64,000 bases of DNA from Pseudomonas sp. BN417 (lineage in GTDB: Bacteria > Pseudomonadota > Gammaproteobacteria > Pseudomonadales > Pseudomonadaceae). Position 1 is the stretch's first letter. Each line of letters begins with the position of its first letter. The notes beneath the pieces are model-generated. The model was not told the DNA's origin, made no database searches, and saw nothing but the letters and a program-made list of their open reading frames with translations. A program made the position numbers and the translations under genes. Location: contig NZ_SSOJ01000139.1 in NCBI RefSeq assembly GCF_029871205.1, positions 46,384 to 110,383 of the forward strand. The letters run 5' to 3'. Below are positions 1 to 64,000 of this stretch, in pieces.

Positions 1-89
1 GCAGCCCACTCGATAAGCAACTCGGCTCAGGACGTTCTAGCAACACTTAATGCAGACATAGCCATTGAAATCGCCCCTACAAGCAAGAA
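1..89. other. Left-edge non-coding stretch with repeat remnant
   Basis: No convincing coding region is visible here. It contains the motif ATTGAAATCGCCCCTACA at about 66-83, which recurs in variant form at about 56421-56438 (ATTGAAATCGCCCCCAC) and, reversed, near 31438. It is probably half of an extragenic palindrome whose other half lies outside the window. Confidence 0.4.
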
Positions 90-115
90 GGCCCTCTCCA
101 CAGAGGGGCTTTCGC
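90..115 (-). terminator. Rho-independent terminator of the chemoreceptor gene
   Basis: On the minus strand an inverted repeat (AGCCCCTCT / AGAGGGCC) with a four-base loop lies just past the stop codon of the chemoreceptor gene and is followed by a short T-rich stretch. Confidence 0.6.
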
Positions 116-116
116 T

Positions 117-2255
117 TTACACCTTGAACTGATTGATCAGCCGCCGCTGCTGCTCGGCCAGTTTGGTCAGCTCGGCGCTGGCCTGGGAGGCTTCGTCGGC
201 GCCGCCGGCGACTTCGCTGGCCACCTGGCCGATGTTGATCACGTTGCGGTTGATGTCCTCTGCCACCGCGCTCTGCTCCTCGGCGGCGCTGGCGATCTGG
301 GTGTTCATGTCGTTGATCACCGACACCGCCTGGGTGATGGATTCCAGCGCGTGGGCGGCCTCGTTGGCGTGCTGCACGCTGGTGTCGGTCTTCTCCTGGC
401 TGTCCTGCATCACCTTGACCACTTCACGGGTGCCGTGCTGCAGCTGCTGGATCATGGTCTGGATTTCTTCGGTGGCCTGCTGGGTCTTCTGCGCCAGGTT
501 GCGCACCTCGTCCGCCACCACGGCGAATCCGCGGCCCTGTTCGCCGGCCCGCGCGGCCTCGATGGCGGCGTTCAGCGCCAGCAGGTTGGTCTGCTCGGCG
601 ATGCCGCGGATGGCGACCAGGATGGCATTGATGTTCTCGCTGTCCTTGGCCAGGGCCTGCACCACACCCACGGCGTGACCGATTTCGCTGGCCAGGGCGC
701 TGATGGCCTCGACCGTGCTGTGGACGATGCGTTTGCCGTGATTGGCCGCCTGGTCGGCGTGGCTGGCGGCTTCCGCCGCGTGGGTGGCGTTGCGCGCCAC
801 GTCCTGGGCGGTGGCGGTCATCTCGTTTACCGCGGTGGCCACCAGTTCGATCTCCGCGAGCTGCTTCTGCACGCCCTGGTTGGTGCGGATGGCGATGTCG
901 GCGGTGTGCTCGGAGGAGTCGCTGACCTTCTGCACCGAGGTCACCACCTGGCTGATCATCGACTGCAGCTTGCCGAGGAAAGTATTGAATCCACCGGCGA
1001 TGGCGCCCATCTCGTCGGCGCGGTTGTTGTGCAGGCGCTGGGTCAGGTCGCCGTCACCCTTGGCGATGTCGTCGAGCATGCCGACCATATGGCGCAGCGG
1101 ACGGGCGATGCCGTAGCCGACGAACCAGATCACCAGCAGGCCGAGGCCGGCGATCAGCAGGCCCACCAGGGTCATGCCGAAGATATCGGCGTCGCGTTGG
1201 GCGTGCAGGTCGCTTTGCAGCTGGGTCAACTCCTTCATCACCGCCTGCATCGGCAGCTGGATCAGCAGCGTCCAGCGAGCGTCCGTGTCGCCGATGCCGA
1301 AGGGCACCATCAGCTCGATGCGCTGGCTGACCGGGTCGATGCGGTAGGTCGGCTGGTCGTCGCGCAGATCGCGCAGACGGTTCAGGGTGCTGGTGTCGAA
1401 CACCTTGGCGGCTTCTTCGCCGAGCTTGGAGCTGTCCCGGGAATAGGCCACCAGGCGATTGTTGGTGGCGATCAGGGCCAGGTCGCCGGCGCCCTCATAG
1501 AGCTGCTGGTCAGCCTTGGTGAGCAGGTCCTGGATGAAGTTCAGGGAGAAGTCGGCGCCGCTGATGCCGCGGAACTCGCCCTTGACCAGGATCGGTGCGG
1601 TGAAGGAGGAGAGGATCATGATCTTGCCGCCCACGTCATAGGGCGCGGGGTCGATGGCGCAGGGTTTCTTGCGTTCCTTCGGGCAGAGGTAGTACTCGCC
1701 TTCGCGAACGCCAGTGTTGAGCATCTTCTCGCTTTCCATGAAGCCGATAGCGTCCTGGCCCAGGCTGCCGTCGGCGTTGCGGAACCACCAGGGCAGGAAG
1801 CGGCCGCTGCCGTCGTAGCCATTGCCCTTCTGACCGGCATGGCTGGCATCCAGGCCGTCGATGGCGTTGGGCTCCCAGCCGATGTAGCTGCCGTTGAGCT
1901 TGGGGTTGCGCTCGGTGGTCTGGCGCACCAGGTTGTTCAGTTGCTCGCGGCTGATGGTCAGCCTGGGGCTGCCGCTCTCATCCGTTTCGCCCAGCAGCCC
2001 GTTGAGGTTGGCCATGTTCCTGGCGATGCCCAGCGGCAGCTCCAGCTCGCGCTGGATCTGGCTGACCTGGGAACCTGCCAGGGCCACCAGGCGCTGGTTG
2101 ATCACCTGCTCGAGCAGCGCCTGGGTGCGTTGCTGCACCAGTTCCTGGGTGCGCGCACCGGAAAATAGTGCATAGAGCACCAGGGCTGCGACCACCGCCA
2201 GCACGCTGGCTCCTGCCAAGGCTGCGATGGAGAATTGGATGGACCTGAACTGCAT
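117..2255 (-). CDS. Methyl-accepting chemotaxis protein with double-Cache sensor
   Basis: Inner-membrane chemoreceptor of 712 residues that would pass ligand occupancy to CheA/CheW. A first membrane segment lies near residues 8-30, a large periplasmic dCache-type sensor covers roughly 40-345, a second segment is near 357-380, then a HAMP domain and a cytoplasmic signalling domain. The highly conserved hairpin tip is visible ([20 protein letters not shown], about 555-575). Start chosen at 2255 because GGAG lies just upstream and the hydrophobic segment follows at once; a longer frame to 2345 adds a poor leader. Length and the sensor (PWWFR, then a Cys-containing YLCPKE stretch) remind me of polyamine/histamine receptors of the TlpQ/McpU kind, but this ligand is only a guess. 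Confidence 0.93.
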
Positions 2256-2426
2256 GTGGGCTCCGGAACAAGAGGAATACGCCTGGCCCCTGTATCGGCA
2301 GCGATGTGAAATTTCCTGAGTCGAGAGTGCAGACAAAGGCGTCACGCACTGGTCTACATGCGACGTGGTTGCCCGGGTTTCGGGCCAGCCGTAGCATTAC
2401 CGACCTTGCAAAGATGGAGAGCCAAC

Positions 2427-3245
2427 ATGGCCAAGCTGTTTTACCTGTCCGGGCTGACTGCGGCCCTGCTCCTGGCAGGCTGCCAGGCCGTCAATACCAC
2501 CAGCGGCGGGGCAGTGGGCGTCGAGCGCAAACAGTACATGTTCAGCATGCTGTCGACCTCCGAACTCAACCAGATGTACGCCCAGTCCTACCAGCAGACG
2601 CTGAGCGAGGCGTCGCAGAAGGGCGTGCTGGACAAGAACAGCGCCGATGCGCGTCGCGTCGACGCCATCGCCAAGCGCCTGATCGCCCAGACTTCGGCAT
2701 TCCGTCCGGATGCCGCGCAGTGGGCCTGGGAAGCCAACGTGATTGACAGCGACGAGCTCAACGCCAACTGCGGCCCGGGCGGCAAGATCATCGTCTACAG
2801 CGGCCTGATCGATAAGCTCAAGCTCACCGACGACGAACTGGCGGCGGTCATGGGTCACGAGATCGCCCACGCCCTGCGCGAGCACAGCCGCGAGGCCATG
2901 TCCAAGGCCTATGGGGTGCAGATGGCCAGCCAGATCGGCTCGGCGCTGGGCGTCGGCCAGTTGGGCCTGGGTGTGGCCAACACCGGTGTCGAATATCTGA
3001 TGACCCTGCCCAACAGCCGCTCCAACGAGAACGAGGCGGACCTGATCGGCCTGGAGCTGTCCGCACGCGCCGGCTACAACCCGAATGCCGCCATCACCCT
3101 CTGGCAGAAGATGGAAAGGGCGGGTGGCGGCGCACCGCCGGAGTTCATGAGCACCCACCCCTCGTCCAGCACGCGCATGTCTGCGCTGCAGGCGGCCATT
3201 CCGAAGGTGATGCCGCTGTACCAGCAGGCCAAAGGGCAGCGATAG
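2427..3245 (+). CDS. M48-family metallopeptidase, lipoprotein
   Basis: Predicted zinc protease anchored in the envelope, resembling E. coli LoiP/YggG-type peptidases that act in outer-membrane quality control. The N-terminus MAKLFYLSGLTAALLLAGCQ has a lipobox with the acylated Cys at residue 19. The zinc site HEIAH lies near residue 149, with the third-ligand ENEAD helix near 199. Length is 272 residues, usual for the family. ATG at 2427 is preceded by GGAGAG, which decides the start over a longer frame from 2358. It stands alone, divergent from the chemoreceptor gene. The substrate is unknown. Confidence 0.9.
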   Translation: MAKLFYLSGLTAALLLAGCQAVNTTSGGAVGVERKQYMFSMLSTSELNQMYAQSYQQTLSEASQKGVLDKNSADARRVDAIAKRLIAQTSAFRPDAAQWAWEANVIDSDELNANCGPGGKIIVYSGLIDKLKLTDDELAAVMGHEIAHALREHSREAMSKAYGVQMASQIGSALGVGQLGLGVANTGVEYLMTLPNSRSNENEADLIGLELSARAGYNPNAAITLWQKMERAGGGAPPEFMSTHPSSSTRMSALQAAIPKVMPLYQQAKGQR

Positions 3246-3353
3246 GCCCTCCGTGGTTGTCATTCCTGGCATCCCGGCAACCCGCGTTCTAGACTGCTCG
3301 CCGCCGCCCCGTGCTTTCCGGGGTGGCGTTTCTCCAGCGGATGAGGAGTTGCA

Positions 3354-4337
3354 GTGAAAATCGCCGTACTAGGAGCAACCGGCCTGCTCGGCCATCACAC
3401 GGCTCGAGCGGTGAAGGCCGCGGGGCACCAGCTGGTGCTGATCCACCGGCCGTCGTCACGGATCGAACGACTGGCTTACCTGGAGGCCGAGAGCCGGCCC
3501 GTCGAGCTGCTCGACCATGCTGGTCTCACCCGCGCCCTCGGCGGCCTGGATGGCGTGATCTTCTGCGCCGCCGGCTACCCGAAGCGGCCGCGCCGCTGGC
3601 AGGAGGAAGTGTCCAGCGCCCTCGACCAGACCAACCATTTCTACGCCGCCTGCCTGGCCGCCCATGTGCCGCGCATCCTCTACGTCGGTGCCGCCATCGC
3701 CCTGCCGCGCCATCCCGAAGGCCTGCCCGGCCACGAGGGGCTGTTCTACGAAGGCATGCCGCGCTGGAAGAATGCCTACCTGCTGAGCAAGTGGGCACTG
3801 GATGAGCAGGCCCGCGAGCAGGCCCGCAGTGGTCTGCCGGTGGTCATCGGGATTCCCGGCATGTGCCTGGGCGAGTTCGATGCCGGGCCCAGCACCGGGC
3901 GCCTGGTCACCGCCATCGCCGACGGCTGGATGACCCACTACGTGCCCGGGCAGCGCAATCTGCTGGACGCGGCCGATGCCGGGCGCGGGCTGCTGCTGGC
4001 GCTGGAGAAGGGGCGGGTGGGGGAGCGCTACCTGCTGACCGGGCATAACATCGAGATGGCCGAACTGACCGAGCGTATCGCCGGGCTGCTCGGCATGCCG
4101 CCGCCGCAGCCCATTCCGTTGGCAATGGCCAAGGGCATGGCGGCCCTGGGGCGGCTGCGTTACCGCCTGTCTGGCGAGATGCCGAAGCTGGACGATACGG
4201 CCATCGCGGTGATGGCGGGTGGTCAGTTCCTCGACGGCAGCAAGGCGCGCCGTGAACTGGGTTTCGTTGTGGAGACGCCGCTGGAGGTCACCCTGGCGCG
4301 CACCATCGGCTGGTTCAGGGCCAACGGGTATCTCTGA
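3354..4337 (+). CDS. NAD(P)-dependent epimerase/dehydratase-family protein (extended SDR)
   Basis: A 327-residue Rossmann-fold protein. The N-terminal MKIAVLGATGLLGHHTARA is the dinucleotide-binding GxxGxxG motif of extended SDRs. Residues near 135-146 (YEGMPRWKNAYLLSKWALD) supply the YxxxK pair. The start is GTG at 3354, supported by AGGAG at about 3344-3348; no better ATG exists. The substrate cannot be read from the sequence; relatives act on nucleotide sugars, sterols or flavonoid-like ketones. It ends exactly where the convergent SnoaL-like gene ends: the two stop codons abut with no spacer. Confidence 0.85.
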   Translation: MKIAVLGATGLLGHHTARAVKAAGHQLVLIHRPSSRIERLAYLEAESRPVELLDHAGLTRALGGLDGVIFCAAGYPKRPRRWQEEVSSALDQTNHFYAACLAAHVPRILYVGAAIALPRHPEGLPGHEGLFYEGMPRWKNAYLLSKWALDEQAREQARSGLPVVIGIPGMCLGEFDAGPSTGRLVTAIADGWMTHYVPGQRNLLDAADAGRGLLLALEKGRVGERYLLTGHNIEMAELTERIAGLLGMPPPQPIPLAMAKGMAALGRLRYRLSGEMPKLDDTAIAVMAGGQFLDGSKARRELGFVVETPLEVTLARTIGWFRANGYL

Positions 4338-4781
4338 TCAGGGCAGGGCCTTCTCGGCCAGGTGCTGGGTCGAAAGGCCCAACTGGGCGCGGAAGGTCTC
4401 CATGTCGAACATGGTGCAGATCTCCTGCACCTCGCCCAGGCTGTTGAAGGTCCAGAAGGCCATGGCCGAGATGCTGAGGATCTTGTCGCTGGGCGGATAG
4501 CCCAGGGCGGGCTTCTGGATGCTGCCGATGAGGGTGCTCCAGGTGACCACCTTGTTGCCTTCGGCGATGCATTCCTCCACCACCACTTCCAGGTCGGGCA
4601 TGGCTTCGCGGATGTTCTGCACCATCTGGCAGTAGGTCGCGCTGTTGAAGGGGCGGCTGATGAACGAACTCTTGTAGAGGAAATCCTTGCTCTGCAGTTG
4701 TTCCGCCAGGGCCAGCCGGCCCTTGTTCCAAGACAGGTCTATGTGCTGGCGAACCAGCCGTTTCATATCGTCCAGTGACAT
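4338..4781 (-). CDS. SnoaL-like (NTF2-fold) protein
   Basis: A 147-residue single-domain protein starting MSLDDMKRLVRQHIDLSWNK. The pattern of an N-terminal helix, a central acidic-aromatic stretch (MPDLEVVVEECIAEGNKVV) and a beta-rich C-terminus with (F/W)-T-F-N fits the SnoaL/ester-cyclase family of the NTF2 fold. Members are small polyketide cyclases, isomerases or uncharacterised binding proteins, and no specific reaction can be assigned. It converges with the epimerase-like gene and is followed upstream by a palindrome-bearing gap before the Mn exporter. Confidence 0.75.
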   Translation of the reverse strand: MSLDDMKRLVRQHIDLSWNKGRLALAEQLQSKDFLYKSSFISRPFNSATYCQMVQNIREAMPDLEVVVEECIAEGNKVVTWSTLIGSIQKPALGYPPSDKILSISAMAFWTFNSLGEVQEICTMFDMETFRAQLGLSTQHLAEKALP

Positions 4782-4888
4782 GATGCGCTCCCGTGCGCCT
4801 TGATCCAGCGTGCCACTTTAGCAGTACGAGCGTTCCAGCCATTGGCCGAAGCGCCGCTGGCCGGGGAATTGCTGCCAGACAGAGCCTG

Positions 4889-4937
4889 TGGATGGGGCGG
4901 GCGGCGCTCCAGCGGAACGCCGCCCGCCCCATCCTAC
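4889..4937. repeat. Perfect 16-bp stem extragenic palindrome
   Basis: GATGGGGCGGGCGGCG at 4891-4906 is followed after an 11-base loop by its exact reverse complement at 4918-4933, ending in CCTAC. It lies between the stop of the UPF0016 gene and the start of the SnoaL-like gene. It could serve as terminator for the minus-strand exporter but lacks a T run, and it fits the GTAG...CTAC-bounded palindrome group found elsewhere in the window. Confidence 0.6.
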
Positions 4938-4940
4938 GGT

Positions 4941-5525
4941 TCAGAGCAGGCCGCTGAGTTGCAGCGCCTGGTACACGGCATAGGCGGCCAGGGCGGCGAA
5001 GGCGGCAGCGGCCAGGCGACGGATGAGCGTCAGCGGCAGGCGGTCGGCGGCGAAGTTGCCGGCCAGCACCACGGGCACGTTGGCGATCAGTATGCCGAGG
5101 GTGGTGCCCATCACCACCAGCACGAAGTGCGGGTACTGGGCGGCCAGCATCACGGTGGCGACCTGGGTCTTGTCGCCCATCTCGGCGAGGAAGAACGCGA
5201 TCAGGGTGGTGACGAAGGGGCCGTATTTCTTCAGCCCGGATTCTTCGTCGTCGTCCAGCTTGTCCGGCACCAGGGTCCAGAGGGCCACGGCGGCGAAGGA
5301 GGCGGCGAGGATCCAGCTCAGGGTGGCGGCGGAGAAGAAACTGGCGACCCAGGAGCCCACGGCGCCGGCGGCGAAATGATTGGCCAGGGTGGCGGCGACT
5401 ATGCCCCAGATGATCGGCCAGGGCTTACGGAAGCGGGCCGCCAGCAGCAGGGCGAGCAGCTGCGTCTTGTCGCCAATTTCGGCGAGGGCGACGATCAGGG
5501 TCGGGACGAAGAGGGATTCCAGCAT
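4941..5525 (-). CDS. mneA: TMEM165/GDT1 (UPF0016) family manganese exporter
   Basis: A 194-residue polytopic inner-membrane protein with six predicted segments in two repeats, each holding the family signature: EIGDKTQLLALLLAARF near residues 16-32 and EMGDKTQVATVMLAAQY near 116-132. The E-x-G-D-K-T pair is the cation site of GDT1 proteins, which export Mn2+ (or Mn/Ca) to relieve metal excess. ATG at 5525 is chosen because it follows AGGAACC and begins directly before the first membrane segment; a longer frame from 5687 would translate through a riboswitch. The leader carries a yybP-ykoY aptamer, which fits Mn-induced expression of a Vibrio MneA-like exporter. The symbol is by analogy. Confidence 0.9.
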   Translation of the reverse strand: MLESLFVPTLIVALAEIGDKTQLLALLLAARFRKPWPIIWGIVAATLANHFAAGAVGSWVASFFSAATLSWILAASFAAVALWTLVPDKLDDDEESGLKKYGPFVTTLIAFFLAEMGDKTQVATVMLAAQYPHFVLVVMGTTLGILIANVPVVLAGNFAADRLPLTLIRRLAAAAFAALAAYAVYQALQLSGLL

Positions 5526-5535
5526 CAGGGTTCCT

Positions 5536-5588
5536 ACGGGGGCGGGTCGACTAAGCACCATGACACGTACAGCCTGCCCGCCCCGGGT
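5536..5588 (-). promoter_or_regulatory. GC-rich hairpin between riboswitch and mneA start
   Basis: On the minus strand CGGGGCGGG (just after the aptamer) can pair with CCCGCCCCCG, and the stem ends only a few bases before AGGAACCCTG and the ATG at 5525. No T run follows, so translational or anti-sequestering control is more likely than a classic terminator. This is inferred from the primary sequence only. Confidence 0.45.
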
Positions 5589-5599
5589 CAGGTTGTTCG

Positions 5600-5730
5600 T
5601 GTCATAGGTCTTGTCAAACCGCTGGCCTGTCTGTACAGGCTCGGGGTCGCATGCGCCATGGTCTGCGGACCAAGTGTGTTGACGCATGCCGGGCGAGCAG
5701 GGCGCTCGCGGGAGACTACTCCCCTAGGAC
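5600..5730 (-). ncRNA. yybP-ykoY manganese-sensing riboswitch
   Basis: Read on the minus strand, the leader contains CCTAGGGGAGTAG (5728-5716), then a GC-rich P2 arm, the conserved GCATGCGTCAACACA segment, a further paired arm, and the closing CAAGACCTATGAC. TAGG at 5726-5723 can pair with CCTA at 5608-5605 to form P1. GGGGAGUAG, GCGUCAACA and AAGACC are the hallmark conserved blocks of this aptamer, which binds Mn2+ at a kissing-loop junction. It sits directly upstream of a UPF0016 exporter, a known target class. Confidence 0.9.
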
Positions 5731-5746
5731 GGGGCGCATTGTGCAC

Positions 5747-5767
5747 AAGCCGGGTTGCCCCGGCAAG
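5747..5767 (-). terminator. Possible weak terminator after lysP
   Basis: GCCGGG/CCCGGC inverted repeat with a four-base loop lies 14 bases beyond the permease stop on the minus strand. The T tract is poor, so this is tentative. Confidence 0.3.
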
Positions 5768-5780
5768 CCCGAATTGGCGG

Positions 5781-7256
5781 TCAGCTGTCGACGGCGCGCA
5801 CGTCCATTTCCGAATAGCGCACCAGACGGCTGCCTTTCTTGAATCGATAACCAAGCCAGATGGCAAGGAACAGCGGCAGGCTGATGTAGGTGGCGGCCAG
5901 CCCGGCCCAGTCGATGCGCTCGCCGAAGAAGGCCTGGTAGTTCTGCCCCAGGGTGATCAGCAGGCAGAGGCAGAAGGCGAACAGCGGGCCGAAGGGGAAC
6001 AGCTTGGCGCGGTAGGGCAGGTCCTCGAGGCGTCCGCCCTGGGCCAGATAGCCCTTGCGGAAGCGGTAGTGGGAGATGGCGATGCCCAGCCAGGCGATGA
6101 AGCCGCACATGCCCGACGTGTTCAGCAGCCAGGTGTAGAGGGTCGAATCACCGACGATCGAGGTGAAGAAGCACAGCGCACCTACCAGGGTGGTGGCGTA
6201 CAGGGCGTTGCGCGGCACGCCGCTGGCGGACAGGCGTGCGAAGAGTTTCGGCGCCTTGCCCGCAAGCGCCAGGTTGTAAAGCATGCGGGTGGAGGCGTAC
6301 ATGCCCGAGTTGCCGGCGGAGAGGATGGCAGTGAGGATCACCGCGTTCATCACGCCGGCCGCGGCGGCAAAGCCAGCGCGTTCGAAGAGCAGGGTAAAGG
6401 GCGAGACGCTGATGTCACTGGCGTCGTTCTTCATCAGGTTCGGATCGGTGTAGGGAATCAGCATGCCGATCACGAAGATGGCCAGGACGTAGAACATCAG
6501 GATGCGCCAGAACACCTGGCGGATGGCGATGGGGATGTTCTTCTTCGGATTCTCCGACTCGCCGGCGGCGATGCCGATCAGCTCGGTGCCCTGGAAGGAG
6601 AAACCGGCGATCATCGCCACCCCGACCATGGTCTGCAGGCCGCCGACGAAGGGGGCGTCACCCTGGGTGAAGTTGCTGAAGCCGGGGGCTTCGATGCCAC
6701 CCATGATGCCGAAGATGGTGGCCAGGCCGATGGCGATGAACACTACTACGGCTATCACCTTGATCAGGGCGAACCAGAACTCGCTCTCGCCAAAGCCCTT
6801 CACCGAAATCACGTTGAGCAGGAACATCAGGCCGAGGAACAGACCGCTCCAGTAGATGCCCGGTACCTCCGGCAGCCAGAAGCTCATGATCAGCTGGGCC
6901 GCCACCAGCTCGGCGGCGATGGTCACCGCCCAGTTGTACCAGTAGTTCCAGCCCAGGGCGAAGCCGAAGCCATCGTCGACGAAGCGGCTGCCATAGGTGC
7001 TGAATGAGCCGGAAACCGGAATGTGCGCGGCCATTTCGCCGAGGCTGGTCATGAGGAAGTAGACCATCAGCCCGATCAGCGCGTAGGCCAGCAGGGCGCC
7101 ACCCGGGCCGGCGGTGGCCACTGTGGCGCCGGAGGCGACGAAGAGGCCGGTGCCGATGGAGCCGCCGATGGCGATCATGTTCAGGTGGCGGGGCTTCAGC
7201 GAGCGGTGCAGGCCGTCGCTGGCGGCCCGGGTGTTGGCAGTGTTGAGGTCAGTCAA
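5781..7256 (-). CDS. lysP: Lysine-specific amino-acid permease (LysP-like)
   Basis: A 491-residue APC-superfamily proton symporter with about 12 membrane segments, closely resembling E. coli LysP from memory. Recognisable stretches are MIAIGGSIGTGLFVASGAT near residue 27, FGFALGWNYWYNWAVTIAAE near 97, GFSFQGTELIGIAAGESENP near 218 and AGNSGMYASTRMLYNLALAG near 318. Length equals the family norm (489-491). ATG at 7256 lies a short distance after GGAGT on the minus strand. It is monocistronic here, with the riboswitch gene downstream on the same strand. Substrate assignment rests on overall similarity; another cationic amino acid is possible. Confidence 0.9.
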   Translation of the reverse strand: MTDLNTANTRAASDGLHRSLKPRHLNMIAIGGSIGTGLFVASGATVATAGPGGALLAYALIGLMVYFLMTSLGEMAAHIPVSGSFSTYGSRFVDDGFGFALGWNYWYNWAVTIAAELVAAQLIMSFWLPEVPGIYWSGLFLGLMFLLNVISVKGFGESEFWFALIKVIAVVVFIAIGLATIFGIMGGIEAPGFSNFTQGDAPFVGGLQTMVGVAMIAGFSFQGTELIGIAAGESENPKKNIPIAIRQVFWRILMFYVLAIFVIGMLIPYTDPNLMKNDASDISVSPFTLLFERAGFAAAAGVMNAVILTAILSAGNSGMYASTRMLYNLALAGKAPKLFARLSASGVPRNALYATTLVGALCFFTSIVGDSTLYTWLLNTSGMCGFIAWLGIAISHYRFRKGYLAQGGRLEDLPYRAKLFPFGPLFAFCLCLLITLGQNYQAFFGERIDWAGLAATYISLPLFLAIWLGYRFKKGSRLVRYSEMDVRAVDS

Positions 7257-7345
7257 GAAAAACTCCAGGTTGCCCGGCCTCTACCGGGCATGCTGCGGCT
7301 TCTGGTGTGCCGCTTGAGTATGGATGGGGCGCGGGCGCCCGCCGG

Positions 7346-8344
7346 TCATTTGCGGCGGGCGCTGTAGATGCGGAAGCCGTCGCCTTCGGCGAGGGTACGG
7401 CAACCGCCCAGGTGCTGTTCGATCAGGGGCTGGTATTTGAGGAAGCTGTTGGCCACCAGGCGCAGCTCGCCGCCCACCAGCAGGTGCCGGCCGGCTTCGC
7501 GCAGCAGCGTCTCGCTGGCCTGGTAGTCAGTGTGCACACCCTGGTGGAACGGCGGGTTGCTGACGATGGCCGAGAGCAGTTTCGGCGCGGCGTGGATGCC
7601 ATCGCCAGCGATCACCGTTGCCTCCAGGCCATTGGCGGCCAGGGTCAGGCGGCTGCTGGCGACGGCGAAGGCGTCGACGTCAAGCAGGGTCAGCCGGCTC
7701 TGCGGATAGCGGCGCTTGAGGGCGGCGCCGAGCACGCCGGCGCCGCAGCCGAAGTCCAGCACTTCGCCGGTTGGCAGCTTCGCCAGGTTGTCCAGCAGCA
7801 GGGCGCTGCCGCGATCCAGGCGGCCATGGCTGAACACGCCGGGCAGGCTGATCACCTGCAGCGGGCCGTCTTCGAGGTCAAGGCTGTAGCGCTGGGCGAG
7901 TCGTTCGAGGTCGGGCACCGCAGGCGTCTGCTCGACATCGATCTTCCACAGCTGGCAATGGCGGGCGCTGTCGAGCTTGCGCGGCGTGCCGAAGGGGACG
8001 AGTTGCTTGGCGGCTCGTTCGATACCGGCGCGTTTCTCGCCGACCAGGTACAGCGCCTTGCCGGGCAGGCGCGCGGCGAGGGCGGCCAGCAGGTAGTCGG
8101 TCAGTTCGCGGGATTTCGGCAGGAACACCACTGCGCTGTCGAAGGGCGTTTCGGGCGGCGTCACGTCGAACCGGGTACGTCCGGAGAAGCGGGCTTCCAG
8201 GGCCGCATGCTCGCCGGCATGCCAGCTCCAGCCGCTGGCCAGGGGCAGTTGGCCCAGCAGGTCGTCAGCGGGGAGGCCGGCCAGAAGCAGCGCGCCCTGG
8301 AACAGTTCGGCCTGTCGAAGCACTACTTCGCTGCGCGGGTCCAT
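7346..8344 (-). CDS. rsmC: 16S rRNA (guanine1207-N2)-methyltransferase RsmC
   Basis: A 332-residue SAM-dependent methyltransferase that would modify G1207 of 16S rRNA. It has the RsmC architecture: a degenerate N-terminal methyltransferase-like domain (1-165) and an active C-terminal domain with SAM motif [16 protein letters not shown] near 194-208 and the catalytic [13 protein letters not shown] motif near 262. The latter is typical of base-amino methyltransferases. Length matches E. coli RsmC (about 340). It is transcribed opposite to nothing nearby and is separated by 49 bp from the hydroxyacid dehydrogenase upstream on the same strand. Confidence 0.92.
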
Positions 8345-8393
8345 GGGGTAGATCCTGATAAAAGCCGCGAATTTTATCAGAATCTTGTAGGAC

Positions 8394-9359
8394 CTAACTG
8401 ACCATGCGGCGAGGCATTTCCTTCAACCAGGCTTCGGCGTTCTCGGTCATCTGCAACACGATGCGCTGCCGCGCCTCGCGGCTGCCCCAGGCGTTGTGCG
8501 GGGTGACGATCAGTCGGGGGATGTCGGAGGCCAGCAGCGGGTTGCCGTCCTTCGGCGGCTCCTGGGTCAGCACGTCGGTGGCGGCACCGCCGAGGTGGCC
8601 ACGGCGCAGGGCATCGGCCAGGGCGCGCTCATTGACCAGGCCGCCACGGGCGGTGTTGATCAGGAAGGCGCCGGGCTTCATCAGCGCCAGCTCCTCGGCG
8701 TCGATCAGGTTGCGGGTGTGCTCGTTGAGCGGGCAGTGCAGGGACAGGGCATCGACCCGCGGCAGCAATTCGGCCAGGGGCAGGCGGTCATCCCGCTGCG
8801 GCCGGCCGGGCAGGGCGCCGAGCAGCACCTGCATGCCGAAGGCTTCGGCCAGGCGGCCCACCGCGCTGCCCAGTTCGCCGTGGCCGAGCAGGCCGAGGGT
8901 CTTGCCCTGCAGTTCGACTATGGGGAAGTCCAGCAGGCAGAACTGGCTCGCCTTCTGCCAGCGGTCATGGCGTACGGCATCGCGGTAGTCGGCGAAGCGG
9001 GTGGCCAGGTTGAGCAGCAGCATCAGGGTGTGCTGGGCCACGGCCGGGGTACCGTAGCCCTGGCAGTTGCACACGGTCACGCCATGGGCGCGGGCGGCTG
9101 CGAGGTCGACGTTGTTGGTGCCGGTGGCGCTGACCAGGATCAGCTTCAGCTCCGGCAGGGCTTTGAGGGCAGCGGCGTCGATCAGCACCTTGTTGGTGAT
9201 GGCCACCTGCGCGCCCCGGAGGCGCTCCACCACATCCCGGTGGCTGGTCTGGTCGTGCAGTTCAAGTTCGCCGAAGACCTGGCGCAGTGGATCCAGGTCG
9301 AGGTCCCCGAGGTCGAGGGAGGCATGGTCGAGGAAGACGGCGCGGATGCAGTTCGTCAT
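8394..9359 (-). CDS. hprA: D-2-hydroxyacid dehydrogenase (hydroxypyruvate/glycerate type)
   Basis: A 321-residue NAD(P)H-dependent dehydrogenase of the D-isomer-specific family. The nucleotide-binding motif is [20 protein letters not shown] near residue 150; catalytic Arg is in [11 protein letters not shown] (about 233), Glu in TQEPP (about 263) and His in TPHNAW (about 285). The pattern resembles Pseudomonas glycerate/hydroxypyruvate reductase, which interconverts hydroxypyruvate and glycerate in serine and C2 metabolism. The symbol is by similarity; substrate is not proven. It is divergent from the LysE-family exporter across an 80-bp gap. Confidence 0.85.
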
Positions 9360-9439
9360 CAGCTGTACCTTTTTTCCGAATCGATTGAAGGCGTAAGGTT
9401 GTCAGCCTAACAGAGCCCGTCACATCCATCGGAGGTCCA

Positions 9440-10069
9440 ATGTACTGGACGGAATTCCTCACCGTTGCCCTGATCCACCTGCTGGCCGTGGCCAGCCCCG
9501 GGCCGGACTTCGCCATCGTGGTGCGCGAGAGTGTGGCCCACGGCCGACACGCCGGCACCTGGACAGCCTTGGGCGTGGGCGCCGGAATCTTCGTGCATGT
9601 GGCCTACTCGCTGCTGGGCATCGGCCTGATCGTTTCCCAGTCGATCATGCTGTTCAACGCGCTGAAATGGGCGGCGGCCGCCTACCTGCTGTACATCGGC
9701 ATCAAGGCCTTGCGCGCCAAGCCGGCCGATCCGGTGGCCGCCGAAGCGGCGCTGATGGCCGGCGAACGCAGCCCACGCGGGGCCTTCGTCACCGGCTTCG
9801 TCACCAATGGCCTGAACCCCAAGGCAACGCTGTTCTTCCTGTCGCTGTTCACCGTGGTCATCGATCCGCACACGCCGCTGACGGTGCAGGCCGGTTATGG
9901 CGTCTACCTGGCCTGCGCCACCGCCGCCTGGTTCAGCCTGGTGGCCCTGCTGTTCAGCCAGCGACGCGTGCGCGCCGGCTTTGCCCGCATGGGCCACTGG
10001 TTCGACCGGTTGATGGGCACCGTGCTGGTGGGCTTGGGGATCAAGCTGGCTTTCACCGAGCTCAAGTAG
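9440..10069 (+). CDS. LysE/RhtB-family amino-acid exporter
   Basis: A 209-residue inner-membrane protein with five to six hydrophobic segments. The N-terminal HLLAVASPGPDFAIVVRESV matches the conserved P-G-P-[ND] signature of the LysE/RhtB superfamily, and GFVTNGLNPKATLFFLSLF near residue 115 matches the second conserved loop (N-P-K). These proteins export amino acids such as threonine, homoserine or leucine; which one is not evident. The start ATG at 9440 follows GGAGG at 9431-9435. Confidence 0.9.
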   Translation: MYWTEFLTVALIHLLAVASPGPDFAIVVRESVAHGRHAGTWTALGVGAGIFVHVAYSLLGIGLIVSQSIMLFNALKWAAAAYLLYIGIKALRAKPADPVAAEAALMAGERSPRGAFVTGFVTNGLNPKATLFFLSLFTVVIDPHTPLTVQAGYGVYLACATAAWFSLVALLFSQRRVRAGFARMGHWFDRLMGTVLVGLGIKLAFTELK

Positions 10070-10086
10070 GCACCTGGCAGCGATCT

Positions 10087-10122
10087 GTAGGGTTGTTAGC
10101 GCTCTTCTATCCACCACCCTAC
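10087..10122. repeat. GTAG...CTAC-bounded palindrome
   Basis: GTAGGGTTG at the left and CCACCCTAC at the right bound an imperfect 36-bp inverted repeat in the gap between the exporter and thiolase genes. Confidence 0.45.
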
Positions 10123-10162
10123 AGGTTGTGATTGGTGTTCGGCGTTGAAACCCACCAATGAA

Positions 10163-10188
10163 AAAGGCGCGGTATCGACCGCGCCTTT
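10163..10188. terminator. Bidirectional terminator between exporter and thiolase
   Basis: AAAGGCGCGGT / ACCGCGCCTTT forms an 11-bp stem with a short loop, flanked by A-rich and T-rich sequence, between two convergent genes. Confidence 0.8.
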
Positions 10189-10205
10189 GGCATTGCCGTG
10201 AAGCC

Positions 10206-11381
10206 TTACAGCAGCTCGATCGCCACCGCAGTCGCTTCACCGCCACCAATGCATAGCGAAGCCACGCCGCGCTTGCCGCCCTTGTTACGCAGGGCGTTGA
10301 TCAGGGTGATGATGATCCGCGAACCGGTGGAGCCCACCGGGTGGCCCTGGGCGCAGGCGCCGCCGTAGACGTTGACCTTGGCGTGGTCCAGGCCGTGTTC
10401 GCGCATGGCCAGCATGGTCACCATGGCGAAGGCTTCGTTGATCTCGAACAGGTCCACGTCGTCCTTGTTCCAGCCGGTCTTCTTGAACAGGTTGGTCATG
10501 GCGCCGATGGGGGCCAGGGTGAACTCGCTCGGGTCCTGGCTCTGGGTGGCGTGGCCGACGATCTTCGCCAGGGGCTTGAGGCCGCGGCGGGCGGCTTCTT
10601 CGGCGGTCATCAGGACCAGCGCGCTGGCGCCGTCGGAGATGGAGCTGGCGTTGGCGGCGGTGATGGTGCCGTCCTTGCGGAACGCCGGCTTGAGGCCGGG
10701 GATCTTGTCCAGGTTGGCGGTCAGGGGCTGCTCGTCGTCCTTGACCAGGACTTCACCCTTACGGGTGACCACGTTGACCGGGACGATCTCGGCGGCCAGG
10801 GAGCCATCGGCGATGGCGGCCTGGGCGCGTTTCAGGGATTCGATGGCGTAGGCATCCATCGCTTCGCGAGTGACGCCGTACTTGTCAGCGGTTTCCTGGG
10901 CGAAGGAGCCCATCAGGCGGCCGGTGCGGGCATCTTCCAGGCCGTCGAGGAACATGTGGTCCTTGATCTCGCCGTGGCCCATGCGCAGGCCGGTGCGGGC
11001 CTTTTCCAGCACGTAGGGCGCGTTGGACATGCTTTCCATGCCGCCCGCCACCATCACCGAATTGCTGCCGGCCTTGAGCAGGTCGTGGGCCAGCATCACG
11101 GCCTTCATGCCGGAGCCGCAGAGCTTGTTGATGGTGGTGCAGCCGGTGGCGGCGGGCAGGCCGGCGTTCAGCGCCGCCTGGCGGGCCGGGCCCTGCTTGA
11201 GGCCGGCGGGCAGCACGTTGCCCATGATCACTTCCTGCACGTCGGCCGGAGCAATGCCGGCGCGGCTGACGGCTTCGCGTATGGCCAGTGCGCCCAGGTC
11301 CACGGCGGACACGCCGGACAGGCTGCCCTGGAAGCCGCCCATGGGAGTACGGGCGCCACTGACGATAACGATTTCGGACAT
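10206..11381 (-). CDS. Acetyl-CoA C-acyltransferase (thiolase)
   Basis: A 391-residue thiolase. The nucleophilic Cys lies in TTINKLCGSGMKAVM (about 88), the catalytic His in GGACAQGHPVGSTGSR (about 348) and the second Cys in ASLCIGGGEATA (about 378). It would cleave 3-ketoacyl-CoA or condense acetyl-CoA. The NEAF motif is intact. It is divergent from the acyl-CoA ligase across 180 bp, and together with the downstream DUF1302/DUF1329 genes and MalT-like regulator it matches a block I recall from P. aeruginosa (PA3921-PA3925). Chain-length preference cannot be told from sequence. Confidence 0.92.
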   Translation of the reverse strand: MSEIVIVSGARTPMGGFQGSLSGVSAVDLGALAIREAVSRAGIAPADVQEVIMGNVLPAGLKQGPARQAALNAGLPAATGCTTINKLCGSGMKAVMLAHDLLKAGSNSVMVAGGMESMSNAPYVLEKARTGLRMGHGEIKDHMFLDGLEDARTGRLMGSFAQETADKYGVTREAMDAYAIESLKRAQAAIADGSLAAEIVPVNVVTRKGEVLVKDDEQPLTANLDKIPGLKPAFRKDGTITAANASSISDGASALVLMTAEEAARRGLKPLAKIVGHATQSQDPSEFTLAPIGAMTNLFKKTGWNKDDVDLFEINEAFAMVTMLAMREHGLDHAKVNVYGGACAQGHPVGSTGSRIIITLINALRNKGGKRGVASLCIGGGEATAVAIELL

Positions 11382-11470
11382 CTCGAACCTACCTTTGTGG
11401 ATGACGGGCCGCGACCGGCCGGAGCCGGCGATTCTATCTCGTGACCGAAAAGAGCCAAAGGGTCACCGGT

Positions 11471-11494
11471 CAAATCACTCTTTTGACTGATTTG
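11471..11494. promoter_or_regulatory. Inverted repeat/putative activator site upstream of acyl-CoA ligase
   Basis: CAAATCA at 11471-11477 and TGATTTG at 11488-11494 form a perfect 7-bp inverted repeat in the thiolase/ligase divergent region. Its left part (CAAATCACTCTTTTGA) recurs with two mismatches at 13397-13412 before the DUF1302 gene. Confidence 0.55.
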
Positions 11495-11512
11495 CCCCGG
11501 GGCGAAGCGTCC

Positions 11513-11518
11513 TAAAGT
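11513..11518 (+). promoter_or_regulatory. Putative -10 box of the acyl-CoA ligase promoter
   Basis: TAAAGT starts exactly 42 bp after the first base of the CAAATCAC element, the same spacing as TATAGT before the DUF1302 gene. There is no good -35, as expected for an activator-dependent promoter. Confidence 0.45.
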
Positions 11519-11560
11519 CTGGAGCAACAATAAAGTTCCCTACCTCACCAGGTGTGCCCC

Positions 11561-13243
11561 ATGCTCCAGACCCGCATCATCAAGCCCGCCGACAACGCCT
11601 ACGTCTATCCCTTGCTGGTAAAGCGCCTGCTGATGTCCGGCAGCCGCTACGAGAAGACCCGCGAGATCGTCTACCGCGACCGTATCCGCTACAGCTACGC
11701 CACCTTCAACGAACGCGTGGCGCGCCTGGCCAACGTCCTTACCCAGGCCGGGGTCAAGGCCGGCGACACCGTGGCGGTGATGGATTGGGACAGCCACCGC
11801 TACCTGGAGTGCATGTTCGCCATCCCGATGATCGGCGCGGTGCTGCACACCATCAACATCCGTCTTTCGCCGGACCAGATCCTCTACACCATGAACCACG
11901 CCGAGGACCGCTTCGTGCTGGTCAACAGCGAGTTCCTGCCGATCTACCAGGCCATCGGCAACCAGCTGACCACCGTGGAGAAGACCCTGCTGCTCACCGA
12001 CGGCACGGACCACAGCGTCGACCTGCCGAACCTGGTGGGCGAGTACGAGACCCTGCTGGCGGCGGCCAGCCCGACCTACGACTTCCCCGATTTCGACGAG
12101 AACTCGGTGGCCACCACCTTCTATACGACCGGCACCACCGGCAATCCCAAGGGCGTCTACTTCACCCACCGCCAGCTGGTGCTGCACACCCTGTCCATGG
12201 CCTCCACCATCGGCGCCCTGGACAGCATCCGCCTGATGGGCACCGACGACGTCTACATGCCCATCACCCCCATGTTCCACGTGCATGCCTGGGGTGTGCC
12301 CTACGTGGCCACCATGCTCGGGGTCAAGCAGGTCTACCCGGGCCGCTATGAGCCGGACATGCTCTGCCGGCTGATACGTGAAGAGAAGGTCACCTTCTCC
12401 CACTGCGTACCCACTATCTTGCAGATGGTGATGAACGCGCCCACCGCCCAGGGCCACGATTTCGGCGGCCTGAAGATGATCATCGGCGGCAGCGCCCTGA
12501 ACCGCGCCCTCTATGAAACGGCCAAGGCCCGTGGCATCCAGCTCACGGCCGCCTACGGCATGTCCGAGACCTGCCCGCTGATCTCGGTGGCGCACCTCAA
12601 CGAGGAGCTGCTGGCCGGCAGCGAGGACGAGCGCACCACCTACCGCATCAAGGCCGGCGTTCCGGTGCCGCTGGTAGAGGCGGCCATCATGGATGCCGCC
12701 GGCCAGTTCCAGCCGGTGGACGGGGAATCCCAGGGCGAGCTGGTGCTGCGCGCGCCCTGGCTGACCCTCGGCTACTTCAACGAAGCGCAGAAGAGCGAGG
12801 AACTCTGGGAACACGGCTGGCTGCATACCGGCGATGTGGCCACCCTGGATGGCATGGGCTTCATCGATATCCGCGACCGCATCAAGGACGTGATCAAGAC
12901 CGGCGGCGAGTGGATTTCCTCCCTGGAGCTGGAAGACCTGATCAGCCGTCACCCGGCCGTGAAGGAAGTGGCGGTGGTGGGGGTGCCCGATCCGCAGTGG
13001 GGCGAGCGTCCCTTCGCCCTGGTGGTGGTTCGTGACAATCAGGCCCTGGATGCCAAGGCCCTGAAGGAACACCTCAAGCCCTTCGTCGAGCAAGGTCACA
13101 TCAATAAGTGGGCCATTCCCAGCCAGATCGCGCTTGTTACTGAAATTCCCAAGACCAGTGTCGGCAAGCTGGACAAGAAACGCATTCGTGTCGACATCGC
13201 CCAATGGCAAGCCGCCGGCAGCACTTTCCTCTCCGCGCTCTGA
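11561..13243 (+). CDS. Medium/long-chain fatty acid-CoA ligase (AMP-binding)
   Basis: A 560-residue member of the adenylate-forming family that would activate a fatty acid with ATP and CoA. The ATP-binding P-loop is [19 protein letters not shown] near residue 185, the A5 motif [11 protein letters not shown] near 328, the hinge GWLHTGD near 422, and the catalytic Lys in [11 protein letters not shown] near 537. The ATG at 11561 is preferred over an in-frame GTG at 11552. It diverges from the thiolase and lies upstream of the DUF1302/DUF1329 genes, which suggests uptake and activation of a hydrophobic acid. It is AlkK-like in class, but not a close copy of AlkK. Confidence 0.9.
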
Positions 13244-13351
13244 GCAATACGGGCCGCGCCTTTGGGGGGCGCGGCCCGGCAACCAAGCAAACGCTTGGCT
13301 TGTTATTTGCTGCTTTCTGCCAATAACTGGCTATCTTTCCTACCGAAGGAT

Positions 13352-13363
13352 CGGACTAGTCCG
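13352..13363. promoter_or_regulatory. 12-bp perfect palindrome upstream of DUF1302 gene
   Basis: CGGACTAGTCCG is a perfect palindrome about 120 bp before the DUF1302 start and 33 bp before the CAAATCAC element. It could be an operator; no second copy was found. Confidence 0.3.
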
Positions 13364-13396
13364 TCGGAAGGTGCGAGCCAGAGTGCCTGGGGGTTC

Positions 13397-13417
13397 CAAA
13401 TCACACTTTCGAGGGAT
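13397..13417 (+). promoter_or_regulatory. Putative activator site upstream of DUF1302 operon
   Basis: CAAATCACACTTTCGAGGGAT matches the element at 11471-11491 in 17 of 21 positions and lies at the same distance from the -10 box. It is a candidate binding site for the MalT-like regulator encoded at 16984-19707. Confidence 0.55.
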
Positions 13418-13438
13418 CAAGCGCTAATACCTGCTGGC

Positions 13439-13444
13439 TATAGT
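13439..13444 (+). promoter_or_regulatory. Putative -10 box of the DUF1302 operon promoter
   Basis: TATAGT starts 42 bp downstream of the first base of the CAAATCAC element and 46 bp upstream of the DUF1302 start. No consensus -35 is visible. Confidence 0.45.
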
Positions 13445-13484
13445 CCGCAAGCATCAATAACAAAAAACACATGGAGTAGCGTCG

Positions 13485-15437
13485 ATGACAACAACCACAA
13501 CGTTCTGGCGCCTGGCAAAACTGCCACTGGCCGTCAGCCTCGCTTCCACGCTCGCCGCTCCGGCATTCGGCGTGAACTTCAACATCGGTGAGATCGAGGG
13601 GCAGTTCGATTCCTCGCTGTCCGTGGGGGCCAGCTGGTCCATGCGCGGGGCCGACAAGGACCTGATCGGTTTCAACAACGGTGGTGACGGGTTGTCCCAG
13701 ACCTCCGACGACTCCCACCTGAACTTCAAGAAGGGCGAAACCTTCTCGAAGATCTTCAAGGGCATCCATGACCTCGAACTCAAGTACGGCGACACCGGCG
13801 TCTTCGTCCGTGGCAAGTACTGGTACGACTTCGAGCTGAAGGACGAGAGCCGCCTGTTCAAGGACATCGACGACAGCGGTCGCAAGGAAGGCGCCAAGTC
13901 CTCCGGCGCCGAGCTGCTCGACGCCTTCGTCTATCACAACTACAACATCGCCGACCTGCCGGGCAGCGTGCGCCTGGGCAAGCAGGTGGTGAGCTGGGGT
14001 GAAAGCACTTTCATCGGCAACAGCATCAACTCGATCAACCCGATCGACGTGTCCGCCTTCCGCCGCCCTGGCGCCGAGATCAAGGAAGGCCTGATCCCGG
14101 TCAACATGTTCTATGTGTCGCAGAGCCTGACCGACAACCTCTCCGCCGAAGCCTTCTACCAGCTGGAGTGGGACCAGACCGTCGTCGACAACTGCGGCAC
14201 CTTCTTCGCCCAGCCCGACGTGATCGCCGATGGCTGCGACCAGAACCTGGCCGTCCTGCGCACCCAGTCCCAACTGGCCAATTCGCTGGGGCGTGTCTCG
14301 CCCGTCGTGCAGGGCGTGCTGCGCAATAACGGCGTCACCTGGGGCAATCCGGACGAGGGCGTGATCGTCCGTCGCGGTGCCGACCGTGACGCCGATGACG
14401 ATGGCCAGTACGGCATGGCGTTCCGCTATTTCGCCGAGGAACTGGACACGGAGTTCGGCGCCTATTACCTGAACTACCACAGCCGTACTCCGATCTTCAG
14501 CGGAGCGGCTGCGCCCGCCAGCACCTTCGGCCTCTTCGCTCCGGGCAATCCGCGTGGCTTCGGCCCGCAACTGGCCCAGGCCCTGGCCCAGGCCGGAGTA
14601 CCCGGCGCGGCCGCGATTGCCGGGCAGCTGACCCCACAGCTGGCGCCCCTGGTCGTAGCGGGCAATTCCCAGTACTTCGTCGAGTACCCGGAAGACATCC
14701 ACCTCTTTGGCCTGAGCTTCTCCACCACCCTGCCCACCGGCACGGCCTGGAGCGGTGAGGTCAGCTACCGGCCCAATGCGCCGGTGCAGCTCAATACCAC
14801 CGATATCCTGTTCGCTGGCCTGACCCCGCTGAACCCCAGCGTGTCGGTGCTGCGCGGCGCCCCGGGCACTGATCTGCACGGCTACCGCCGCAAGGAGATC
14901 AGCCAGTTCCAGACCACCTTCACCCACTTCTTCGATCAGGTCATGGGCGCCAGCCGCCTGACCCTGGTGGGCGAGATCGGTGTGGTCCACACCGGCGGCC
15001 TGGAAAGCACCAGCGAGGCGCGTTACGGCCGTGACCCGGTCTTCGGCCCCGGCCCGCTGCCGAACAACCAGTGCGTGGTGCTCAACACCGGCACCCTGGG
15101 CGGCAATGCCAATGCCGAGAACGTCAGCAAGTACTGCGAAGACGACGGCTTCGTCACCAGCACCGCCTGGGGCTATCGCATGCGCGCGGTGTGGGACTAC
15201 AACGACGTGTTCGCCGGCATCAACCTGAAGCCGAGCGTGGCCTGGTCTCATGACGTCGACGGCTACGGCCCGAACGGCCTCTTCACCGAAGACGCCAAGG
15301 CCGTGAGCCTGGGTCTGGATGCCGAGTACCAGAACACCTACACCGCGAACGTGTCCTACACCGATTTCTTCGGCGGCAAGTACAACACCCTGATCGATCG
15401 CGATTTCCTCGCCCTCAGCTTCGGCGTGAACTTCTAA
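13485..15437 (+). CDS. DUF1302 outer-membrane protein
   Basis: A 650-residue exported protein with a signal peptide (LPLAVSLASTLAAPAFG, cleavage near 30) and a beta-rich body ending in aromatic FLALSFGVNF, which fits an outer-membrane barrel. Hallmarks of the DUF1302 family are RLGKQVVSWGESTFIGNSIN near 165 and the repeated Y-x-Y/W strands. Members are typically encoded with a DUF1329 protein, as here (25-bp gap), and near lipid or sterol catabolism genes. A role in passage or handling of hydrophobic substrates is an inference from context; no biochemical function is established for this protein. Confidence 0.88.
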   Translation: MTTTTTFWRLAKLPLAVSLASTLAAPAFGVNFNIGEIEGQFDSSLSVGASWSMRGADKDLIGFNNGGDGLSQTSDDSHLNFKKGETFSKIFKGIHDLELKYGDTGVFVRGKYWYDFELKDESRLFKDIDDSGRKEGAKSSGAELLDAFVYHNYNIADLPGSVRLGKQVVSWGESTFIGNSINSINPIDVSAFRRPGAEIKEGLIPVNMFYVSQSLTDNLSAEAFYQLEWDQTVVDNCGTFFAQPDVIADGCDQNLAVLRTQSQLANSLGRVSPVVQGVLRNNGVTWGNPDEGVIVRRGADRDADDDGQYGMAFRYFAEELDTEFGAYYLNYHSRTPIFSGAAAPASTFGLFAPGNPRGFGPQLAQALAQAGVPGAAAIAGQLTPQLAPLVVAGNSQYFVEYPEDIHLFGLSFSTTLPTGTAWSGEVSYRPNAPVQLNTTDILFAGLTPLNPSVSVLRGAPGTDLHGYRRKEISQFQTTFTHFFDQVMGASRLTLVGEIGVVHTGGLESTSEARYGRDPVFGPGPLPNNQCVVLNTGTLGGNANAENVSKYCEDDGFVTSTAWGYRMRAVWDYNDVFAGINLKPSVAWSHDVDGYGPNGLFTEDAKAVSLGLDAEYQNTYTANVSYTDFFGGKYNTLIDRDFLALSFGVNF

Positions 15438-15462
15438 GCGGACTGCAATCTTGAGGAAGACA

Positions 15463-16836
15463 ATGCAAATGAAAACAACAAAGAGTCTGCTGCAAACCGG
15501 CGTCCTGGCGCTGTCCCTGCTGGCCACTGGCGTGATGGCCGCGGTTTCCGCCGATGAAGCCGCCAAGCTCGGCGCAAGCCTGACCCCGCTGGGTGCCGAG
15601 AAGGGCGCCAATGCCGATGGCAGCATCCCCGAGTGGACCGGCGGCCTGCCGCAGAACGCCGGCACCGCCGATTCCAAGGGTTTCCTGTCGGACCCCTTCG
15701 CCAGCGAGCAGCCGCTGTTCACCATCACCGCGCAGAACGTCGACCAGTACAAGGACAAGCTGACCCCCGGCCAGCTGGCGATGTTCAAGCGTTACCCCGA
15801 CACCTACAAGATGCCGGTGTACAAGACCCACCGCTCGGCCTCCGTTCCGGCCAAGGTGATCGAAGCAACCAAGAACAACGCCACCAATACCAAGCTGGTG
15901 GAGGGCGGCAACGGCCTGGAGAACTTCCGCACCGCCAACCCCTTCCCGATTCCGCAGAACGGTCTGGAAGCCATCTGGAACCACATCACCCGCTATCGCG
16001 GCGGCAGCGTGCGTCGCCTGGTGACCCAGGCAACCCCGCAGCCGAACGGCTCCTACAGCCTGGTGTACTTCCAGGACGAGTTCACCTTCCGCGACCAGTT
16101 GAAGGACTACGACCCGAACAAGCCGAGCAACATACTGTTCTACTTCAAGCAGCGAGTGACCGCGCCTTCGCGTCTGGCCGGTAACGTGCTGTTGGTGCAC
16201 GAAACCCTCAACCAGGTGAAGGAACCGCGCCTGGCGTGGCTCTACAACGCCGGCCAGCGCCGCGTGCGCCGCGCCCCGCAGGTGTCCTACGACGGTCCGG
16301 GCACCGCCGCCGACGGCCTGCGTACTTCCGACAACTTCGACATGTACAACGGTGCGCCGGACCGTTACGACTGGAAGCTGGAAGGCAAGAAAGAGATCTA
16401 CATCCCCTACAACAGCTACAAGCTGGATGATCCGAAGCTGAAATACAGCGACATCATCAAGGCCGGCCACATCAACCAGGACCTGACCCGCTACGAGTTG
16501 CACCGCGTATGGCACGTGGTGGCAACCCTGAAGCCGGGCGAGCGCCACATCTACGCCAAGCGTGACTTCTACATCGACGAAGACACCTGGCAGGCCGCAG
16601 CCATCGACCACTACGACGGTCGCGGCACCCTGTGGCGCGTGGCCGAGGCCCATGCCCAGTACTACTACAACCACCAGGTGCCCTGGTACACCCTGGAAAG
16701 CCTCTACGACCTGCTGTCCGGACGCTACCTGGCCCTGGGCATGAAGAACGAGGAGAAGCAGTCCTACGACTACAACTACACCGCTGGCGAGAGCGACTAC
16801 ACCCCGGCGGCCCTGCGCCAGGCGGGCGTTCGCTAA
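15463..16836 (+). CDS. DUF1329 periplasmic protein
   Basis: A 457-residue exported protein with signal sequence (MKTTKSLLQTGVLALSLLAT, cleavage near AVS). DUF1329 members have a LolA/LolB-like beta-sheet fold, so a periplasmic lipid-carrying role together with the DUF1302 barrel is plausible but inferred. The first signature GASLTPLGAEKGANADGSIP appears near residue 37, and GRGTLWRVAEAHAQYYYN near 391. ATG at 15463 follows GAGGA by six bases; a TTG ten bases earlier in frame is less likely. It forms an operon with the upstream DUF1302 gene and is closed by a strong terminator. Confidence 0.88.
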   Translation: MQMKTTKSLLQTGVLALSLLATGVMAAVSADEAAKLGASLTPLGAEKGANADGSIPEWTGGLPQNAGTADSKGFLSDPFASEQPLFTITAQNVDQYKDKLTPGQLAMFKRYPDTYKMPVYKTHRSASVPAKVIEATKNNATNTKLVEGGNGLENFRTANPFPIPQNGLEAIWNHITRYRGGSVRRLVTQATPQPNGSYSLVYFQDEFTFRDQLKDYDPNKPSNILFYFKQRVTAPSRLAGNVLLVHETLNQVKEPRLAWLYNAGQRRVRRAPQVSYDGPGTAADGLRTSDNFDMYNGAPDRYDWKLEGKKEIYIPYNSYKLDDPKLKYSDIIKAGHINQDLTRYELHRVWHVVATLKPGERHIYAKRDFYIDEDTWQAAAIDHYDGRGTLWRVAEAHAQYYYNHQVPWYTLESLYDLLSGRYLALGMKNEEKQSYDYNYTAGESDYTPAALRQAGVR

Positions 16837-16858
16837 GGTCTTGCAACACCTTGTATGG

Positions 16859-16884
16859 AAGCCGGCCTTCGGGCCGGCTTTTTT
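16859..16884 (+). terminator. Strong Rho-independent terminator after DUF1329 gene
   Basis: AAGCCGGCC, loop TTCG, GGCCGGCTTTTTT. A perfect stem with a T run lies 22 bp after the stop. Confidence 0.92.
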
Positions 16885-16983
16885 CTTGCCGGTACTTTTC
16901 GCTTGGGGCTTCTATTGGGTCACCTGAACGGCTAGGCTCGTCCAGGTTCGCGCCCCTGCAAGCACATTCCTAGAAGCTGGGTA

Positions 16984-19707
16984 ATGACCGTCCTGACCAG
17001 TTCGCGATCCATGACAACGGCCGCCGCGCAGATGGCGGACGCGCGCTTTTTCCGCCCACCGCAGCCCGCCGGGCATGTCCCGCGTCCGCGCCTGTGCGAA
17101 CGGCTCGCCGCCGGCCTCGACGGCCGCCTGCTGATGCTCAGTGCGCCGGCCGGCTTCGGCAAGAGCTCGCTGGCCATCGAGTTCTGCGAAAGCCTGCCGC
17201 CCGGCTGGCAGAGCCTCTGGCTCAGCCTCAGCGTGCGCGACAGCGACCCCGGGCGCTTCCTCGAGCGGCTGCTGGATGGCCTTCGGCAGTTCTACCCGGG
17301 TCTTGGCGATGAGGCCATGGGCCACCTGAAGATGCGCCAGCGCCACCAGCCCTTCGCCTTCGAGCAGTGGCTGGACGGCCTGCTCGATGAAGTCGCCGAA
17401 CGCCACGAATCCGGCCAGCCCCTGCTGCTGGTGCTGGACGACTATCACCTGGCGCAGAACGCAGTGCTCGACCGCTGCCTGCAATTCCTCCTCAACCACC
17501 TGCCCGATGGCTGGGTGCTGCTGGTCACAAGCCGCCAGCGCCCGGACTGGCACCTGGCACGACTGCGCCTGTCGCGGCACCTGCTGGAGCTGAACGAGCA
17601 GGACCTGCGCCTCACCGAAGAAGAATGCGTGGCGCTGCTGCAGAGCCAGGGTGCCAGGCTCGACGGCGAAAACCTGGAAGGCCTGCTGCAGCGCAGCGAA
17701 GGCTGGGTGGCTGGGCTGCGCCTGTGGCTGCTGGCCGGCCAGGACACGCCGGCCAGCGGTGAGCCCGAGCAGGCCGCCCATGGCGACGAGAGCCTGATCC
17801 GTGAATACCTGCTGGAGGAAGTGATCGAGCGCCAGGGGCCCGACGTCCAGGCCTTCCTCTATGAAACCGCCCGGTTCGAGCGCTTCTGCGCCGAGCTCTG
17901 CGACGCTGTCCGCGAGAGCCACGACAGCGCCGCCATCCTCCGTCATCTGCAAGCCCACCAGGTGTTCCTGGTGCCCCTGGACGAGCAAGGCCGCTGGTTC
18001 CGCTATCACCACCTGTTTTCCGACCTGCTGCGCGCCCGCGCAACCACCAGCCTGGCGCCGTCCGGCATGCACCTGCGTGCCTGCCGCTGGTTCAGCGCCC
18101 AGGGATTGCTGGACGAGGCCGTGGAGCAGGCCTTGCGCGCCGGCCAGCCGGATATGGCGGCCTCGCTGGTGCAGAACCTGTCCGAAGAACAGCTGTTGGC
18201 CAATCAGAACATCGCCATGCTGCTGCGCTGGAAGATGGACCTGCCCGACAGCCTGCTGTCCAGCACGCCACGGCTGATCGTGCTCTACAGCCTGGCCCTG
18301 GGTCTGGCCTGCCAGCTGGACGCAGCGGAAGAGCTGGCCGCCAACCTCGCGCGCTTCCTGCCGGCACCGGATGCCCCGCAGCAGCGCAACCTGCTGGTGC
18401 AGTGGCAGGCCATAAGCGCCCTGATCGCCCGGGGCCGTGGCGATATCCAGCGCGCCGAGCATTTCTGCAGCGAAGCCCTGGCCACCCTGCCGGTGGAGAA
18501 CTATGGCCTCCGTCATCTCTGCCTGTCCCTGCTGGGCAACATCGCCCTGGTACGCGGCGACCTCTGGCGCGCCCGCGGCTTCAATCGCGAAGCCCTGGAA
18601 ATGGCCCAGCGCGGCGCCAACCCGCTGTTCGAATCGCTGGTCCACTACGACCGCGCCCGGGTATTGCAGGCGCGTGGCGAGATCCTGCGTTCCCAGTGCG
18701 AAGTGCAACAAGGCCTGGAGCGCCTGCGTGGCGCTGCAACGCCGCGGGCCTTCGTCGCCCGGGCGCGATTGATGCTCTACCAGGGCTACCTGCTCTGCGT
18801 GCGCATGCAGCCCCAGGCGGCGCGGGTCAGCCTGCAGGCGGGCATCGCCGAAGCCCGCGCCTGCCGCGATATCAGCCTGCTGATCGGCCACTGCGCCCTG
18901 GCCGGGCTGGAAGGGCGCGAAGGGCGCTTCGCCGCTGCCTTCGCGCAGCTGGCCGAGGCCGAGCGCCTGATGCATATCTGGGACGTGCCGCCTATCTATT
19001 ACCTGGCGATGATCACCCTGTCCAAGTGCGAGCTCTGGCTGGCCCAGGGACAGGTGGAGCTGGCCGAGGCCTGGTTGCCGCGCCTGGCGGAAACCTACGC
19101 CGGCGAAACCGCCGCAGCCGCCCCCGAGTTCCATCCCCAGTTGCCGCTCTACATCGAACTGCAACTGGCCGCCCTGGACCGTGCCCAGGACAAGCCGGCG
19201 GAGGCCGAAAGCCGCCTGCGCGGGCTGCTGCAGAAAGCCGAAGGCCAGGGCGCCCACCATGTGGCGCTGATGGCCCGGCTGCAACTGGTGCAGCTGCTGC
19301 GCAGCGGCCGCGAGCGTGATGCGGTGGCCATGCTCGATCACGCCCTGGAATCCCTGCCAGGCGGTGCCCTGCTGCCTTATCGACAACTGCTGGAGCAGCA
19401 TCCCCAGTGGTTGCGCGAGCAGCTGTCGCCCCGCCCGCCGGAAGCCGTGCGGGAACTCTTCGACTTGCTGCCAGGGGCGGAGGCCGTGTTGCCGGCGGAC
19501 GCTGGGCCCGCGGAGGCGCTCAGTTCGCGGGAGCTGGCGGTGCTGCAGTTGATCGCCCAGGGCTGCTCCAACCAGGAAATCAGCGAGCGCCTGTTCATCT
19601 CCCTGCACACGGTGAAAAGCCACGCCCGCCACATCAACAGCAAGCTGGGCGTGGAGCGTCGCACCCAGGCGGTGGCCCGGGCCAAGGCGCTCGGCCTACT
19701 GCGCTGA
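16984..19707 (+). CDS. MalT/AlkS-like LuxR-family transcriptional activator
   Basis: A 907-residue STAND-type regulator. An N-terminal NTPase has Walker A APAGFGKS at 54-61 and Walker B LLLVLDDYH near 151. A long helical TPR-like sensor fills roughly 350-830, and a C-terminal LuxR helix-turn-helix is clear (LSSRELAVLQLIAQGCSNQE near 842, then HTVKSHARHINSKLGV). Proteins of this design bind an inducer and ATP, oligomerise and activate promoters; AlkS of the alkane pathway is one. Its position next to the acyl-CoA ligase, thiolase and DUF1302/1329 genes, and the shared promoter element there, make these the likely targets. Its 3' end overlaps the convergent gene by 12 bp. Confidence 0.9.
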   Translation: MTVLTSSRSMTTAAAQMADARFFRPPQPAGHVPRPRLCERLAAGLDGRLLMLSAPAGFGKSSLAIEFCESLPPGWQSLWLSLSVRDSDPGRFLERLLDGLRQFYPGLGDEAMGHLKMRQRHQPFAFEQWLDGLLDEVAERHESGQPLLLVLDDYHLAQNAVLDRCLQFLLNHLPDGWVLLVTSRQRPDWHLARLRLSRHLLELNEQDLRLTEEECVALLQSQGARLDGENLEGLLQRSEGWVAGLRLWLLAGQDTPASGEPEQAAHGDESLIREYLLEEVIERQGPDVQAFLYETARFERFCAELCDAVRESHDSAAILRHLQAHQVFLVPLDEQGRWFRYHHLFSDLLRARATTSLAPSGMHLRACRWFSAQGLLDEAVEQALRAGQPDMAASLVQNLSEEQLLANQNIAMLLRWKMDLPDSLLSSTPRLIVLYSLALGLACQLDAAEELAANLARFLPAPDAPQQRNLLVQWQAISALIARGRGDIQRAEHFCSEALATLPVENYGLRHLCLSLLGNIALVRGDLWRARGFNREALEMAQRGANPLFESLVHYDRARVLQARGEILRSQCEVQQGLERLRGAATPRAFVARARLMLYQGYLLCVRMQPQAARVSLQAGIAEARACRDISLLIGHCALAGLEGREGRFAAAFAQLAEAERLMHIWDVPPIYYLAMITLSKCELWLAQGQVELAEAWLPRLAETYAGETAAAAPEFHPQLPLYIELQLAALDRAQDKPAEAESRLRGLLQKAEGQGAHHVALMARLQLVQLLRSGRERDAVAMLDHALESLPGGALLPYRQLLEQHPQWLREQLSPRPPEAVRELFDLLPGAEAVLPADAGPAEALSSRELAVLQLIAQGCSNQEISERLFISLHTVKSHARHINSKLGVERRTQAVARAKALGLLR

Positions 19708-20553
19708 AGCCGGCGGCACCGAGAGATCCAGCTTCGCGGCGGCCGGCCTGGTCGGTGCGGGCCTGGCCAGCTGGGCATCCACATCCTGCTGGATGCCGGC
19801 CAGCACCGGCAGCAGGTCGGCCATGTTGCCGCGCACTTCGCCGTAGGGATGCTTCTCCGCCAGGTCGGCGACTCGCGCCAGCAACTGCCCGCGCACATCG
19901 CCTTGCAGGTGCACGAAAAGCTCGGGCAATTGCTTGGCCAGTTCGGCGCTGTAGAGCACCAGGTCCTCGCGATTGAACTGGCGGGTCAGTCCCAGGTAGT
20001 CCAGGGCGCTGGAGGTCAGCATGGCCGCGGCCGCCTTGGTTTCCTGCAGGCCCTGCAGGCGGATCGGGCTGCCCTGTTCCTTTGCCGAGAGGGTCATCCA
20101 GAACTCCACCGTCAGGGTGAAGAGGATGGCCTGCTCGTGCAGGGAATAGGTCATCAGGCCCAGGGCTTCGGCACCATAGGGCTGCTGCGCGGCCTTGAAA
20201 TCGAAGTACAGGCGCATCAGTTCCTTGAGCTGGAAGAGCACCTCGCGCGCCTCGTTCTGGCGCAGCTCCAGGGGCGCATAGATGTTCAGCTGCGGCTTGA
20301 AGTTCTCCTCGCTGACCATACGCGTGTAGATGGGGCCGGTGAACTCGCCGCTGCGCCGTGGCAGGGCATTCACCTGGGTGGTGTCGATCTTCTCCAGGGC
20401 CTGGATCAGCTGGTGGTAGTCGACGCTGTTCCAAGGGCGCTGGATGTCGGGGATCTTCTGCCCCAGGTAAAAGAGTTCGGCGGCCGGTGCGCGCAGGGCG
20501 AAAACCAGCAAAAGGATGGCCAGCGGCCAGAGCAGGGGGCGTGTTAGCGTCAT
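19696..20553 (-). CDS. Conserved hypothetical exported protein
   Basis: A 285-residue protein that I cannot assign to a named family. A signal peptide is visible (TRPLLWPLAILLLVFALRAP, cleavage after APA, about 30). The mature part is mostly helical, with no Cys and no obvious catalytic motif, and ends in a Pro/Ala-rich tail (ARPAPTRPAAAKLDLSVPP). ATG at 20553 is chosen since the signal sequence begins there; upstream in-frame residues are Arg-rich and atypical. It overlaps the MalT-like gene tail by 12 bp and diverges from an alpha/beta hydrolase. A similar gene sits at this position in P. aeruginosa as I recall. Confidence 0.75.
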   Translation of the reverse strand: MTLTRPLLWPLAILLLVFALRAPAAELFYLGQKIPDIQRPWNSVDYHQLIQALEKIDTTQVNALPRRSGEFTGPIYTRMVSEENFKPQLNIYAPLELRQNEAREVLFQLKELMRLYFDFKAAQQPYGAEALGLMTYSLHEQAILFTLTVEFWMTLSAKEQGSPIRLQGLQETKAAAAMLTSSALDYLGLTRQFNREDLVLYSAELAKQLPELFVHLQGDVRGQLLARVADLAEKHPYGEVRGNMADLLPVLAGIQQDVDAQLARPAPTRPAAAKLDLSVPPASAQ

Positions 20554-20712
20554 CGACCAGGACAATCCTGCGGGGGAGGGCCGGCCAAGAGTAGCGAGGC
20601 CGGGATGCGCCGTCACCCGCGCCTTGGTTGGGAGCGCGAGCCTCTGAACTACCGTGCGCCGCTCTCGGCCATGGCAGCGGCGTCCCTCGACTCTCGGCGC
20701 TCTGTCGACGCT

Positions 20713-20724
20713 CAACCTAGGTTG
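20713..20724. promoter_or_regulatory. 12-bp perfect palindrome in divergent promoter region
   Basis: CAACCTAGGTTG lies 66 bp upstream of the alpha/beta hydrolase start. It may be an operator or a remnant of the GTAGGTTG repeat family. Confidence 0.25.
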
Positions 20725-20789
20725 GGCGCGGCTGCCCTGGCCGCGTGCTCTGATAGGCCCTCGACAACAACAATCACGAGGTGCCCCGC

Positions 20790-21731
20790 ATGTCCGCATC
20801 CAGCTTGCCGCTGTCGCCGCCGCTCGCCGCCGGCTTCGCCCGTCTGGGCTTCGGCTCCCTGCCGCTCGACCGCCTCAAGGCGCGCTACGCCAGCGCCGAC
20901 AGCGGTTCGCGCTTCATCGAGCTGGATGGCTTCAATGTCCACTACCGCGACGAGGGCAGCCGTGACAAGCCGGCGCTGGTGATGATCCATGGCGTGGTCG
21001 CCTCCTTGCACACCTGGGACGACTGGGTCGAGGCCTTCGCCCCGCATTACCGGATCATCCGTTTCGACGTGCCCGGATTCGGACTCACAGGGCCCAAGCG
21101 CAGCGGCGATTACTCCGCCGAACGGATGATCGGCATCCTCGGCCTGCTGCTGGATTACCTGGGCGTGACCCGTGCATCCATCGCCGGCAACTCCCTGGGC
21201 GGCTATATCGCCTGGAACTTCGCCCTGATCCAGCCGCATCGTGTGGACAAGCTGGTGCTGATCGACCCGGCCGGCTACCCGATGCGCAAGGTGCCCTGGA
21301 TGATCGCCTCCGCCGCGTTGCCGGGTGCCACCCTGGCCATGCCCCTGTGGATGCCGCGGGCACTGCTCGCCCAGGGCATCAAGGAAGTCTATGGCGAGCC
21401 GGGGCGGATCAAGCCCGGCGTGGTGGACCGTTATTACGACTTGAGTCGTCGGCCGGGCAACCGCCGGGCGATGATGGATATCTTCCGCGTGTTGCTGAAG
21501 GTCAACAGCACGGAGCTGGAGACCAGCGGCCAGCGGGTGGCACAGATCAAGGCGCCGACCCTGCTGCTGTGGGGTGAGAAGGACCGCTGGATATCACCCA
21601 AGCACGTGCCGCTGTGGCAGCGCGACCTGCCGGGGATTCAGGTGAAAACTTACCCGGGGGTGGGGCATATCCCGATGGAGGAGATTCCGCAGCAGAGCGC
21701 GGCGGATGCGATGCGGTTCTTATTGGGCTGA
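20790..21731 (+). CDS. Alpha/beta-fold hydrolase
   Basis: A 313-residue hydrolase. The oxyanion region is VMIHGVVASLHTWDDWVE near 64; the nucleophile Ser lies in SIAGNSLGGYIAWN near 140; the acidic residue in LLLWGEKDRWI near 262; and the catalytic His in PGVGHIPMEE near 291. The substrate, an ester or related bond, is unknown. Start ATG at 20790 is favoured by GAGG seven to ten bases upstream; a GTG at 20781 overlaps that ribosome-binding site. A palindromic repeat, then a terminator, follow. Confidence 0.88.
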   Translation: MSASSLPLSPPLAAGFARLGFGSLPLDRLKARYASADSGSRFIELDGFNVHYRDEGSRDKPALVMIHGVVASLHTWDDWVEAFAPHYRIIRFDVPGFGLTGPKRSGDYSAERMIGILGLLLDYLGVTRASIAGNSLGGYIAWNFALIQPHRVDKLVLIDPAGYPMRKVPWMIASAALPGATLAMPLWMPRALLAQGIKEVYGEPGRIKPGVVDRYYDLSRRPGNRRAMMDIFRVLLKVNSTELETSGQRVAQIKAPTLLLWGEKDRWISPKHVPLWQRDLPGIQVKTYPGVGHIPMEEIPQQSAADAMRFLLG

Positions 21732-21747
21732 CTGCTCGGACTTCACT

Positions 21748-21811
21748 GTAGGGTGCGCTGCGCGCACCGAAACGCCTGTGCGCAACATCCGGTGCGCACA
21801 GCGCACCCTAC
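21748..21811. repeat. GTAGGGTGCGC-family extragenic palindrome
   Basis: GTAGGGTGCGCTGCGCGCAC at the left and GTGCGCACAGCGCACCCTAC at the right make a 64-bp inverted repeat. A second copy of the same family is at 59400-59473. Confidence 0.8.
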
Positions 21812-21821
21812 GAAAGTGAAA

Positions 21822-21848
21822 GAAAACGGCCCCGAAGGGCCGTTTTCT
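21822..21848. terminator. Bidirectional terminator
   Basis: GAAAACGGCC, short loop, AGGGCCGTTTTC, between the convergent alpha/beta hydrolase and metal-dependent hydrolase genes. Confidence 0.85.
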
Positions 21849-21862
21849 CATCCGGGAAACCC

Positions 21863-22699
21863 TCAAGCCGCACTCGCCTGCGGCACATCGAACTCTTCCC
21901 GCGTCTTGTACAGCAGGTCGAGGTTGTCGTGCTGCCAGGGGTGGAAGCCCTTCCTGAAGAAGTCCAGGTAGGTCCGGATCAGCGGCCGGAAGATGCCGTT
22001 GCGGCCCCACATCCAGCTCAGGCCGTCGCGCCAGACGCGCCAGTTCCACAAGAGGCCGTCGCGCTTGAGCATGTGCGCCAGGCCACGGGTGGTGTCGAGG
22101 ACGAAGAAGAAGGTGCCCATCAGCATCGCTCGGCGCAGCAGGCGGTGGCTGCCGCAGACCTGGTTGTAGACGTCGAAGGCCACCGCCTTGTGCTCGGTCT
22201 CCTCCAGCGCATGCCAGCGCCAGAGGCGCGCCATGGTGGGGTGGGCGCCGGCCATGTACTCGGGGTTCTTCAGCAGGCCGTCGGCCATGATCGCGGTGAT
22301 GTGCTCAAGGGCAGCGGTGGCGGCCAACTGGCGGTAGGCGGAGAACTTCTTCTGGGTGAAGCGGATCCGCGCCTGGGCGCGGCGCTCGATGGTGCCGATG
22401 TCATAGCCCAGTTCGCGCAGGCGGTTGCTGTACTCCAGATGCTCGCGGCTGTGGTGGCCTTCCTGGCCGATGAAGCCGCGTATCTGCTCCTTCAGCAGCG
22501 GGTCATCGATCCGGTCGCGGAAGTGGCGCACCGAATCGATGAAGAAGCGTTCGCCATCGGGGAACAGCACCGACATCGCATCGAACAGGTGGCTCTTGAA
22601 GGCGTCTCCGCTGTGCCAGTGGCGCGGCAGCGGAGTGGGCAGATCGAAATCCATGTGGCGCGGACGGATAACCAATCCTTCGGGGGTGGTGCTGGCCAT
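21863..22699 (-). CDS. Predicted metal-dependent hydrolase (PF10118 type)
   Basis: A 278-residue helical protein with a ferritin-like arrangement of metal ligands: RGFIGQEGHHSREHLEYSN near 74, ALEHITAIMADGLL near 127, and WRWHALEETEHKAVAFDVYN near 161. This is the pattern of the predicted metal-dependent hydrolase family PF10118, whose reaction is not established. Start at 22699, with GGAG on the minus strand shortly before. It is divergent from an AraC regulator whose gene begins 124 bp away, with two perfect palindromes between them. Confidence 0.82.
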   Translation of the reverse strand: MASTTPEGLVIRPRHMDFDLPTPLPRHWHSGDAFKSHLFDAMSVLFPDGERFFIDSVRHFRDRIDDPLLKEQIRGFIGQEGHHSREHLEYSNRLRELGYDIGTIERRAQARIRFTQKKFSAYRQLAATAALEHITAIMADGLLKNPEYMAGAHPTMARLWRWHALEETEHKAVAFDVYNQVCGSHRLLRRAMLMGTFFFVLDTTRGLAHMLKRDGLLWNWRVWRDGLSWMWGRNGIFRPLIRTYLDFFRKGFHPWQHDNLDLLYKTREEFDVPQASAA

Positions 22700-22720
22700 G
22701 GGGGCTCCTTGAGTCTATAT

Positions 22721-22732
22721 GGACCATGGTCC
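22721..22732. promoter_or_regulatory. Perfect palindrome GGACCATGGTCC, putative operator
   Basis: A 12-bp exact palindrome 21 bp upstream of the metal-dependent hydrolase start, flanked by ATAT on both sides; suited to autoregulation or control by the divergent AraC protein. Confidence 0.4.
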
Positions 22733-22751
22733 CAATATCCGCTTGCCGGGT

Positions 22752-22764
22752 CTTGTCGGACAAG
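22752..22764. promoter_or_regulatory. Palindrome CTTGTC-G-GACAAG, putative operator
   Basis: A 6-bp perfect inverted repeat with a one-base centre, midway in the divergent promoter region between hydrolase and AraC regulator genes. Confidence 0.4.
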
Positions 22765-22822
22765 GTTATCTACTGCCAACCTTCGAGTCATATCCGGCCA
22801 CAACCCAGCACAAGACGCCAAT

Positions 22823-23842
22823 ATGAAACAACCGCTGACCTTCTCCGCCGAACTGGTACCCGTCGCCTATGCCGAAGCCCTGCTGTCCCTGGTCGAGGAG
22901 TTGGGCGTTGCGCGCGCGGCGCTGCTGGCCAATGCCAGGGTCAAGCCGGAAATCCTCGGCAATCCCAATGGCCGGCTGTCATTCCTGGACTTCAACCAGC
23001 TCGCCAGCGTGGCCCTGCAGCTGTGCCGCGAGCCGGCCCTGGGACTGGTGCTGGGGCAGCGGCTGAACGTCTCCACCCACGGCATCCTCGGCTACGCGGT
23101 GCTGTCCAGCGCCAACCTCGGGTACGCGCTGCAGTTCGCCATGAAGTATTACCGGGTGCTCGGCCTGGCCTATGAGCTGGAGCTGGTGGAGCAGGGCGAT
23201 TGCCTGCAACTGCGCGCCACCGAATCCTTTCCCATGGGGTCGCTGGGTCGCTTCGCCGGCGAAGGGCTGCTAGCCAGCTTCTTCAGCATCGCCCGCTTCC
23301 TGGTGGGCGAGGAATTGCGCGGTCAGCAGGTGGGTTTCGCCCATCCGGCGCCCACCTATGCGGCGCGCTATGCGACGGTATTCGGCATGACGCCGCAGTT
23401 CGAGCAGCCCTGCCACTGGCTGAGCCTGCCCAAGGCCTATCTGCAGCGGCCCATGGCCCTGGCGAACCCGGCCACGGTGCAGATGTGCGAGCAGCAGTGC
23501 GAGGCCCTGCTGGCCAGCCTGGACGTGCAGGACGCCCTGCTCACCCGTGTGCGCCGACTGTTGCTGGCACGCCCCGGCGACTTCCCCGACCTCGACAGCG
23601 CAGCCCGCACCCTGCACACCAGCGGCCGCAGCCTGCGCCGGCACCTGTCGGCCATGGGCACCAGTTATCAACAGGTGCTGGACGAGGTGCGCAAGGGTCT
23701 GGCCCTGCAATACCTCAGCACCACCCATCTGCCGTTGTTCGAGATCGCCAGCCTGCTGGGCTTCAGCGACCCGTCCAACTTTCGCCGCGCCTTCCGCAAA
23801 TGGACGGGGAGGCTGCCGAGCGATTATCGTGCCGGGCCGTGA
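22823..23842 (+). CDS. AraC-family regulator (OruR/ArgR-like, Arabinose_bd N-terminal domain)
   Basis: A 339-residue regulator with the long N-terminal domain typical of the group that senses hydrophobic or amino-acid-derived ligands (GQRLNVSTHGILGYAVLSSA near residue 83) and a C-terminal double helix-turn-helix ending FEIASLLGFSDPSNFRRAFR then WTGRLPSDYR. ATG at 22823 has no strong ribosome-binding site, but the protein begins typically there, and upstream in-frame sequence is antisense to the hydrolase gene. It likely controls the divergent metal-dependent hydrolase. Confidence 0.87.
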   Translation: MKQPLTFSAELVPVAYAEALLSLVEELGVARAALLANARVKPEILGNPNGRLSFLDFNQLASVALQLCREPALGLVLGQRLNVSTHGILGYAVLSSANLGYALQFAMKYYRVLGLAYELELVEQGDCLQLRATESFPMGSLGRFAGEGLLASFFSIARFLVGEELRGQQVGFAHPAPTYAARYATVFGMTPQFEQPCHWLSLPKAYLQRPMALANPATVQMCEQQCEALLASLDVQDALLTRVRRLLLARPGDFPDLDSAARTLHTSGRSLRRHLSAMGTSYQQVLDEVRKGLALQYLSTTHLPLFEIASLLGFSDPSNFRRAFRKWTGRLPSDYRAGP

Positions 23843-23890
23843 AGTCCATTTGCCAAGCGCCGCAGAGCGCTGCCGTACCGGAGATGCCCG

Positions 23891-24532
23891 ATGACCCAGT
23901 CCACCGCCCTGATCCGAGAAACCTTCCCCGTCGGCCCCTTGCAGTGCAACTGCACCCTGATCGGCGACCCGGTCAGCAAGAAGGCCATAGTGGTGGACCC
24001 GGGTGGTAATCCGGAGCTGATCCTCGCGCGCCTGGAGGCCCATGGCCTGAAGCTGGTCAGCATCATCCACACCCATGCCCACCTGGATCACTTCCTCGCC
24101 TCCGGCGAGCTGAAGAAGGCCACCGGCGCCACCTTGCACCTGCACAAGGAAGACCAGTTCCTCTGGGACAACCTGGAAATGCAGTGCCGTATGTTCGGCG
24201 TACCCTACAAACCGGTGCCGGCGCCCGACCAGTGGCTGGCGGACGACGAGGAGCTCGCCTGCGGCTGCGGCGTGGCCCTGCACACGCCGGGACACACCCC
24301 CGGTTCCATGAGCTTCTGGTTCCCCCAGGCCAAGCTGCTGATCGCTGGCGACACCCTGTTCCGCCGCGGCATCGGCCGTACCGACCTCTGGGGCGGCGAC
24401 TACGGCACCATCGAGCGCTCCATCAAGCAGCGTCTGTACAGCCTGGACGAGGAGGCGACCGTGGTCACCGGCCACGGCCCAGATACCCGGCTGGGCGACG
24501 AGATGCGGGAAAATCCCTTCGTGCGGGCCTGA
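23891..24532 (+). CDS. MBL-fold metallohydrolase (YcbL/GloC-like)
   Basis: A 213-residue metallo-beta-lactamase-fold protein. The zinc-binding motif IIHTHAHLDHF lies near residue 57, further ligands in LHTPGHTPGSMSFW (His, about 136), LLIAGDTLFRRGIGRTDL (Asp, about 156) and VVTGHGPDTR (His, about 199). Overall resemblance is to type II glyoxalases of the YcbL/GloC kind that hydrolyse S-lactoylglutathione, but the C-terminal glutathione-binding domain of GloB is absent. It is the 48 bp downstream neighbour of the AraC gene. Confidence 0.88.
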   Translation: MTQSTALIRETFPVGPLQCNCTLIGDPVSKKAIVVDPGGNPELILARLEAHGLKLVSIIHTHAHLDHFLASGELKKATGATLHLHKEDQFLWDNLEMQCRMFGVPYKPVPAPDQWLADDEELACGCGVALHTPGHTPGSMSFWFPQAKLLIAGDTLFRRGIGRTDLWGGDYGTIERSIKQRLYSLDEEATVVTGHGPDTRLGDEMRENPFVRA

Positions 24533-24612
24533 ACCACGGAATTTCTGCGGAGTTTGATGTCTAATTGCCCGCAGCCACACCGGCTAAACGATTTCTCAGG
24601 AGTAATGAGTCC

Positions 24613-25311
24613 ATGTTCACCCCGCGTCGCCTGATCATCGCCGCCACCGCTTTCGCCATGCTGTCGGGCTGTGCCGCACAGGGCCCCTACGACACTCAGA
24701 GCCAGGCCCCAAGCCAGGGCGGCATGAGCAAGACTGCCAAGTACGGCGCCCTGGGTGCCCTCGCCGGCGCCGTGGCAGGTGCCGCGATCAACCATGACAA
24801 CCGTGGCAAGGGCGCGCTGATCGGTGCTGCCGTGGCTGGCGCGGCCAGCGCGGGCTATGGCTACTACGTCGACAAGCAGGAAGCCGAACTGCGCCGCAGC
24901 ATGGAAGGCACCGGCGTGCAGGTGGAGCGTCAGGGCGACAACCTCAACCTGATCATGCCCGGCAACATCACCTTCGCTACCAACTCTGCGAATATCGCCA
25001 GCAACTTCTACTCCCCGCTGAACAACCTGGCGACCTCCTTCAAGCAGTACGACCAGAACAACATCGAGGTGGTCGGCCATACCGACAGCACCGGCGGCCA
25101 CCAGTACAACGTCAACCTGTCGCAGCAGCGCGCCCAGAGCGTGGCCAACTACCTGATGGCCCAGGGCGTCAATGGTGCCCGCGTGACCTCCCGCGGCATG
25201 GGCCCGGACCTGCCGGTCGCCAGCAATGCCAACGAGACCGGCCGTTCGCAGAACCGCCGCGTGGAAATCAAGCTGACGCCCATCCCCGGCGCCCAGGTTT
25301 CGCAGCAGTAA
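24613..25311 (+). CDS. OmpA-family lipoprotein (YiaD-like)
   Basis: A 232-residue outer-membrane lipoprotein. Residues 1-20 form a lipoprotein signal (AATAFAMLSGCAAQ, Cys at 20). A glycine-zipper segment follows (ALGALAGAVAGAAINHD and GALIGAAVAGAASAGYGYY, about 48-90). The C-terminal OmpA domain binds peptidoglycan, with VVGHTDSTGGHQYNVNLSQQ near 153 and the Arg of SQNRRVEI near 217. Start ATG at 24613 follows AGGAG. Its role is envelope integrity. A hairpin after the stop probably ends the transcript. Confidence 0.92.
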   Translation: MFTPRRLIIAATAFAMLSGCAAQGPYDTQSQAPSQGGMSKTAKYGALGALAGAVAGAAINHDNRGKGALIGAAVAGAASAGYGYYVDKQEAELRRSMEGTGVQVERQGDNLNLIMPGNITFATNSANIASNFYSPLNNLATSFKQYDQNNIEVVGHTDSTGGHQYNVNLSQQRAQSVANYLMAQGVNGARVTSRGMGPDLPVASNANETGRSQNRRVEIKLTPIPGAQVSQQ

Positions 25312-25330
25312 GGAACCGCTCCACCCCGCA

Positions 25331-25354
25331 CAAGGCCCGCATTCGCGGGCCTTG
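25331..25354 (+). terminator. Terminator hairpin after OmpA lipoprotein gene
   Basis: CAAGGCCCGC / GCGGGCCTTG stem with a four-base loop begins 19 bp past the stop; the following T run is short. Confidence 0.65.
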
Positions 25355-25508
25355 TCGCTTCTGCCGCTCGTCGTTCGATTGCTGGCGCAACGCCGGTTGC
25401 CGCATTCCTGTCTAGACTGCGCAGCAGGGCTCCGTTGAGGCCCGGCTGAACCGTCGGCCCAGTGCCCCAAGAGGCGCGGCCGCGGCCATGGAGTGGACAG
25501 GAGCCTGC

Positions 25509-28500
25509 ATGGACGACCGACAGTTTTCCCTACCCAACAAGTACCTGTTGCCGCTGCTGGTGGCCCTCGCCCTGATGCTCGTCCTCGGCGGCCTGGTGCT
25601 CTGGCAGTGGCTGGCTCTGGAAGCGCGCAACAGCAGCGAACACGAGCTGCGCTTCAAGATCGAGGCCGAGGAGATCGCCCAACGCGTCAACGCCCGCATG
25701 CACGCCTATGAAATGGTCCTGCGCGGCATGTCCGGCCTGATGGTCGGCAGCACCCTCGTTTCCGCCGAGGAGTGGGCGCGGGCCAGCGACCAGCTGCAGC
25801 TGCAGGATCGCTATCCGGGCATTCAGGCCCTGGCCTGGGCGCCCTACCTGAAGAAGGACGAACTCAACGAGTTCGTCGGCGAGATCTGGGACCAGGGCCG
25901 CCGCGACTTCCGCGTCTCCCCCCAGGGCCCGCGGGACGAATACATCCTGGTGCAGTACAGCAGCCCCCTGGACTGGCGCAACCGCCGCACCCTGGGCTTC
26001 GACATGCTCACCGAAGAGGTGCGCAGGCAGGCCCTGGATATGGCGCGGGATACGGGCGAGGCCAGCCTCACCGGGCCGATCAGGCTGCGGCAGGAAACCG
26101 AACAGGAAGTCCAGAGTGGCCTGCTGCTTTATATGCCGGTGTACCGCCCGGAGGCGCCCGTCACCACGACCGAGGAGCGCCGTGCTGCCCTGCTCGGCAT
26201 GGTTTGCGGCGCCTTCCGTGTGCACGACCTGATGGACGGCATCCTCGGCACGCAGAACACGCTCTACAGCATCGACCTCAAGGACCTCGGCAACCCCGGC
26301 GCCCCCCTGCTGGAGCCGACCGGCAGCACCCGCCAGCCACGTTTCCACCAGGTCGAGGAGATCAAGCTGTTCGGCCGCACCTGGGCCCTGGGCGTGGGCA
26401 GCACGGCGGAGTATGAAGCGATGCTGGGCAGCAGCCGGATCGCCTTCAGTCTCTGGACCGGCCTGGCTGCCGCGCTGCTGCTCTCGCTGCTGGTGGGCGG
26501 TTATCTCTATCACCGCGAGCGGCAATTGCAGCTCAGCCAGTTCGCCACCGCCGAACTCGCCGAGCGGGAAGAACGCTTCCGTCTGCTCTTGCAGCACCTG
26601 CCGGTGGCAACCCTGATCTGCGACGCCCAGGGGCGGATCGAAATGGCCAATGCCAGCGCGGGCGATCTGCTGGCCTGCGACGCCAATCACCTCCCGGGGC
26701 AGCGTCTGCAGCGTTTCGTGCCTAAAGTCGCCGGCCTCCATCCGGGCGAAGGTGACCAGGCCCCCACTCAGCTGACGGAGGTCGAGGCATTGCAGGAGGG
26801 CGGCGAGCGCATCCCGGTGGCGCTGACCCTGAGCAGCCTGAGGCATGGCGTGGGCCGGCGCTTCCTGATCAACCTGGTGGACCTGCAGGCGCGCAAGAGC
26901 GCAGAGGAGCGGTTCCGCCTGGTGGTCGAGGCTTCGCCCAACGCCGTCGTCCTGGTGGACACCAGTGGGCGGATCGCCATGGTCAACCGCCAGACCGAAC
27001 TCCTGTTCGGCTACGGCCGCGAGGAATTGCTCGAGTCTCCGGTGGAACTGCTCCTGCCCGACGCCCTGCGCGACGCTCATGTGGCGCTGCGCGAAGCTTT
27101 CCAGCGCAAGCCCGAGCAGCGGCGCATGGGCAGCAACCGCGAGCTTTTTGGCCAGCACCGCGACGGCCGCATGATTCCGCTGGAGGTGGGGCTGTCGCCG
27201 ATCCGCGCCGGTCGCGAAATGCTGGTGCAGGCGGTGATCATCGACATCAGCGAGCGCAAGGCGGCCGAGCAGCGCCTGCGTGACCAGGCCGAGCAGTTGA
27301 TGTTGGCCAACCGCTACAAATCCGAGTTCCTCGCCAACATGTCCCATGAGCTGCGCACGCCGCTGAACAGCATCCTCATCCTCAGCGACCAGCTGCGGCA
27401 GAACATGGTCGGCAACCTCACCGAGAAGCAGACCCGCCACGCCGATATCATCCACCGCGCCGGCAGCGACCTCTTGCAGCTGATCAACGATGTGCTCGAC
27501 CTGGCCAAGGTCGAGGCCGGGCGCATGCAGCTCAAGCTGGAACCGCTGAATGTCCAGGACATGCTCGCCGAGCTGGACGGCAGCCTGCGACCCATGGCCG
27601 AGATCAAGGGCCTGCGCCTGATCACTCAGGTCCAGGCCGGCGTGCCCCGGGTTATCCACAGTGACCGGGTGCGCCTGCACCAGATACTGCGCAACCTGCT
27701 GTCCAACGCACTGAAGTTCACCGAGCAGGGCGAGGTGGAGATCTCGGTCGAACTGGACCCGACGGCAGCCACCGATGAGCGCGAGGCGCTGCGCTTCGCC
27801 GTCCGCGATACCGGCATCGGCATCCCCGAAGACCAGCACGAGCGCATTTTCCAGGCCTTCCAGCAGATAGACGGCTCCACCAGCCGGCGCTTCGGTGGCA
27901 CCGGACTGGGGCTGGCCATCACCCGCCAACTGGTACTCGCCCTGGATGGTGACATCAGCCTGGAGAGCGTGCCTGGGCGTGGTTCGCGCTTCATAGTCCG
28001 GTTGCCGGTGGCGGTGGCCGCCACCCAGCCGAAGGACGAAGAGGAACCGGCACAACCGCTGCGCAGCGGCCAGGGGCCTGCGGTGCTGATAGTCGAGGAC
28101 GACGTCAACTTCGCCTCGGTGATAGCGGAGGAGGCCCAGGCCCATGGCTTTTCCAGCGTCCACTGCCGCAGTGGCAAGCAGGCGATCGGCCTGCTTCAGC
28201 ACGAGCGTTTCGCCGCGGTCATCCTCGACATCCTGCTGCCCGATGCCAGCGGCTGGCAGATCTACCGCCGCCTGCGCAGCCAGGCGAACCACCGCGCCAC
28301 CCCGGTAAACATCATTTCTTGCGTGCCGCAGCCCCAGGACTGGAACGAGAGCGACACCCGCTACCTGGTCAAGCCGATCGCCCGCGAGGACCTGGAGCAG
28401 GTGTTCCAGGACCTGGAAGGCGGCAGCCTGCAAGTGGAGCGCAGCCTGCTGCTGGTGGAGGACGTCGACGTGGAGCGCGAGCATTATCGCGAGCATCTGG

Positions 28501-29249
28501 AGCAGCTCGGCTTCAAGGTGGTGGCCAGCGCCAGCGGCGAGGGCGCCCGCAAGGCTTACGCTGAGAAGGATTTCTCCGCACTGGTGATCGACCTCGATCT
28601 CCCCGACCAGGACGGTTTCGAGCTGCTCGACAACCTCGACCGCGAACGCTCCCTGGATGGTTCGCGGGTGGTGATCAACACCGGCGTCGACGTCAATCAG
28701 CAGAACCTGCAGCGCCTGCGCCGCTACTCGGCGGTGGTGGTGCGCAAGGAGGGCGAGGACCTGGGCAACCTCAGCTCGGCGGTCCAGGGATTCCTCGCCA
28801 GCGTGCGCCAGCCGCAGACCCTGCCGGACAACGCCAGGGTGATGGACCCGCTGGAAGGCAGCCGAGTGCTGCTGGTGGACGACGATGTGCGCAATATCTA
28901 CGCCCTCAGCGCCCTGCTCGACGAGGTGGGCCTGAAGGTCACTGCCGCCGGCGACGGCCTGGAAGCCATAGCCTGCTTCCAGCGCGAGCCATTCGACCTG
29001 ATCCTGATGGACATAGCGATGCCCAATATGGACGGCTACACCGCCACCCGCGTACTCAAGCAGGAACACGGCTGCGGCATCCCGGTGATCGCCCTGACCG
29101 CCCACGCCATGAAAGGTGACCGCGAAAAATGCATCACCGCCGGCGCCGACGACTACCTGGCCAAGCCGGTGAGTCGCCAGGAGCTGCTGGACATGCTCTA
29201 CCGCTGGCTGGAAAAACCTGGAGGTCGCCATGGCGCGCCTGCAGCCTAA
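25509..29249 (+). CDS. CHASE-PAS-PAS hybrid histidine kinase with three receiver domains
   Basis: A 1246-residue inner-membrane kinase. Membrane segments near 13-37 and 305-330 enclose a CHASE-type periplasmic sensor. Two PAS domains follow (about 350-580), then the dimerisation domain with phospho-acceptor His near 613 (NMSHELRTPLNS) and an ATPase domain (GGTGLGLAITRQ near 796). Three receivers come last: Asp in VILDILLPD (about 906), VIDLDLPDQDG (about 1027) and LMDIAMPNMDG (about 1167). ATG at 25509 follows CAGGAG. It overlaps the next gene by 20 bp, so the two are likely translated together and signal through c-di-GMP. Confidence 0.92.
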   Translation: MDDRQFSLPNKYLLPLLVALALMLVLGGLVLWQWLALEARNSSEHELRFKIEAEEIAQRVNARMHAYEMVLRGMSGLMVGSTLVSAEEWARASDQLQLQDRYPGIQALAWAPYLKKDELNEFVGEIWDQGRRDFRVSPQGPRDEYILVQYSSPLDWRNRRTLGFDMLTEEVRRQALDMARDTGEASLTGPIRLRQETEQEVQSGLLLYMPVYRPEAPVTTTEERRAALLGMVCGAFRVHDLMDGILGTQNTLYSIDLKDLGNPGAPLLEPTGSTRQPRFHQVEEIKLFGRTWALGVGSTAEYEAMLGSSRIAFSLWTGLAAALLLSLLVGGYLYHRERQLQLSQFATAELAEREERFRLLLQHLPVATLICDAQGRIEMANASAGDLLACDANHLPGQRLQRFVPKVAGLHPGEGDQAPTQLTEVEALQEGGERIPVALTLSSLRHGVGRRFLINLVDLQARKSAEERFRLVVEASPNAVVLVDTSGRIAMVNRQTELLFGYGREELLESPVELLLPDALRDAHVALREAFQRKPEQRRMGSNRELFGQHRDGRMIPLEVGLSPIRAGREMLVQAVIIDISERKAAEQRLRDQAEQLMLANRYKSEFLANMSHELRTPLNSILILSDQLRQNMVGNLTEKQTRHADIIHRAGSDLLQLINDVLDLAKVEAGRMQLKLEPLNVQDMLAELDGSLRPMAEIKGLRLITQVQAGVPRVIHSDRVRLHQILRNLLSNALKFTEQGEVEISVELDPTAATDEREALRFAVRDTGIGIPEDQHERIFQAFQQIDGSTSRRFGGTGLGLAITRQLVLALDGDISLESVPGRGSRFIVRLPVAVAATQPKDEEEPAQPLRSGQGPAVLIVEDDVNFASVIAEEAQAHGFSSVHCRSGKQAIGLLQHERFAAVILDILLPDASGWQIYRRLRSQANHRATPVNIISCVPQPQDWNESDTRYLVKPIAREDLEQVFQDLEGGSLQVERSLLLVEDVDVEREHYREHLEQLGFKVVASASGEGARKAYAEKDFSALVIDLDLPDQDGFELLDNLDRERSLDGSRVVINTGVDVNQQNLQRLRRYSAVVVRKEGEDLGNLSSAVQGFLASVRQPQTLPDNARVMDPLEGSRVLLVDDDVRNIYALSALLDEVGLKVTAAGDGLEAIACFQREPFDLILMDIAMPNMDGYTATRVLKQEHGCGIPVIALTAHAMKGDREKCITAGADDYLAKPVSRQELLDMLYRWLEKPGGRHGAPAA

Positions 29250-31395
29250 GGAGGCCCCTGCGGCCAACATCCTGCTGGTGGTGGACGACCGCCAGGAAAA
29301 CCTTGCCGCGATGGAGGCGTTGCTGGACGACGGCGAATGGCAGGTACGCACCGTGGATTCCGGTGAGGCCGCGCTGAAATGCCTGCTGGAGGAAGAAGTC
29401 GGTCTGGTCCTGCTGGACGTGCAGATGCCGCGCATGGACGGCTTCGAAGTCGCCCGACTGATGCGCAGCAGCCCGCTGACCCGCTACACGCCGATCATCT
29501 TCATCTCCGCCATCGCCCACACCCAGGACGCCGTGCTGCAGGGCTACTCCTCCGGCGCAGTGGACTTCATCCTCAAGCCCTTCGATCCCCAGGTGCTGCG
29601 GCACAAGATCCAGGCGCTGCTGGCCCACGAACGCAATCGCCGCGACCTTCTGCTGCTCAGCCAGCAGCTGGACAGCGCCCGCGCCTTCAATGCGTCGGTT
29701 CTTGAGAACGCTGCTGAAGGAATACTGGTCGTCGGCGAGGACGGCATCATCAGCTTCGCCAATCCGGCCATGGCGCAGATGCTCCAAGGCACGGTGGAAG
29801 ACCTGGAAGGCCAGCCGTTGCTGAAGCTGATAGGCCACCCGGAGATGGAAGGTGACTGGCGCGATTCGGATTTCTTCCGCCACTGGAAGCGCAACGAGAC
29901 CTACCGCCTGCACGATGCCAGCCTCAAGACCCTGGTCGGCGAATGCCTGCCGGTGGCGCTCTCGTCCTCGCCGCTGCCGCGCCTGCAGCGCTCGATGGTG
30001 GTGATCGCCCTGGACATGTCGGTGGTGCGCCAGCTGCATGCCCAGCTGGAGTCCCAGGCCATTACCGACGCCTTGACCGGACTGCTCAACCGCCGCGGTT
30101 TCCACAAGGCGCTGGAGTCTTCCCTGGCGCGCGTCGAGCGCAACGGCAAGCGCATGGCGGTGCTCTACCTGGACCTGGACGGTTTCAAGCTGATCAACGA
30201 CTCCCTCGGCCACGATGCCGGCGACCGCATCCTGCGGCGGGTGGCCGAGCAATTGAAGAGCTGCCTGCGCCCGTACGACATCCTCGCGCGCATGGGCGGC
30301 GACGAGTTCACCGCGTTGCTCGATACCCTGGACCACCCCGAGGACGCCGCGCGAGTGGCGGAGAAGCTGATCGAACTGATCTCGGTGCGCCACCGCATCG
30401 AAGGCATAGACGTCACCCTCGGCGCCAGCGTCGGTATCGCCTGCTTCCCGGAATGCGGGCAGAGCGTCGACGGCCTGTTGCGCGCCGCGGATATCGCCAT
30501 GTACGAGGCCAAGCGCGCCGGCCGCCAGCAGTACCGCTTCTACTCGCCGGAGATGAACGGGCGGGCCCGCTCCCGGCTGATGCTGGAGGAAAGCCTGCGC
30601 AACGCCATCGAGCAGAAGGACTTCCACCTGGTCTACCAGCCGCAGATCCACATCGAGACCGGTCGCCTTCGCGGTTTCGAGGCCCTCCTGCGCTGGGAAC
30701 ACCGGGTCGCCGGCACGGTGGCGCCCAATGTGTTCATCCCGCTGCTGGAGGAAACCCGGCTGATCAACCGACTGGGCGGCTGGGTCCTGCGCGAGGGGGC
30801 GAACCAGTGCAGCGCCTGGGGACCGGGCTTCGGCGATGGCCTGATCGTCAGCCTCAACGTCAGCCCGGTGCAGTTCGGCATGCCGCAGCTGGTGGACGAC
30901 CTGCGGCGCGTGCTGGGCGAGTTCAGCCTGCGACCCGCGCAGCTGGAGGTGGAGGTCACGGAAAGCGCGCTGATGCAGGACCTCGAGCTGACCCGCGAAC
31001 AGTTGCGGCAGTTACGCGCCCTGGGGGTGCGGATCGCCATCGACGATTTCGGCACCGGTTACTCGTCCCTGGCCTACCTGCGACATTTCGAGCTGGACAC
31101 CCTGAAGATCGACCGCCTGTTCATCTCCAACATGCTGGAGTCGCGGCGCGACGCCGCGGTGGTCAGCACCATCATCGACCTCAGCCGTCACCTTGGCCTG
31201 GAAGTCATCGCCGAAGGGGTGGAGACCATGGCCCAGCGCGACTGGCTGCGGGAACATGGCTGCACCTTCATGCAGGGTTTCCTGGTGGCACCGGGCCTGC
31301 CGGTGGCCAAGGCCGAGGCGCTGCCGCGGGTGGTGGACTGGAATGCCTTGCGGGAGGCTGCTGCCGATACCCTCTCCACCAGCCCCGCTCCCTGA
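29230..31395 (+). CDS. Response regulator with PAS, GGDEF and EAL domains
   Basis: A 721-residue cytoplasmic c-di-GMP enzyme. A receiver (LLDVQMPRMDGF, about 65) is followed by a PAS domain (about 150-270), a cyclase domain with intact GGDEF near 356 (ARMGGDEFTALLD), and a phosphodiesterase domain with EALLRWEH near 484, ESALM, IDDFGTGYSSLAYLRHFELD and EGVE all present. Both activities could be functional. It starts 20 bp inside the hybrid kinase gene, which strongly suggests that kinase is its partner. A REP-like palindrome follows the stop. Confidence 0.93.
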   Translation: MARLQPKEAPAANILLVVDDRQENLAAMEALLDDGEWQVRTVDSGEAALKCLLEEEVGLVLLDVQMPRMDGFEVARLMRSSPLTRYTPIIFISAIAHTQDAVLQGYSSGAVDFILKPFDPQVLRHKIQALLAHERNRRDLLLLSQQLDSARAFNASVLENAAEGILVVGEDGIISFANPAMAQMLQGTVEDLEGQPLLKLIGHPEMEGDWRDSDFFRHWKRNETYRLHDASLKTLVGECLPVALSSSPLPRLQRSMVVIALDMSVVRQLHAQLESQAITDALTGLLNRRGFHKALESSLARVERNGKRMAVLYLDLDGFKLINDSLGHDAGDRILRRVAEQLKSCLRPYDILARMGGDEFTALLDTLDHPEDAARVAEKLIELISVRHRIEGIDVTLGASVGIACFPECGQSVDGLLRAADIAMYEAKRAGRQQYRFYSPEMNGRARSRLMLEESLRNAIEQKDFHLVYQPQIHIETGRLRGFEALLRWEHRVAGTVAPNVFIPLLEETRLINRLGGWVLREGANQCSAWGPGFGDGLIVSLNVSPVQFGMPQLVDDLRRVLGEFSLRPAQLEVEVTESALMQDLELTREQLRQLRALGVRIAIDDFGTGYSSLAYLRHFELDTLKIDRLFISNMLESRRDAAVVSTIIDLSRHLGLEVIAEGVETMAQRDWLREHGCTFMQGFLVAPGLPVAKAEALPRVVDWNALREAAADTLSTSPAP

Positions 31396-31686
31396 AGAGG
31401 AAGCGGCACGCCCGGATACGGGGCTGCCGCCTGTGGGGGCGATTTCAATGGCTCTGCTCCCTCTTGTGGGAGCCAGCTTGCTGGCGAAGAGGGGGTATTT
31501 CGCGAGCAAGCTCGCTCCTACGGGGCTCCAGGCTCGTCGATTGATACCTGGCCAACGCAGACACCGCCATTTCAATTACCAGGCAGACGCACTTCAGCAC
31601 CACGCATACCCCAGCCACCAGGCCTACACTTCACCTGTCGGGGCATTCAGGATCGCGCCCCCGGCATACCGCGATAAGGAGGCTCC
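31396..31686. other. Non-coding gap with REP-like repeat
   Basis: No convincing gene is seen. It contains a GGCGATTTCAATGGCTC motif (reverse of the 66-83 motif) and the palindrome at 31466-31521. A ribosome-binding site (AGGAGG at about 31678) precedes the EthD gene. Confidence 0.5.
31466..31521. repeat. Hybrid REP-like palindrome
   Basis: The left half (GTGGGAGCCAGCTTGCTGGC) resembles the family at 37985, while the right half (CGAGCAAGCTCGCTCCTAC) matches the family at 57807. This looks like a composite of two related repeat types. Confidence 0.65.
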
Positions 31687-32001
31687 ATGTACTGCTTCGT
31701 TGTGGCGTACCCCAATGCACCGGGCGCCAAGTTCGATTTCACCTACTACTGCGAGGAACACATCCCACTCCTGACTCGCCTGATCGGCGAAAACCTGGTG
31801 AAGGTCGAAGTGCGCAAGGGTCTGGCCTCAGTCGATGGCGCCGTAGCGCCGTTCATCTGCATGGCCAACATCTGGGTACTGTCTGTGGAGGAACTGCGCA
31901 GCACGCTGGACCTGAACGGCGACGAGATAAGCGCCGATATCCCCAACTACACCAACCTGGCGCCCCTGCTCCAGGTGGACGAGGTGTTACAGACGGCATA
32001 G
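31687..32001 (+). CDS. EthD-domain protein
   Basis: A 104-residue protein of the dimeric alpha/beta-barrel class, matching EthD (YPNAPGAKFDFTYYCEEHIP near residue 8, with the typical FDxxYY..HxP pattern). EthD-like proteins include small helpers of oxidative degradation pathways and uncharacterised stand-alone members. Start ATG at 31687 has AGGAGG upstream. It stands alone, closed by a strong terminator. Confidence 0.82.
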   Translation: MYCFVVAYPNAPGAKFDFTYYCEEHIPLLTRLIGENLVKVEVRKGLASVDGAVAPFICMANIWVLSVEELRSTLDLNGDEISADIPNYTNLAPLLQVDEVLQTA

Positions 32002-32012
32002 AGAACCCAATG

Positions 32013-32040
32013 AAAAGCCCGCCGATTGGCGGGCTTTTTC
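32013..32040. terminator. Bidirectional terminator
   Basis: AAAAGCCCGCC, loop, GGCGGGCTTTTT between the EthD gene and the convergent acyltransferase gene. Confidence 0.92.
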
Positions 32041-32053
32041 GTTTCCTGGCGAT

Positions 32054-32959
32054 TCAGGCCGGCGGGAACCGCTGGTGCAGGTGCTCCAGGCTGGCGTCCT
32101 TGGCTTCCCACAGGCGGTTCACCCACTGCTGAAAGGCCAGCCGGTACTGTTCGTCCTGGTCGTAGCTCTTGCCGATGAATTCCTGGGGAATTTCCAGCGT
32201 TTCGATACGCACCACCACCTGGCGCAGCTTGCCGGTCAACAGGGTCCAGAAGTTCGGGCTGCCGTCCGGGTAGTGGATGGTGACGTTGATCAGGGCATGC
32301 AGTTGCTCGCCCATGGCGTCCAGTACAAAGGCGATGCCGCCAGCCTTGGCCTTGAGCAAGTACTTGAAGGGCGAGCCCTGCTGGTCGTGCTTGGCGCGGG
32401 TGAAGCGGGTGCCTTCGAGGAAGTTGAAGACGCCCACCGGGTTTTCGCGGAATTTGGCACAGGTGCGGCGCGTGGTTTCCAGGTCCTTGCCCTGCTTCTC
32501 CGGGTGCTTGGCCAGGTAGGCCTTGGAGTAGCGCTTCATGAAGGGGAAATCCAGCGCCCACCAGCACAGGCCGATCACCGGAACCCAGATCAGCTCCTGC
32601 TTGAGGAAGAAGCGCAGCAGGCGGATACGGCGATTGAACAGGTGCTGCAGCACCAGGATGTCGACCCAGCTCTGGTGGTTGCTGGTGACCAGGTAGCTGC
32701 GCTGGTAATCCAGCCCGGCCAGGCCGTCCACGTCCCAGTGGGTGTCGCGCACCAGGCGCATCCATAGTTTGTTGCAGCTGATCCAGGCCTCGGCGATGAA
32801 GCTGGCGGCCCAGTTCAGTGCGCGCCTGGTGGCGCGGAAGGGCAGCAGCAACTTCAAGAGGGTGACGGCGAACAGCGGAATGCAGCACAACAGGGTGTTG
32901 AGGGTCAGCAGCAGCGCCGCCAGCACGCCCCGCAGGGGGGAGGGGATAAAACTCAGCAT
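32054..32959 (-). CDS. YihG-family acyltransferase (PlsC superfamily)
   Basis: A 301-residue inner-membrane acyltransferase. The catalytic HX4D motif is SNHQSWVDI near residue 93, and motif III is NFLEGTRFT near 165. Long blocks such as FLKQELIWVPVIGLCWWALD and PFMKRYSKAYLAKHPEKQGK match my memory of E. coli YihG, a lysophospholipid acyltransferase. A hydrophobic N-terminus lies at residues 5-40. ATG at 32959 is preferred to a GTG at 32977, because GAGG lies upstream of the ATG and nothing lies upstream of the GTG. Confidence 0.88.
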   Translation of the reverse strand: MLSFIPSPLRGVLAALLLTLNTLLCCIPLFAVTLLKLLLPFRATRRALNWAASFIAEAWISCNKLWMRLVRDTHWDVDGLAGLDYQRSYLVTSNHQSWVDILVLQHLFNRRIRLLRFFLKQELIWVPVIGLCWWALDFPFMKRYSKAYLAKHPEKQGKDLETTRRTCAKFRENPVGVFNFLEGTRFTRAKHDQQGSPFKYLLKAKAGGIAFVLDAMGEQLHALINVTIHYPDGSPNFWTLLTGKLRQVVVRIETLEIPQEFIGKSYDQDEQYRLAFQQWVNRLWEAKDASLEHLHQRFPPA

Positions 32960-32977
32960 GAAGGGATGCAGCCTCAC

Positions 32978-33344
32978 CGTGGGGTGGTCATGGCCACCTC
33001 GTTATGGTCGGGCCCGCAGCATTCCGTGGCTGCGGGCAGAATGGTGGCCAAGGTTAACGGTTGTTCACTGGACTGCAAGCGCGAAGGGTGACCGGGTGGT
33101 CGAGGCGGCTCCGGGAGCAGGGACTGGGGCTCTGTTGTGAGGGCGAATTCATTCGCTAAGCAGGCCGCAGGCCTGCCCTTGGGATTCACAGGGGCTGCTG
33201 CGCAGCCCTTAGTGGATTCGTAGGTTGGGCCGGGCGGCGTTCCGCTGAGCGCAGCGAAGCCCAACGATGTCCGGCTCAACTCCGCTGTTGGGCTTCGCGT
33301 AGCTCAGCCGCAACCTACGGGGGCGGTGCCAGGCCTGGTTTCCC
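32978..33344. other. Repeat-rich intergenic region
   Basis: No coding region is supported in this gap of about 370 bp. It holds the GGGCGAATTCATTCGCTAAG motif (33141-33160), also found at 56349-56368, and the large GTAGGTTG palindrome at 33220-33318. Confidence 0.6.
33220..33318. repeat. GTAGGTTGGGC-family extragenic palindrome (99 bp)
   Basis: GTAGGTTGGGC at the left end and GCCGCAACCTAC at the right end bound an imperfect palindrome containing GCGAAGCCCAACG and its inverse. Related copies are at 44344 and 57296. Confidence 0.75.
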
Positions 33345-35378
33345 TCACCCCTCGTTGCCGCACGCCGCCTGGATCGCCGTCAGGGCTATGGTGTGGATGA
33401 TGTCGTCCACCAGCACGTTGCGCGGCAGGTCATTCACCGGCTTGCGCAACCCCTGCAGCATCAGCCCGCCGCTGGCCACGTAGTTGCCCTGTTGCGCTTC
33501 CTTGTAGGCCGCGTCGCCGCTGGCGAGGTCGGGGAATACGAACACCGTGGTGCGGCCATCGCGGGTGGCGGTGGAATAGGGCAGTGGACCGTCGATGGGC
33601 AGGTCGGGGCGGGCCGTGCGGGCCTGCTTGATGGCCTCGCGGACCTTGGCCTCTTCCGCCGCGTCGCCGGAATCGCTGATCAGCGCCACCCGCGGGATGA
33701 TGCCCAGGGCTTCGGCCGAGTCGGCGCTCTGCAGGGCGATTTCCGCCAGGTCGCCGGCATCCGGCTCGGGGTTCACCGCGCAGTCGCCATAGACCACCAC
33801 CTGCTCCGGCAACAGCATCAGGTAGACCGACGACGCCAGGCGGTAGCCGGGGGCCGACTTGATCAGCTGCAGGGCCGGCCGGATGGTGTTGGCGGTGGGG
33901 TGGATGGCGCCCGAGACCAGGCCGTCCACCTCGTCCAGGGCCAGCATCATGGTGCCCAGCACCACGTTGTCCTCCAGCTGGGCGGTGGCCATGGGCGCGT
34001 TCAGGCTCTTGTTCTGGCGCAGCTCCACCATGGGCTGCACATAGCGCTCGCGGACCAGGTCCGGGTCGAGGATTTCCAGACCCTCCGGCAAGGTGATGCC
34101 CTGGGCGCTGGCCACGGCGCGCACGTCCTCCGGCTTGGCCAGCAGCACGCAGTGGGCGATGCCGCGGACCTGGCAAGCCGCGGCCGCCTGGACGGTGCGC
34201 GGCTCGCTGCCTTCGGGCAGGACGATGCGCTTGCCGGCCAACTGGGCCTGCTGGATCAGGCGGTGACGGAATGCCGGCGGCGACAGGCGCTGCGCGCTCG
34301 GCGCGCCGCAGCGTGCGCGCAGCCAGTCGAGGTCGAGGTTGCGGGCGACGAACTCGGTGACTTTCTCTGCGCGCTCGCGGTCGTCCACCGGGATTTCCCG
34401 GTTCATCTTGTTCAGGTTGGTGGCGGTGTCGTAGGTGCCGGTGGCCACGCCCAGCACCGGCAGGCCACCCTGCAGGGCGCCGCGGCAGAGTTCCAGGGTG
34501 CGCGGGTCGGGCTGGATGTCGCTGGAGAGCAGCAGGCCGGCCAGGGGCACGCCGTTCATGGAGGCCAGGCTGGCGGCGAGGATGATGTCGTCGCGATCCC
34601 CGGGAGTCACTACCAGCACGCCGGGCTTGAGCTGCTGCACCGTGTTGGGCACGGTGCGCGCGCATACCACGATCTTCTGCACCCGGCGCTGATCGTAGTC
34701 GCCGGCGTTGATCACCTGCGCGCCCAGCAGGTCAGCGACGTCGCGGGTACGCGGGGCGTTCAGCTCATCCAGCCAGGGCACGCTGCCGAGCAGGCGGAAG
34801 TCGTTGCCGCGCAGCAGTGGCGACTGTTCCTTGAGGCGTTTGGTGAAGTTCTCCTCGCGCACCTTGTTGAGGATCACGCCAAGCACCTTGGGGTCGCGCG
34901 GGCCGCCGAACTGTTGGGCCTGGATCTCGAGGCGGTCGGACAGCTCGGACAGGCTCTCGTCTTCCGGCGCCGACACCAGGATGACATCGGCATCCAGGCT
35001 CTTGGCGAGGTGGAAGTTGATTCGCGCGGCGTAGCTGGCGTGGCGGGTCGGCACCATGCCCTCGACTATCACCACGTCCTTGCCCTGGGCGGCCTGCTGG
35101 TAGAGGCCGGTTATCTCATCCAGCAGCTCGTCGAGCTGGCCGTCGGCGAGCATCCGCTCCACCTGGGACTGGCCCAGTGGCATGGGCGGCTTGAGGCCGT
35201 GGGTGCGGGCCACCAGTTCGGTGGAACGCTCCGGGCCGAGGTCGCCGGGGTGTGGCTGGGCCACGGGCTTGAGGAAGCCGACCTGCAGGCCGGCCAGCTC
35301 GAGGGCACGCACCAGGCCGAGGCTGGTGGAGGTGAGGCCGACGCCGAAGCCGGTCGGGGCGATGAAAAAGCAGTGCAT
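33345..35378 (-). CDS. pta: Phosphate acetyltransferase-like protein with degraded catalytic domain
   Basis: A 677-residue protein with the long Pta layout: an N-terminal BioD-like P-loop domain (APTGFGVGLTSTSLGLVRAL near 7), a central DRTGG domain (about 220-340) and a C-terminal phosphotransacetylase domain. The family converts acetyl-CoA and phosphate to acetyl-phosphate. The C-terminal domain is unusual. Relative to E. coli Pta as I remember it, the loop after IDGPL is about 13 residues shorter and lacks KAPxSPVAG, SYSTGTSGAG has become SDSGDAAEE, and NDLSRG is NDLPRN, replacing the active-site Ser with Pro 652. Catalysis is therefore doubtful. It lies 22 bp downstream of ackA with AGGAG before the ATG. 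Confidence 0.85.
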   Translation of the reverse strand: MHCFFIAPTGFGVGLTSTSLGLVRALELAGLQVGFLKPVAQPHPGDLGPERSTELVARTHGLKPPMPLGQSQVERMLADGQLDELLDEITGLYQQAAQGKDVVIVEGMVPTRHASYAARINFHLAKSLDADVILVSAPEDESLSELSDRLEIQAQQFGGPRDPKVLGVILNKVREENFTKRLKEQSPLLRGNDFRLLGSVPWLDELNAPRTRDVADLLGAQVINAGDYDQRRVQKIVVCARTVPNTVQQLKPGVLVVTPGDRDDIILAASLASMNGVPLAGLLLSSDIQPDPRTLELCRGALQGGLPVLGVATGTYDTATNLNKMNREIPVDDRERAEKVTEFVARNLDLDWLRARCGAPSAQRLSPPAFRHRLIQQAQLAGKRIVLPEGSEPRTVQAAAACQVRGIAHCVLLAKPEDVRAVASAQGITLPEGLEILDPDLVRERYVQPMVELRQNKSLNAPMATAQLEDNVVLGTMMLALDEVDGLVSGAIHPTANTIRPALQLIKSAPGYRLASSVYLMLLPEQVVVYGDCAVNPEPDAGDLAEIALQSADSAEALGIIPRVALISDSGDAAEEAKVREAIKQARTARPDLPIDGPLPYSTATRDGRTTVFVFPDLASGDAAYKEAQQGNYVASGGLMLQGLRKPVNDLPRNVLVDDIIHTIALTAIQAACGNEG

Positions 35379-35400
35379 GGGGCTCCTTGGCGAAAGCGGT

Positions 35401-36567
35401 TCAGGCCAGCAGGGCCAGGGTGTCGAAGGCGATCTGGCGTTCTTCGTTGGTCGGCACTACCAGCACGCGCGGATGGCCGCGCTTGTGGATCGGGCCGGCG
35501 ACGCCGCGCACGCAGCGGGCATTCGCTTCGCGGTCGATGACCAGGTTGAGCAGCTTCAGGTGGTCCACCGTCTTGCTGCGCACGAGGGGCGAATTCTCGC
35601 CGATCTCGCCGGTGAAAATCAGCCCGTCCAGCTGCGGCAGGGCGCAGCCCACGGCGGCCAGGGTCTTGGCCAGGCGGTAGCAGTAGACCTCGACGGCCAG
35701 GGTGGCGCCGGCATGGCCCTGGTCGCGGGCCTTCTCCAGGCTGCGCATGTCGCTGGCCAGCTCCGAGAGGCCGAGCAGGCCGCTTTCCTGGCGCAGCACC
35801 TGGTCGATCTTCTCCAGGCTCCAGCCCAGGCTGCGGTGCAACTGGGTGTAGAGGTGCGGATCGATGTCGCCGCTGCGGGTGGCCATCACCAGGTTCATGC
35901 TGGCGTCGCGGCTCTGGCCATTGACGATGGCGCAGGCGGAACCATGGGCCCCCAGGTGGGCGGAGAGCCAGCAGCTGTCGCCGATGGACAGCCCGGCCAG
36001 TTCGGCGGCGCGATGGCTGACGTAGCGGTGGCTGCTGCCGTGGAAGGCATAGCGGCGCAGGCCGTGGTCGCGGTAGACCGCATCCGGCAGGGCCAGGCGG
36101 TAGACGTGCTCGGGCATGGTCTGGTGGAAGGCGGTGTCGAACACCGCCACATGGGGCAGGTTCGGCAGGAGGTGCATTGCCGCCTCGATGCCCACGAGGC
36201 TGGCCGGCATCTGTTGCGGCGCCAGCGGGGCGAGGGCCTGCAGGCGCCGGATCACCAGCGGTTCCAGGCGGCAGGCCGAGCTGAAGAATTCGCCACCGTG
36301 CAGCACATGGTGGCCGACGCCGTGCAGCTTGCCGCCGGCGGCGCCCTGGACCAGGGGCATGAGCTGGGACAGGGCGGCGCGATGGTCGGCATTGGGGATC
36401 ATCAGGCTGTCCTTGTCGCCGCCGCGCTGCCAGCGCAGTTCGGCATCGCGGCTGCCCAGGCCCTCGGCCATGCCGTGCAGGGTGAACTGGCTGTGGGCTT
36501 CGTTGACCAGGGCGAAGCGCAGAGAGGTCTTGCGGGCGTGGATCACCAGGATATTGCGTGCGGGCAT
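35401..36567 (-). CDS. ackA: Acetate kinase-like protein lacking key catalytic residues
   Basis: A 388-residue ASKHA-fold protein aligned along its whole length with acetate kinase. It retains [11 protein letters not shown] (Asp 144), [10 protein letters not shown] (His 176), TRSGDIDP (Arg 231) and PTNEE. However the phosphate-loop NxGSSS is HARKTS (residues 10-15), GHRxxHGG is GHHVLHGG (His 87), the APLHNP histidine is Gln 119, HLGNG is HLGAH and the GLTPLEG loop is missing. In M. thermophila numbering Asn7, Ser10, Arg91 and His123 are replaced. I translated the first stretch from DNA to confirm. Its start overlaps the DUF3565 stop (TGATG), with pta 22 bp downstream. Confidence 0.87.
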
Positions 36568-36842
36568 CAGGTTTTCTCGATGGAGTCGGGTGCCAGGCCC
36601 TGGGCGCACCAGCCGCAGGGGAAGAAGCGGCCCAGCTGGTCTGCGCGCTGAGCAGGGTCGAGTACCCAGGCGCGCGACTGCCAGGGCGGCTGGTGCCGCA
36701 GGTGTTGAGTATGGCCGCAGGAGAGCAGGGCTACCCAGTGACCGTCCTCGTCCTGTCTATAGCCGACCAGCCGGGGCCGCCCGTCAGCGATCGGGTCGCA
36801 ATCGTCCAAATGGGCGGTTAAACTTGCGCTTTCATCATTCAT
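36567..36842 (-). CDS. DUF3565 domain protein
   Basis: A 91-residue protein containing [20 protein letters not shown], then [20 protein letters not shown], the DUF3565 signature, and a C-terminal [10 protein letters not shown]. The Cys and His positions (CGHTQHxRH and CGWC) suggest a small metal-binding protein; function is unknown. The ATG at 36842 is the first one clear of slyD. Its stop overlaps the ackA start in TGATG, so it heads the DUF3565-ackA-pta operon. It is divergent from slyD with only 19 bp between start codons. Confidence 0.8.
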
Positions 36843-36861
36843 TTGCAGAAGGTCTCGCACC

Positions 36862-37347
36862 ATGCTGATCGCCGCCAACAAGGCTGTGTCCATCGACTAT
36901 ACCCTTACCAACGACGCCGGTGAGGTGATCGACAGCTCCGCTGGCGGCGCGCCGCTGGTGTACCTGCACGGCGCCGGCAACATCATCATCGGCCTGGAGC
37001 GGGCCCTGGAAGGCAAGCAGGCCGGTGACGAGCTGAGCGTCGCCGTCGAGCCTGAAGACGGTTACGGCGAGTACAGCGCCGAGCTGGTCGCCACCCTTGA
37101 TCGCGCCATGTTCGAAGGCGTGGATCAACTGGAAGTCGGCATGCAGTTCCACGCCTCCGGCCCGGACGGCAGCATGCAGATCGTCACCATCCGCGACATC
37201 GACGGCGACGACGTGACCGTCGACGGCAACCACCCGCTGGCTGGCCAGCGCCTGAACTTCCAGGTCAAGGTGGTCAACGTGCGTGATGCCAACGCCGAAG
37301 AGATCGCGCACGGCCACGTTCACGGCGAAGGCGGTCACCACCACTGA
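36862..37347 (+). CDS. slyD: FKBP-type peptidyl-prolyl isomerase SlyD
   Basis: A 161-residue cytoplasmic prolyl isomerase and chaperone. The FKBP core is split by the insert-in-flap chaperone domain (YGEYSAELVATLDRAMFEG, about 72-90). The C-terminal HGHVHGEGGHHH is the metal-binding histidine tail of SlyD, used in nickel handling for hydrogenase or urease. ATG at 36862 follows AGAAGG. It is divergent from the DUF3565-ackA-pta operon, and terminates at a strong hairpin. Confidence 0.94.
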   Translation: MLIAANKAVSIDYTLTNDAGEVIDSSAGGAPLVYLHGAGNIIIGLERALEGKQAGDELSVAVEPEDGYGEYSAELVATLDRAMFEGVDQLEVGMQFHASGPDGSMQIVTIRDIDGDDVTVDGNHPLAGQRLNFQVKVVNVRDANAEEIAHGHVHGEGGHHH

Positions 37348-37408
37348 CCGTTCGCCGGCGACTGCCGACCCGGCAAATGGCCATGCGGCTGCTAAGCTGA
37401 AAAAACCG

Positions 37409-37434
37409 AAAAGGCGCCCCGGGGCGCCTTTTTT
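37409..37434 (+). terminator. Strong terminator after slyD
   Basis: AAAAGGCGCC CC GGGGCGCCTTTTTT, a perfect stem with A and T flanks. Confidence 0.92.
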
Positions 37435-37473
37435 GTCCGCTGTGAAATCCCTGTGATTTTCGAGGAGTCAGTC

Positions 37474-37956
37474 ATGAGTGCCTTTCACGACCTCAATCTG
37501 CGTGCGCTCGACGGTCAGGACTTGCCGTTGGCGCCGCTCAAGGGCCAGGTGGTGCTGGTGGTGAATGTCGCCTCCAAGTGCGGCCTGACCCCGCAGTACG
37601 CCGGGCTGGAAAAGCTCTACCAGCAATACCGCGACAAGGGCTTTACCGTGCTGGGTCTGCCGTGCAACCAGTTCGCCGCCCAGGAGCCGGGCAGCGAGGA
37701 GGAAATCCGCGAGTTCTGCAGCCTCAACTACGGGGTGACCTTCCCCCTGGGCAGCAAGCTCGAGGTCAACGGCTCGGCCCGCCATCCGCTGTACCGTCTG
37801 CTGGCGGGCGAGGGCGCCGAGTTTCCCGGCGACATTACCTGGAACTTCGAGAAGTTCCTGGTGGGCAAGGACGGCCGCGTGCTGGCGCGCTTCTCGCCGC
37901 GTACCGCACCGGAAGACCCCGCGCTGATCCAGGCAGTCGAGAAGGCGCTCGCCTGA
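37474..37956 (+). CDS. Glutathione peroxidase (cysteine type)
   Basis: A 160-residue thiol peroxidase. The catalytic Cys lies in NVASKCGLTPQY near residue 36, Gln in LPCNQFAAQEPG near 71, and Trp/Asn in DITWNFEKFLV near 126, completing the family tetrad. A second Cys in the CNQF motif is typical of the bacterial enzymes that often use thioredoxin. Start ATG at 37474 follows GAGGAG. It is a single gene between the slyD terminator and a REP-like palindrome. Confidence 0.93.
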   Translation: MSAFHDLNLRALDGQDLPLAPLKGQVVLVVNVASKCGLTPQYAGLEKLYQQYRDKGFTVLGLPCNQFAAQEPGSEEEIREFCSLNYGVTFPLGSKLEVNGSARHPLYRLLAGEGAEFPGDITWNFEKFLVGKDGRVLARFSPRTAPEDPALIQAVEKALA

Positions 37957-37984
37957 CCTGCCTTCGCACTCACGCCTTTCCCCT

Positions 37985-38047
37985 GTAGGAGCCAGCTTGC
38001 TGGCGAATGCCTGGTTTCGGGTCGTTCGCCAGCAAGCTGGCTCCTAC
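37985..38047. repeat. GTAGGAGCCAGCTTGCTGGCGAA palindrome
   Basis: GTAGGAGCCAGCTTGCTGGC and its inverse GCCAGCAAGCTGGCTCCTAC are joined by a 23-base spacer. This is an inverted REP pair of a common Pseudomonas type. A CTAC end and following T run suggest it may also terminate the peroxidase transcript. Confidence 0.85.
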
Positions 38048-38117
38048 GTTTTTCCGCGTCGCAATCTCCCTTGGCTTGTGAAGCCCGATCAGCCTCATCA
38101 ATAGTGCTGGGCAGGGC

Positions 38118-38135
38118 GAGACGACCGGTCATATG
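38118..38135. promoter_or_regulatory. Operator copy 1 of the TetR/OYE pair
   Basis: GAGACGACCGGTCATATG, with palindromic core GACCGGTC, just upstream of the TetR gene. An exact copy lies at 38756-38773. Confidence 0.8.
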
Positions 38136-38144
38136 CTCGCCGCC

Positions 38145-38735
38145 ATGACCAGTATCCGACTCGACAAACGCGACCTCATTCTCGCCAAGGGCTCCCAGGT
38201 GATGACCCGCCGTGGCTACCACGGTACCGGCGTGCAGGAGATCGTCCAGGCCGCGGGTATTCCCAAGGGCTCCTTCTATCACTACTTCGCCAGCAAGGAA
38301 GACTTCGCCCTGCAGGCCCTGGAGTACCTCTACCTGCCGCGCCTGGAGCGTTATGCACAGGCCCTGGCCAATCCGGCGCTGAGCCCGTGTCAGCGTATCC
38401 TCGGCTACTACCGCGACCTGCTGGCGCGCTTCGCCAGCCGCGAGAAACCGGAATACCACTGCTTCATCGGCAGCCTCAGCTTCGAGATGGCCGAGCTGTC
38501 GCCCGCCATCGGCGAGCAGGTGGAGAGCATCCTGCAAGGCTCGGTGGATATCCTCCAGGCCTGCCTGGAAGAGGCCGTGGCCGCCGGCGAACTGTCCGCC
38601 GATGAAGACTGCGCCAACCTCGCCGCCTTCATCGCCAATGCCTGGCAGGGCGTGCTCACGCGCCTGAAGGTGGGCGGCGGCACCGCCCCCATGAACGCTT
38701 TCGTCGACCGCCTGGAGCTGCTGCTCCGGGCCTGA
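38145..38735 (+). CDS. TetR-family repressor (NemR-like)
   Basis: A 196-residue repressor. The N-terminal helix-turn-helix is GYHGTGVQEIVQAAGIPKGS near residue 21 followed by FYHYFASKEDF; the C-terminal TetR_C half binds ligand or thiol-reactive compounds. Cys residues at several positions (e.g. SPCQR, EYHCFIG, ILQACL) may sense electrophiles as in NemR, but this is inferred. The ATG at 38133 belongs to the conserved operator block, so the next ATG, 38145, is taken as start; neither has a good ribosome-binding site. It lies 57 bp upstream of the OYE gene, with an identical 18-bp operator before each. Confidence 0.85.
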   Translation: MTSIRLDKRDLILAKGSQVMTRRGYHGTGVQEIVQAAGIPKGSFYHYFASKEDFALQALEYLYLPRLERYAQALANPALSPCQRILGYYRDLLARFASREKPEYHCFIGSLSFEMAELSPAIGEQVESILQGSVDILQACLEEAVAAGELSADEDCANLAAFIANAWQGVLTRLKVGGGTAPMNAFVDRLELLLRA

Positions 38736-38755
38736 TCTTTCAAAGCCTTGAAACC

Positions 38756-38773
38756 GAGACGACCGGTCATATG
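38756..38773. promoter_or_regulatory. Operator copy 2 of the TetR/OYE pair
   Basis: GAGACGACCGGTCATATG, identical to 38118-38135, placed 20 bp before the OYE start codon. The second copy implies a separate, co-repressed promoter for the enzyme gene. Confidence 0.8.
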
Positions 38774-38792
38774 GCCGGCCACAGGAGACCCC

Positions 38793-39902
38793 ATGACCGC
38801 TCTGGTAAACGCCCTCTTCGAACCCTTCCGCCTCGGCGGACTGGAACTGCCCACCCGCGTGGTGATGGCGCCGATGACCCGCTCCTTCTCCCCCGGTGGC
38901 GTGCCCAACGCCAAGGTGGTGGAGTACTACCGCCGCCGTGCAGCTGCCGGTGTCGGCCTGATCATCACCGAGGGCACCACGGTCGGCCACAAGGCCTCCA
39001 ACGGTTATCCCCATGTGCCGCGCTTCTACGGCGAGGACGCCCTGGCCGGCTGGAAAGAAGTGGTGGACGCCGTGCATGCCGAAGGCGGGCGCATCGTGCC
39101 GCAGCTCTGGCATGTGGGCAGCGTGCGTCGCCTGGGCACCGAGCCGGACGCCAGCGTCCCCGGCTACGGCCCCAGCGAGAAGGTGAAGGACGGCCAGGTG
39201 GTGGTCCACGGCATGACTCGGGAAGACATCCAGGACGTCATCGCCGCCTTCGCCCAGGCCGCCCGCGACGCCAAGGCCATCGGCATGGACGGCGTGGAAA
39301 TCCACGGCGCCCACGGCTACCTGATCGACCAGTTCTTCTGGGAAGGCAGCAACCAGCGCACCGACGAGTACGGCGGCAGCCTGGCCAACCGTTCGCGCTT
39401 CGCCATCGAGTTGGTCCAGGCCGTACGTGCCGCTGTCGGGCCGGACTTCCCGATCATCTTCCGCTTCTCCCAGTGGAAGCAGCAGGACTACACCGCGCGC
39501 CTGGTGCAGACCGCCGAAGCACTGGGCGAATTCCTCAAGCCCCTGGCCGACGCCGGTGTGGATATCTTCCACTGCTCCACCCGCCGCTTCTGGGAGCCGG
39601 AGTTCGAGGGTTCCGACCTCAACCTCGCCGGCTGGACCCGCCAGCTCACCGGCAAGCCGACCATCACCGTCGGCAGCGTCGGCCTGGACGGCGAGTTCCT
39701 GCAGTTCATGGTCAAGACCGACAAGGTGGCCCAGCCGGCCAACATCGAAGGCCTGCTGGAGCGCCTGAACAAGGAAGAGTTCGACCTGGTGGCCGTGGGC
39801 CGTGCCCTGCTGGTGGATCCGGATTGGGCGGTGAAAGTGCGCGAAGGGCGGATGCAGGACATCCTGCCGTTCAGCCGGGATGCCCTGGGCAGCCTGGTGT
39901 AA
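38793..39902 (+). CDS. Old yellow enzyme-family NADH:flavin oxidoreductase
   Basis: A 369-residue FMN enzyme. The flavin and substrate site is visible in RVVMAPMTRSFSPGGVPN near residue 22, GRIVPQLWHVGSVRR near 92, and VEIHGAHGYLIDQFFWEGSN near 168. The DEYGGSLANRSRFAIELVQA block near 191 is the OYE signature. Such enzymes reduce activated alkenes, nitrate esters or quinones and often detoxify electrophiles. Start ATG at 38793 follows CAGGAG. Control by the adjacent TetR protein is indicated by the duplicated operator. Confidence 0.92.
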   Translation: MTALVNALFEPFRLGGLELPTRVVMAPMTRSFSPGGVPNAKVVEYYRRRAAAGVGLIITEGTTVGHKASNGYPHVPRFYGEDALAGWKEVVDAVHAEGGRIVPQLWHVGSVRRLGTEPDASVPGYGPSEKVKDGQVVVHGMTREDIQDVIAAFAQAARDAKAIGMDGVEIHGAHGYLIDQFFWEGSNQRTDEYGGSLANRSRFAIELVQAVRAAVGPDFPIIFRFSQWKQQDYTARLVQTAEALGEFLKPLADAGVDIFHCSTRRFWEPEFEGSDLNLAGWTRQLTGKPTITVGSVGLDGEFLQFMVKTDKVAQPANIEGLLERLNKEEFDLVAVGRALLVDPDWAVKVREGRMQDILPFSRDALGSLV

Positions 39903-39911
39903 GACGTGAAG

Positions 39912-39935
39912 GAAGCCCCGCTCAGGCGGGGCTTC
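39912..39935 (+). terminator. Terminator after OYE gene
   Basis: GAAGCCCCGC, loop TCAG, GCGGGGCTTC, starting 10 bp after the stop. Confidence 0.8.
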
Positions 39936-40085
39936 TGCTTTCTGGAGGTACCAGGTTGCTTTTCCTGTGAAGCCATTGACCACCATCCGCCGAACCCTCA
40001 ATCAGTTGGGCTGACACCACTCCATCTACCGGTCACTGTGCGCGCACCACAACAAGCGCCGGCACACCGGCCGAAGGAGTACCCC

Positions 40086-41045
40086 ATGCGCATTGGCCTG
40101 GTAGTGGACGCCAGCTGTGACCTGCCCCAGGACTTTCTCCTCAAGCACCGCATCCCGGTGCTGCCCATCCGCATCCGGCTCGGCGAGCAGTCACTGGTCG
40201 ACCGCCGGGTGCCGCAGGCCACCCAGGCTTTCTACAGCGAGCTGTTGCCCAAGGTCGGGCCGGGGGACGGCAGCGAGCCCCTGCAGGTCGCGGAAATACA
40301 GGAATGGTTCCTCGAGGAGTTGGTGACCCGCTACGACCAGGTCATTTGCCTGACCATCTCCGCCCAGCGCAGCGCGATCTTCGAGCACGCCACCCAGGCC
40401 TCCTTCGGCCTGCTCCAGCGTTACCGTGAGCGGCGTGCGGCGGCCGGGGTGGCTGGGCATTTCGCCATGCGGGTGGTCGATGGGCGTAGCCTCTTCGCCG
40501 GCAGCGCCGTGCTGGCTGCCGAGGCGGTGCGGCTGATCGGCGATGGCGCCCATCCCAATGCGGTGCGCACGCGGCTGGAGCAGCTGGCCGGGCAGGTCTG
40601 CACCTTTCTCGTCGCCGATGACCTCGGCCACCTGCGCCGGCGCGGCTTCCGGAAAGGTGAGCGCGGTGGCCTGCTCGACCGCTTGCGCGGGGCCGCCCTG
40701 GGGCTGGGTTCGTTGCTCGACGTGAAGCCGGTGATCAGCGTGCAGCAGGGTGTGGACAAACCCGTGGCGCTGGCGCCCAGCTTCGACAACGCGGCGGAAA
40801 AACTGCTGGCCCATGCCAGGGTGCGGGTGCTGGCCGGCGAGTTGCTGGCGCCGCAGCTCTGTATCAGCTTTGCCGGAGAACTGTCCCTGGTGCGCGACCT
40901 GCCGGGCTTCGTCGAACTCGATGCGGCCTGCACGGAACGTGGCGTGACCCTGCACCTGGCCATGCTCAGTCCCACCGGGGCGATCAACCTCGGCCGCGGC
41001 GCTCTCAGCCTGGCATTCGCCGCACCAACTGCCACCTTCGCCTAG
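40086..41045 (+). CDS. DegV-family fatty-acid-binding protein
   Basis: A 319-residue protein of the DegV fold. The N-terminal RIGLVVDASCDLPQDFLLKH and FLVADDLGHLRRRGFRKGER near 177 are family motifs. DegV proteins bind fatty acids and, in Gram-positives, act as FakB subunits of fatty-acid kinase. No FakA partner is seen here, and the role in Pseudomonas is unclear. ATG at 40086 follows AAGGAG. Its 3' end overlaps the convergent glycosyltransferase gene by 4 bp. Confidence 0.87.
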   Translation: MRIGLVVDASCDLPQDFLLKHRIPVLPIRIRLGEQSLVDRRVPQATQAFYSELLPKVGPGDGSEPLQVAEIQEWFLEELVTRYDQVICLTISAQRSAIFEHATQASFGLLQRYRERRAAAGVAGHFAMRVVDGRSLFAGSAVLAAEAVRLIGDGAHPNAVRTRLEQLAGQVCTFLVADDLGHLRRRGFRKGERGGLLDRLRGAALGLGSLLDVKPVISVQQGVDKPVALAPSFDNAAEKLLAHARVRVLAGELLAPQLCISFAGELSLVRDLPGFVELDAACTERGVTLHLAMLSPTGAINLGRGALSLAFAAPTATFA

Positions 41046-42229
41046 ACGCGCGGCGGCAGGCCGCCGCTGATGGGATTATCGAGCTCGGGACGGCGGGCAT
41101 GCAGGAGGTACTGCTCGAACTGCTGGACTATGGCCTCCCAGCCCTGGCGGCCGGCATGCATGCGCGCATTGAGGCGTACGCGGCGCAGGTTCTCCGGGTC
41201 CTCCAGCAGCCAGGCGGCAGCCTCGAGGAAGCTGGCCGGCTCGTCCGGCAGCGCCAGGGCGCCGTTATGGCCATGGCGGATGTGCTGTGCCGCGGCGGCC
41301 TGGTCGAAGGCCACTACCGCCAGGCCCGCGGCCAGGGCTTCCAGAACCACGTTGCCGAAGGTTTCCGAGAGGCTGGGGAAGAGAAAGAGGTCGCCCGACG
41401 CGTAATGCCGGGCCAGCTCCTCGCCTCGCTGCACGCCGCAGAAGAGAGCATCCGGCAGCGCGCGCTGGAGCGAGGTTCGTTGCGGGCCGTCGCCCACCAC
41501 CACCAGCTTCAGGCTCAGCTGTGGATAACGTCGCTGCAGGTGATGGAAGGTGTCGCCGAGCAGGCCGAGGTTCTTTTCCACGGCCAGGCGGCCGACGTGA
41601 ATCACCGCGATGTCCTGCTCGCCGAGGCCCCATTGCGCGCGCAGCTCCGGGCAGCGGCGGGCGGGGTTGAAGAGCTGGCCGTCGACGCCCCGGGAGAGCA
41701 GCTGCAGGCGCTCGAAGCCGCGTCTGGTCAGGTCTTGCAGCTGGCTGACGCTGGGCACCAGAGTCAGCCGAGTGGCGTTGTGGAACCAGCGCAAGTAGTT
41801 GGTCAGCAGGCGCGTCAGCAGGCCCGCGCCGTAGTGCCCGGTGTATTGCTGGAAGTTGGTGTGGAAGCCGCTCACCACCGGAATCCCCAGGCGCCGCGCG
41901 GCGCGCAGGGCGGAGAAGCCCAGCGGGCCCTCGGTGGCGATATAGAGCACATCCGGTTTGCGCTGACGCCAGCGACGCAGCAGCTTGTGCAGGCACGACT
42001 GGCCCCATTGCAGACCTGGATAGCCCGGCAGCGGCCAACCGCGGATCAGCAGCAGTTCATCGTCGCTCCTGCGGCCCTGGTCGCAGGCCTGACGCGGGCG
42101 CACCAGCTGCAGCCGGTGCCCGGCGCCGCGCAGGCCGTCGCAGAGGCGGCCGAGGGTGTTGGCCACGCCATTGACTTCGGGCAGGTAGGTTTCGCTGATC
42201 AGCGAGATGTACAGGGGCGCTATGGTCAT
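41042..42229 (-). CDS. GT4-family glycosyltransferase
   Basis: A 395-residue GT-B enzyme. The acceptor-side motif SETYLPEVNGVANTLGRL lies near residue 11, IHVGRLAVEKNLGLL near 206, and the EX7E motif in SLSETFGNVVLEALAAG near 285. This is the pattern of PimB/MgtA-type mannosyl- or glucosyltransferases that act on lipids. The start at 42229 (MTIAPLYISL) is chosen by similarity to related proteins; 42253 is also open. Acceptor and sugar are unknown. It lies in the conserved block between degV and cysZ. Confidence 0.88.
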   Translation of the reverse strand: MTIAPLYISLISETYLPEVNGVANTLGRLCDGLRGAGHRLQLVRPRQACDQGRRSDDELLLIRGWPLPGYPGLQWGQSCLHKLLRRWRQRKPDVLYIATEGPLGFSALRAARRLGIPVVSGFHTNFQQYTGHYGAGLLTRLLTNYLRWFHNATRLTLVPSVSQLQDLTRRGFERLQLLSRGVDGQLFNPARRCPELRAQWGLGEQDIAVIHVGRLAVEKNLGLLGDTFHHLQRRYPQLSLKLVVVGDGPQRTSLQRALPDALFCGVQRGEELARHYASGDLFLFPSLSETFGNVVLEALAAGLAVVAFDQAAAAQHIRHGHNGALALPDEPASFLEAAAWLLEDPENLRRVRLNARMHAGRQGWEAIVQQFEQYLLHARRPELDNPISGGLPPRV

Positions 42230-42307
42230 GACGCCAGTGTCGACACGGGCCATGTAGCCCGTGTGACGGTGGGATGACGTCTGTGTGACCGGGCTCCGGA
42301 GCGTGAC

Positions 42308-43060
42308 TCAGGCCCTGGGGGCGAGCTGGCGGTCACCGCCCTCGCGGACCCAGAACAGCGTGGCGCCGGCCACCGCGGCGGGCATCATCAGGACGTTGAC
42401 GAAGGGAATCATCAACGCCAGGTAGGTGATGCCGCCGAAGCCCAGGCTCTGCCAGCGCTTCTCGCGCAGCCAGGCGAGCATCTCGTTCCAGCCCAGCTTG
42501 TGGTTGTCCGCCGGGTAGTCGATGTACTGCACCGCCATCATCCAGATGCCGAAAAGTATCCACAGGGGCGCGGCCACCAGGTTGACCACCGGGATGAAGG
42601 AGAGGATCAGCAGAGCCCCGGCGCGTGGCAGGAAGTAGGCCAGCTTGCGCAGCTCGCGGCCCACCGTGCGCGGGATCATGGCCATCAGCTCGGCCCAGCT
42701 GAAGGCCGGGAAGTCGTCCTGGCCACGTACCACCACTTCCACCTTCTCGGCGAGGAAGCCGTTGAAGGGGGCGGCGATGATATTGGCCAGCATGGTGAAG
42801 CTGAAGAACACCAGTACCACCACCAGCAGCACGAACAGCGGCCAGAGGATGTACTCGAGGAAGCTCAGCCAGTCGGGGAGGCTGGGCATGAAGGCGTCGA
42901 CCCAGCCGCTGAATTCCTGCACCGCGAAGCCGATCAGGGCGCCGAACAGCAGCAGGTTGACGGTCAGCGGCAGCAGGACGAACAGGCGCAGTCCGGGGCT
43001 CAGGACCAGTTTCAGTCCTTCGCCGAGGTATTGCGGCCCGGTAAGAGCGGGTGCAGGCAT
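42308..43060 (-). CDS. cysZ: Sulfate transporter CysZ
   Basis: A 250-residue inner-membrane protein with about four long hydrophobic segments. The pattern [20 protein letters not shown] near the start and the [12 protein letters not shown] block near 101 fit CysZ, which imports sulfate for cysteine synthesis. Length is that of E. coli CysZ (253). ATG at 43060 follows GAGGG on the minus strand. It is divergent from trxB. Regulation is not visible beyond the shared 287-bp gap. Confidence 0.9.
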
Positions 43061-44295
<1,235 letters not shown>

Positions 44296-44310
44296 GCAGA
44301 GTCTGACGAA

Positions 44311-44338
44311 GAAGCCCCGCGGTCGCGGGGCTTTTTCT
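44311..44338 (+). terminator. Terminator after trxB
   Basis: AAGCCCCGCG / CGCGGGGCTTTTTCTTT hairpin and T run 15 bp after the stop. Confidence 0.9.
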
Positions 44339-44343
44339 TTCCT

Positions 44344-44375
44344 GTAGGTTGGGCTGAGCTACGCGAAGCCCAACG
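44344..44375. repeat. GTAGGTTGGGCT repeat half-element
   Basis: GTAGGTTGGGCTGAGCTACG followed by CGAAGCCCAACGC: one arm of the repeat family seen complete at 33220-33318. Confidence 0.6.
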
Positions 44376-44409
44376 CATCGCAGCCCGCACCGGGCACCGA
44401 CGCCGGGCC

Positions 44410-44997
44410 TCAGACCCAGGTATTCAGCGACAGGGTCCGCGCGCTCATGCGCTGGTACAGGCCCTGGGCTTCCACCAGCAGGGATTGGCGGTCCACGGTC
44501 AGCTCGATCGGCTTGCGACCTTCCGCCTTGCAGCGATAGAGGGTGTGCTGCTGGTGCTGGCGCAGGCACTGATAGCGCAACTGGCGGGCGTCCACCCGCA
44601 GGCTCGGCAGATCGACGTAGGCGACCCGCAGTTGCTCGCTCTGGCCTATCTCCAGGGCGCAGCGTTGCAGTGCCGGCGTATGGGTGAAGGGGGTGGCCGA
44701 GAGCATCACCAGCTGGCAGTCGTCGAGGTCCCGGCGGTGCTGGCCGTCGAGGAACCAGCGTCCGCGGACATCGCGGTCCAGGCGCAGGCTCCGCTGGCCG
44801 TGGTTCTCGACCTTCAGCCAGAGGTGGCGGAAGCGCCAGCGCGGATCGCTGTCCAGCACATAGGTGGCGGCGATGCTCTGGCCGTTGCGATTCTGGATCA
44901 GGTGGCTGCTGGCGTGAATGCCCTGTTCGTCCATGGAGAGCCGCAGGCTCTCGACTCCGGGCGTGGTCAGCGGTTTCCACACGAGGGTTTGCTGCAT
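44410..44997 (-). CDS. Putative glycolipid-binding protein (DUF1089/PF06475)
   Basis: A 195-residue soluble protein. The N-terminal MQQTLVWKPLTTPGVESLRL, then WRFRHLWLKVENHGQRSLRL near 55 and RGRWFLDGQH near 78, is the pattern of the PA1994-like putative glycolipid-binding family. Its structure is known as a beta-barrel; function remains unproven. Start at 44997 because CGGAGCG lies upstream; the longer frame to 45147 has no support. A perfect inverted repeat lies about 120 bp upstream. Confidence 0.75.
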   Translation of the reverse strand: MQQTLVWKPLTTPGVESLRLSMDEQGIHASSHLIQNRNGQSIAATYVLDSDPRWRFRHLWLKVENHGQRSLRLDRDVRGRWFLDGQHRRDLDDCQLVMLSATPFTHTPALQRCALEIGQSEQLRVAYVDLPSLRVDARQLRYQCLRQHQQHTLYRCKAEGRKPIELTVDRQSLLVEAQGLYQRMSARTLSLNTWV

Positions 44998-45113
44998 CCG
45001 TGCGCTCCGGGGGCGGGGAAGGTATCGGGGGATGGTCTTGTGGAGGCAACGCGCAGCTCGGTGCCGCCCCATAGCTAGCAGCTGCGAAGAATACGTGTTT
45101 AGGTGGCAAAAGG

Positions 45114-45133
45114 CTGTCAGATATTGCTGACAG
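45114..45133. promoter_or_regulatory. Inverted repeat CTGTCAG-N6-CTGACAG, putative operator
   Basis: Perfect 7-bp arms with a six-base spacer lie upstream of the glycolipid-binding gene, close to the hopJ terminator. This is a likely binding site for a dimeric repressor of unknown identity. Confidence 0.45.
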
Positions 45134-45156
45134 AAAACGGAAGCCAAAGCGCAAGG

Positions 45157-45179
45157 AAACCGCCCCGGCGGGGCGGTTT
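45157..45179 (-). terminator. Terminator after hopJ-like gene
   Basis: AAACCGCCCC GGC GGGGCGGTTT hairpin just past the HopJ-family stop on the minus strand. Confidence 0.8.
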
Positions 45180-45187
45180 GGGCAGCA

Positions 45188-45529
45188 TCAGGCCTTGCGT
45201 TGCAGCGGCTGGTGCTCGAAGCGCACGCCGGCGAGGCCGGTGCTCATCAGGGCGCGAATATTGCCGTGGTCATTGCCGTCCGGGGTGGCCAGCACGGCAC
45301 GGTAGTGCTCGCCGAAGGCCAGCAGGGTCTCCTCCAGGCTGAATCCTTCCAGCAGGGCCAGGCCGAGGGTCTTGCAGGAGCCTTCGTTCTGCCCGGCGGC
45401 GTTCTCGACGTTGCCGTTGCTGAAGGCGCTCGGCTGGTAGTCGTAACCCCGATTGATGAAATCGAGGGTTTCGGCAAAGACGTGCTGGTCGCTGTGCAGG
45501 CGGGCGCGGAAGTCGTTCAGGTCGCTCAT
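45188..45529 (-). CDS. HopJ-family protein
   Basis: A 113-residue protein matching the HopJ type III effector family by its FAETLDFINRGYDYQPSAFS near residue 18, then FSNGNVENAAGQNEGSCKTL, and ETLLAFGEHYRAVLATPDGN near 66. The name comes from plant pathogens, but family members are widespread in free-living gammaproteobacteria, and no secretion genes are present here, so a housekeeping role is more likely. Its ATG overlaps the DUF1244 stop (ATGA), so the two are translationally coupled. Confidence 0.85.
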   Translation of the reverse strand: MSDLNDFRARLHSDQHVFAETLDFINRGYDYQPSAFSNGNVENAAGQNEGSCKTLGLALLEGFSLEETLLAFGEHYRAVLATPDGNDHGNIRALMSTGLAGVRFEHQPLQRKA

Positions 45530-45819
45530 TCTTTGTTCGCTTTGTTGAAGGCCGCTTGTTGGCTGGCGCTGGCTTCTTTCTGGTATTTGGCCTTCCAGTC
45601 GGCGTAGGGCATGCCGTAGATCTCTTCGCGCGCCTGGTCGGGGGTGACGTCCAGGCCGAGGTCGTCGGCGGCGGCCTTGTACCACTTGGACAGGCAGTTG
45701 CGGCAGAAGCCGGCAAGGTTCATCAGGTCGATGTTCTGCACATCGGGGCGGCTACGCAGGTGTTGCACCAGACTGCGGAAAGCGGCGGCTTCGAGTTCGA
45801 GGCGTTCTTGCTCGGTCAT
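45526..45819 (-). CDS. DUF1244 protein
   Basis: A 97-residue helical protein with LAGFCRNCLSKWYKAAADDL near residue 35 and EEIYGMPYADWKAKYQKEAS near 64, the DUF1244 signature. CxxC in the first motif suggests metal or redox chemistry, which is speculative. ATG at 45819 follows AGGAG. It is upstream of and overlaps the HopJ-family gene by 4 bp, and is separated by 74 bp from folX. Confidence 0.85.
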   Translation of the reverse strand: MTEQERLELEAAAFRSLVQHLRSRPDVQNIDLMNLAGFCRNCLSKWYKAAADDLGLDVTPDQAREEIYGMPYADWKAKYQKEASASQQAAFNKANKE

Positions 45820-45893
45820 GGCAGGATTCTCCTGGGGCTTGCGGGAGGGATTGGCCGGGATGATAAGGGCCCTTCCTGGCTCCGACAAATAAC

Positions 45894-46265
45894 TCAGCGA
45901 TGGCTGGCAAGGGTGATGGACACGGACTCGGCGAAGCGCAGCGCGTGGGGTTTGTCCACTTCCACTTCGGCGTAGCGCACGCTGGGGTTGGCCATGACCA
46001 GGTCGAGGATTTCCTGGGTCAGGCGCTCCAGCAGGGCGAAGCGGTTCTCTTCGACGTGCTGGATGATCGCCTTGGTGATGGTGCGGTAGTTCAGCGCGTG
46101 TTCGATGTCGTTGCCCTGCACCGCTTCCTCGGCCGGGTAGAGGATGATGAGGTTGATCAGCACATCCTGCTTGTTGAGGATCTCTTCCTCCTTGATGCCG
46201 ATGAAGGTGCGCAGGCGCAGGTCCTTGACGCGTATACGCGCCATTCCGGGTTCCAGTCGCGGCAT
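45894..46265 (-). CDS. folX: Dihydroneopterin triphosphate 2'-epimerase FolX
   Basis: A 123-residue tunnelling-fold enzyme that epimerises dihydroneopterin triphosphate to dihydromonapterin triphosphate. [20 protein letters not shown] near 11 and [19 protein letters not shown] near 56 are the FolB/FolX motifs; ERLTQEIL holds the catalytic acidic residue region. The placement with folE and folM identifies FolX over FolB. The folE stop is only 3 bp upstream, so the three genes are one operon that makes tetrahydromonapterin, the cofactor of phenylalanine hydroxylase in Pseudomonas. Confidence 0.9.
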
Positions 46266-46268
46266 TGT

Positions 46269-46829
46269 CTATTGGCTCCGCTTGATCAGTTTCAGGAATT
46301 CGTGGCGGGTGCTCTGGGACTCCCTGAAGGCTCCGAGCATCACCGAGGTGCTCATCACCGAGTTCTGCTTCTCCACGCCGCGCATCATCATGCACATGTG
46401 CTGGGCCTCGATCACCACCGCCACACCGGCGGCGCCGGTCACCCGCTGCACCGCTTCGGCGATCTCGCGGGTGAGGTTCTCCTGGATCTGCAGCCGCCGC
46501 GCGAACATGTCGACGATGCGCGCGATCTTCGACAGCCCCAGCACCTTGCCGGTGGGAATGTACGCTACATGGGCCTTGCCTATGAAGGGCAACAGGTGGT
46601 GTTCGCAGAGGGAGTAGAGCTCGATGTCCTTGACCATCACCATTTCGTCATTGTCCGAGTCGAACAGGGCGCCATTGACGATCTCCTCCAGGCTCTGTGC
46701 GTAGCCGTGGCAGAGGTAGCGCATGGCCTTGGCGGCGCGCTTGGGCGTGTCGCGCAGACCCTCGCGGTCCGGGTCCTCGCCCAGGCCCAGGAGAATCGCC
46801 CGATAATTCCGGCTCAGCTCGTCGTTCAT
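46269..46829 (-). CDS. folE: GTP cyclohydrolase I
   Basis: A 186-residue decamer-forming enzyme that converts GTP to dihydroneopterin triphosphate. Zinc and active-site residues are present in [20 protein letters not shown] near 73 (Cys, His, His), in [20 protein letters not shown] near 97 and in [13 protein letters not shown] near 140 (His and Cys). It is the zinc-type enzyme, FolE1. It sits between folM (22 bp upstream) and folX (3 bp downstream). Confidence 0.95.
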
Positions 46830-46851
46830 GGTGGCTGTCCTTGCGGCCGCT

Positions 46852-47562
46852 TCACTTGAGGTGGCGGCCGCCGTTCAGGGTGAGCGTCGTTCCGGTGACA
46901 TAGGGGTTGTCCAGCAGGTAGCGCAGTCCCTGGTAGACCACCTGCGGGCCGGGCTCGATGCCCAGCGCCGACTTGGCCAGGGTCTTCTTGCGATAAGCCT
47001 CATCATCGCCCTCGTTGAACATCACCAGCGCCGGGGCGATGCAGTTGACCTTGATGCGCGGGGCGAAGCGCGCAGCAAACGACAGGGTCAGGTTGTCCAG
47101 CCCGGCCTTGCTGGCGCAGTAGGCGATGCGCTTCTCGCTGCCCTTGCGCGCCACGTCGTCGCTGAGGTGGACGATATCCGCCGGGCTGCTGCGGCGCAGC
47201 AGTTCCTCGCAGTGCAGGTTGATCAGGTAGGGCGCCAGCATGTGCACGCTGAACATGCGTTTGAAGGCCTCGGCTTCGTGTCCAGGGGTTTCGGTCAGCC
47301 AGTCCGAGGCGTTGTGGACTATCGCCCGCAGGCTGTCGGTGCAGCCCTTGAGTTCATCGATGAAGGCGAGGATACCGGCTTCGCTGGAGAAGTCCGCCTG
47401 CAGCGCCAGGGCGCCTCGTTCGCGCAGGTGCTGCACGCTGTCGCGTTCGTTGCGGTAGCTGATGATCACCGGCTGGCCATCGTCCAGCAGGCGTTCGGCG
47501 CAGTGCAGGCCGACGCGCTGGCTGGCGCCGGTGATCAGGATGGGGGCGGCGGGTCGGCTCAT
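46852..47562 (-). CDS. folM: Dihydromonapterin reductase FolM
   Basis: A 236-residue short-chain dehydrogenase. The glycine motif [20 protein letters not shown] lies near residue 8; the YxxxK pair is in [20 protein letters not shown] near 148. It lacks the usual N-terminal TGxxxGIG (here TGASQRVG), as in FolM/PTR1 pteridine reductases. It would reduce dihydromonapterin to tetrahydromonapterin. It is the first gene of the folM-folE-folX operon, preceded by a promoter-like sequence and a perfect inverted repeat. Confidence 0.9.
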
Positions 47563-47601
47563 GTACGCCTCGATGTCTGAGGAGTGGGGCCGGCGAAAAA
47601 G

Positions 47602-47626
47602 GTGGTGCAGGCCGAATCTGCACCAC
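47602..47626 (-). promoter_or_regulatory. 9-bp perfect inverted repeat in folM leader
   Basis: GTGGTGCAG (47602-47610), seven bases, CTGCACCAC (47618-47626). It begins right after the -10-like TATAAC on the minus strand, so it covers the likely transcription start. Confidence 0.6.
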
Positions 47627-47653
47627 GTTATACCAGGGGTGGGACATGTACAA
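47627..47653 (-). promoter_or_regulatory. Candidate folM-folE-folX promoter
   Basis: On the minus strand TTGTAC (47653-47648) and TATAAC (47632-47627) are 15 bp apart. TTGTACA is reminiscent of light-response MerR targets as I recall them, but this is not tested. Confidence 0.4.
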
Positions 47654-47684
47654 ATGCGCGGGACGCGCCTCGTACAGGGTGCCC

Positions 47685-48254
47685 TCAGTGCGGATGTGTC
47701 GCCGCTTCGCCGCGGTCGAGGGCAGGGCGGCCGCCTTGCAGCCAGGGAGCGAGCAGGCGAGTGGAGAGCGGGATGAACCAGTAGGTCATCAGCGGCGTCA
47801 GCGCCAGGGTGCTGAGGAAGATCCGCAGCGCGAGCGGCAGGTCGCCCAGCCAGCCACCGAACAGCAGGTTGAAGGCCAGCGACACCGGGAAGAAGGCCAG
47901 CCAGATGGCCACGCTCTGCTTCCAGCGCGGCGGCCGCAGCTCCGCCTTGCCGAACCAGGCGTCCAGGCCCAGGGCGCGCTGCACAAAGGGCTGTTCGAAC
48001 AGCCCGCGGCCACGTTCGAGCCAGGCACGGCGCGAGGCGGAGTGCTCCCAGGCGGCCATGGTCGGCTCGTCGGCGAAGCGGAAGATCATCTGGAATTCGT
48101 CGTCATCCGGCGGTGGCGCCAGCACGCCGGAGCCGAGATAGCCGGGGAAGTCGGCGGCCAGTTGCTCGCCTTCGCGCAGCCAGGCCATGAAGTCGTGGTA
48201 GCGCTCCCGCGCCACGCGGCGGGCCACCATCAGGGTGACTGGATCGGCAGACAT
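47685..48254 (-). CDS. Antibiotic-biosynthesis-monooxygenase-domain membrane protein
   Basis: A 189-residue protein. Residues 1-95 resemble the ABM (dimeric alpha/beta barrel) domain, with VTLMVARRVARERYHDFMAW at 6-25 and FQMIFRFADEPTMAAWEHSA near 54. The C-terminal part has two membrane segments (VAIWLAFFPVSLAFNLLFGG near 115, then ALRIFLSTLALTPLMTYWFI). Such ABM-plus-membrane fusions are known but uncharacterised. It is divergent from the MerR regulator gene over 224 bp and so a candidate target. Confidence 0.8.
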   Translation of the reverse strand: MSADPVTLMVARRVARERYHDFMAWLREGEQLAADFPGYLGSGVLAPPPDDDEFQMIFRFADEPTMAAWEHSASRRAWLERGRGLFEQPFVQRALGLDAWFGKAELRPPRWKQSVAIWLAFFPVSLAFNLLFGGWLGDLPLALRIFLSTLALTPLMTYWFIPLSTRLLAPWLQGGRPALDRGEAATHPH

Positions 48255-48478
48255 CGTGTATCTCCTGGCAACCGGGCGACCACCCGGGTAGGGCGGTGCG
48301 CATCACGCAGCGCCGGGGTGATGGGCTGCGGTGAAAAAAGAGGCAAGGATTATTCCGTTTTTTCCGCAAAGCGCCAGCGGTAAGGATGACCGCCGGGTCG
48401 CACCGCGCCTGCAGGCCAATTGGATTCCCCGGAATCGGGTTTAAACTGCCTGAATATTTCCCCTGACGATTTCCCACC

Positions 48479-49426
48479 ATGACCGAACCCGGTGCATCCC
48501 TCGCTTCCGGCGCCCTGAAAAGGGAAGAGCTCTTCCCCATCCGCGAAGTCTCGCGCCTGACCGGCGTCAATCCGGTCACCCTGCGGGCCTGGGAGCGGCG
48601 TTACGGTCTGATCCAGCCGACCCGCACCGACAGCGGCCACCGGCTCTATTCCCTCGCCGATGTCGAGTCGGTGCGCAGCATCCTGGCCTGGATCGAGCGC
48701 GGTGTATCGGTGAGCAAGGTGGGCAAGCTCCTGGCACGCAGCAATGCGGCCAAGACGCCGTTGACGCCGGTCTACCAGGAGGTGGTGGCCGGGGAATGGA
48801 GCGAGTGGCGCACCCAGGTGCGTCATGCAGTGAGCGCCCTGGACGAAGCCGGGCTGGAGCGGGTCTACGGCCAGGTGTTCTCCAGTTACCCCTTGCATGT
48901 GGTGTTCGCCGATGTGCTGATGCCGGTGTGGCAGGAGCTGCTGCTGCGTCAGGACGAATTCGGTCGCGGCAGCGAATGGGTATTCTTCGACAGCTTCCTC
49001 CGCGCCCGCGTCCTGCAGCGCCTGCAACTGGCGCGTTGCGGCCAGCAGGAACGGGTGATCCTGGCGCCCTTGCCCGGGCAGGGCCGTGAACTCGAGTTGC
49101 TGGTGGCCGGCCTGTTGCTGGGCAGCAGCGAAGTGGCGGTCAGCGTGCTTGGCCTCGGTCAGCCCCTGGAAGAACTGACGCTGGTCTGCGGCAAGCTGCA
49201 GCCCCAGGCGCTGGTGCTGTTTTCCAATCACCCGCCGGCCGACGACCTCGGCCGCCAGCTCAGCCGCCTGGCCCTGGGCCTGGATTGCCCCCTGGCTCTG
49301 GCCGGCGAAACCGCCGACCTGATGGGCGAGGACCTCGACGGCACCCCGGTGGCCTGCCTGGGCAGCGAAGGGCGGTTGATGCAGCGGCGCCTGCGGCAGT
49401 TCCTCGCCGGTCACCTGGATACCTGA
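48479..49426 (+). CDS. MerR-family regulator, class II LitR/PplR-like
   Basis: A 315-residue regulator with an N-terminal MerR winged helix (LFPIREVSRLTGVNPVTLRA near 18, then WERRYGLIQPTRTDSGHRLY) and a C-terminal domain of cobalamin-binding-protein shape (about 95-310). The DxHxxG motif that would bind B12 is not seen, as in the P. putida class II LitR/PplR regulators, which depend on a partner LOV protein for light sensing. That partner type is encoded convergently at 49536-49982. Targets may include the divergent ABM gene and folM-folE-folX, but no operator was proven. Confidence 0.85.
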   Translation: MTEPGASLASGALKREELFPIREVSRLTGVNPVTLRAWERRYGLIQPTRTDSGHRLYSLADVESVRSILAWIERGVSVSKVGKLLARSNAAKTPLTPVYQEVVAGEWSEWRTQVRHAVSALDEAGLERVYGQVFSSYPLHVVFADVLMPVWQELLLRQDEFGRGSEWVFFDSFLRARVLQRLQLARCGQQERVILAPLPGQGRELELLVAGLLLGSSEVAVSVLGLGQPLEELTLVCGKLQPQALVLFSNHPPADDLGRQLSRLALGLDCPLALAGETADLMGEDLDGTPVACLGSEGRLMQRRLRQFLAGHLDT

Positions 49427-49453
49427 GCCATCGCGCGGGGCCGGCAGGATTCG

Positions 49454-49513
49454 GTAGCCCGGATGCAATCCGGGGAGTTCTGCACGGCCATTCCCGGATT
49501 TCATCCGGGCTAC
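49454..49513. repeat. GTAGCCCGGATG-family extragenic palindrome
   Basis: GTAGCCCGGATGCAATCCGG and GGATTTCATCCGGGCTAC form a 60-bp inverted repeat between the MerR and LOV genes. Confidence 0.75.
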
Positions 49514-49535
49514 GGTCCCTGCACGGTGCACGCTC

Positions 49536-49982
49536 CTACGGTTTGAGCCCGGCCAACTCGGCCTTGAGGCTGGCCAGTTCAGCTTCCAGTTCGCGCACCC
49601 GCTGGCGGGCCTCCACCTGTTCGGTCACGTCCTTCTGGATGCCGATGAAGTACGTGAGCTGGTCGGACTCGTTGAACACCGGGGTAATCGACAGCTCGTT
49701 CCAGAAGGCGCTGCCGTCCTTGCGGTAGTTGCGCAGGATCTGCCGACACGGCTGGCGATTGCGGAGCGCCTGGCGGATCGCGGCGAGGCCCAGCTGGTTG
49801 CGGTCCGCGCCCTGGAGGAAGCGGCAATCCTGGTAGAGGATCTCGTCGCGGGAGAAACCTGTGAGTCGCTCGAAGGCGGCATTGGCATAGATGAGGATAT
49901 TGTCCTCGCCCTCCTGTTCGGCGACCACGATGCCGTCGTTGGAGGCGTCTATCACCAGTTGCAGCAGCTTGGCATTGATCAT
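49536..49982 (-). CDS. Short LOV-domain blue-light photoreceptor
   Basis: A 148-residue protein that is a single LOV domain plus a C-terminal coiled helix, with no effector domain. The FMN-adduct cysteine is in DCRFLQG at residue 53, the same number as in P. putida PpSB1-LOV. Further flavin-site residues are in RNYRKDGSAFWNELSITPV near 84 and YFIGIQKDVTEQVEARQRV near 111. The helix tail (ELEAELASLKAELAGLKP) probably dimerises. It would sense blue light and signal by protein contact, presumably to the convergent MerR regulator. Overall it is very similar to PpSB1-LOV from memory. Confidence 0.93.
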   Translation of the reverse strand: MINAKLLQLVIDASNDGIVVAEQEGEDNILIYANAAFERLTGFSRDEILYQDCRFLQGADRNQLGLAAIRQALRNRQPCRQILRNYRKDGSAFWNELSITPVFNESDQLTYFIGIQKDVTEQVEARQRVRELEAELASLKAELAGLKP

Positions 49983-50083
49983 GGCGGGGCTCTTGCGGTC
50001 CGACCGCTGCAGTCTAAGGCATCATGCCGGCCTTGCCAGTTGCGGCATAATGCGCGGCATTTCGCCCCTGATTCGGAGTCACC

Positions 50084-50533
50084 ATGAAAGTCGCCATCCT
50101 GTCCGGCTCGGTCTACGGCACCGCCGAAGAAGTCGCCCGTCATGCGGAAAAGCTGCTCAAGGCCGCCGGCCTCGACGCCCGTTACCTGCAACGGGTGAGC
50201 CTGGACGAGCTCATCGCCTTCGACCCCGAGGCGCTGCTGACCGTCACCGCCACCACCGGCATGGGCGAGCTGCCCGACAACCTGCTGCCGCTCTACTCCG
50301 AGCTGCGCGACCGCCTGCCCAACTGGCGCGGCCGCCCTGGTGCCGTGCTGGCTCTGGGGGATTCCAGCTATGACGTGTTCTGCGGCGGCGGCGAGATGAT
50401 GCGCGAACTGCATGCCGAACTCGGCCTGCGCGAGGCCGTGGAAATGCTGCGCCTGGACGCCAGCGAAACCGTCACCCCGGAACTCGATGCCGAGCCCTGG
50501 CTGGCCAGCTTCATCGCGGCGCTGAAAGCCTGA
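50084..50533 (+). CDS. Flavodoxin (MioC-like)
   Basis: A 149-residue FMN electron carrier. The phosphate loop is ILSGSVYGTAEEVARHAEKL near residue 5; the isoalloxazine loops are TATTGMGELPDNL near 55 and LGDSSYDVFCGGGEMM near 92. These are the short-chain flavodoxin/MioC motifs. It overlaps the next gene by one base (TGATG), so it is co-translated with the cupin protein. An electron-transfer partner is not identified. Confidence 0.9.
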   Translation: MKVAILSGSVYGTAEEVARHAEKLLKAAGLDARYLQRVSLDELIAFDPEALLTVTATTGMGELPDNLLPLYSELRDRLPNWRGRPGAVLALGDSSYDVFCGGGEMMRELHAELGLREAVEMLRLDASETVTPELDAEPWLASFIAALKA

Positions 50534-50991
50534 TGCACCCCCGCGCCGAGTACCTGATCCGCGAATTGCAACTGGCGCCGCATCCGGAGGGTGGTTTCTA
50601 CCGCCGGGTGTTCGAGTCGTCCATGGCTCTGCCGGGTGGCCGTGCGGCGTCCTCGGCCATCCTCTTCCTGTTGCCGGGGGGCGGGCTAAGCCGCTGGCAC
50701 AGGGTGGATGCCGACGAGCTCTGGCACTTCTATGAAGGTAACCCGCTGGAACTGCTGATCGCCGAATCCCCCCGCGAGGTTCGCCGCGAAGTCCTGGGCC
50801 CGGTGGCCGAGGGCAGCCTGCCCCAGCGCGCCGTGCCGGCCCACGCCTGGCAGGCCGCCCGAGCCCTGGGCGCCTACAGCCTGGTGGGCTGCAGCGTGGC
50901 GCCCGGCTTCGAGTTCGCCGGCTTCCGCCTGCTGGCGGACGACCCGCAGGCGCAGAAGGACTGGCCGTTGTTGGATCAGGCGTTGCTCTGA
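50533..50991 (+). CDS. Cupin-5 (DUF985) protein
   Basis: A 152-residue protein with LAPHPEGGFYRRVFES near residue 15 and SRWHRVDADELWHFYEGNPL near 53, then VPAHAWQAARALGAYSLVGC near 97, which is the Cupin_5/DUF985 pattern, with His residues that could bind metal. Function is not established. It starts at the flavodoxin stop codon and overlaps the convergent LysR gene by 16 bp. Confidence 0.87.
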   Translation: MHPRAEYLIRELQLAPHPEGGFYRRVFESSMALPGGRAASSAILFLLPGGGLSRWHRVDADELWHFYEGNPLELLIAESPREVRREVLGPVAEGSLPQRAVPAHAWQAARALGAYSLVGCSVAPGFEFAGFRLLADDPQAQKDWPLLDQALL

Positions 50992-51917
50992 GGCCGCTTT
51001 GCTTTTCCTGTGGGTTCTACCGTCCCATCCTGCCGATTCAACGGCGAATACTCCCGCAACAACTCCAGCCAGGCCTGCGCCGCCCTCGACAGATAGGCGC
51101 CGCGGCGCCAGACGAAAGCGATGTCCCAGCGCAGGTCCGGTTCGCGCAGGGGCACCAGGCGCAGTCCCGGGCGTTGCAGCGGGCGGGCGACTATCCGTGG
51201 CAGCAGCACCACGCCCTGGCCGGCGGCGACCAGGGCGGCGAGGAAGTCCGCCTGGCCGCTGCGTCCCACCTCACGCGGGGTGAAGCCGGCCTGGCGGCAG
51301 GCCAGCAGCAAGCGGTCGTTGAGGGTGAAGCTCTGCTGGTAGAGCAGGAAAGGCGAGTCGGCCAGTTGCGCCAGGGCCAGGCTGGGCTCACCGGCGAGGG
51401 GATGGTCCGCGGGCACAAGGACATCCAGCGGCTCGTTGCAGAAGGGCTGATAGTCCAGCGCCGAGTCGTTCGGGGTCAGGCTGCCGCCCAGTTCCAGCTC
51501 GCCCTGCAGCAGCGCCTCTTCCATCAATTTGCTGCCACCTTCGAACAGCCGCACCACGATGTTCGGGTAGCGCCGCCGATACTCGGCGAACAGCTCGGCG
51601 AACAGCACCTCGCCGCCCAGCAACGGCAATCCCAGGCGCAGCTCGCCACGGCGCAGGTGGCTGAGGTCGTCCAGTTCGCTGTGCAGGTCCTGGCGCTGGC
51701 GCAGCATGTCCTCGGCATGGCGCAGCACCACGGCGCCCGCGTCGGTCAAACGCAGGTTCGGGCCGCTGCGCTCCAGCAGTTGCACACCGAGGCGCTGCTC
51801 CAGTTGGGCCACCTGCTTGCTCACGGTGGACTGGGTGGCGTGCAGGGTCTTGCCGGCCTGGGTGAAGCCGCCCTGGCGGACCACTTCGACGAAGCTGCGG
51901 AGCTGGCGAAATTCCAT
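50976..51917 (-). CDS. LysR-family regulator (CidR-like)
   Basis: A 313-residue LysR protein with helix-turn-helix FTQAGKTLHATQSTVSKQVA near residue 18 and the co-inducer domain LRLGLPLLGGEVLFAELFAE near 92. It diverges from cidA/lrgB, which it probably activates as CidR does, in response to overflow metabolites such as acetate or pyruvate; that parallel is an inference. ATG at 51917 is used because translation further upstream would run into the promoter region. ATTC-N7-GAAT at 51922-51936 is a T-N11-A site right at its promoter. Confidence 0.88.
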   Translation of the reverse strand: MEFRQLRSFVEVVRQGGFTQAGKTLHATQSTVSKQVAQLEQRLGVQLLERSGPNLRLTDAGAVVLRHAEDMLRQRQDLHSELDDLSHLRRGELRLGLPLLGGEVLFAELFAEYRRRYPNIVVRLFEGGSKLMEEALLQGELELGGSLTPNDSALDYQPFCNEPLDVLVPADHPLAGEPSLALAQLADSPFLLYQQSFTLNDRLLLACRQAGFTPREVGRSGQADFLAALVAAGQGVVLLPRIVARPLQRPGLRLVPLREPDLRWDIAFVWRRGAYLSRAAQAWLELLREYSPLNRQDGTVEPTGKAKRPQSNA

Positions 51918-51921
51918 GGGT

Positions 51922-51936
51922 ATTCCAATCTCGAAT
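51922..51936. promoter_or_regulatory. Candidate LysR box between lysR and cidA
   Basis: ATTCCAATCTCGAAT, an inverted repeat of the T-N11-A type, lies just upstream of the LysR gene start in the 96-bp divergent region. Confidence 0.45.
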
Positions 51937-52013
51937 GGCTGCAAGTCGAACAATTCGCTTTTGGGATGATAGGCGCGGACCTAAGCTGGCCACCAGTACC
52001 GAGGGTCACCGCC

Positions 52014-52400
52014 ATGAACCGTTCCCGCCTGCTTCGCCTCAGCCGTCTCGCCGCCGAACTCGCCGTCCTGCTGGGCCTCTACGCCTTGGGCTGCAAGCTG
52101 GCGGTGCTGCTCGGCTGGCCGATTCCCGGCGGCGTGATCGGCCTTGGCCTGTTGCTGGCGGCCTTCGCCAGCGGTTGGGTGAAACCGGCAGCGCTGCAAC
52201 TGGGCGCCGGCCTCCTGATGGCCGAGATGCTGCTGTTTTTCATCCCCGCCCTGATGAGCCTGCTGGACTATGGCGCGCTGTTGCGCCAGGACGGCTGGCG
52301 CATCCTGCTGGTGATTGGTTGCAGCACCCTGCTGGTGATGCTGGCCACGGCCCTGACCGTGGAATGGGTATGCCGCTGGAGGATGCGCCATGAACATTGA
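52014..52400 (+). CDS. CidA/LrgA-family holin-like protein
   Basis: A 128-residue inner-membrane protein with four hydrophobic segments. AAELAVLLGLYALGCKLAVL near residue 13, PIPGGVIGLGLLLAAFASGW near 36 and LLMAEMLLFFIPALMSLLDY near 68 are the CidA/LrgA pattern. It likely modulates membrane permeability, cell lysis or pyruvate movement with LrgB. It overlaps the next gene by 11 bp and is therefore translationally coupled with it. Confidence 0.92.
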   Translation: MNRSRLLRLSRLAAELAVLLGLYALGCKLAVLLGWPIPGGVIGLGLLLAAFASGWVKPAALQLGAGLLMAEMLLFFIPALMSLLDYGALLRQDGWRILLVIGCSTLLVMLATALTVEWVCRWRMRHEH

Positions 52401-53076
52401 ACCCATGTCCTGGTTCTGGCTGGCGCTGACCCTGGGCGGCTACCTGGCCAGCCGCTGGATGTACCGGCGCAGCGGGCGCTACTTGCTGTCGCCGCTGATC
52501 TTCGTGCCCGCGCTGCTGCTCGCCGTGGCTGTGCCGCTGCACACCGCCTATGCCGAGTACGCCGGCGCCACCCACTGGTTGATGCTGCTGCTCGGCCCGG
52601 CCACCGTGGCCTTCGCCGTGCCCATCTGGCAGCAGCGGGCACTGCTCGCCAGGCACTGGCCGGCGCTGCTGCTGGGCATGCTGGCCGGAAGCGGCGTGGC
52701 CATCGCCAGCTCCTGGGGCCTGGCCAACGCCCTGGCGCTGGAAAGCCAGGTGAGCCTGTCGCTGGTGCCGCGCTCCATCACCACGCCCTTCGCCATGCCG
52801 GTGGCCCAGGATCTGGGCGGCGTACCTGAACTGGCGGCGGTATTCGTCATGCTCACCGGGGTGTTCGGTGCCCTGGCCGGCAGCCTGCTGATCCGTTGGC
52901 TGCCCCTGCGCAGCGCCCTGGCCCGTGGCGCGCTGTTCGGCGTCGGCGCCCATGGCGCGGGCGTCAGCCGGGCCCAGGAAGTGGGCCGGGAAGAGGGCAC
53001 CGTGGCAGGGCTGGTGATGGTGCTGATGGGCCTGCTCAACCTCTTCGCCGCGCCGCTGGTGGCCGCGCTGATCTGA
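52390..53076 (+). CDS. LrgB/CidB-family protein
   Basis: A 228-residue polytopic inner-membrane protein, with six to eight segments. LSLVPRSITTPFAMPVAQDL near residue 120 (the S-x-T-x-P-x-A pattern) and ALFGVGAHGAGVSRAQEVGR near 179 are diagnostic of LrgB. It is the partner of the preceding CidA/LrgA protein. The pair is now regarded as a murein hydrolase export regulator and/or pyruvate transporter in some bacteria. GAGG lies near the ATG, inside cidA. Confidence 0.92.
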   Translation: MNIEPMSWFWLALTLGGYLASRWMYRRSGRYLLSPLIFVPALLLAVAVPLHTAYAEYAGATHWLMLLLGPATVAFAVPIWQQRALLARHWPALLLGMLAGSGVAIASSWGLANALALESQVSLSLVPRSITTPFAMPVAQDLGGVPELAAVFVMLTGVFGALAGSLLIRWLPLRSALARGALFGVGAHGAGVSRAQEVGREEGTVAGLVMVLMGLLNLFAAPLVAALI

Positions 53077-53170
53077 CCCGCAAAGCCATCAAGCTGGCTG
53101 CCAAGGCGACTATCGCCGAGGCAGCCCCTGGCTAGACTCCTCAGACTTACAACAACAACGAGGTTTCGCC

Positions 53171-53953
53171 ATGACCGCCGCCCAAGCCCTCCCGCCGCTC
53201 GACCTCAAGGACAAGGTGTCCGCCGCCGAATGGCAGACCCGCGTCGACCTCGCCGCCTGCTACCGGCTGATCGCCCTGCACGGCTGGGACGACCTGATCT
53301 TCACCCACATCTCCGCCAAGGTCCCCGGCACCGAGGACTTCCTGATCAATCCCTTCGGCCTGATGTTCCACGAGATCACCGCCTCCAGCCTGGTGAAGAT
53401 CGATCTGGCCGGGAACAAGCTGATGGACAGTCCCTACGACATCAACCCAGCCGGCTACACCATCCACAGCGCCGTGCACGAGGTGCGTCCGGACGTCGGC
53501 TGCGTACTGCATATCCACACCGCCGCCGGGGTGGCGGTCTCGGCGCAGAAGCAGGGCCTGCTGCCGATTTCCCAGCAATCGCTGTTCGTCCTCTCCAGCC
53601 TGGCCTACCACGGCTACGAGGGCGTGGCGCTGAACCACGAGGAGAAGGGCCGCCTGCAGGCCGACCTCGGCCAGGCGAATTTCATGATCCTGCCCAACCA
53701 CGGCCTGCTCACCGCCTTCGGCAGCATCGCCGATGCCTTCCTCGGCATGTTCACCTTGCAACGCGCCTGCGAAATCCAGGTGATGGCCCAGGCCGGCGGC
53801 AGCGAACTCATCCAGATCCCGCAACAGATCCTCGACGGCGCCAAGGCGATGATCGCCGGCGTGATGAAGAGCTCCCAGGGCATGGGCGGCGCTCTGCCTT
53901 GGCCGGCCCTGCTGCGCAAGCTCGACCAGCAGAACCCCGGGTACGCCCAGTGA
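53171..53953 (+). CDS. Class II aldolase/adducin-family protein
   Basis: A 260-residue protein. The zinc ligands lie in CVLHIHTAAGVAVSAQ near 114 and LPNHGLLTAFG near 176, with LFTHISAKVPG (IFTHISA) near 42 as the phosphate-side motif. The acidic catalytic residue of fuculose aldolase is not obvious, so the reaction is uncertain; relatives include sugar aldolases and unknown enzymes. ATG at 53171 follows GAGG. It overlaps the alpha/beta hydrolase gene by one base, suggesting joint function. Confidence 0.88.
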   Translation: MTAAQALPPLDLKDKVSAAEWQTRVDLAACYRLIALHGWDDLIFTHISAKVPGTEDFLINPFGLMFHEITASSLVKIDLAGNKLMDSPYDINPAGYTIHSAVHEVRPDVGCVLHIHTAAGVAVSAQKQGLLPISQQSLFVLSSLAYHGYEGVALNHEEKGRLQADLGQANFMILPNHGLLTAFGSIADAFLGMFTLQRACEIQVMAQAGGSELIQIPQQILDGAKAMIAGVMKSSQGMGGALPWPALLRKLDQQNPGYAQ

Positions 53954-54828
53954 TGGCCCTGGCCGGCATCCCCCTGGGTAACTGGCGCGCCCAGGGCCGG
54001 GACATGCAGTTTCGCGGCCAACGCATCCGTTACTGGACGGCGGGGGAGGGCGAGCCGCTGCTGCTGATCCACGGCTTCCCCACCGCCTCCTGGGACTGGC
54101 ACTACCTCTGGGAGCCCCTGTCCCGGCGCTTCCGCGTCATCGCCTGCGACCTGCTCGGCTTCGGCTACTCCGACAAGCCACGCGGCCATGACTACCGGCT
54201 GCTGGAGCAGGCGGACCTGAATCAGGCGCTGCTGGCCCACCTGGGCATCGAGGGGCCGGTGCACGTGCTGGCCCACGATTACGGCGACAGCGTCGCCCAG
54301 GAACTGCTGGCGCGGCACCACGAAGGCCGTATCCAACTGGCCAGCTGCGTCTTCCTCAATGGCGGCCTGTTCCCGGAAACCCACAGGCCGGTGCTGGTGC
54401 AGAAGCTGCTGCTGAGCCCCATCGGCGGCCTGGTGGGGCGGCTGTTCTCGCGGCGCAAGCTGGCGGCTAGCTTCGCCCAGGTCTTCGGCCCGGATACCCA
54501 GCCCAGTGAAATGGAGCTGGACGACTTCTGGCGCCTGATCGCCGAGCAGAACGGCCCTGCCGTGATGCACCGGCTGATCCACTACATGCCCGAGCGCCGC
54601 CAGCAGCGCGACCGCTGGGTGACGGCCATGCAGCGCGGTGGCGTGCCGCTGCGGGTGATAGACGGCGCGGTGGACCCCATCTCCGGCGCGCACATGGTGG
54701 CCCGTTATCGGGAGCTGATCCCGGACGCCGACACCGTACTGCTCGAAGGCATCGGCCACTACCCGCAGACCGAAGCCCCGGAACAGGTGCTGGAGCACTA
54801 CCTGGCCTTTCGCGAACTTCATGGATAA
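53953..54828 (+). CDS. Alpha/beta hydrolase of epoxide hydrolase/haloalkane dehalogenase type
   Basis: A 291-residue hydrolase. The oxyanion motif LLLIHGFPTASWDWHYLWEP lies near 36; the nucleophile is Asp in LAHDYGDSVAQEL near 110 (HDYGDS) rather than Ser, pointing to epoxide hydrolase or dehalogenase-type chemistry. The acid is near RVIDGAVDP (about 236) and His in GIGHYPQTEAPE near 268. It is translated from the stop of the aldolase-like gene (TGATG). The natural substrate is not known. Confidence 0.87.
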   Translation: MALAGIPLGNWRAQGRDMQFRGQRIRYWTAGEGEPLLLIHGFPTASWDWHYLWEPLSRRFRVIACDLLGFGYSDKPRGHDYRLLEQADLNQALLAHLGIEGPVHVLAHDYGDSVAQELLARHHEGRIQLASCVFLNGGLFPETHRPVLVQKLLLSPIGGLVGRLFSRRKLAASFAQVFGPDTQPSEMELDDFWRLIAEQNGPAVMHRLIHYMPERRQQRDRWVTAMQRGGVPLRVIDGAVDPISGAHMVARYRELIPDADTVLLEGIGHYPQTEAPEQVLEHYLAFRELHG

Positions 54829-54948
54829 CGGAAATTTCCGCAGTCGAATCGGACTTGCACGACTCCTGCAACCCGGTGCGCGGCACTAGCATTTTCGGCC
54901 CCACTCATTGGCCGGGCGATGTCAGCCCGGCGACTCCGAGGCCCGACC

Positions 54949-55200
54949 ATGCTGTTCCGCATCCTGGTGTTTCTCTACCCCATCATCCGCACGCTGGGCC
55001 CGCCGCTGGCGGCCATGTTGCTCATCATCGGCCTCAGCCTCGCCGGCTATGCCTGGGTAAGAGAGCCCGGACTGTGGAGCTGGCTGGCCGCCGTCGGCTG
55101 CCTGCTGGCCGCGGCGTTGCTCGCCCTGCTCTGTCACAGCTATCACTGGTGGCTGTTCAAGCTGCGCCCGCGCGGCTGTCTGTTCCTTCCCTTGAAGTAG
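54949..55200 (+). CDS. Small hypothetical membrane protein
   Basis: An 83-residue protein with two hydrophobic segments: PIIRTLGPPLAAMLLIIGLS near residue 11 and LAAVGCLLAAALLALLCHSY near 46, followed by a basic tail (KLRPRG). No family is recognised. ATG at 54949 has GAGG seven bases upstream, and a coding-like codon pattern supports it. It lies between the alpha/beta hydrolase and SDR genes. Confidence 0.6.
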   Translation: MLFRILVFLYPIIRTLGPPLAAMLLIIGLSLAGYAWVREPGLWSWLAAVGCLLAAALLALLCHSYHWWLFKLRPRGCLFLPLK

Positions 55201-55304
55201 CGTCGGCGTTATCGGGCACCATTCATGGTGGCTCGCATTCTTGTGGGACAGGGGTGGGCTGCCGGAGACTCGGCGAATACCCAGGCCTTCAAAGGAGCCC
55301 AGCC

Positions 55305-56216
55305 ATGAGCGATGCAATCCGCTTCGAAGACAAAGTCGTGATAGTCACGGGCGCCGGTGGCGGCCTCGGCCGCGCCCACGCCCTGCTGTTCGCCCGCCAT
55401 GGCGCCAGGGTGGTGGTCAACGATCTCGGCGGCAGCACCCACGGCGAAGGCGCCAACGCCTCGGCAGCCGACCGGGTGGTGGCGGAAATTCGCGAAGCCG
55501 GCGGCACGGCAGTCGCCAGCCATGACTCGGTGACCGATGGCGAGAAGATCGTCCAGGCCGCGCTCGACAATTTCGGCCGCGTCGACGTGGTGGTGAACAA
55601 CGCCGGCATCCTGCGCGACAAGACCTTCCACAAGATGGAAGACGCCGACTGGGACCTGGTCTACAAGGTCCACGTCGAAGGTGCCTACAAGGTCACCCGC
55701 GCCGCCTGGCCGCACCTGCGCGAGCAGAATTACGGCCGCGTCATCTTCACCTCGTCCACCTCGGGCATCTACGGCAACTTCGGCCAGTCCAACTACGGCA
55801 TGGCCAAGCTCGGCCTCTACGGCCTGACCCGCAACCTGGCCATCGAGGGCCGCAAGAACAACATCCTGGTCAATGCCATCGCCCCCACCGGCGGCACCCG
55901 CATGACCGAAGGGCTGATCCCGCCCCAGGTGTTCGAACAGCTCAAGCCTGAACTGGTCAGCCCGCTGGTGGTGTTCCTCGGCAGCGAGCAGTGCCAGGAC
56001 AGCTCCGGCCTGTTCGAAGTGGGCGGCGGCTGGATCGGCAAGGTGCGCTGGGAGCGCAGCCTGGGCGCCGGTTTCGACCCCAAGGCCGGCTTCGATGCCG
56101 AAGACGTGGCCGCCCAGTGGCAGCGCATCTGCGATTTCGACAATGCCGCCCACCCGGCGGACAACGTCGAGGCGCTCAAGGAAATGATGGCCAACCTGCA
56201 GAAGTACGCCCTCTGA
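55305..56216 (+). CDS. SDR-family oxidoreductase (MFE-2-like 3-hydroxyacyl dehydrogenase type)
   Basis: A 303-residue short-chain dehydrogenase. The NAD motif VVIVTGAGGGLGRAHALLFA near residue 11, NNAGILRDK near 98, and catalytic SSTSGIYGNFGQSNYGMAKL near 147 (Ser, Tyr, Lys) are intact. The NDLGGSTHGEG stretch and the long C-terminus resemble the dehydrogenase unit of peroxisomal multifunctional enzyme type 2, which acts on 3-hydroxyacyl-CoA. Start at 55305 follows GGAG. It is followed by a terminator and then an enoyl-CoA hydratase gene, in line with acyl-CoA metabolism. Confidence 0.9.
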   Translation: MSDAIRFEDKVVIVTGAGGGLGRAHALLFARHGARVVVNDLGGSTHGEGANASAADRVVAEIREAGGTAVASHDSVTDGEKIVQAALDNFGRVDVVVNNAGILRDKTFHKMEDADWDLVYKVHVEGAYKVTRAAWPHLREQNYGRVIFTSSTSGIYGNFGQSNYGMAKLGLYGLTRNLAIEGRKNNILVNAIAPTGGTRMTEGLIPPQVFEQLKPELVSPLVVFLGSEQCQDSSGLFEVGGGWIGKVRWERSLGAGFDPKAGFDAEDVAAQWQRICDFDNAAHPADNVEALKEMMANLQKYAL

Positions 56217-56281
56217 TCGCGCCGTTCAGCGGGGCGGTTCGGCCAGCGGGCTGAACATTCCCGCGAGGACGCACTATGGTG

Positions 56282-56308
56282 AAGGCCGGCATGTTTGCCG
56301 GCCTTTTT
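56282..56308 (+). terminator. Terminator after SDR gene
   Basis: AAGGCCGGC, seven-base loop, GCCGGCCTTTTT. Confidence 0.85.
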
Positions 56309-56342
56309 CATTGCATCGCATTGGCTGCGGGCCGAGCGATCT

Positions 56343-56438
56343 GTGGGGGCGAATTCATTCGCTAAGGGCTGCGCAGCTGCCCCATCAACCCCCAAGGGGC
56401 AGCCCTTCGGCCTGCATAGCGATTGAAATCGCCCCCAC
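56343..56438. repeat. GTGGGGGCGA...TCGCCCCCAC extragenic palindrome
   Basis: Imperfect palindrome of 96 bp holding GGGCGAATTCATTCGCTAAG (shared with 33141) at one side and GATTGAAATCGCCCCCAC (shared with the left edge of the window) at the other, with GGGCTGCGCAGC and GGGGCAGCCCTT pairs inside. Confidence 0.65.
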
Positions 56439-56478
56439 AAAAGAAGTCGCCCCACATTCTGCCAATCCAGGAGCCCCC

Positions 56479-57252
56479 ATGAATATCCGAATCGAGAAGA
56501 ACGGCCCGGTCACCACCCTGATCATCGACCGTCCCGAGGTGCGCAATGCCGTCGACCGGCCCACAGCCGATGCCCTGGCAGGCGCCCTGCGGGCCTTCGA
56601 AATGGACGAAGAGGCGCGGGTGGCCGTGCTCACCGGTGCCGGCGGCACTTTCTGCGCCGGTGCCGACCTCGGCGCCGTGGCCGAGGATGGCGCGCGGCGC
56701 AATCGCCTGGATGCCGAGGGCGATGGCCCCATGGGGCCGAGCCGTATGCAGCTGGCGAAGCCGCTGATCGCCGCCGTCGAAGGTCATGCGGTGGCTGGCG
56801 GCCTGGAGCTGGCGCTGCTGGCGGATATCCGGGTGATCGCCGAAGACGCGGTGTTCGGCGTGTTCTGCCGGCGCTTTGGCGTGCCGCTGATCGACGGCGG
56901 TACCGTACGCCTGCCGCGTATCGTCGGCCAGGGCCGGGCGCTGGACCTGATCCTCACCGGACGCCCGGTCAAGGCCCAGGAGGCCCTGGCCATGGGCCTG
57001 GCCAACCGGGTGGTGGCCACGGGCACGGCCCGCGCCGCGGCCGAAGAACTGGCCCACGCCATCGCCGCCTTCCCCCAGCGCTGCATGCTGGCCGACCGCG
57101 CCAGCGCCTACGCCCAGTGGGAACTGTCGTTCGAGGCGGCCATCGCCCACGAATTCAAGGGCGGAATGAAGGTTATCCACAGCGGCGAGACCCTGGCCGG
57201 CGCACGCTCCTTCAAGGCGGGGCAGGGGCGGCACGGCCGTTTCGACGATTGA
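56479..57252 (+). CDS. Enoyl-CoA hydratase/isomerase-family (crotonase) protein
   Basis: A 257-residue crotonase-fold protein. The oxyanion-hole segments are GTFCAGADLGAV near 56 and AVEGHAVAGGLELALLADIR near 96. The first Glu of hydratases is not clear, and FCRRFGVPLIDGGTVRLPRI near 129 has Asp-Gly where hydratases hold Glu, so hydratase activity is not certain; an isomerase or hydrolase role is possible. ATG at 56479 follows CAGGAG. Confidence 0.87.
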   Translation: MNIRIEKNGPVTTLIIDRPEVRNAVDRPTADALAGALRAFEMDEEARVAVLTGAGGTFCAGADLGAVAEDGARRNRLDAEGDGPMGPSRMQLAKPLIAAVEGHAVAGGLELALLADIRVIAEDAVFGVFCRRFGVPLIDGGTVRLPRIVGQGRALDLILTGRPVKAQEALAMGLANRVVATGTARAAAEELAHAIAAFPQRCMLADRASAYAQWELSFEAAIAHEFKGGMKVIHSGETLAGARSFKAGQGRHGRFDD

Positions 57253-57434
57253 TGCCGTAGGTTGCGGAATGCGATCAAACGCGGACGGAGTGGACGTAGG
57301 TTGTGGTAGAGCGAAGCGAAACCCAACGTTCGGATCCGAAACGTTGGGTCTCGTTCCTCGAACCTGCGCGGCCCGCACCAACCTACGGCAGAACTTCGTT
57401 CTGCGTGGCGAATGAATTCGCCACTGCCGGGCAA
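57253..57434. other. Repeat-rich intergenic segment
   Basis: No gene. It contains GTAGGTTGCGG (57257), the complete palindrome 57296-57386, and GTGGCGAATGAATTCGCCAC (57404-57423). Confidence 0.6.
57296..57386. repeat. GTAGGTTGTGG-family extragenic palindrome
   Basis: GTAGGTTGTGG on the left and CCAACCTAC on the right flank an inner inverted repeat (CCCAACGTTCGGATCCGAAACGTTGGG region). It is the same family as 33220-33318. Confidence 0.7.
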
Positions 57435-57779
57435 TCAGCGACTAATGATCACGTAGGTCTTGCGCAGGGTTTCCTTCACATCCCACACACCCAGGCTGTT
57501 GGCCGGCAGCAGCAGGGCGTCGCCAGCGTTGATCTCGATCGGCTCGCCGCCATCCGGGGTGAAGGTGCAGCGGCCGTGGGTGAAGTGGCAGAACTCCTGC
57601 TCGAGGATCTGCCGGCGGAAGCGGCCGGGGCTGCATTCCCAGACGCCGGTTTCCACGTCGTCGGTGCGCTCCACCGAATGCACGCGGGTATGCGGCACCG
57701 GCTCGCCGATGGGTACCGCCACCGGGACAGGCGCGGACAGGGGATGTTCGTGGGTGTTCTTCAGCAGGGTGGCTTTCAT
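57435..57779 (-). CDS. Cupin-3 domain protein
   Basis: A 114-residue beta-barrel protein of the DUF861 (Cupin_3) type: VWECSPGRFRRQILEQEFCH near 45 and ALLLPANSLGVWDVKETLRK near 87, with EFCHFTHGRC as metal-site candidate. Such proteins often accompany amine or ureide oxidation genes. ATG at 57779 follows GGGAG. It is just downstream of the FAD oxidoreductase gene's strand partner (same strand, 102 bp away) and may act with it; a REP pair lies between them. Confidence 0.82.
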   Translation of the reverse strand: MKATLLKNTHEHPLSAPVPVAVPIGEPVPHTRVHSVERTDDVETGVWECSPGRFRRQILEQEFCHFTHGRCTFTPDGGEPIEINAGDALLLPANSLGVWDVKETLRKTYVIISR

Positions 57780-57806
57780 GACTATGGCTCCCGAAGTGAC
57801 TGGATT

Positions 57807-57866
57807 GTAGGAGCGAGCTTGCTCGCGAATCGGTGTGCAAGGCTTCGCGAGCAAGCTCGCTCCTAC
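57807..57866. repeat. GTAGGAGCGAGCTTGCTCGCGAA palindrome
   Basis: GTAGGAGCGAGCTTGCTCGC and its inverse GCGAGCAAGCTCGCTCCTAC form a 60-bp REP pair in the gap between FAD oxidoreductase and cupin genes, on their path of transcription. Confidence 0.85.
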
Positions 57867-57881
57867 GCTGTTGTGTGGGGA

Positions 57882-59288
57882 TCAGCGCATCAGGCCTTCC
57901 ATAAGGTCGGCCAGTTTCAGTGCCATGGCGCGGCGCCAGGGCGCGCTGTGGGGATTGGCCAGGACCCGGTCTTCATGGACGAAGCTGCGGATAATGGCGT
58001 TGTAGCCAAGCCAGCGGCAGGGTTCCGGCTCCCAGGTGCTGAGGCGGTTCAGCGGGCCATCGCCGAGGACCCAGGGCTGGCGGGTGAGCGGGCTTTCCTT
58101 GCCGAGGATCAGGTCGGCCAGGGTACGCCCGCCCAGGTTGCTCGCGCCCACGCCTTCGCCGCCGTAGCCGCCGGAGAGGGCGATGCCGCTCTTGCGGTCC
58201 ACCAGCATGTGCGGGCGGAAGCGCCGCGCCATGCCCAGGTTGCCGCCCCAGCTGTGGCTGATACGCACGTTGCGCAGTTGCGGGAATAGCTCGCCGAGCA
58301 GGTAGCGGCGCAGGGCGATTTCCTCTTCGCTGAGCTGGAAGTCTTCCCGCAGCTTGCCACCGAAGCGGTAGCCGCCGCGTGCACCGAAGGCCAGGCGGTT
58401 GTCGGCGGTGCGCTGGCCATAGGTGACCTGGCGGCTGCTTTCGCTGAAGGCCTGGCCGTGCTCCAGGCCAATCTCCGCCCACTGCGCCTCGCTCAGCGGT
58501 TCGGTGGCGATCAGCAGGCTCTGCACCGGCAACTGGTAGCGTCCCAGCGGCGGCAGGCTGGCGGCATAACCCTCGATGGCCGGCACCACCCAGTGGGCCT
58601 TGAGCTGGCCCTGGGCGGTGGTGACCAGGCCCGGCTGCCAATGGGTGGCGGGACTCTGTTCGAACAGCTGCACGCCCATGCGCTCCACCGTCCGCGCCAG
58701 GCCACGCACCAGCTTCGCCGGCTGGATGGTGGCGCAGTGCGGCGTATGGATGCCGCCCAGGGCGTTGGCCACGCGCAGTTGGCCGTTCAGTTCGGCAGGG
58801 GTGAGCCAGCGGTAGTCGGCGTCGGTCAGGCCTTCGGCATGCAGGCCGTCCAGCTGCTCGCGCAGGCGCTTTTCCTGCTCCGGGTAGCGCGCGGCGCAAT
58901 AGAGGATGCCGGCCTTGCGGTAATGGCAATCGATACCTTCGCGATGCAGCACCTCGGCGACCTCGTCGGGGATGCCGTGCAGCAGGTCGAAGGAGGTTTT
59001 GCGTTGTTCGGCCGGTAGCGGCGCCAAGGCGCGATCCTCGCCCAGTAGGTTGCCCATCAGCCAGCCGCCATTGCGGCCGCTGGCGCCGAAGCCGGCGAAC
59101 TGCGCCTCGACCATGGCGATCTTCAGCTCAGGGGCCTGGCGCTTGAGGTAGTAGGCCGTCCACAACCCGGTGTAGCCGGCGCCGATGATCGCCACATCCA
59201 CCTCCAGCGAGCCGGACAGCGCCGGTCGCGGCGCGAGGTCGTCATCGAGCTGGTCCATCCACAGGCTGATCGAGCGCCAGTACTGCAT
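57882..59288 (-). CDS. FAD-dependent amine/amino-acid oxidoreductase (DAO family, PuuB-like)
   Basis: A 468-residue flavoprotein. The FAD Rossmann motif VDVAIIGAGYTGLWTAYYLK lies near residue 30, and GFGASGRNGGWLMGNLLGE near 66 is the SGRNGG pattern of gamma-glutamylputrescine oxidase-type enzymes. The C-terminal FAD motif GIALSGGYGGEGVGASNLGG is near 373. The protein likely oxidises an amine or amino acid; putrescine derivatives are a guess. It is divergent from nothing, and on the same strand as the AraC gene upstream. Confidence 0.87.
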   Translation of the reverse strand: MQYWRSISLWMDQLDDDLAPRPALSGSLEVDVAIIGAGYTGLWTAYYLKRQAPELKIAMVEAQFAGFGASGRNGGWLMGNLLGEDRALAPLPAEQRKTSFDLLHGIPDEVAEVLHREGIDCHYRKAGILYCAARYPEQEKRLREQLDGLHAEGLTDADYRWLTPAELNGQLRVANALGGIHTPHCATIQPAKLVRGLARTVERMGVQLFEQSPATHWQPGLVTTAQGQLKAHWVVPAIEGYAASLPPLGRYQLPVQSLLIATEPLSEAQWAEIGLEHGQAFSESSRQVTYGQRTADNRLAFGARGGYRFGGKLREDFQLSEEEIALRRYLLGELFPQLRNVRISHSWGGNLGMARRFRPHMLVDRKSGIALSGGYGGEGVGASNLGGRTLADLILGKESPLTRQPWVLGDGPLNRLSTWEPEPCRWLGYNAIIRSFVHEDRVLANPHSAPWRRAMALKLADLMEGLMR

Positions 59289-59399
59289 AGGCAGGTTCCC
59301 GTTAACAGGTTGTCGTGGCTGGTAAGGCTAGAGGCTGCCATTGCGCTTGTCGTGTGCGCGGGCACGCTGGGAATGCGCCTGAAGCACAGCGGCTTGTCG

Positions 59400-59473
59400 G
59401 TAGGGTGCGCTGTGCGCACCAGCATCCCTGCGTGGGAGTTGAACGCCGCCCCGGTGCGCACGGCGCACCCTAC
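59400..59473. repeat. GTAGGGTGCGC-family extragenic palindrome, second copy
   Basis: GTAGGGTGCGCTGTGCGCAC at the left and GTGCGCACGGCGCACCCTAC at the right, as at 21748-21811. Confidence 0.8.
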
Positions 59474-59475
59474 GG

Positions 59476-60261
59476 TCACTGCTTCGGCAGTTGCTTGAGG
59501 TACGCCTTGGGCGACATCCCGGTGTGCTGGCGGAAGCAACGGTAGAAGGCGGACAGGGAGTTGAAGCCGGCGTTGAAGGCCAGCTCGTCGATCCGCACCG
59601 GCGGCACTGCAGTCTCGAGCTGCTGGAGCAGGTGCTGCAGGCGCGCCTGGTTGACGTACTGGTAGAAGCTTTGGCCGAGCATCTGGTTCAGCAGGTAGGA
59701 AATCTGGTTGCGGGTATAGCCGGTGGCGCTGGCCACCTGGTGCAGGTCCAGGGCGGGGTCGAGGTAGGGCTGGGAGCGCTGGAAGTACTCTTCCAGGTCC
59801 CGCGCCAGCGTACCCAGCTGGCGCGTGGAAAGACCCAGGCGGCTGGCTGCCGGGCGCTGGGAAGAGTCCTTGGTCCGGTTCACGGGCTGGACCAGCAGGG
59901 CGTATTCGTTGATCCGCCAGATCAGCCCGTCGCGCACGGTGATCGCCTCGCTGGCGCGAAAGGTGCCGCCGCCGCTGACGCGGATGGCGTACTGGATGAA
60001 GGCGGTGTCGCCATCGATGCGGATGCGGTCGCTGTGCTCGAGGAAGTCATCCGGCCCGCAGGGCATGGTGGCGCGGATGTAGTCGCCCAGCTCATCGAAG
60101 CGCATGCAGCGGTTCTGGAAAAAGTCGTTGTACTCCACCTCAGGGTGGTAGAGCGCCAGTACCGCCTCGATGTCGCGGGCCTTCCAGCTCAGGTGGTAGC
60201 GCATCACCACGTCGCGGGTGACGGCGGTGTGCGGGTCGGAGGCGTGGTCTGGTGAACTCAT
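59476..60261 (-). CDS. SnoaL-like domain fused to AraC DNA-binding domain
   Basis: A 261-residue regulator with unusual layout. Residues 20-135 resemble the SnoaL/NTF2 fold (RDIEAVLALYHPEVEYNDFF near 28). The C-terminus is an AraC helix-turn-helix pair: LDLHQVASATGYTRNQISYL near 170 and IDELAFNAGFNSLSAFYRCF near 222, ending TGMSPKAYLKQ. The NTF2-like part probably binds the inducer. Start at 60261 (MSSPDH) is a choice; 60294 is open too and neither has a clear ribosome-binding site. It likely regulates the adjacent FAD oxidoreductase. Confidence 0.82.
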   Translation of the reverse strand: MSSPDHASDPHTAVTRDVVMRYHLSWKARDIEAVLALYHPEVEYNDFFQNRCMRFDELGDYIRATMPCGPDDFLEHSDRIRIDGDTAFIQYAIRVSGGGTFRASEAITVRDGLIWRINEYALLVQPVNRTKDSSQRPAASRLGLSTRQLGTLARDLEEYFQRSQPYLDPALDLHQVASATGYTRNQISYLLNQMLGQSFYQYVNQARLQHLLQQLETAVPPVRIDELAFNAGFNSLSAFYRCFRQHTGMSPKAYLKQLPKQ

Positions 60262-60315
60262 GGGGCGGTCACGGCGGCGAGAGGGCGACAGCATGCCCGA
60301 CCGGCCCCGGCGTAT

Positions 60316-61119
60316 TCAATGCAGCGCCTGGTTGCGTCCGAGCCGACTCAGGCGCTGGGCCAGTTGCAGGTGCTGTGCCGCATCGTCGCAGAGCAGCAGG
60401 GCGCGTTCCAGGTCAAAGCGCTCGGCCTGGGGGCAGTCCAGGCGCTGGTAGATGTCGGCACGGGCCAGGTGGTCCTGCATGGTTGGCGGGCCGAGCAGCA
60501 GGACCCGCTCGGCGTCCTTCAGGGCGGCCAAGGGTTCGCCGGCTTCCATGTGCAGCAGGCGCAGGTTACGCGACAGGCGCTGGATCATTTCCTGGGCGCT
60601 GGCTGTCCGCAGGTGGCTGGCCTGGAGTTCGGCCTGCGGGCCGTATACCCGTACCAGCAGGTCGCGACAGTCGCGGGTATAGAGACGTCGACCGCTGCAA
60701 GGGTCGAGCAGATGGTCGGCACCCGGCACGCGCAGCAGGAAATGGCCGGGGAAGCTGACCCCGGCCAGGGGAGTGCCGAGGCGAGCGGCCAGTTCCAGGG
60801 CGATCAGCGCCAGGGACAGCGGCTGGCCGCGTCGCCGCGCCAGTACCTCGGGCAGCAGGGCGGCGCGTGGGCGCAGGGGCGTGTCGTCGTCCTCATGGAA
60901 GTCCAGCTCGTTCAGGCGCCGCAGCAGGGGCTGCGCCAGTTCGGCCGGCGGCAGCTGCGGCAGGCCCGCGGCCACCTGCTGGAGCAGCCCGCCGAATTCC
61001 CGCAACACCTGGTCGGGCCGCAGCCGCGGGTCATGCTCGGCGGCTATCCACAGGGCCGCCTCCAGCATCGCCGGTGGGTCGCGTTCGAGGCAGGCGAGAC
61101 AGCGTTGGCGCGCGTCCAT
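60316..61119 (-). CDS. SirB1-family transglutaminase-like protein
   Basis: A 267-residue protein. The transglutaminase-like core spans about 20-170, with EDDDTPLRPRAALLPEVLAR near 76 and GQPLSLALIALELAARLGTP near 98 followed by GVSFPGHFLLRV. A tetratricopeptide-like stretch follows (about 190-260). SirB1 family members are of unknown function in most bacteria. The active-site Cys of true transglutaminases is replaced by Ser (GQPLSLALI), as usual here. Confidence 0.85.
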   Translation of the reverse strand: MDARQRCLACLERDPPAMLEAALWIAAEHDPRLRPDQVLREFGGLLQQVAAGLPQLPPAELAQPLLRRLNELDFHEDDDTPLRPRAALLPEVLARRRGQPLSLALIALELAARLGTPLAGVSFPGHFLLRVPGADHLLDPCSGRRLYTRDCRDLLVRVYGPQAELQASHLRTASAQEMIQRLSRNLRLLHMEAGEPLAALKDAERVLLLGPPTMQDHLARADIYQRLDCPQAERFDLERALLLCDDAAQHLQLAQRLSRLGRNQALH

Positions 61120-61283
61120 GGGACATCTCCGAAGGGCTGATTCCTTGTAGCCAACTGATCGATTTTCGTCCAGTGCTGGCCGATTGCCCGGTTATCTCGG
61201 CGAGTCGGCTTATGTCCGGATGCCAGGGGGCGTACCGCCAAGCTCGTCCTATACTGGCCCTAACGTCAGGAAGGGAGCCCGCC

Positions 61284-62303
61284 ATGTTCGCCATGATGGA
61301 AACCGCCCGGCTGGAGGCGCTGCACCTCGCCAACGACCCCGTCACCGGACTCAAGGCCATCATCGCCATTCACAACACCCGCCTCGGTCCGGCCCTGGGA
61401 GGATGCCGCTACCTCGCCTACCCCGATGATGAAAGCGCCATCCGCGACGCCATCCGCCTCGCCCAGGGTATGAGCTACAAGGCTGCCCTGGCCGGCCTCG
61501 ACCAGGGCGGCGGCAAGGCAGTGATCATCCGCTCGGCCCATGTGAATGACCGCGCCGCATTGTTCGAAGCCTTCGGGCGCATGATCGAATCCCTCAACGG
61601 CCGCTACATCACCGCGGTGGATAGCGGCACCTCCAGCGCCGACATGGACTGCATCGCCCAGCAGACCCGCCATGTCACCAGCACCACGGCCGCCGGCGAT
61701 CCCTCGCCGCACACTGCACTCGGCGTCTTCGCCGGCATCCGCGCCACCGCCCATGCGCGACTCGGCAGCGACGACCTGGAAGGTCTGCGCGTCGCCGTGC
61801 AGGGCCTCGGTCATGTGGGCTACGCCCTGGCCGAACAGCTCCATGCAGTGGGCGCGGAACTGCTGGTCAGCGACCTGGACGCCGGCCGCGTGCAACTGGC
61901 CATCGAGCAACTGGGTGCCCAGCCGGTGGCCGCCGATGCCTTCCTCACCACGCCGTGCGACATCCTCGCGCCCTGCGGCCTGGGCGGCGTGCTCAACGCC
62001 CAGACGGTCGGCCAACTGCGTTGTGCGGCGGTGGCCGGCGCGGCCAACAACCAGCTCGCCAGCACCGAGATCGCCGACGAGATGGAGGCGCGGGGCATCC
62101 TCTACGCGCCGGACTACGTGATCAATTCCGGCGGGCTCATCTACGTCGCCCTCAAGCACAAGGGCGAAGGGCTGCCGGCGATCACCGCGCACCTGTCGCG
62201 GATCAGCCAGCGCCTTACCGAGATCTATGCGCACGCCCAGGCCGACAAGCGTTCCCCTGCGCGGGTCGCCGACGCCCTGGCCGAGCGCCTGCTGTTCGGC
62301 TGA
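61284..62303 (+). CDS. ldh: Leucine (branched-chain amino acid) dehydrogenase
   Basis: A 339-residue NAD-dependent dehydrogenase that deaminates leucine, valine and isoleucine. The substrate-binding Lys lies in AQGMSYKAALAGLDQGGGKA near 70 (SYK and GGGKA), and NAD motif RVAVQGLGHVGYALAEQLHA near 172 is intact. NSGGLIYVALKHKG near 276 is also typical. Start at 61284 has GGGAG upstream. It lies 92 bp before the oxoacid dehydrogenase E1 alpha gene and its product 2-oxoacids would feed that complex. The short symbol ldh follows P. aeruginosa usage. Confidence 0.93.
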   Translation: MFAMMETARLEALHLANDPVTGLKAIIAIHNTRLGPALGGCRYLAYPDDESAIRDAIRLAQGMSYKAALAGLDQGGGKAVIIRSAHVNDRAALFEAFGRMIESLNGRYITAVDSGTSSADMDCIAQQTRHVTSTTAAGDPSPHTALGVFAGIRATAHARLGSDDLEGLRVAVQGLGHVGYALAEQLHAVGAELLVSDLDAGRVQLAIEQLGAQPVAADAFLTTPCDILAPCGLGGVLNAQTVGQLRCAAVAGAANNQLASTEIADEMEARGILYAPDYVINSGGLIYVALKHKGEGLPAITAHLSRISQRLTEIYAHAQADKRSPARVADALAERLLFG

Positions 62304-62395
62304 GCGGCCGCCAACCAGCGGCCCGGCCCGCAAGCTCCCGGGGCCACAAGCCCCGGGCTGTGCACAGGCACCCACAAGGTGTAAGGAGAGATGCC

Positions 62396-63562
62396 ATGTC
62401 CAACAGGATCGAAGTGCCCTATACGCGCGTCCTCGACCCCGAGGGACGCCTGGTCGGCGAACTGCCGGCCTGGGCCGACGATTTCAACCTGCTCACCGAC
62501 CTCTACCGACGCATGGTGCTGACCCGCCTCTTCGACCAGAAGGCGGTGGCCCTGCAGCGCACCGGGCGCATCGGCACCTACGCCCCGACCCTGGGCCAGG
62601 AAGCCATAGGCGTCGCCATCGGCAGCCTGATGCAGGCCGACGACGTACTGGTGCCCTATTACCGCGACACCGCCGTGCAATTGATGCGCGGTGTGCGCAT
62701 GGAGGAAATCCTCCTCTACTGGGGCGGCGACGAGCGCGGCAGCGACTTCCTCGACCCGCGTTCGCGGGAAGACTTCCCCATCTGCGTACCCATCGCCACC
62801 CAGGCCCTGCACGCCTGCGGGGTCGCCACGGCGATCAAGATCCGCGGCCAGCACCGAGCGGTGGTGACCACCTGTGGCGACGGCGCCACCAGCAAGGGCG
62901 ACTTCCTCGAAGCCCTCAACGTGGCCGGTGCCTGGCAGTTGCCTGTGGTGTTCGTGGTGAACAACAACCAGTGGGCCATCTCGGTGCCCCGACGCATCCA
63001 GAGCGGCGCCCCGACCTTGGCGCAGAAGGCGATTGGCGCCGGCTTCCATGGCGAGCAGGTGGACGGCAACGACGTGCTCGCCGTCTATGACCGCGTGCAA
63101 TGGGCACTGGAGCGGGCCCGCCACGGCAAGGGCCCGGTGCTGCTCGAGTGCGTCAGCTACCGCCTGGGCGACCACACCACCGCCGATGACGCCACCCGCT
63201 ACCGTAGCGCCGAGGAGGTCAAGGCGGCCTGGCTGGAGGAACCCGTCAAGCGCCTGCAGGCCTTCCTCGCCGGGCACAAGGTCTGGGACGAGGGCCGCGA
63301 ACAGGCACTGGTCGCCGACTGCCAGCGCCAGGTGCAGGCGGCGGTGGACAACTTCGAAGCCGCCGGCACCCAGCCGGCGGAGTCCGTCCTCGACCACGTC
63401 TACGCGCGTTGGCCAGCGGCATTGGGGGATCAGCGCGAAATGCTGATGGAACGTGTCTCCCGTCGGCAGAAGCCCTCTCCCGACGCTGCGCGCCACCCTC
63501 TCCCGCATGCGGTAGAGGGGAAGCACATGGGCTCTTCGAGCAGCGGAGGTCGCCATGAGTAA
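62396..63562 (+). CDS. pdhA: 2-oxoacid dehydrogenase E1 component, alpha subunit
   Basis: A 388-residue thiamine-diphosphate enzyme subunit. The TPP motif GDGATSKGDFLEALNVAGAW near 162 (GDG...N) and NNNQWAISVPRRIQ near 192 are intact, and GTYAPTLGQEAIGVAIGS near 60 is typical of PdhA. The C-terminus is odd: after VSRRQKP it continues SPDAARHPLPHAVEGKHMGS and more, encoded by a CCCTCTCCC-type repeat; it overlaps the next gene by 8 bp. Substrate may be pyruvate or branched 2-oxoacids, given the leucine dehydrogenase neighbour. Confidence 0.93.
   Translation: MSNRIEVPYTRVLDPEGRLVGELPAWADDFNLLTDLYRRMVLTRLFDQKAVALQRTGRIGTYAPTLGQEAIGVAIGSLMQADDVLVPYYRDTAVQLMRGVRMEEILLYWGGDERGSDFLDPRSREDFPICVPIATQALHACGVATAIKIRGQHRAVVTTCGDGATSKGDFLEALNVAGAWQLPVVFVVNNNQWAISVPRRIQSGAPTLAQKAIGAGFHGEQVDGNDVLAVYDRVQWALERARHGKGPVLLECVSYRLGDHTTADDATRYRSAEEVKAAWLEEPVKRLQAFLAGHKVWDEGREQALVADCQRQVQAAVDNFEAAGTQPAESVLDHVYARWPAALGDQREMLMERVSRRQKPSPDAARHPLPHAVEGKHMGSSSSGGRHE
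63474..63521. repeat. CCCTCTCCC repeat inside the 3' end of pdhA
   Basis: CCCTCTCCCGACGCTGCGCG, then CCACCCTCTCCCGCATGCGG and TAGAGGGG. This is the look of an extragenic repeat (arms CCCTCTCCC and GAGAGGG-like) but it lies in frame within the last 33 codons of pdhA. Confidence 0.55.
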
Positions 63563-64000
63563 CCTCAACGCCACCACGGAAAAGCGCGCACTGCTGGAGG
63601 CCGTCAACCTGGCCCTGCACCGCGCCATGCAGGAAGACGAGAACGTCGTGGTCCTGGGCGAGGACGTGGGCGTCAACGGCGGCGTGTTCCGGGCCACCCT
63701 CGGCCTGCGCGAGCGCTTCGGCTTCAAGCGAGTGATCGACACGCCGCTGGCGGAAACCATGATCGCCGGACTGGCCGTGGGGATGGCCGTCCAGGGCCTC
63801 AAGCCGGTGATGGAAATCCAGTTCCTCGGCTTCATCTACGCGGCCATGGAACACCTGGTATCCCACGCCAGCCGCATCCGCTGCCGTACCCGTGGCCGGC
63901 TGAGCTGCCCCATGGTGCTGCGCAGCCCCATGGGCGCCGGCATTCGCGCGCCGGAGCATCACAGCGAAAGCACCGAGGCATTGTTCGCGCATATCCCCGG
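63555..64000 (+). CDS. pdhB: 2-oxoacid dehydrogenase E1 component, beta subunit (truncated by window edge)
   Basis: The first 148 residues of a transketolase-like E1 beta subunit. ATG at 63555 overlaps the pdhA end by 8 bp and follows GGAGG. MQEDENVVVLGEDVGVNGG near 24, TPLAETMIAGLAVGMAVQGL near 63 and MEIQFLGFIYAAMEHLVSHA near 87 are typical, and RSPMGAGIRAPEHHSES near 124 has the conserved His pair. The rest, and a likely E2 gene, lie beyond the window. Confidence 0.94.
   Translation, partial: MSNLNATTEKRALLEAVNLALHRAMQEDENVVVLGEDVGVNGGVFRATLGLRERFGFKRVIDTPLAETMIAGLAVGMAVQGLKPVMEIQFLGFIYAAMEHLVSHASRIRCRTRGRLSCPMVLRSPMGAGIRAPEHHSESTEALFAHIP

Follow-up and report, generated by a model that had tools for sequence, protein, structure and literature searches.

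Phosphate acetyltransferase (Pta) and acetate kinase (AckA) form a textbook route of overflow metabolism and are one of the chief sources of acetyl phosphate, which acts as a signal and acetylates proteins. The locus considered here raises the question of why a pseudomonad would retain a full-length acetate kinase gene in which catalytic residues have been replaced. The gene lies in a window of 64,000 nucleotides from Pseudomonas sp. BN417, the window being the whole stretch of DNA analysed (table 1). A preliminary description had considered a pseudoenzyme plausible. In the reading preferred here, with a probability of about 0.6, AckA and Pta lost function jointly and in place, and both proteins are kept as non-catalytic pseudoenzymes, with a role of the N-terminal half of Pta favoured.

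Table 1. Features of the ackA–pta locus. Nucleotide positions refer to the window and domain limits to residues.
Feature	Position	Strand	Description
ackA, putative pseudoenzyme gene	35401..36567	minus	388 aa + stop; open frame from ATG (36567-35401), active-site residues replaced
AckA codons 10-17	36517..36540	minus	former NCGSSSIK loop, now HARKTSLR; HAR invariant in 13/13 altered copies
pta, putative pseudoenzyme gene	33345..35378	minus	677 aa + stop
Pta domains	AAA_26 4-209, DRTGG 213-325, PTA_PTB 370-668		profile matches
Pta changes (window)			loops of 4 and 13 aa deleted; residue 622 N->D; DLSRG motif S->P
Gap, ackA stop to pta start	35379..35400	minus	22 bp with AAGGAG, ribosome-binding-like
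DUF3565 gene	36567..36893	minus	stop overlaps ackA start (TGATG); context, outside the ackA–pta pair

The window AckA has the ASKHA acetokinase fold and matches the Acetate_kinase family over its full length (PF00871, 331 bits, E 1e-98). Its TIGR00016 score of 318 lies above the subfamily cut-off of 293. The 6.56-Mb genome, for which a check for a second intact copy had been advised, contains no other AckA match, and the neighbours of the gene are the same in relatives; the gene is the resident ackA, as had been supposed, and not a stray duplicate. Residues were mapped by alignment to S. typhimurium AckA and the list of 20 ligand positions in the accessible text of PMC3475010. Compared with a conventional AckA (PF00871, TIGR00016) such as that of P. 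otitidis (genome G004, locus L052), half of the listed positions are replaced. At the ends of the phosphate/metal loop, Asn10 (S. typhimurium) has become His10 and Lys17 has become Arg17. The other substitutions are Arg91 to His87, Val93 to Leu89, Leu122 to Gln118, His123 to Gln119, Asn213 to Ala207, Gly214 to His208 and Gly333 to Glu321, and the six-residue loop holding Pro234 is deleted. Two of the ten changes, Lys to Arg and Val to Leu, are mild. Equivalents of His182 (H176), Arg243 (R231), Asp150 (D144), Glu387 (E375), Asp285 (D273), Arg287 (R275), Gly212 (G206), Ile334 (I322) and Asn337 (N325) are kept; Ala181 is Phe, as it is in normal pseudomonad AckAs. The changes previously listed (the HARKTS loop, His 87, Gln 119, HLGAH, loss of the six-residue loop) were all right, as was the retention of the Asp, His, Arg and Glu equivalents, but Glu321, Leu89 and the damage to Pta had been missed. 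The M. thermophila residue numbers given with that list are assumed ones; the S. typhimurium numbers used here come from alignment.

The altered state is shared by a group of species. The genus sample comprised 18 genomes including the source, and covers Metapseudomonas, the resinovorans clade (GTDB Pseudomonas_F, following the accessible text of PMC10797017). It includes P. boanensis (G001, L042), P. resinovorans (G005, L039) and P. otitidis; the nearest relative of the source is Pseudomonas sp. BN102 (G016, L037). An intact ackA frame is present in 16 of the 18, altered in 13 and normal in three (G004, G008 and G017). The other 12 altered AckAs are 87-98% identical to the window protein, and recurrence of the changes in 13 genomes contradicts a sequencing error, which had been named as a possible refutation. 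Genome G010 lacks ackA: a short remnant, reading IGENS, lies between DUF3565 and a pta with an intact frame (L117:7700-8001). This natural single-gene ackA deletion is usable for tests. In G009, which has a normal-type Pta, ackA consists of two overlapping pieces in different frames (contig C1:1133166-1134343), reflecting a frameshift or an assembly error.

A scan at one genome per species yielded 80 loci: six altered, one duplicate of G004, four from Streptococcus and 69 others. The 69 keep the AckA motifs apart from single changes (FHGTSH to FHGTSY or FHGTSL, APLHTP, PTDEE); the FHGTSH variants occur at L077, L104 and L105 in otherwise normal AckAs. These 69 loci together with G017, G008 and G004 gave 72 normal AckAs after removal of the duplicates (L037-L042, L052) and of the four Streptococcus rows. 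All 20 ligand positions are among the 167 columns invariant in this set. Ten of the 20 are changed in every one of the 13 altered AckAs, against 15 of the 147 invariant columns outside the list (Fisher p = 6.7e-5), and 11 of those 15 adjoin ligand positions or fall in the deleted loop. From these replacements we strongly infer that AckA has lost catalysis and kept its fold: the phosphate/metal loop, the acetate/phosphate Arg, the catalytic-pocket His, the nucleotide-pocket Gly and the substrate loop are replaced or gone. An altered activity, the alternative given in the preliminary description, is possible.

The partner enzyme is damaged in the same genomes. Each genus genome has one Pta, and a second, weak PF01515 match in a 337-aa frame is probably, we assume, PdxA. 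The window Pta is a family member by NF004167 (777 bits, cut-off 418) and PF01515 (264 bits, cut-off 24), and falls below the TIGR00651 cut-off (268 against 311). It resembles a long-form Pta (AAA_26-DRTGG-PTA_PTB) such as that of G017 in domain order, position after ackA and 80% identity. It differs in two deleted loops, GDAAYK in place of GNTTYK, DLPRN in place of DLSRG, and a more constrained N-terminal half. YSTG, of the SYSTGDSG loop, is deleted in all 13 altered members and in G010 (14/14). The KAPxSxVAG loop of 13-14 residues is deleted in 12 of the 13 and G010 (13/14); the P. boanensis Pta keeps it apart from K to Q. GNTTYK reads GDxxYK, or GDAAWK in G002, with N to D in 14/14. DLSRG reads DLPRN in 12/13 and G010 and is normal in P. 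boanensis. HTT is replaced by HPT (RPA in G002) in all 13; the change is absent from G010, whose Pta was read separately. All 72 normal Ptas carry YSTG, KAPxSxVAG, GNTTYK and DLSRG together. In this column set (72 normal, 13 altered; locus L071, without Pta, left out and G009 added), family-invariant columns changed in all 13 number 3/120 in the N-terminal half and 19/198 in the C-terminal half. PTA_PTB scores are 397-402 bits in the four normal relatives, 340 in P. boanensis and 251-280 in the other 13 genomes including G010. P. boanensis looks like an intermediate, with AckA fully altered and Pta partly so.

These replacements bear on whether the two proteins could still be the usual enzymes, only with an atypical active site. 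Both match their families at full length, AckA above the TIGR00016 and Pta above the NF004167 cut-off, and the Asp, Arg and Glu partners are kept. According to the accessible text of PMC6461089, however, R91A alone leaves 0.6% of activity in P. gingivalis AckA and 0.3% of kcat in M. thermophila AckA, and mutation of Asp309, Ser311, Arg312 or Asp318 of P. gingivalis Pta abolishes activity completely or dramatically, with most or all lost in S311A. Many such positions are changed together here. Mapped via DLSRG, the Ser311 equivalent is Pro in 12 of 13 altered Ptas and in G010 and is kept as Ser in P. boanensis; the other three site-1 residues are kept. Ordinary catalysis by both proteins is accordingly very improbable. 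Pta still has several catalytic residues (R454, R500, D650, R653 and D659, window numbering), so a weak or altered activity is possible for it.

Selection on the pair was estimated as dN/dS (NG86, on GC-rich genes) from 78 pairs per gene among the 13 altered genomes. The median is 0.117 for both genes, with a range of 0.032-0.255 in ackA and of 0.051-0.209 in pta. Ratios of means are 0.135 and 0.124, against 0.039-0.171 for six neighbours in the same genomes: slyD 0.082, gpx 0.039, tetR 0.096, oye 0.109, plsC 0.171 and duf3565 0.168. The first four neighbours were named from reading their sequences and the last two confirmed by domain matches. Variable sites at codon positions 1/2/3 number 84/57/263 in ackA and 142/103/503 in pta, and no stop or frameshift occurs in 13/13 altered ackA or 14/14 pta genes. 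Both genes are under purifying selection in the altered clade, which answers for ackA the check in close relatives that had been advised. Open frames, lost catalytic residues and purifying selection, the marks of a pseudoenzyme under selection, are thus found together.

Slow decay would explain the same locus differently: catalysis would have been lost recently, and both genes would be remnants whose frames stay open by chance or through residual selection against misfolding. Such decay would fit the ackA deletion in G010 with its short remnant, the weaker-looking site before ackA in the altered clade than in normal relatives, and the relaxed constraint on C-terminal Pta. It would also fit the fast change between altered and normal groups (dN/dS 0.428 for ackA and 0.303 for pta), although neighbours span 0.085-0.428. 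The rise is not unique to the pair, because ackA merely equals its fastest neighbour, plsC. The unbroken frames, the within-clade dN/dS resembling that of neighbouring genes, the excess of third-position variation and the AAGGAG kept before pta all speak against decay, which is improbable. A frame on the plus strand opposite ackA (35182-36651, 489 aa), of a kind common in high-GC genes, might instead have conserved ackA through something else on the DNA. It is open in the source genome and four more of the 13, but carries stops in eight of the 13, and variation follows the ackA codon phase. An antisense gene is rejected on these grounds, and conservation of this kind can practically be dismissed.

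Constraint is distributed unevenly along Pta. In the altered clade dN/dS is 0.074 in the N-terminal half and 0.158 in the C-terminal half; normal relatives give the reverse order, 0.283 and 0.095, on five and six pairs only. Invariant columns are most frequent in the DRTGG domain (101/113), followed by AAA_26 (167/209) and PTA_PTB (200/305). In the altered Pta, constraint now falls more heavily on the AAA_26/DRTGG half. The former active-site codons are nevertheless not free to drift. In AckA, 25 of their 36 first and second positions never vary, whereas 28.9% of 159 fourfold sites are constant (binomial p = 6e-7); in the C-terminal half of Pta the figures are 12 of 20 positions and 22.5% of 311 fourfold sites (p = 3e-4). 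Former active-site columns of AckA have no constancy above the protein average (11/18 vs 285/388).

This conservation could point to neofunctionalized enzymes, in which remodelled clefts catalyse a different reaction; AckA H10, H87 and H208 with H176, H204, D144 and E375 could form a metal or new-substrate site. H10, R12, H87, Q119, H208 and E321 are invariant in 13/13 altered AckAs, codons of the former active site are much better conserved than fourfold sites, and several Pta catalytic residues are kept. Neighbouring cleft positions vary, however (residue 207 is A/E/D/L, 13 is K/R/A and 118 is Q/D), and the former active-site columns are no more constant than the rest of the protein. Confidence in the AckA model is lowest in stretches that take in the region of the lost loop (pLDDT <50 at 222-230), and one species, G010, has deleted ackA. 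New catalysis is therefore unlikely. The three new invariant histidines beside the kept His, Asp and Glu may be a metal or ligand site.

The layout suggests that ackA and pta form one operon. In 12 of 13 altered-clade members pta begins 20-22 bases past the ackA stop with AAGGAG before its ATG; P. boanensis differs. AAGGAG is still present before pta in G010, despite the ackA deletion. Ahead of the ackA start, 12 of the 13 carry GAGGAA or GAGAAA. In the three normal relatives ackA is preceded by AAGGAG, and pta by AAGGCGG at best. Because AAGGAG sits before pta in the altered clade and was kept after the ackA deletion, these short motifs, which resemble ribosome-binding sites, suggest that Pta may be the more needed product of the pair. 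Of 76 loci searched over the 700 bases upstream of ackA, one has a near match to an Anr/FNR-type box.

Regulators related to the two enzymes in domain or fold offer some guidance. In the hybrid malic enzyme MaeB, a PTA-family domain without PTA activity is kept for regulation as an acetyl-CoA sensor, and the Bdellovibrio protein binds acetyl-CoA through Asn718 and Gln683 (accessible parts of PMC7902834 and PMC12704298). Seven MaeB residues listed there fit the Pta reference at one offset. On this mapping the equivalents of Asn718 and Gln683 are Asp and Pro/Ser in all 13 altered Ptas, and the Asn-to-Asp change gives a ligand-free protein in MaeB. With Asp at the Asn718 position throughout the 13, Pta chemistry and Bdellovibrio-type sensing are probably both lost, and a sensor of this type becomes less likely. 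Equivalents of Arg535 and Lys538, which in MaeB contact the 3'-phosphate according to the same text, are present in 13/13 Ptas as R454 and K457, a mapping by RxxK motif only. CoA or acetyl-CoA may be bound elsewhere on Pta, by analogy, because these two residues are kept and E. coli MaeB uses an acetyl-CoA site different from that of Bdellovibrio (accessible text of PMC12704298). In MaeB the PTA domain is fused to malic enzyme, whereas the Pta described here stands alone with its own N-terminal module. Unlike the ROK repressors, which are ASKHA-fold regulators, AckA showed no DNA-binding domain in the domain search.

Loss of AckA is common among pseudomonads, because 146 of 398 sampled family genomes are without a PF00871 match. 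P. putida KT2440 carries a functional pta of its own, and ackA was introduced into it from an external source (accessible text of PMC7789669). This strain and other pseudomonads with Pta but not AckA are similar in that AckA is dispensable; their full Ptas score as intact, in contrast to the damaged Pta seen here. Of the 398 family genomes, 381 have a PF01515 match stronger than those of the PdxA-like kind; G250 (73% complete) has a partial match, five genomes have weak matches only and 12 none. No full Pta with such a low PTA_PTB score was found outside the genus among the 398, and loss of Pta active-site motifs with the gene kept is confined to this clade within that sample. No second pseudo-AckA outside the genus was found in the 16 genomes read, namely 13 of 14 low PF00871 scorers and three higher scorers; G248 (71% complete, E 3e-11) is the remaining low scorer, and the G052 locus ran to the contig end. 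In eleven low scorers (L151-L161) the match is an acyl-kinase paralogue of full length that retains most catalytic motifs and shares 33-39% identity with the G017 AckA. The paralogue is the sole listed PF00871 match there and has FHGLS, APLHQP and PTDE-like motifs. The clade's changes are absent both from the fragment in G313 and from the distantly related long ORF of G190 (23%), and G208 and G213 are normal, so none of these is a second case.

In trees of the neighbouring genes, ackA and pta, the normal members cluster together (support 1.000 for the neighbour genes); G002 adjoins this cluster with weak support (0.79) in the neighbour-gene tree. Because the normal members group together and the deletions are shared, a single origin of the altered state fits these trees, which cover genes of the locus only. 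Acetate use need not depend on AckA, because acetyl-CoA synthetase is present in 18/18 genus genomes, with at least two rows above the TIGR02188 cut-off in each. Acetyl phosphate from sulfoacetaldehyde acetyltransferase was rejected as a reason for Pta retention: no such enzyme passes the TIGR03457 cut-off in any of the 18.

The following sequence of events would account for the locus. (i) In the ancestor shared by one Metapseudomonas sub-clade, the steps from acetyl-CoA to acetyl phosphate and from acetyl phosphate to acetate would both have lost catalysis with the genes kept. (ii) The AAA_26 and DRTGG domains of Pta would have remained nearly unchanged while the loops and residues of the PTA site were lost. 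(iii) The selected function would then lie mainly in the AAA_26/DRTGG half, acting as a ligand-binding regulatory module. (iv) AckA would be a dispensable or declining partner. Loss of both activities is highly probable, as judged from the residues replaced, and a selected non-catalytic role is likely; the placing of that role in the N-terminal half of Pta is tentative, at slightly less than even odds. A purely Pta-centred role leaves unexplained why ackA is kept in 13 of 14 altered-clade genomes. Repurposing of the pair in one operon as a non-catalytic sensor or scaffold, whose signal is read by the AAA_26/DRTGG half together with the rebuilt AckA cleft, is a minor possibility. For AckA itself, the locus is best read as a resident gene that encodes a pseudoenzyme, because the match is single, the neighbours are the same, residues whose single replacement nearly abolishes activity in other AckAs are lost and selection is purifying. 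The pseudoenzyme proposal thus held for locus, residues and selection and was incomplete in two respects: the change is common to a sub-clade, and Pta is altered too.

Among the matches listed in a search of the open-access literature, with most subscription journals outside its scope, no title or abstract opening dealt with an inactive AckA or Pta in this group. Neither protein appears among the genus signature indels in the accessible part of PMC10797017. Curated family models still label the two proteins as acetate/propionate kinase and phosphate acetyltransferase, and a metabolic model that relies on these labels would therefore be in error. Because relatives with the normal state, with an intermediate one (P. 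boanensis) and with ackA deleted are available, the order of loss can be tested directly. A clade in which both proteins are kept but are probably dead allows non-catalytic roles to be separated from the chemistry, unlike knock-outs in other bacteria.
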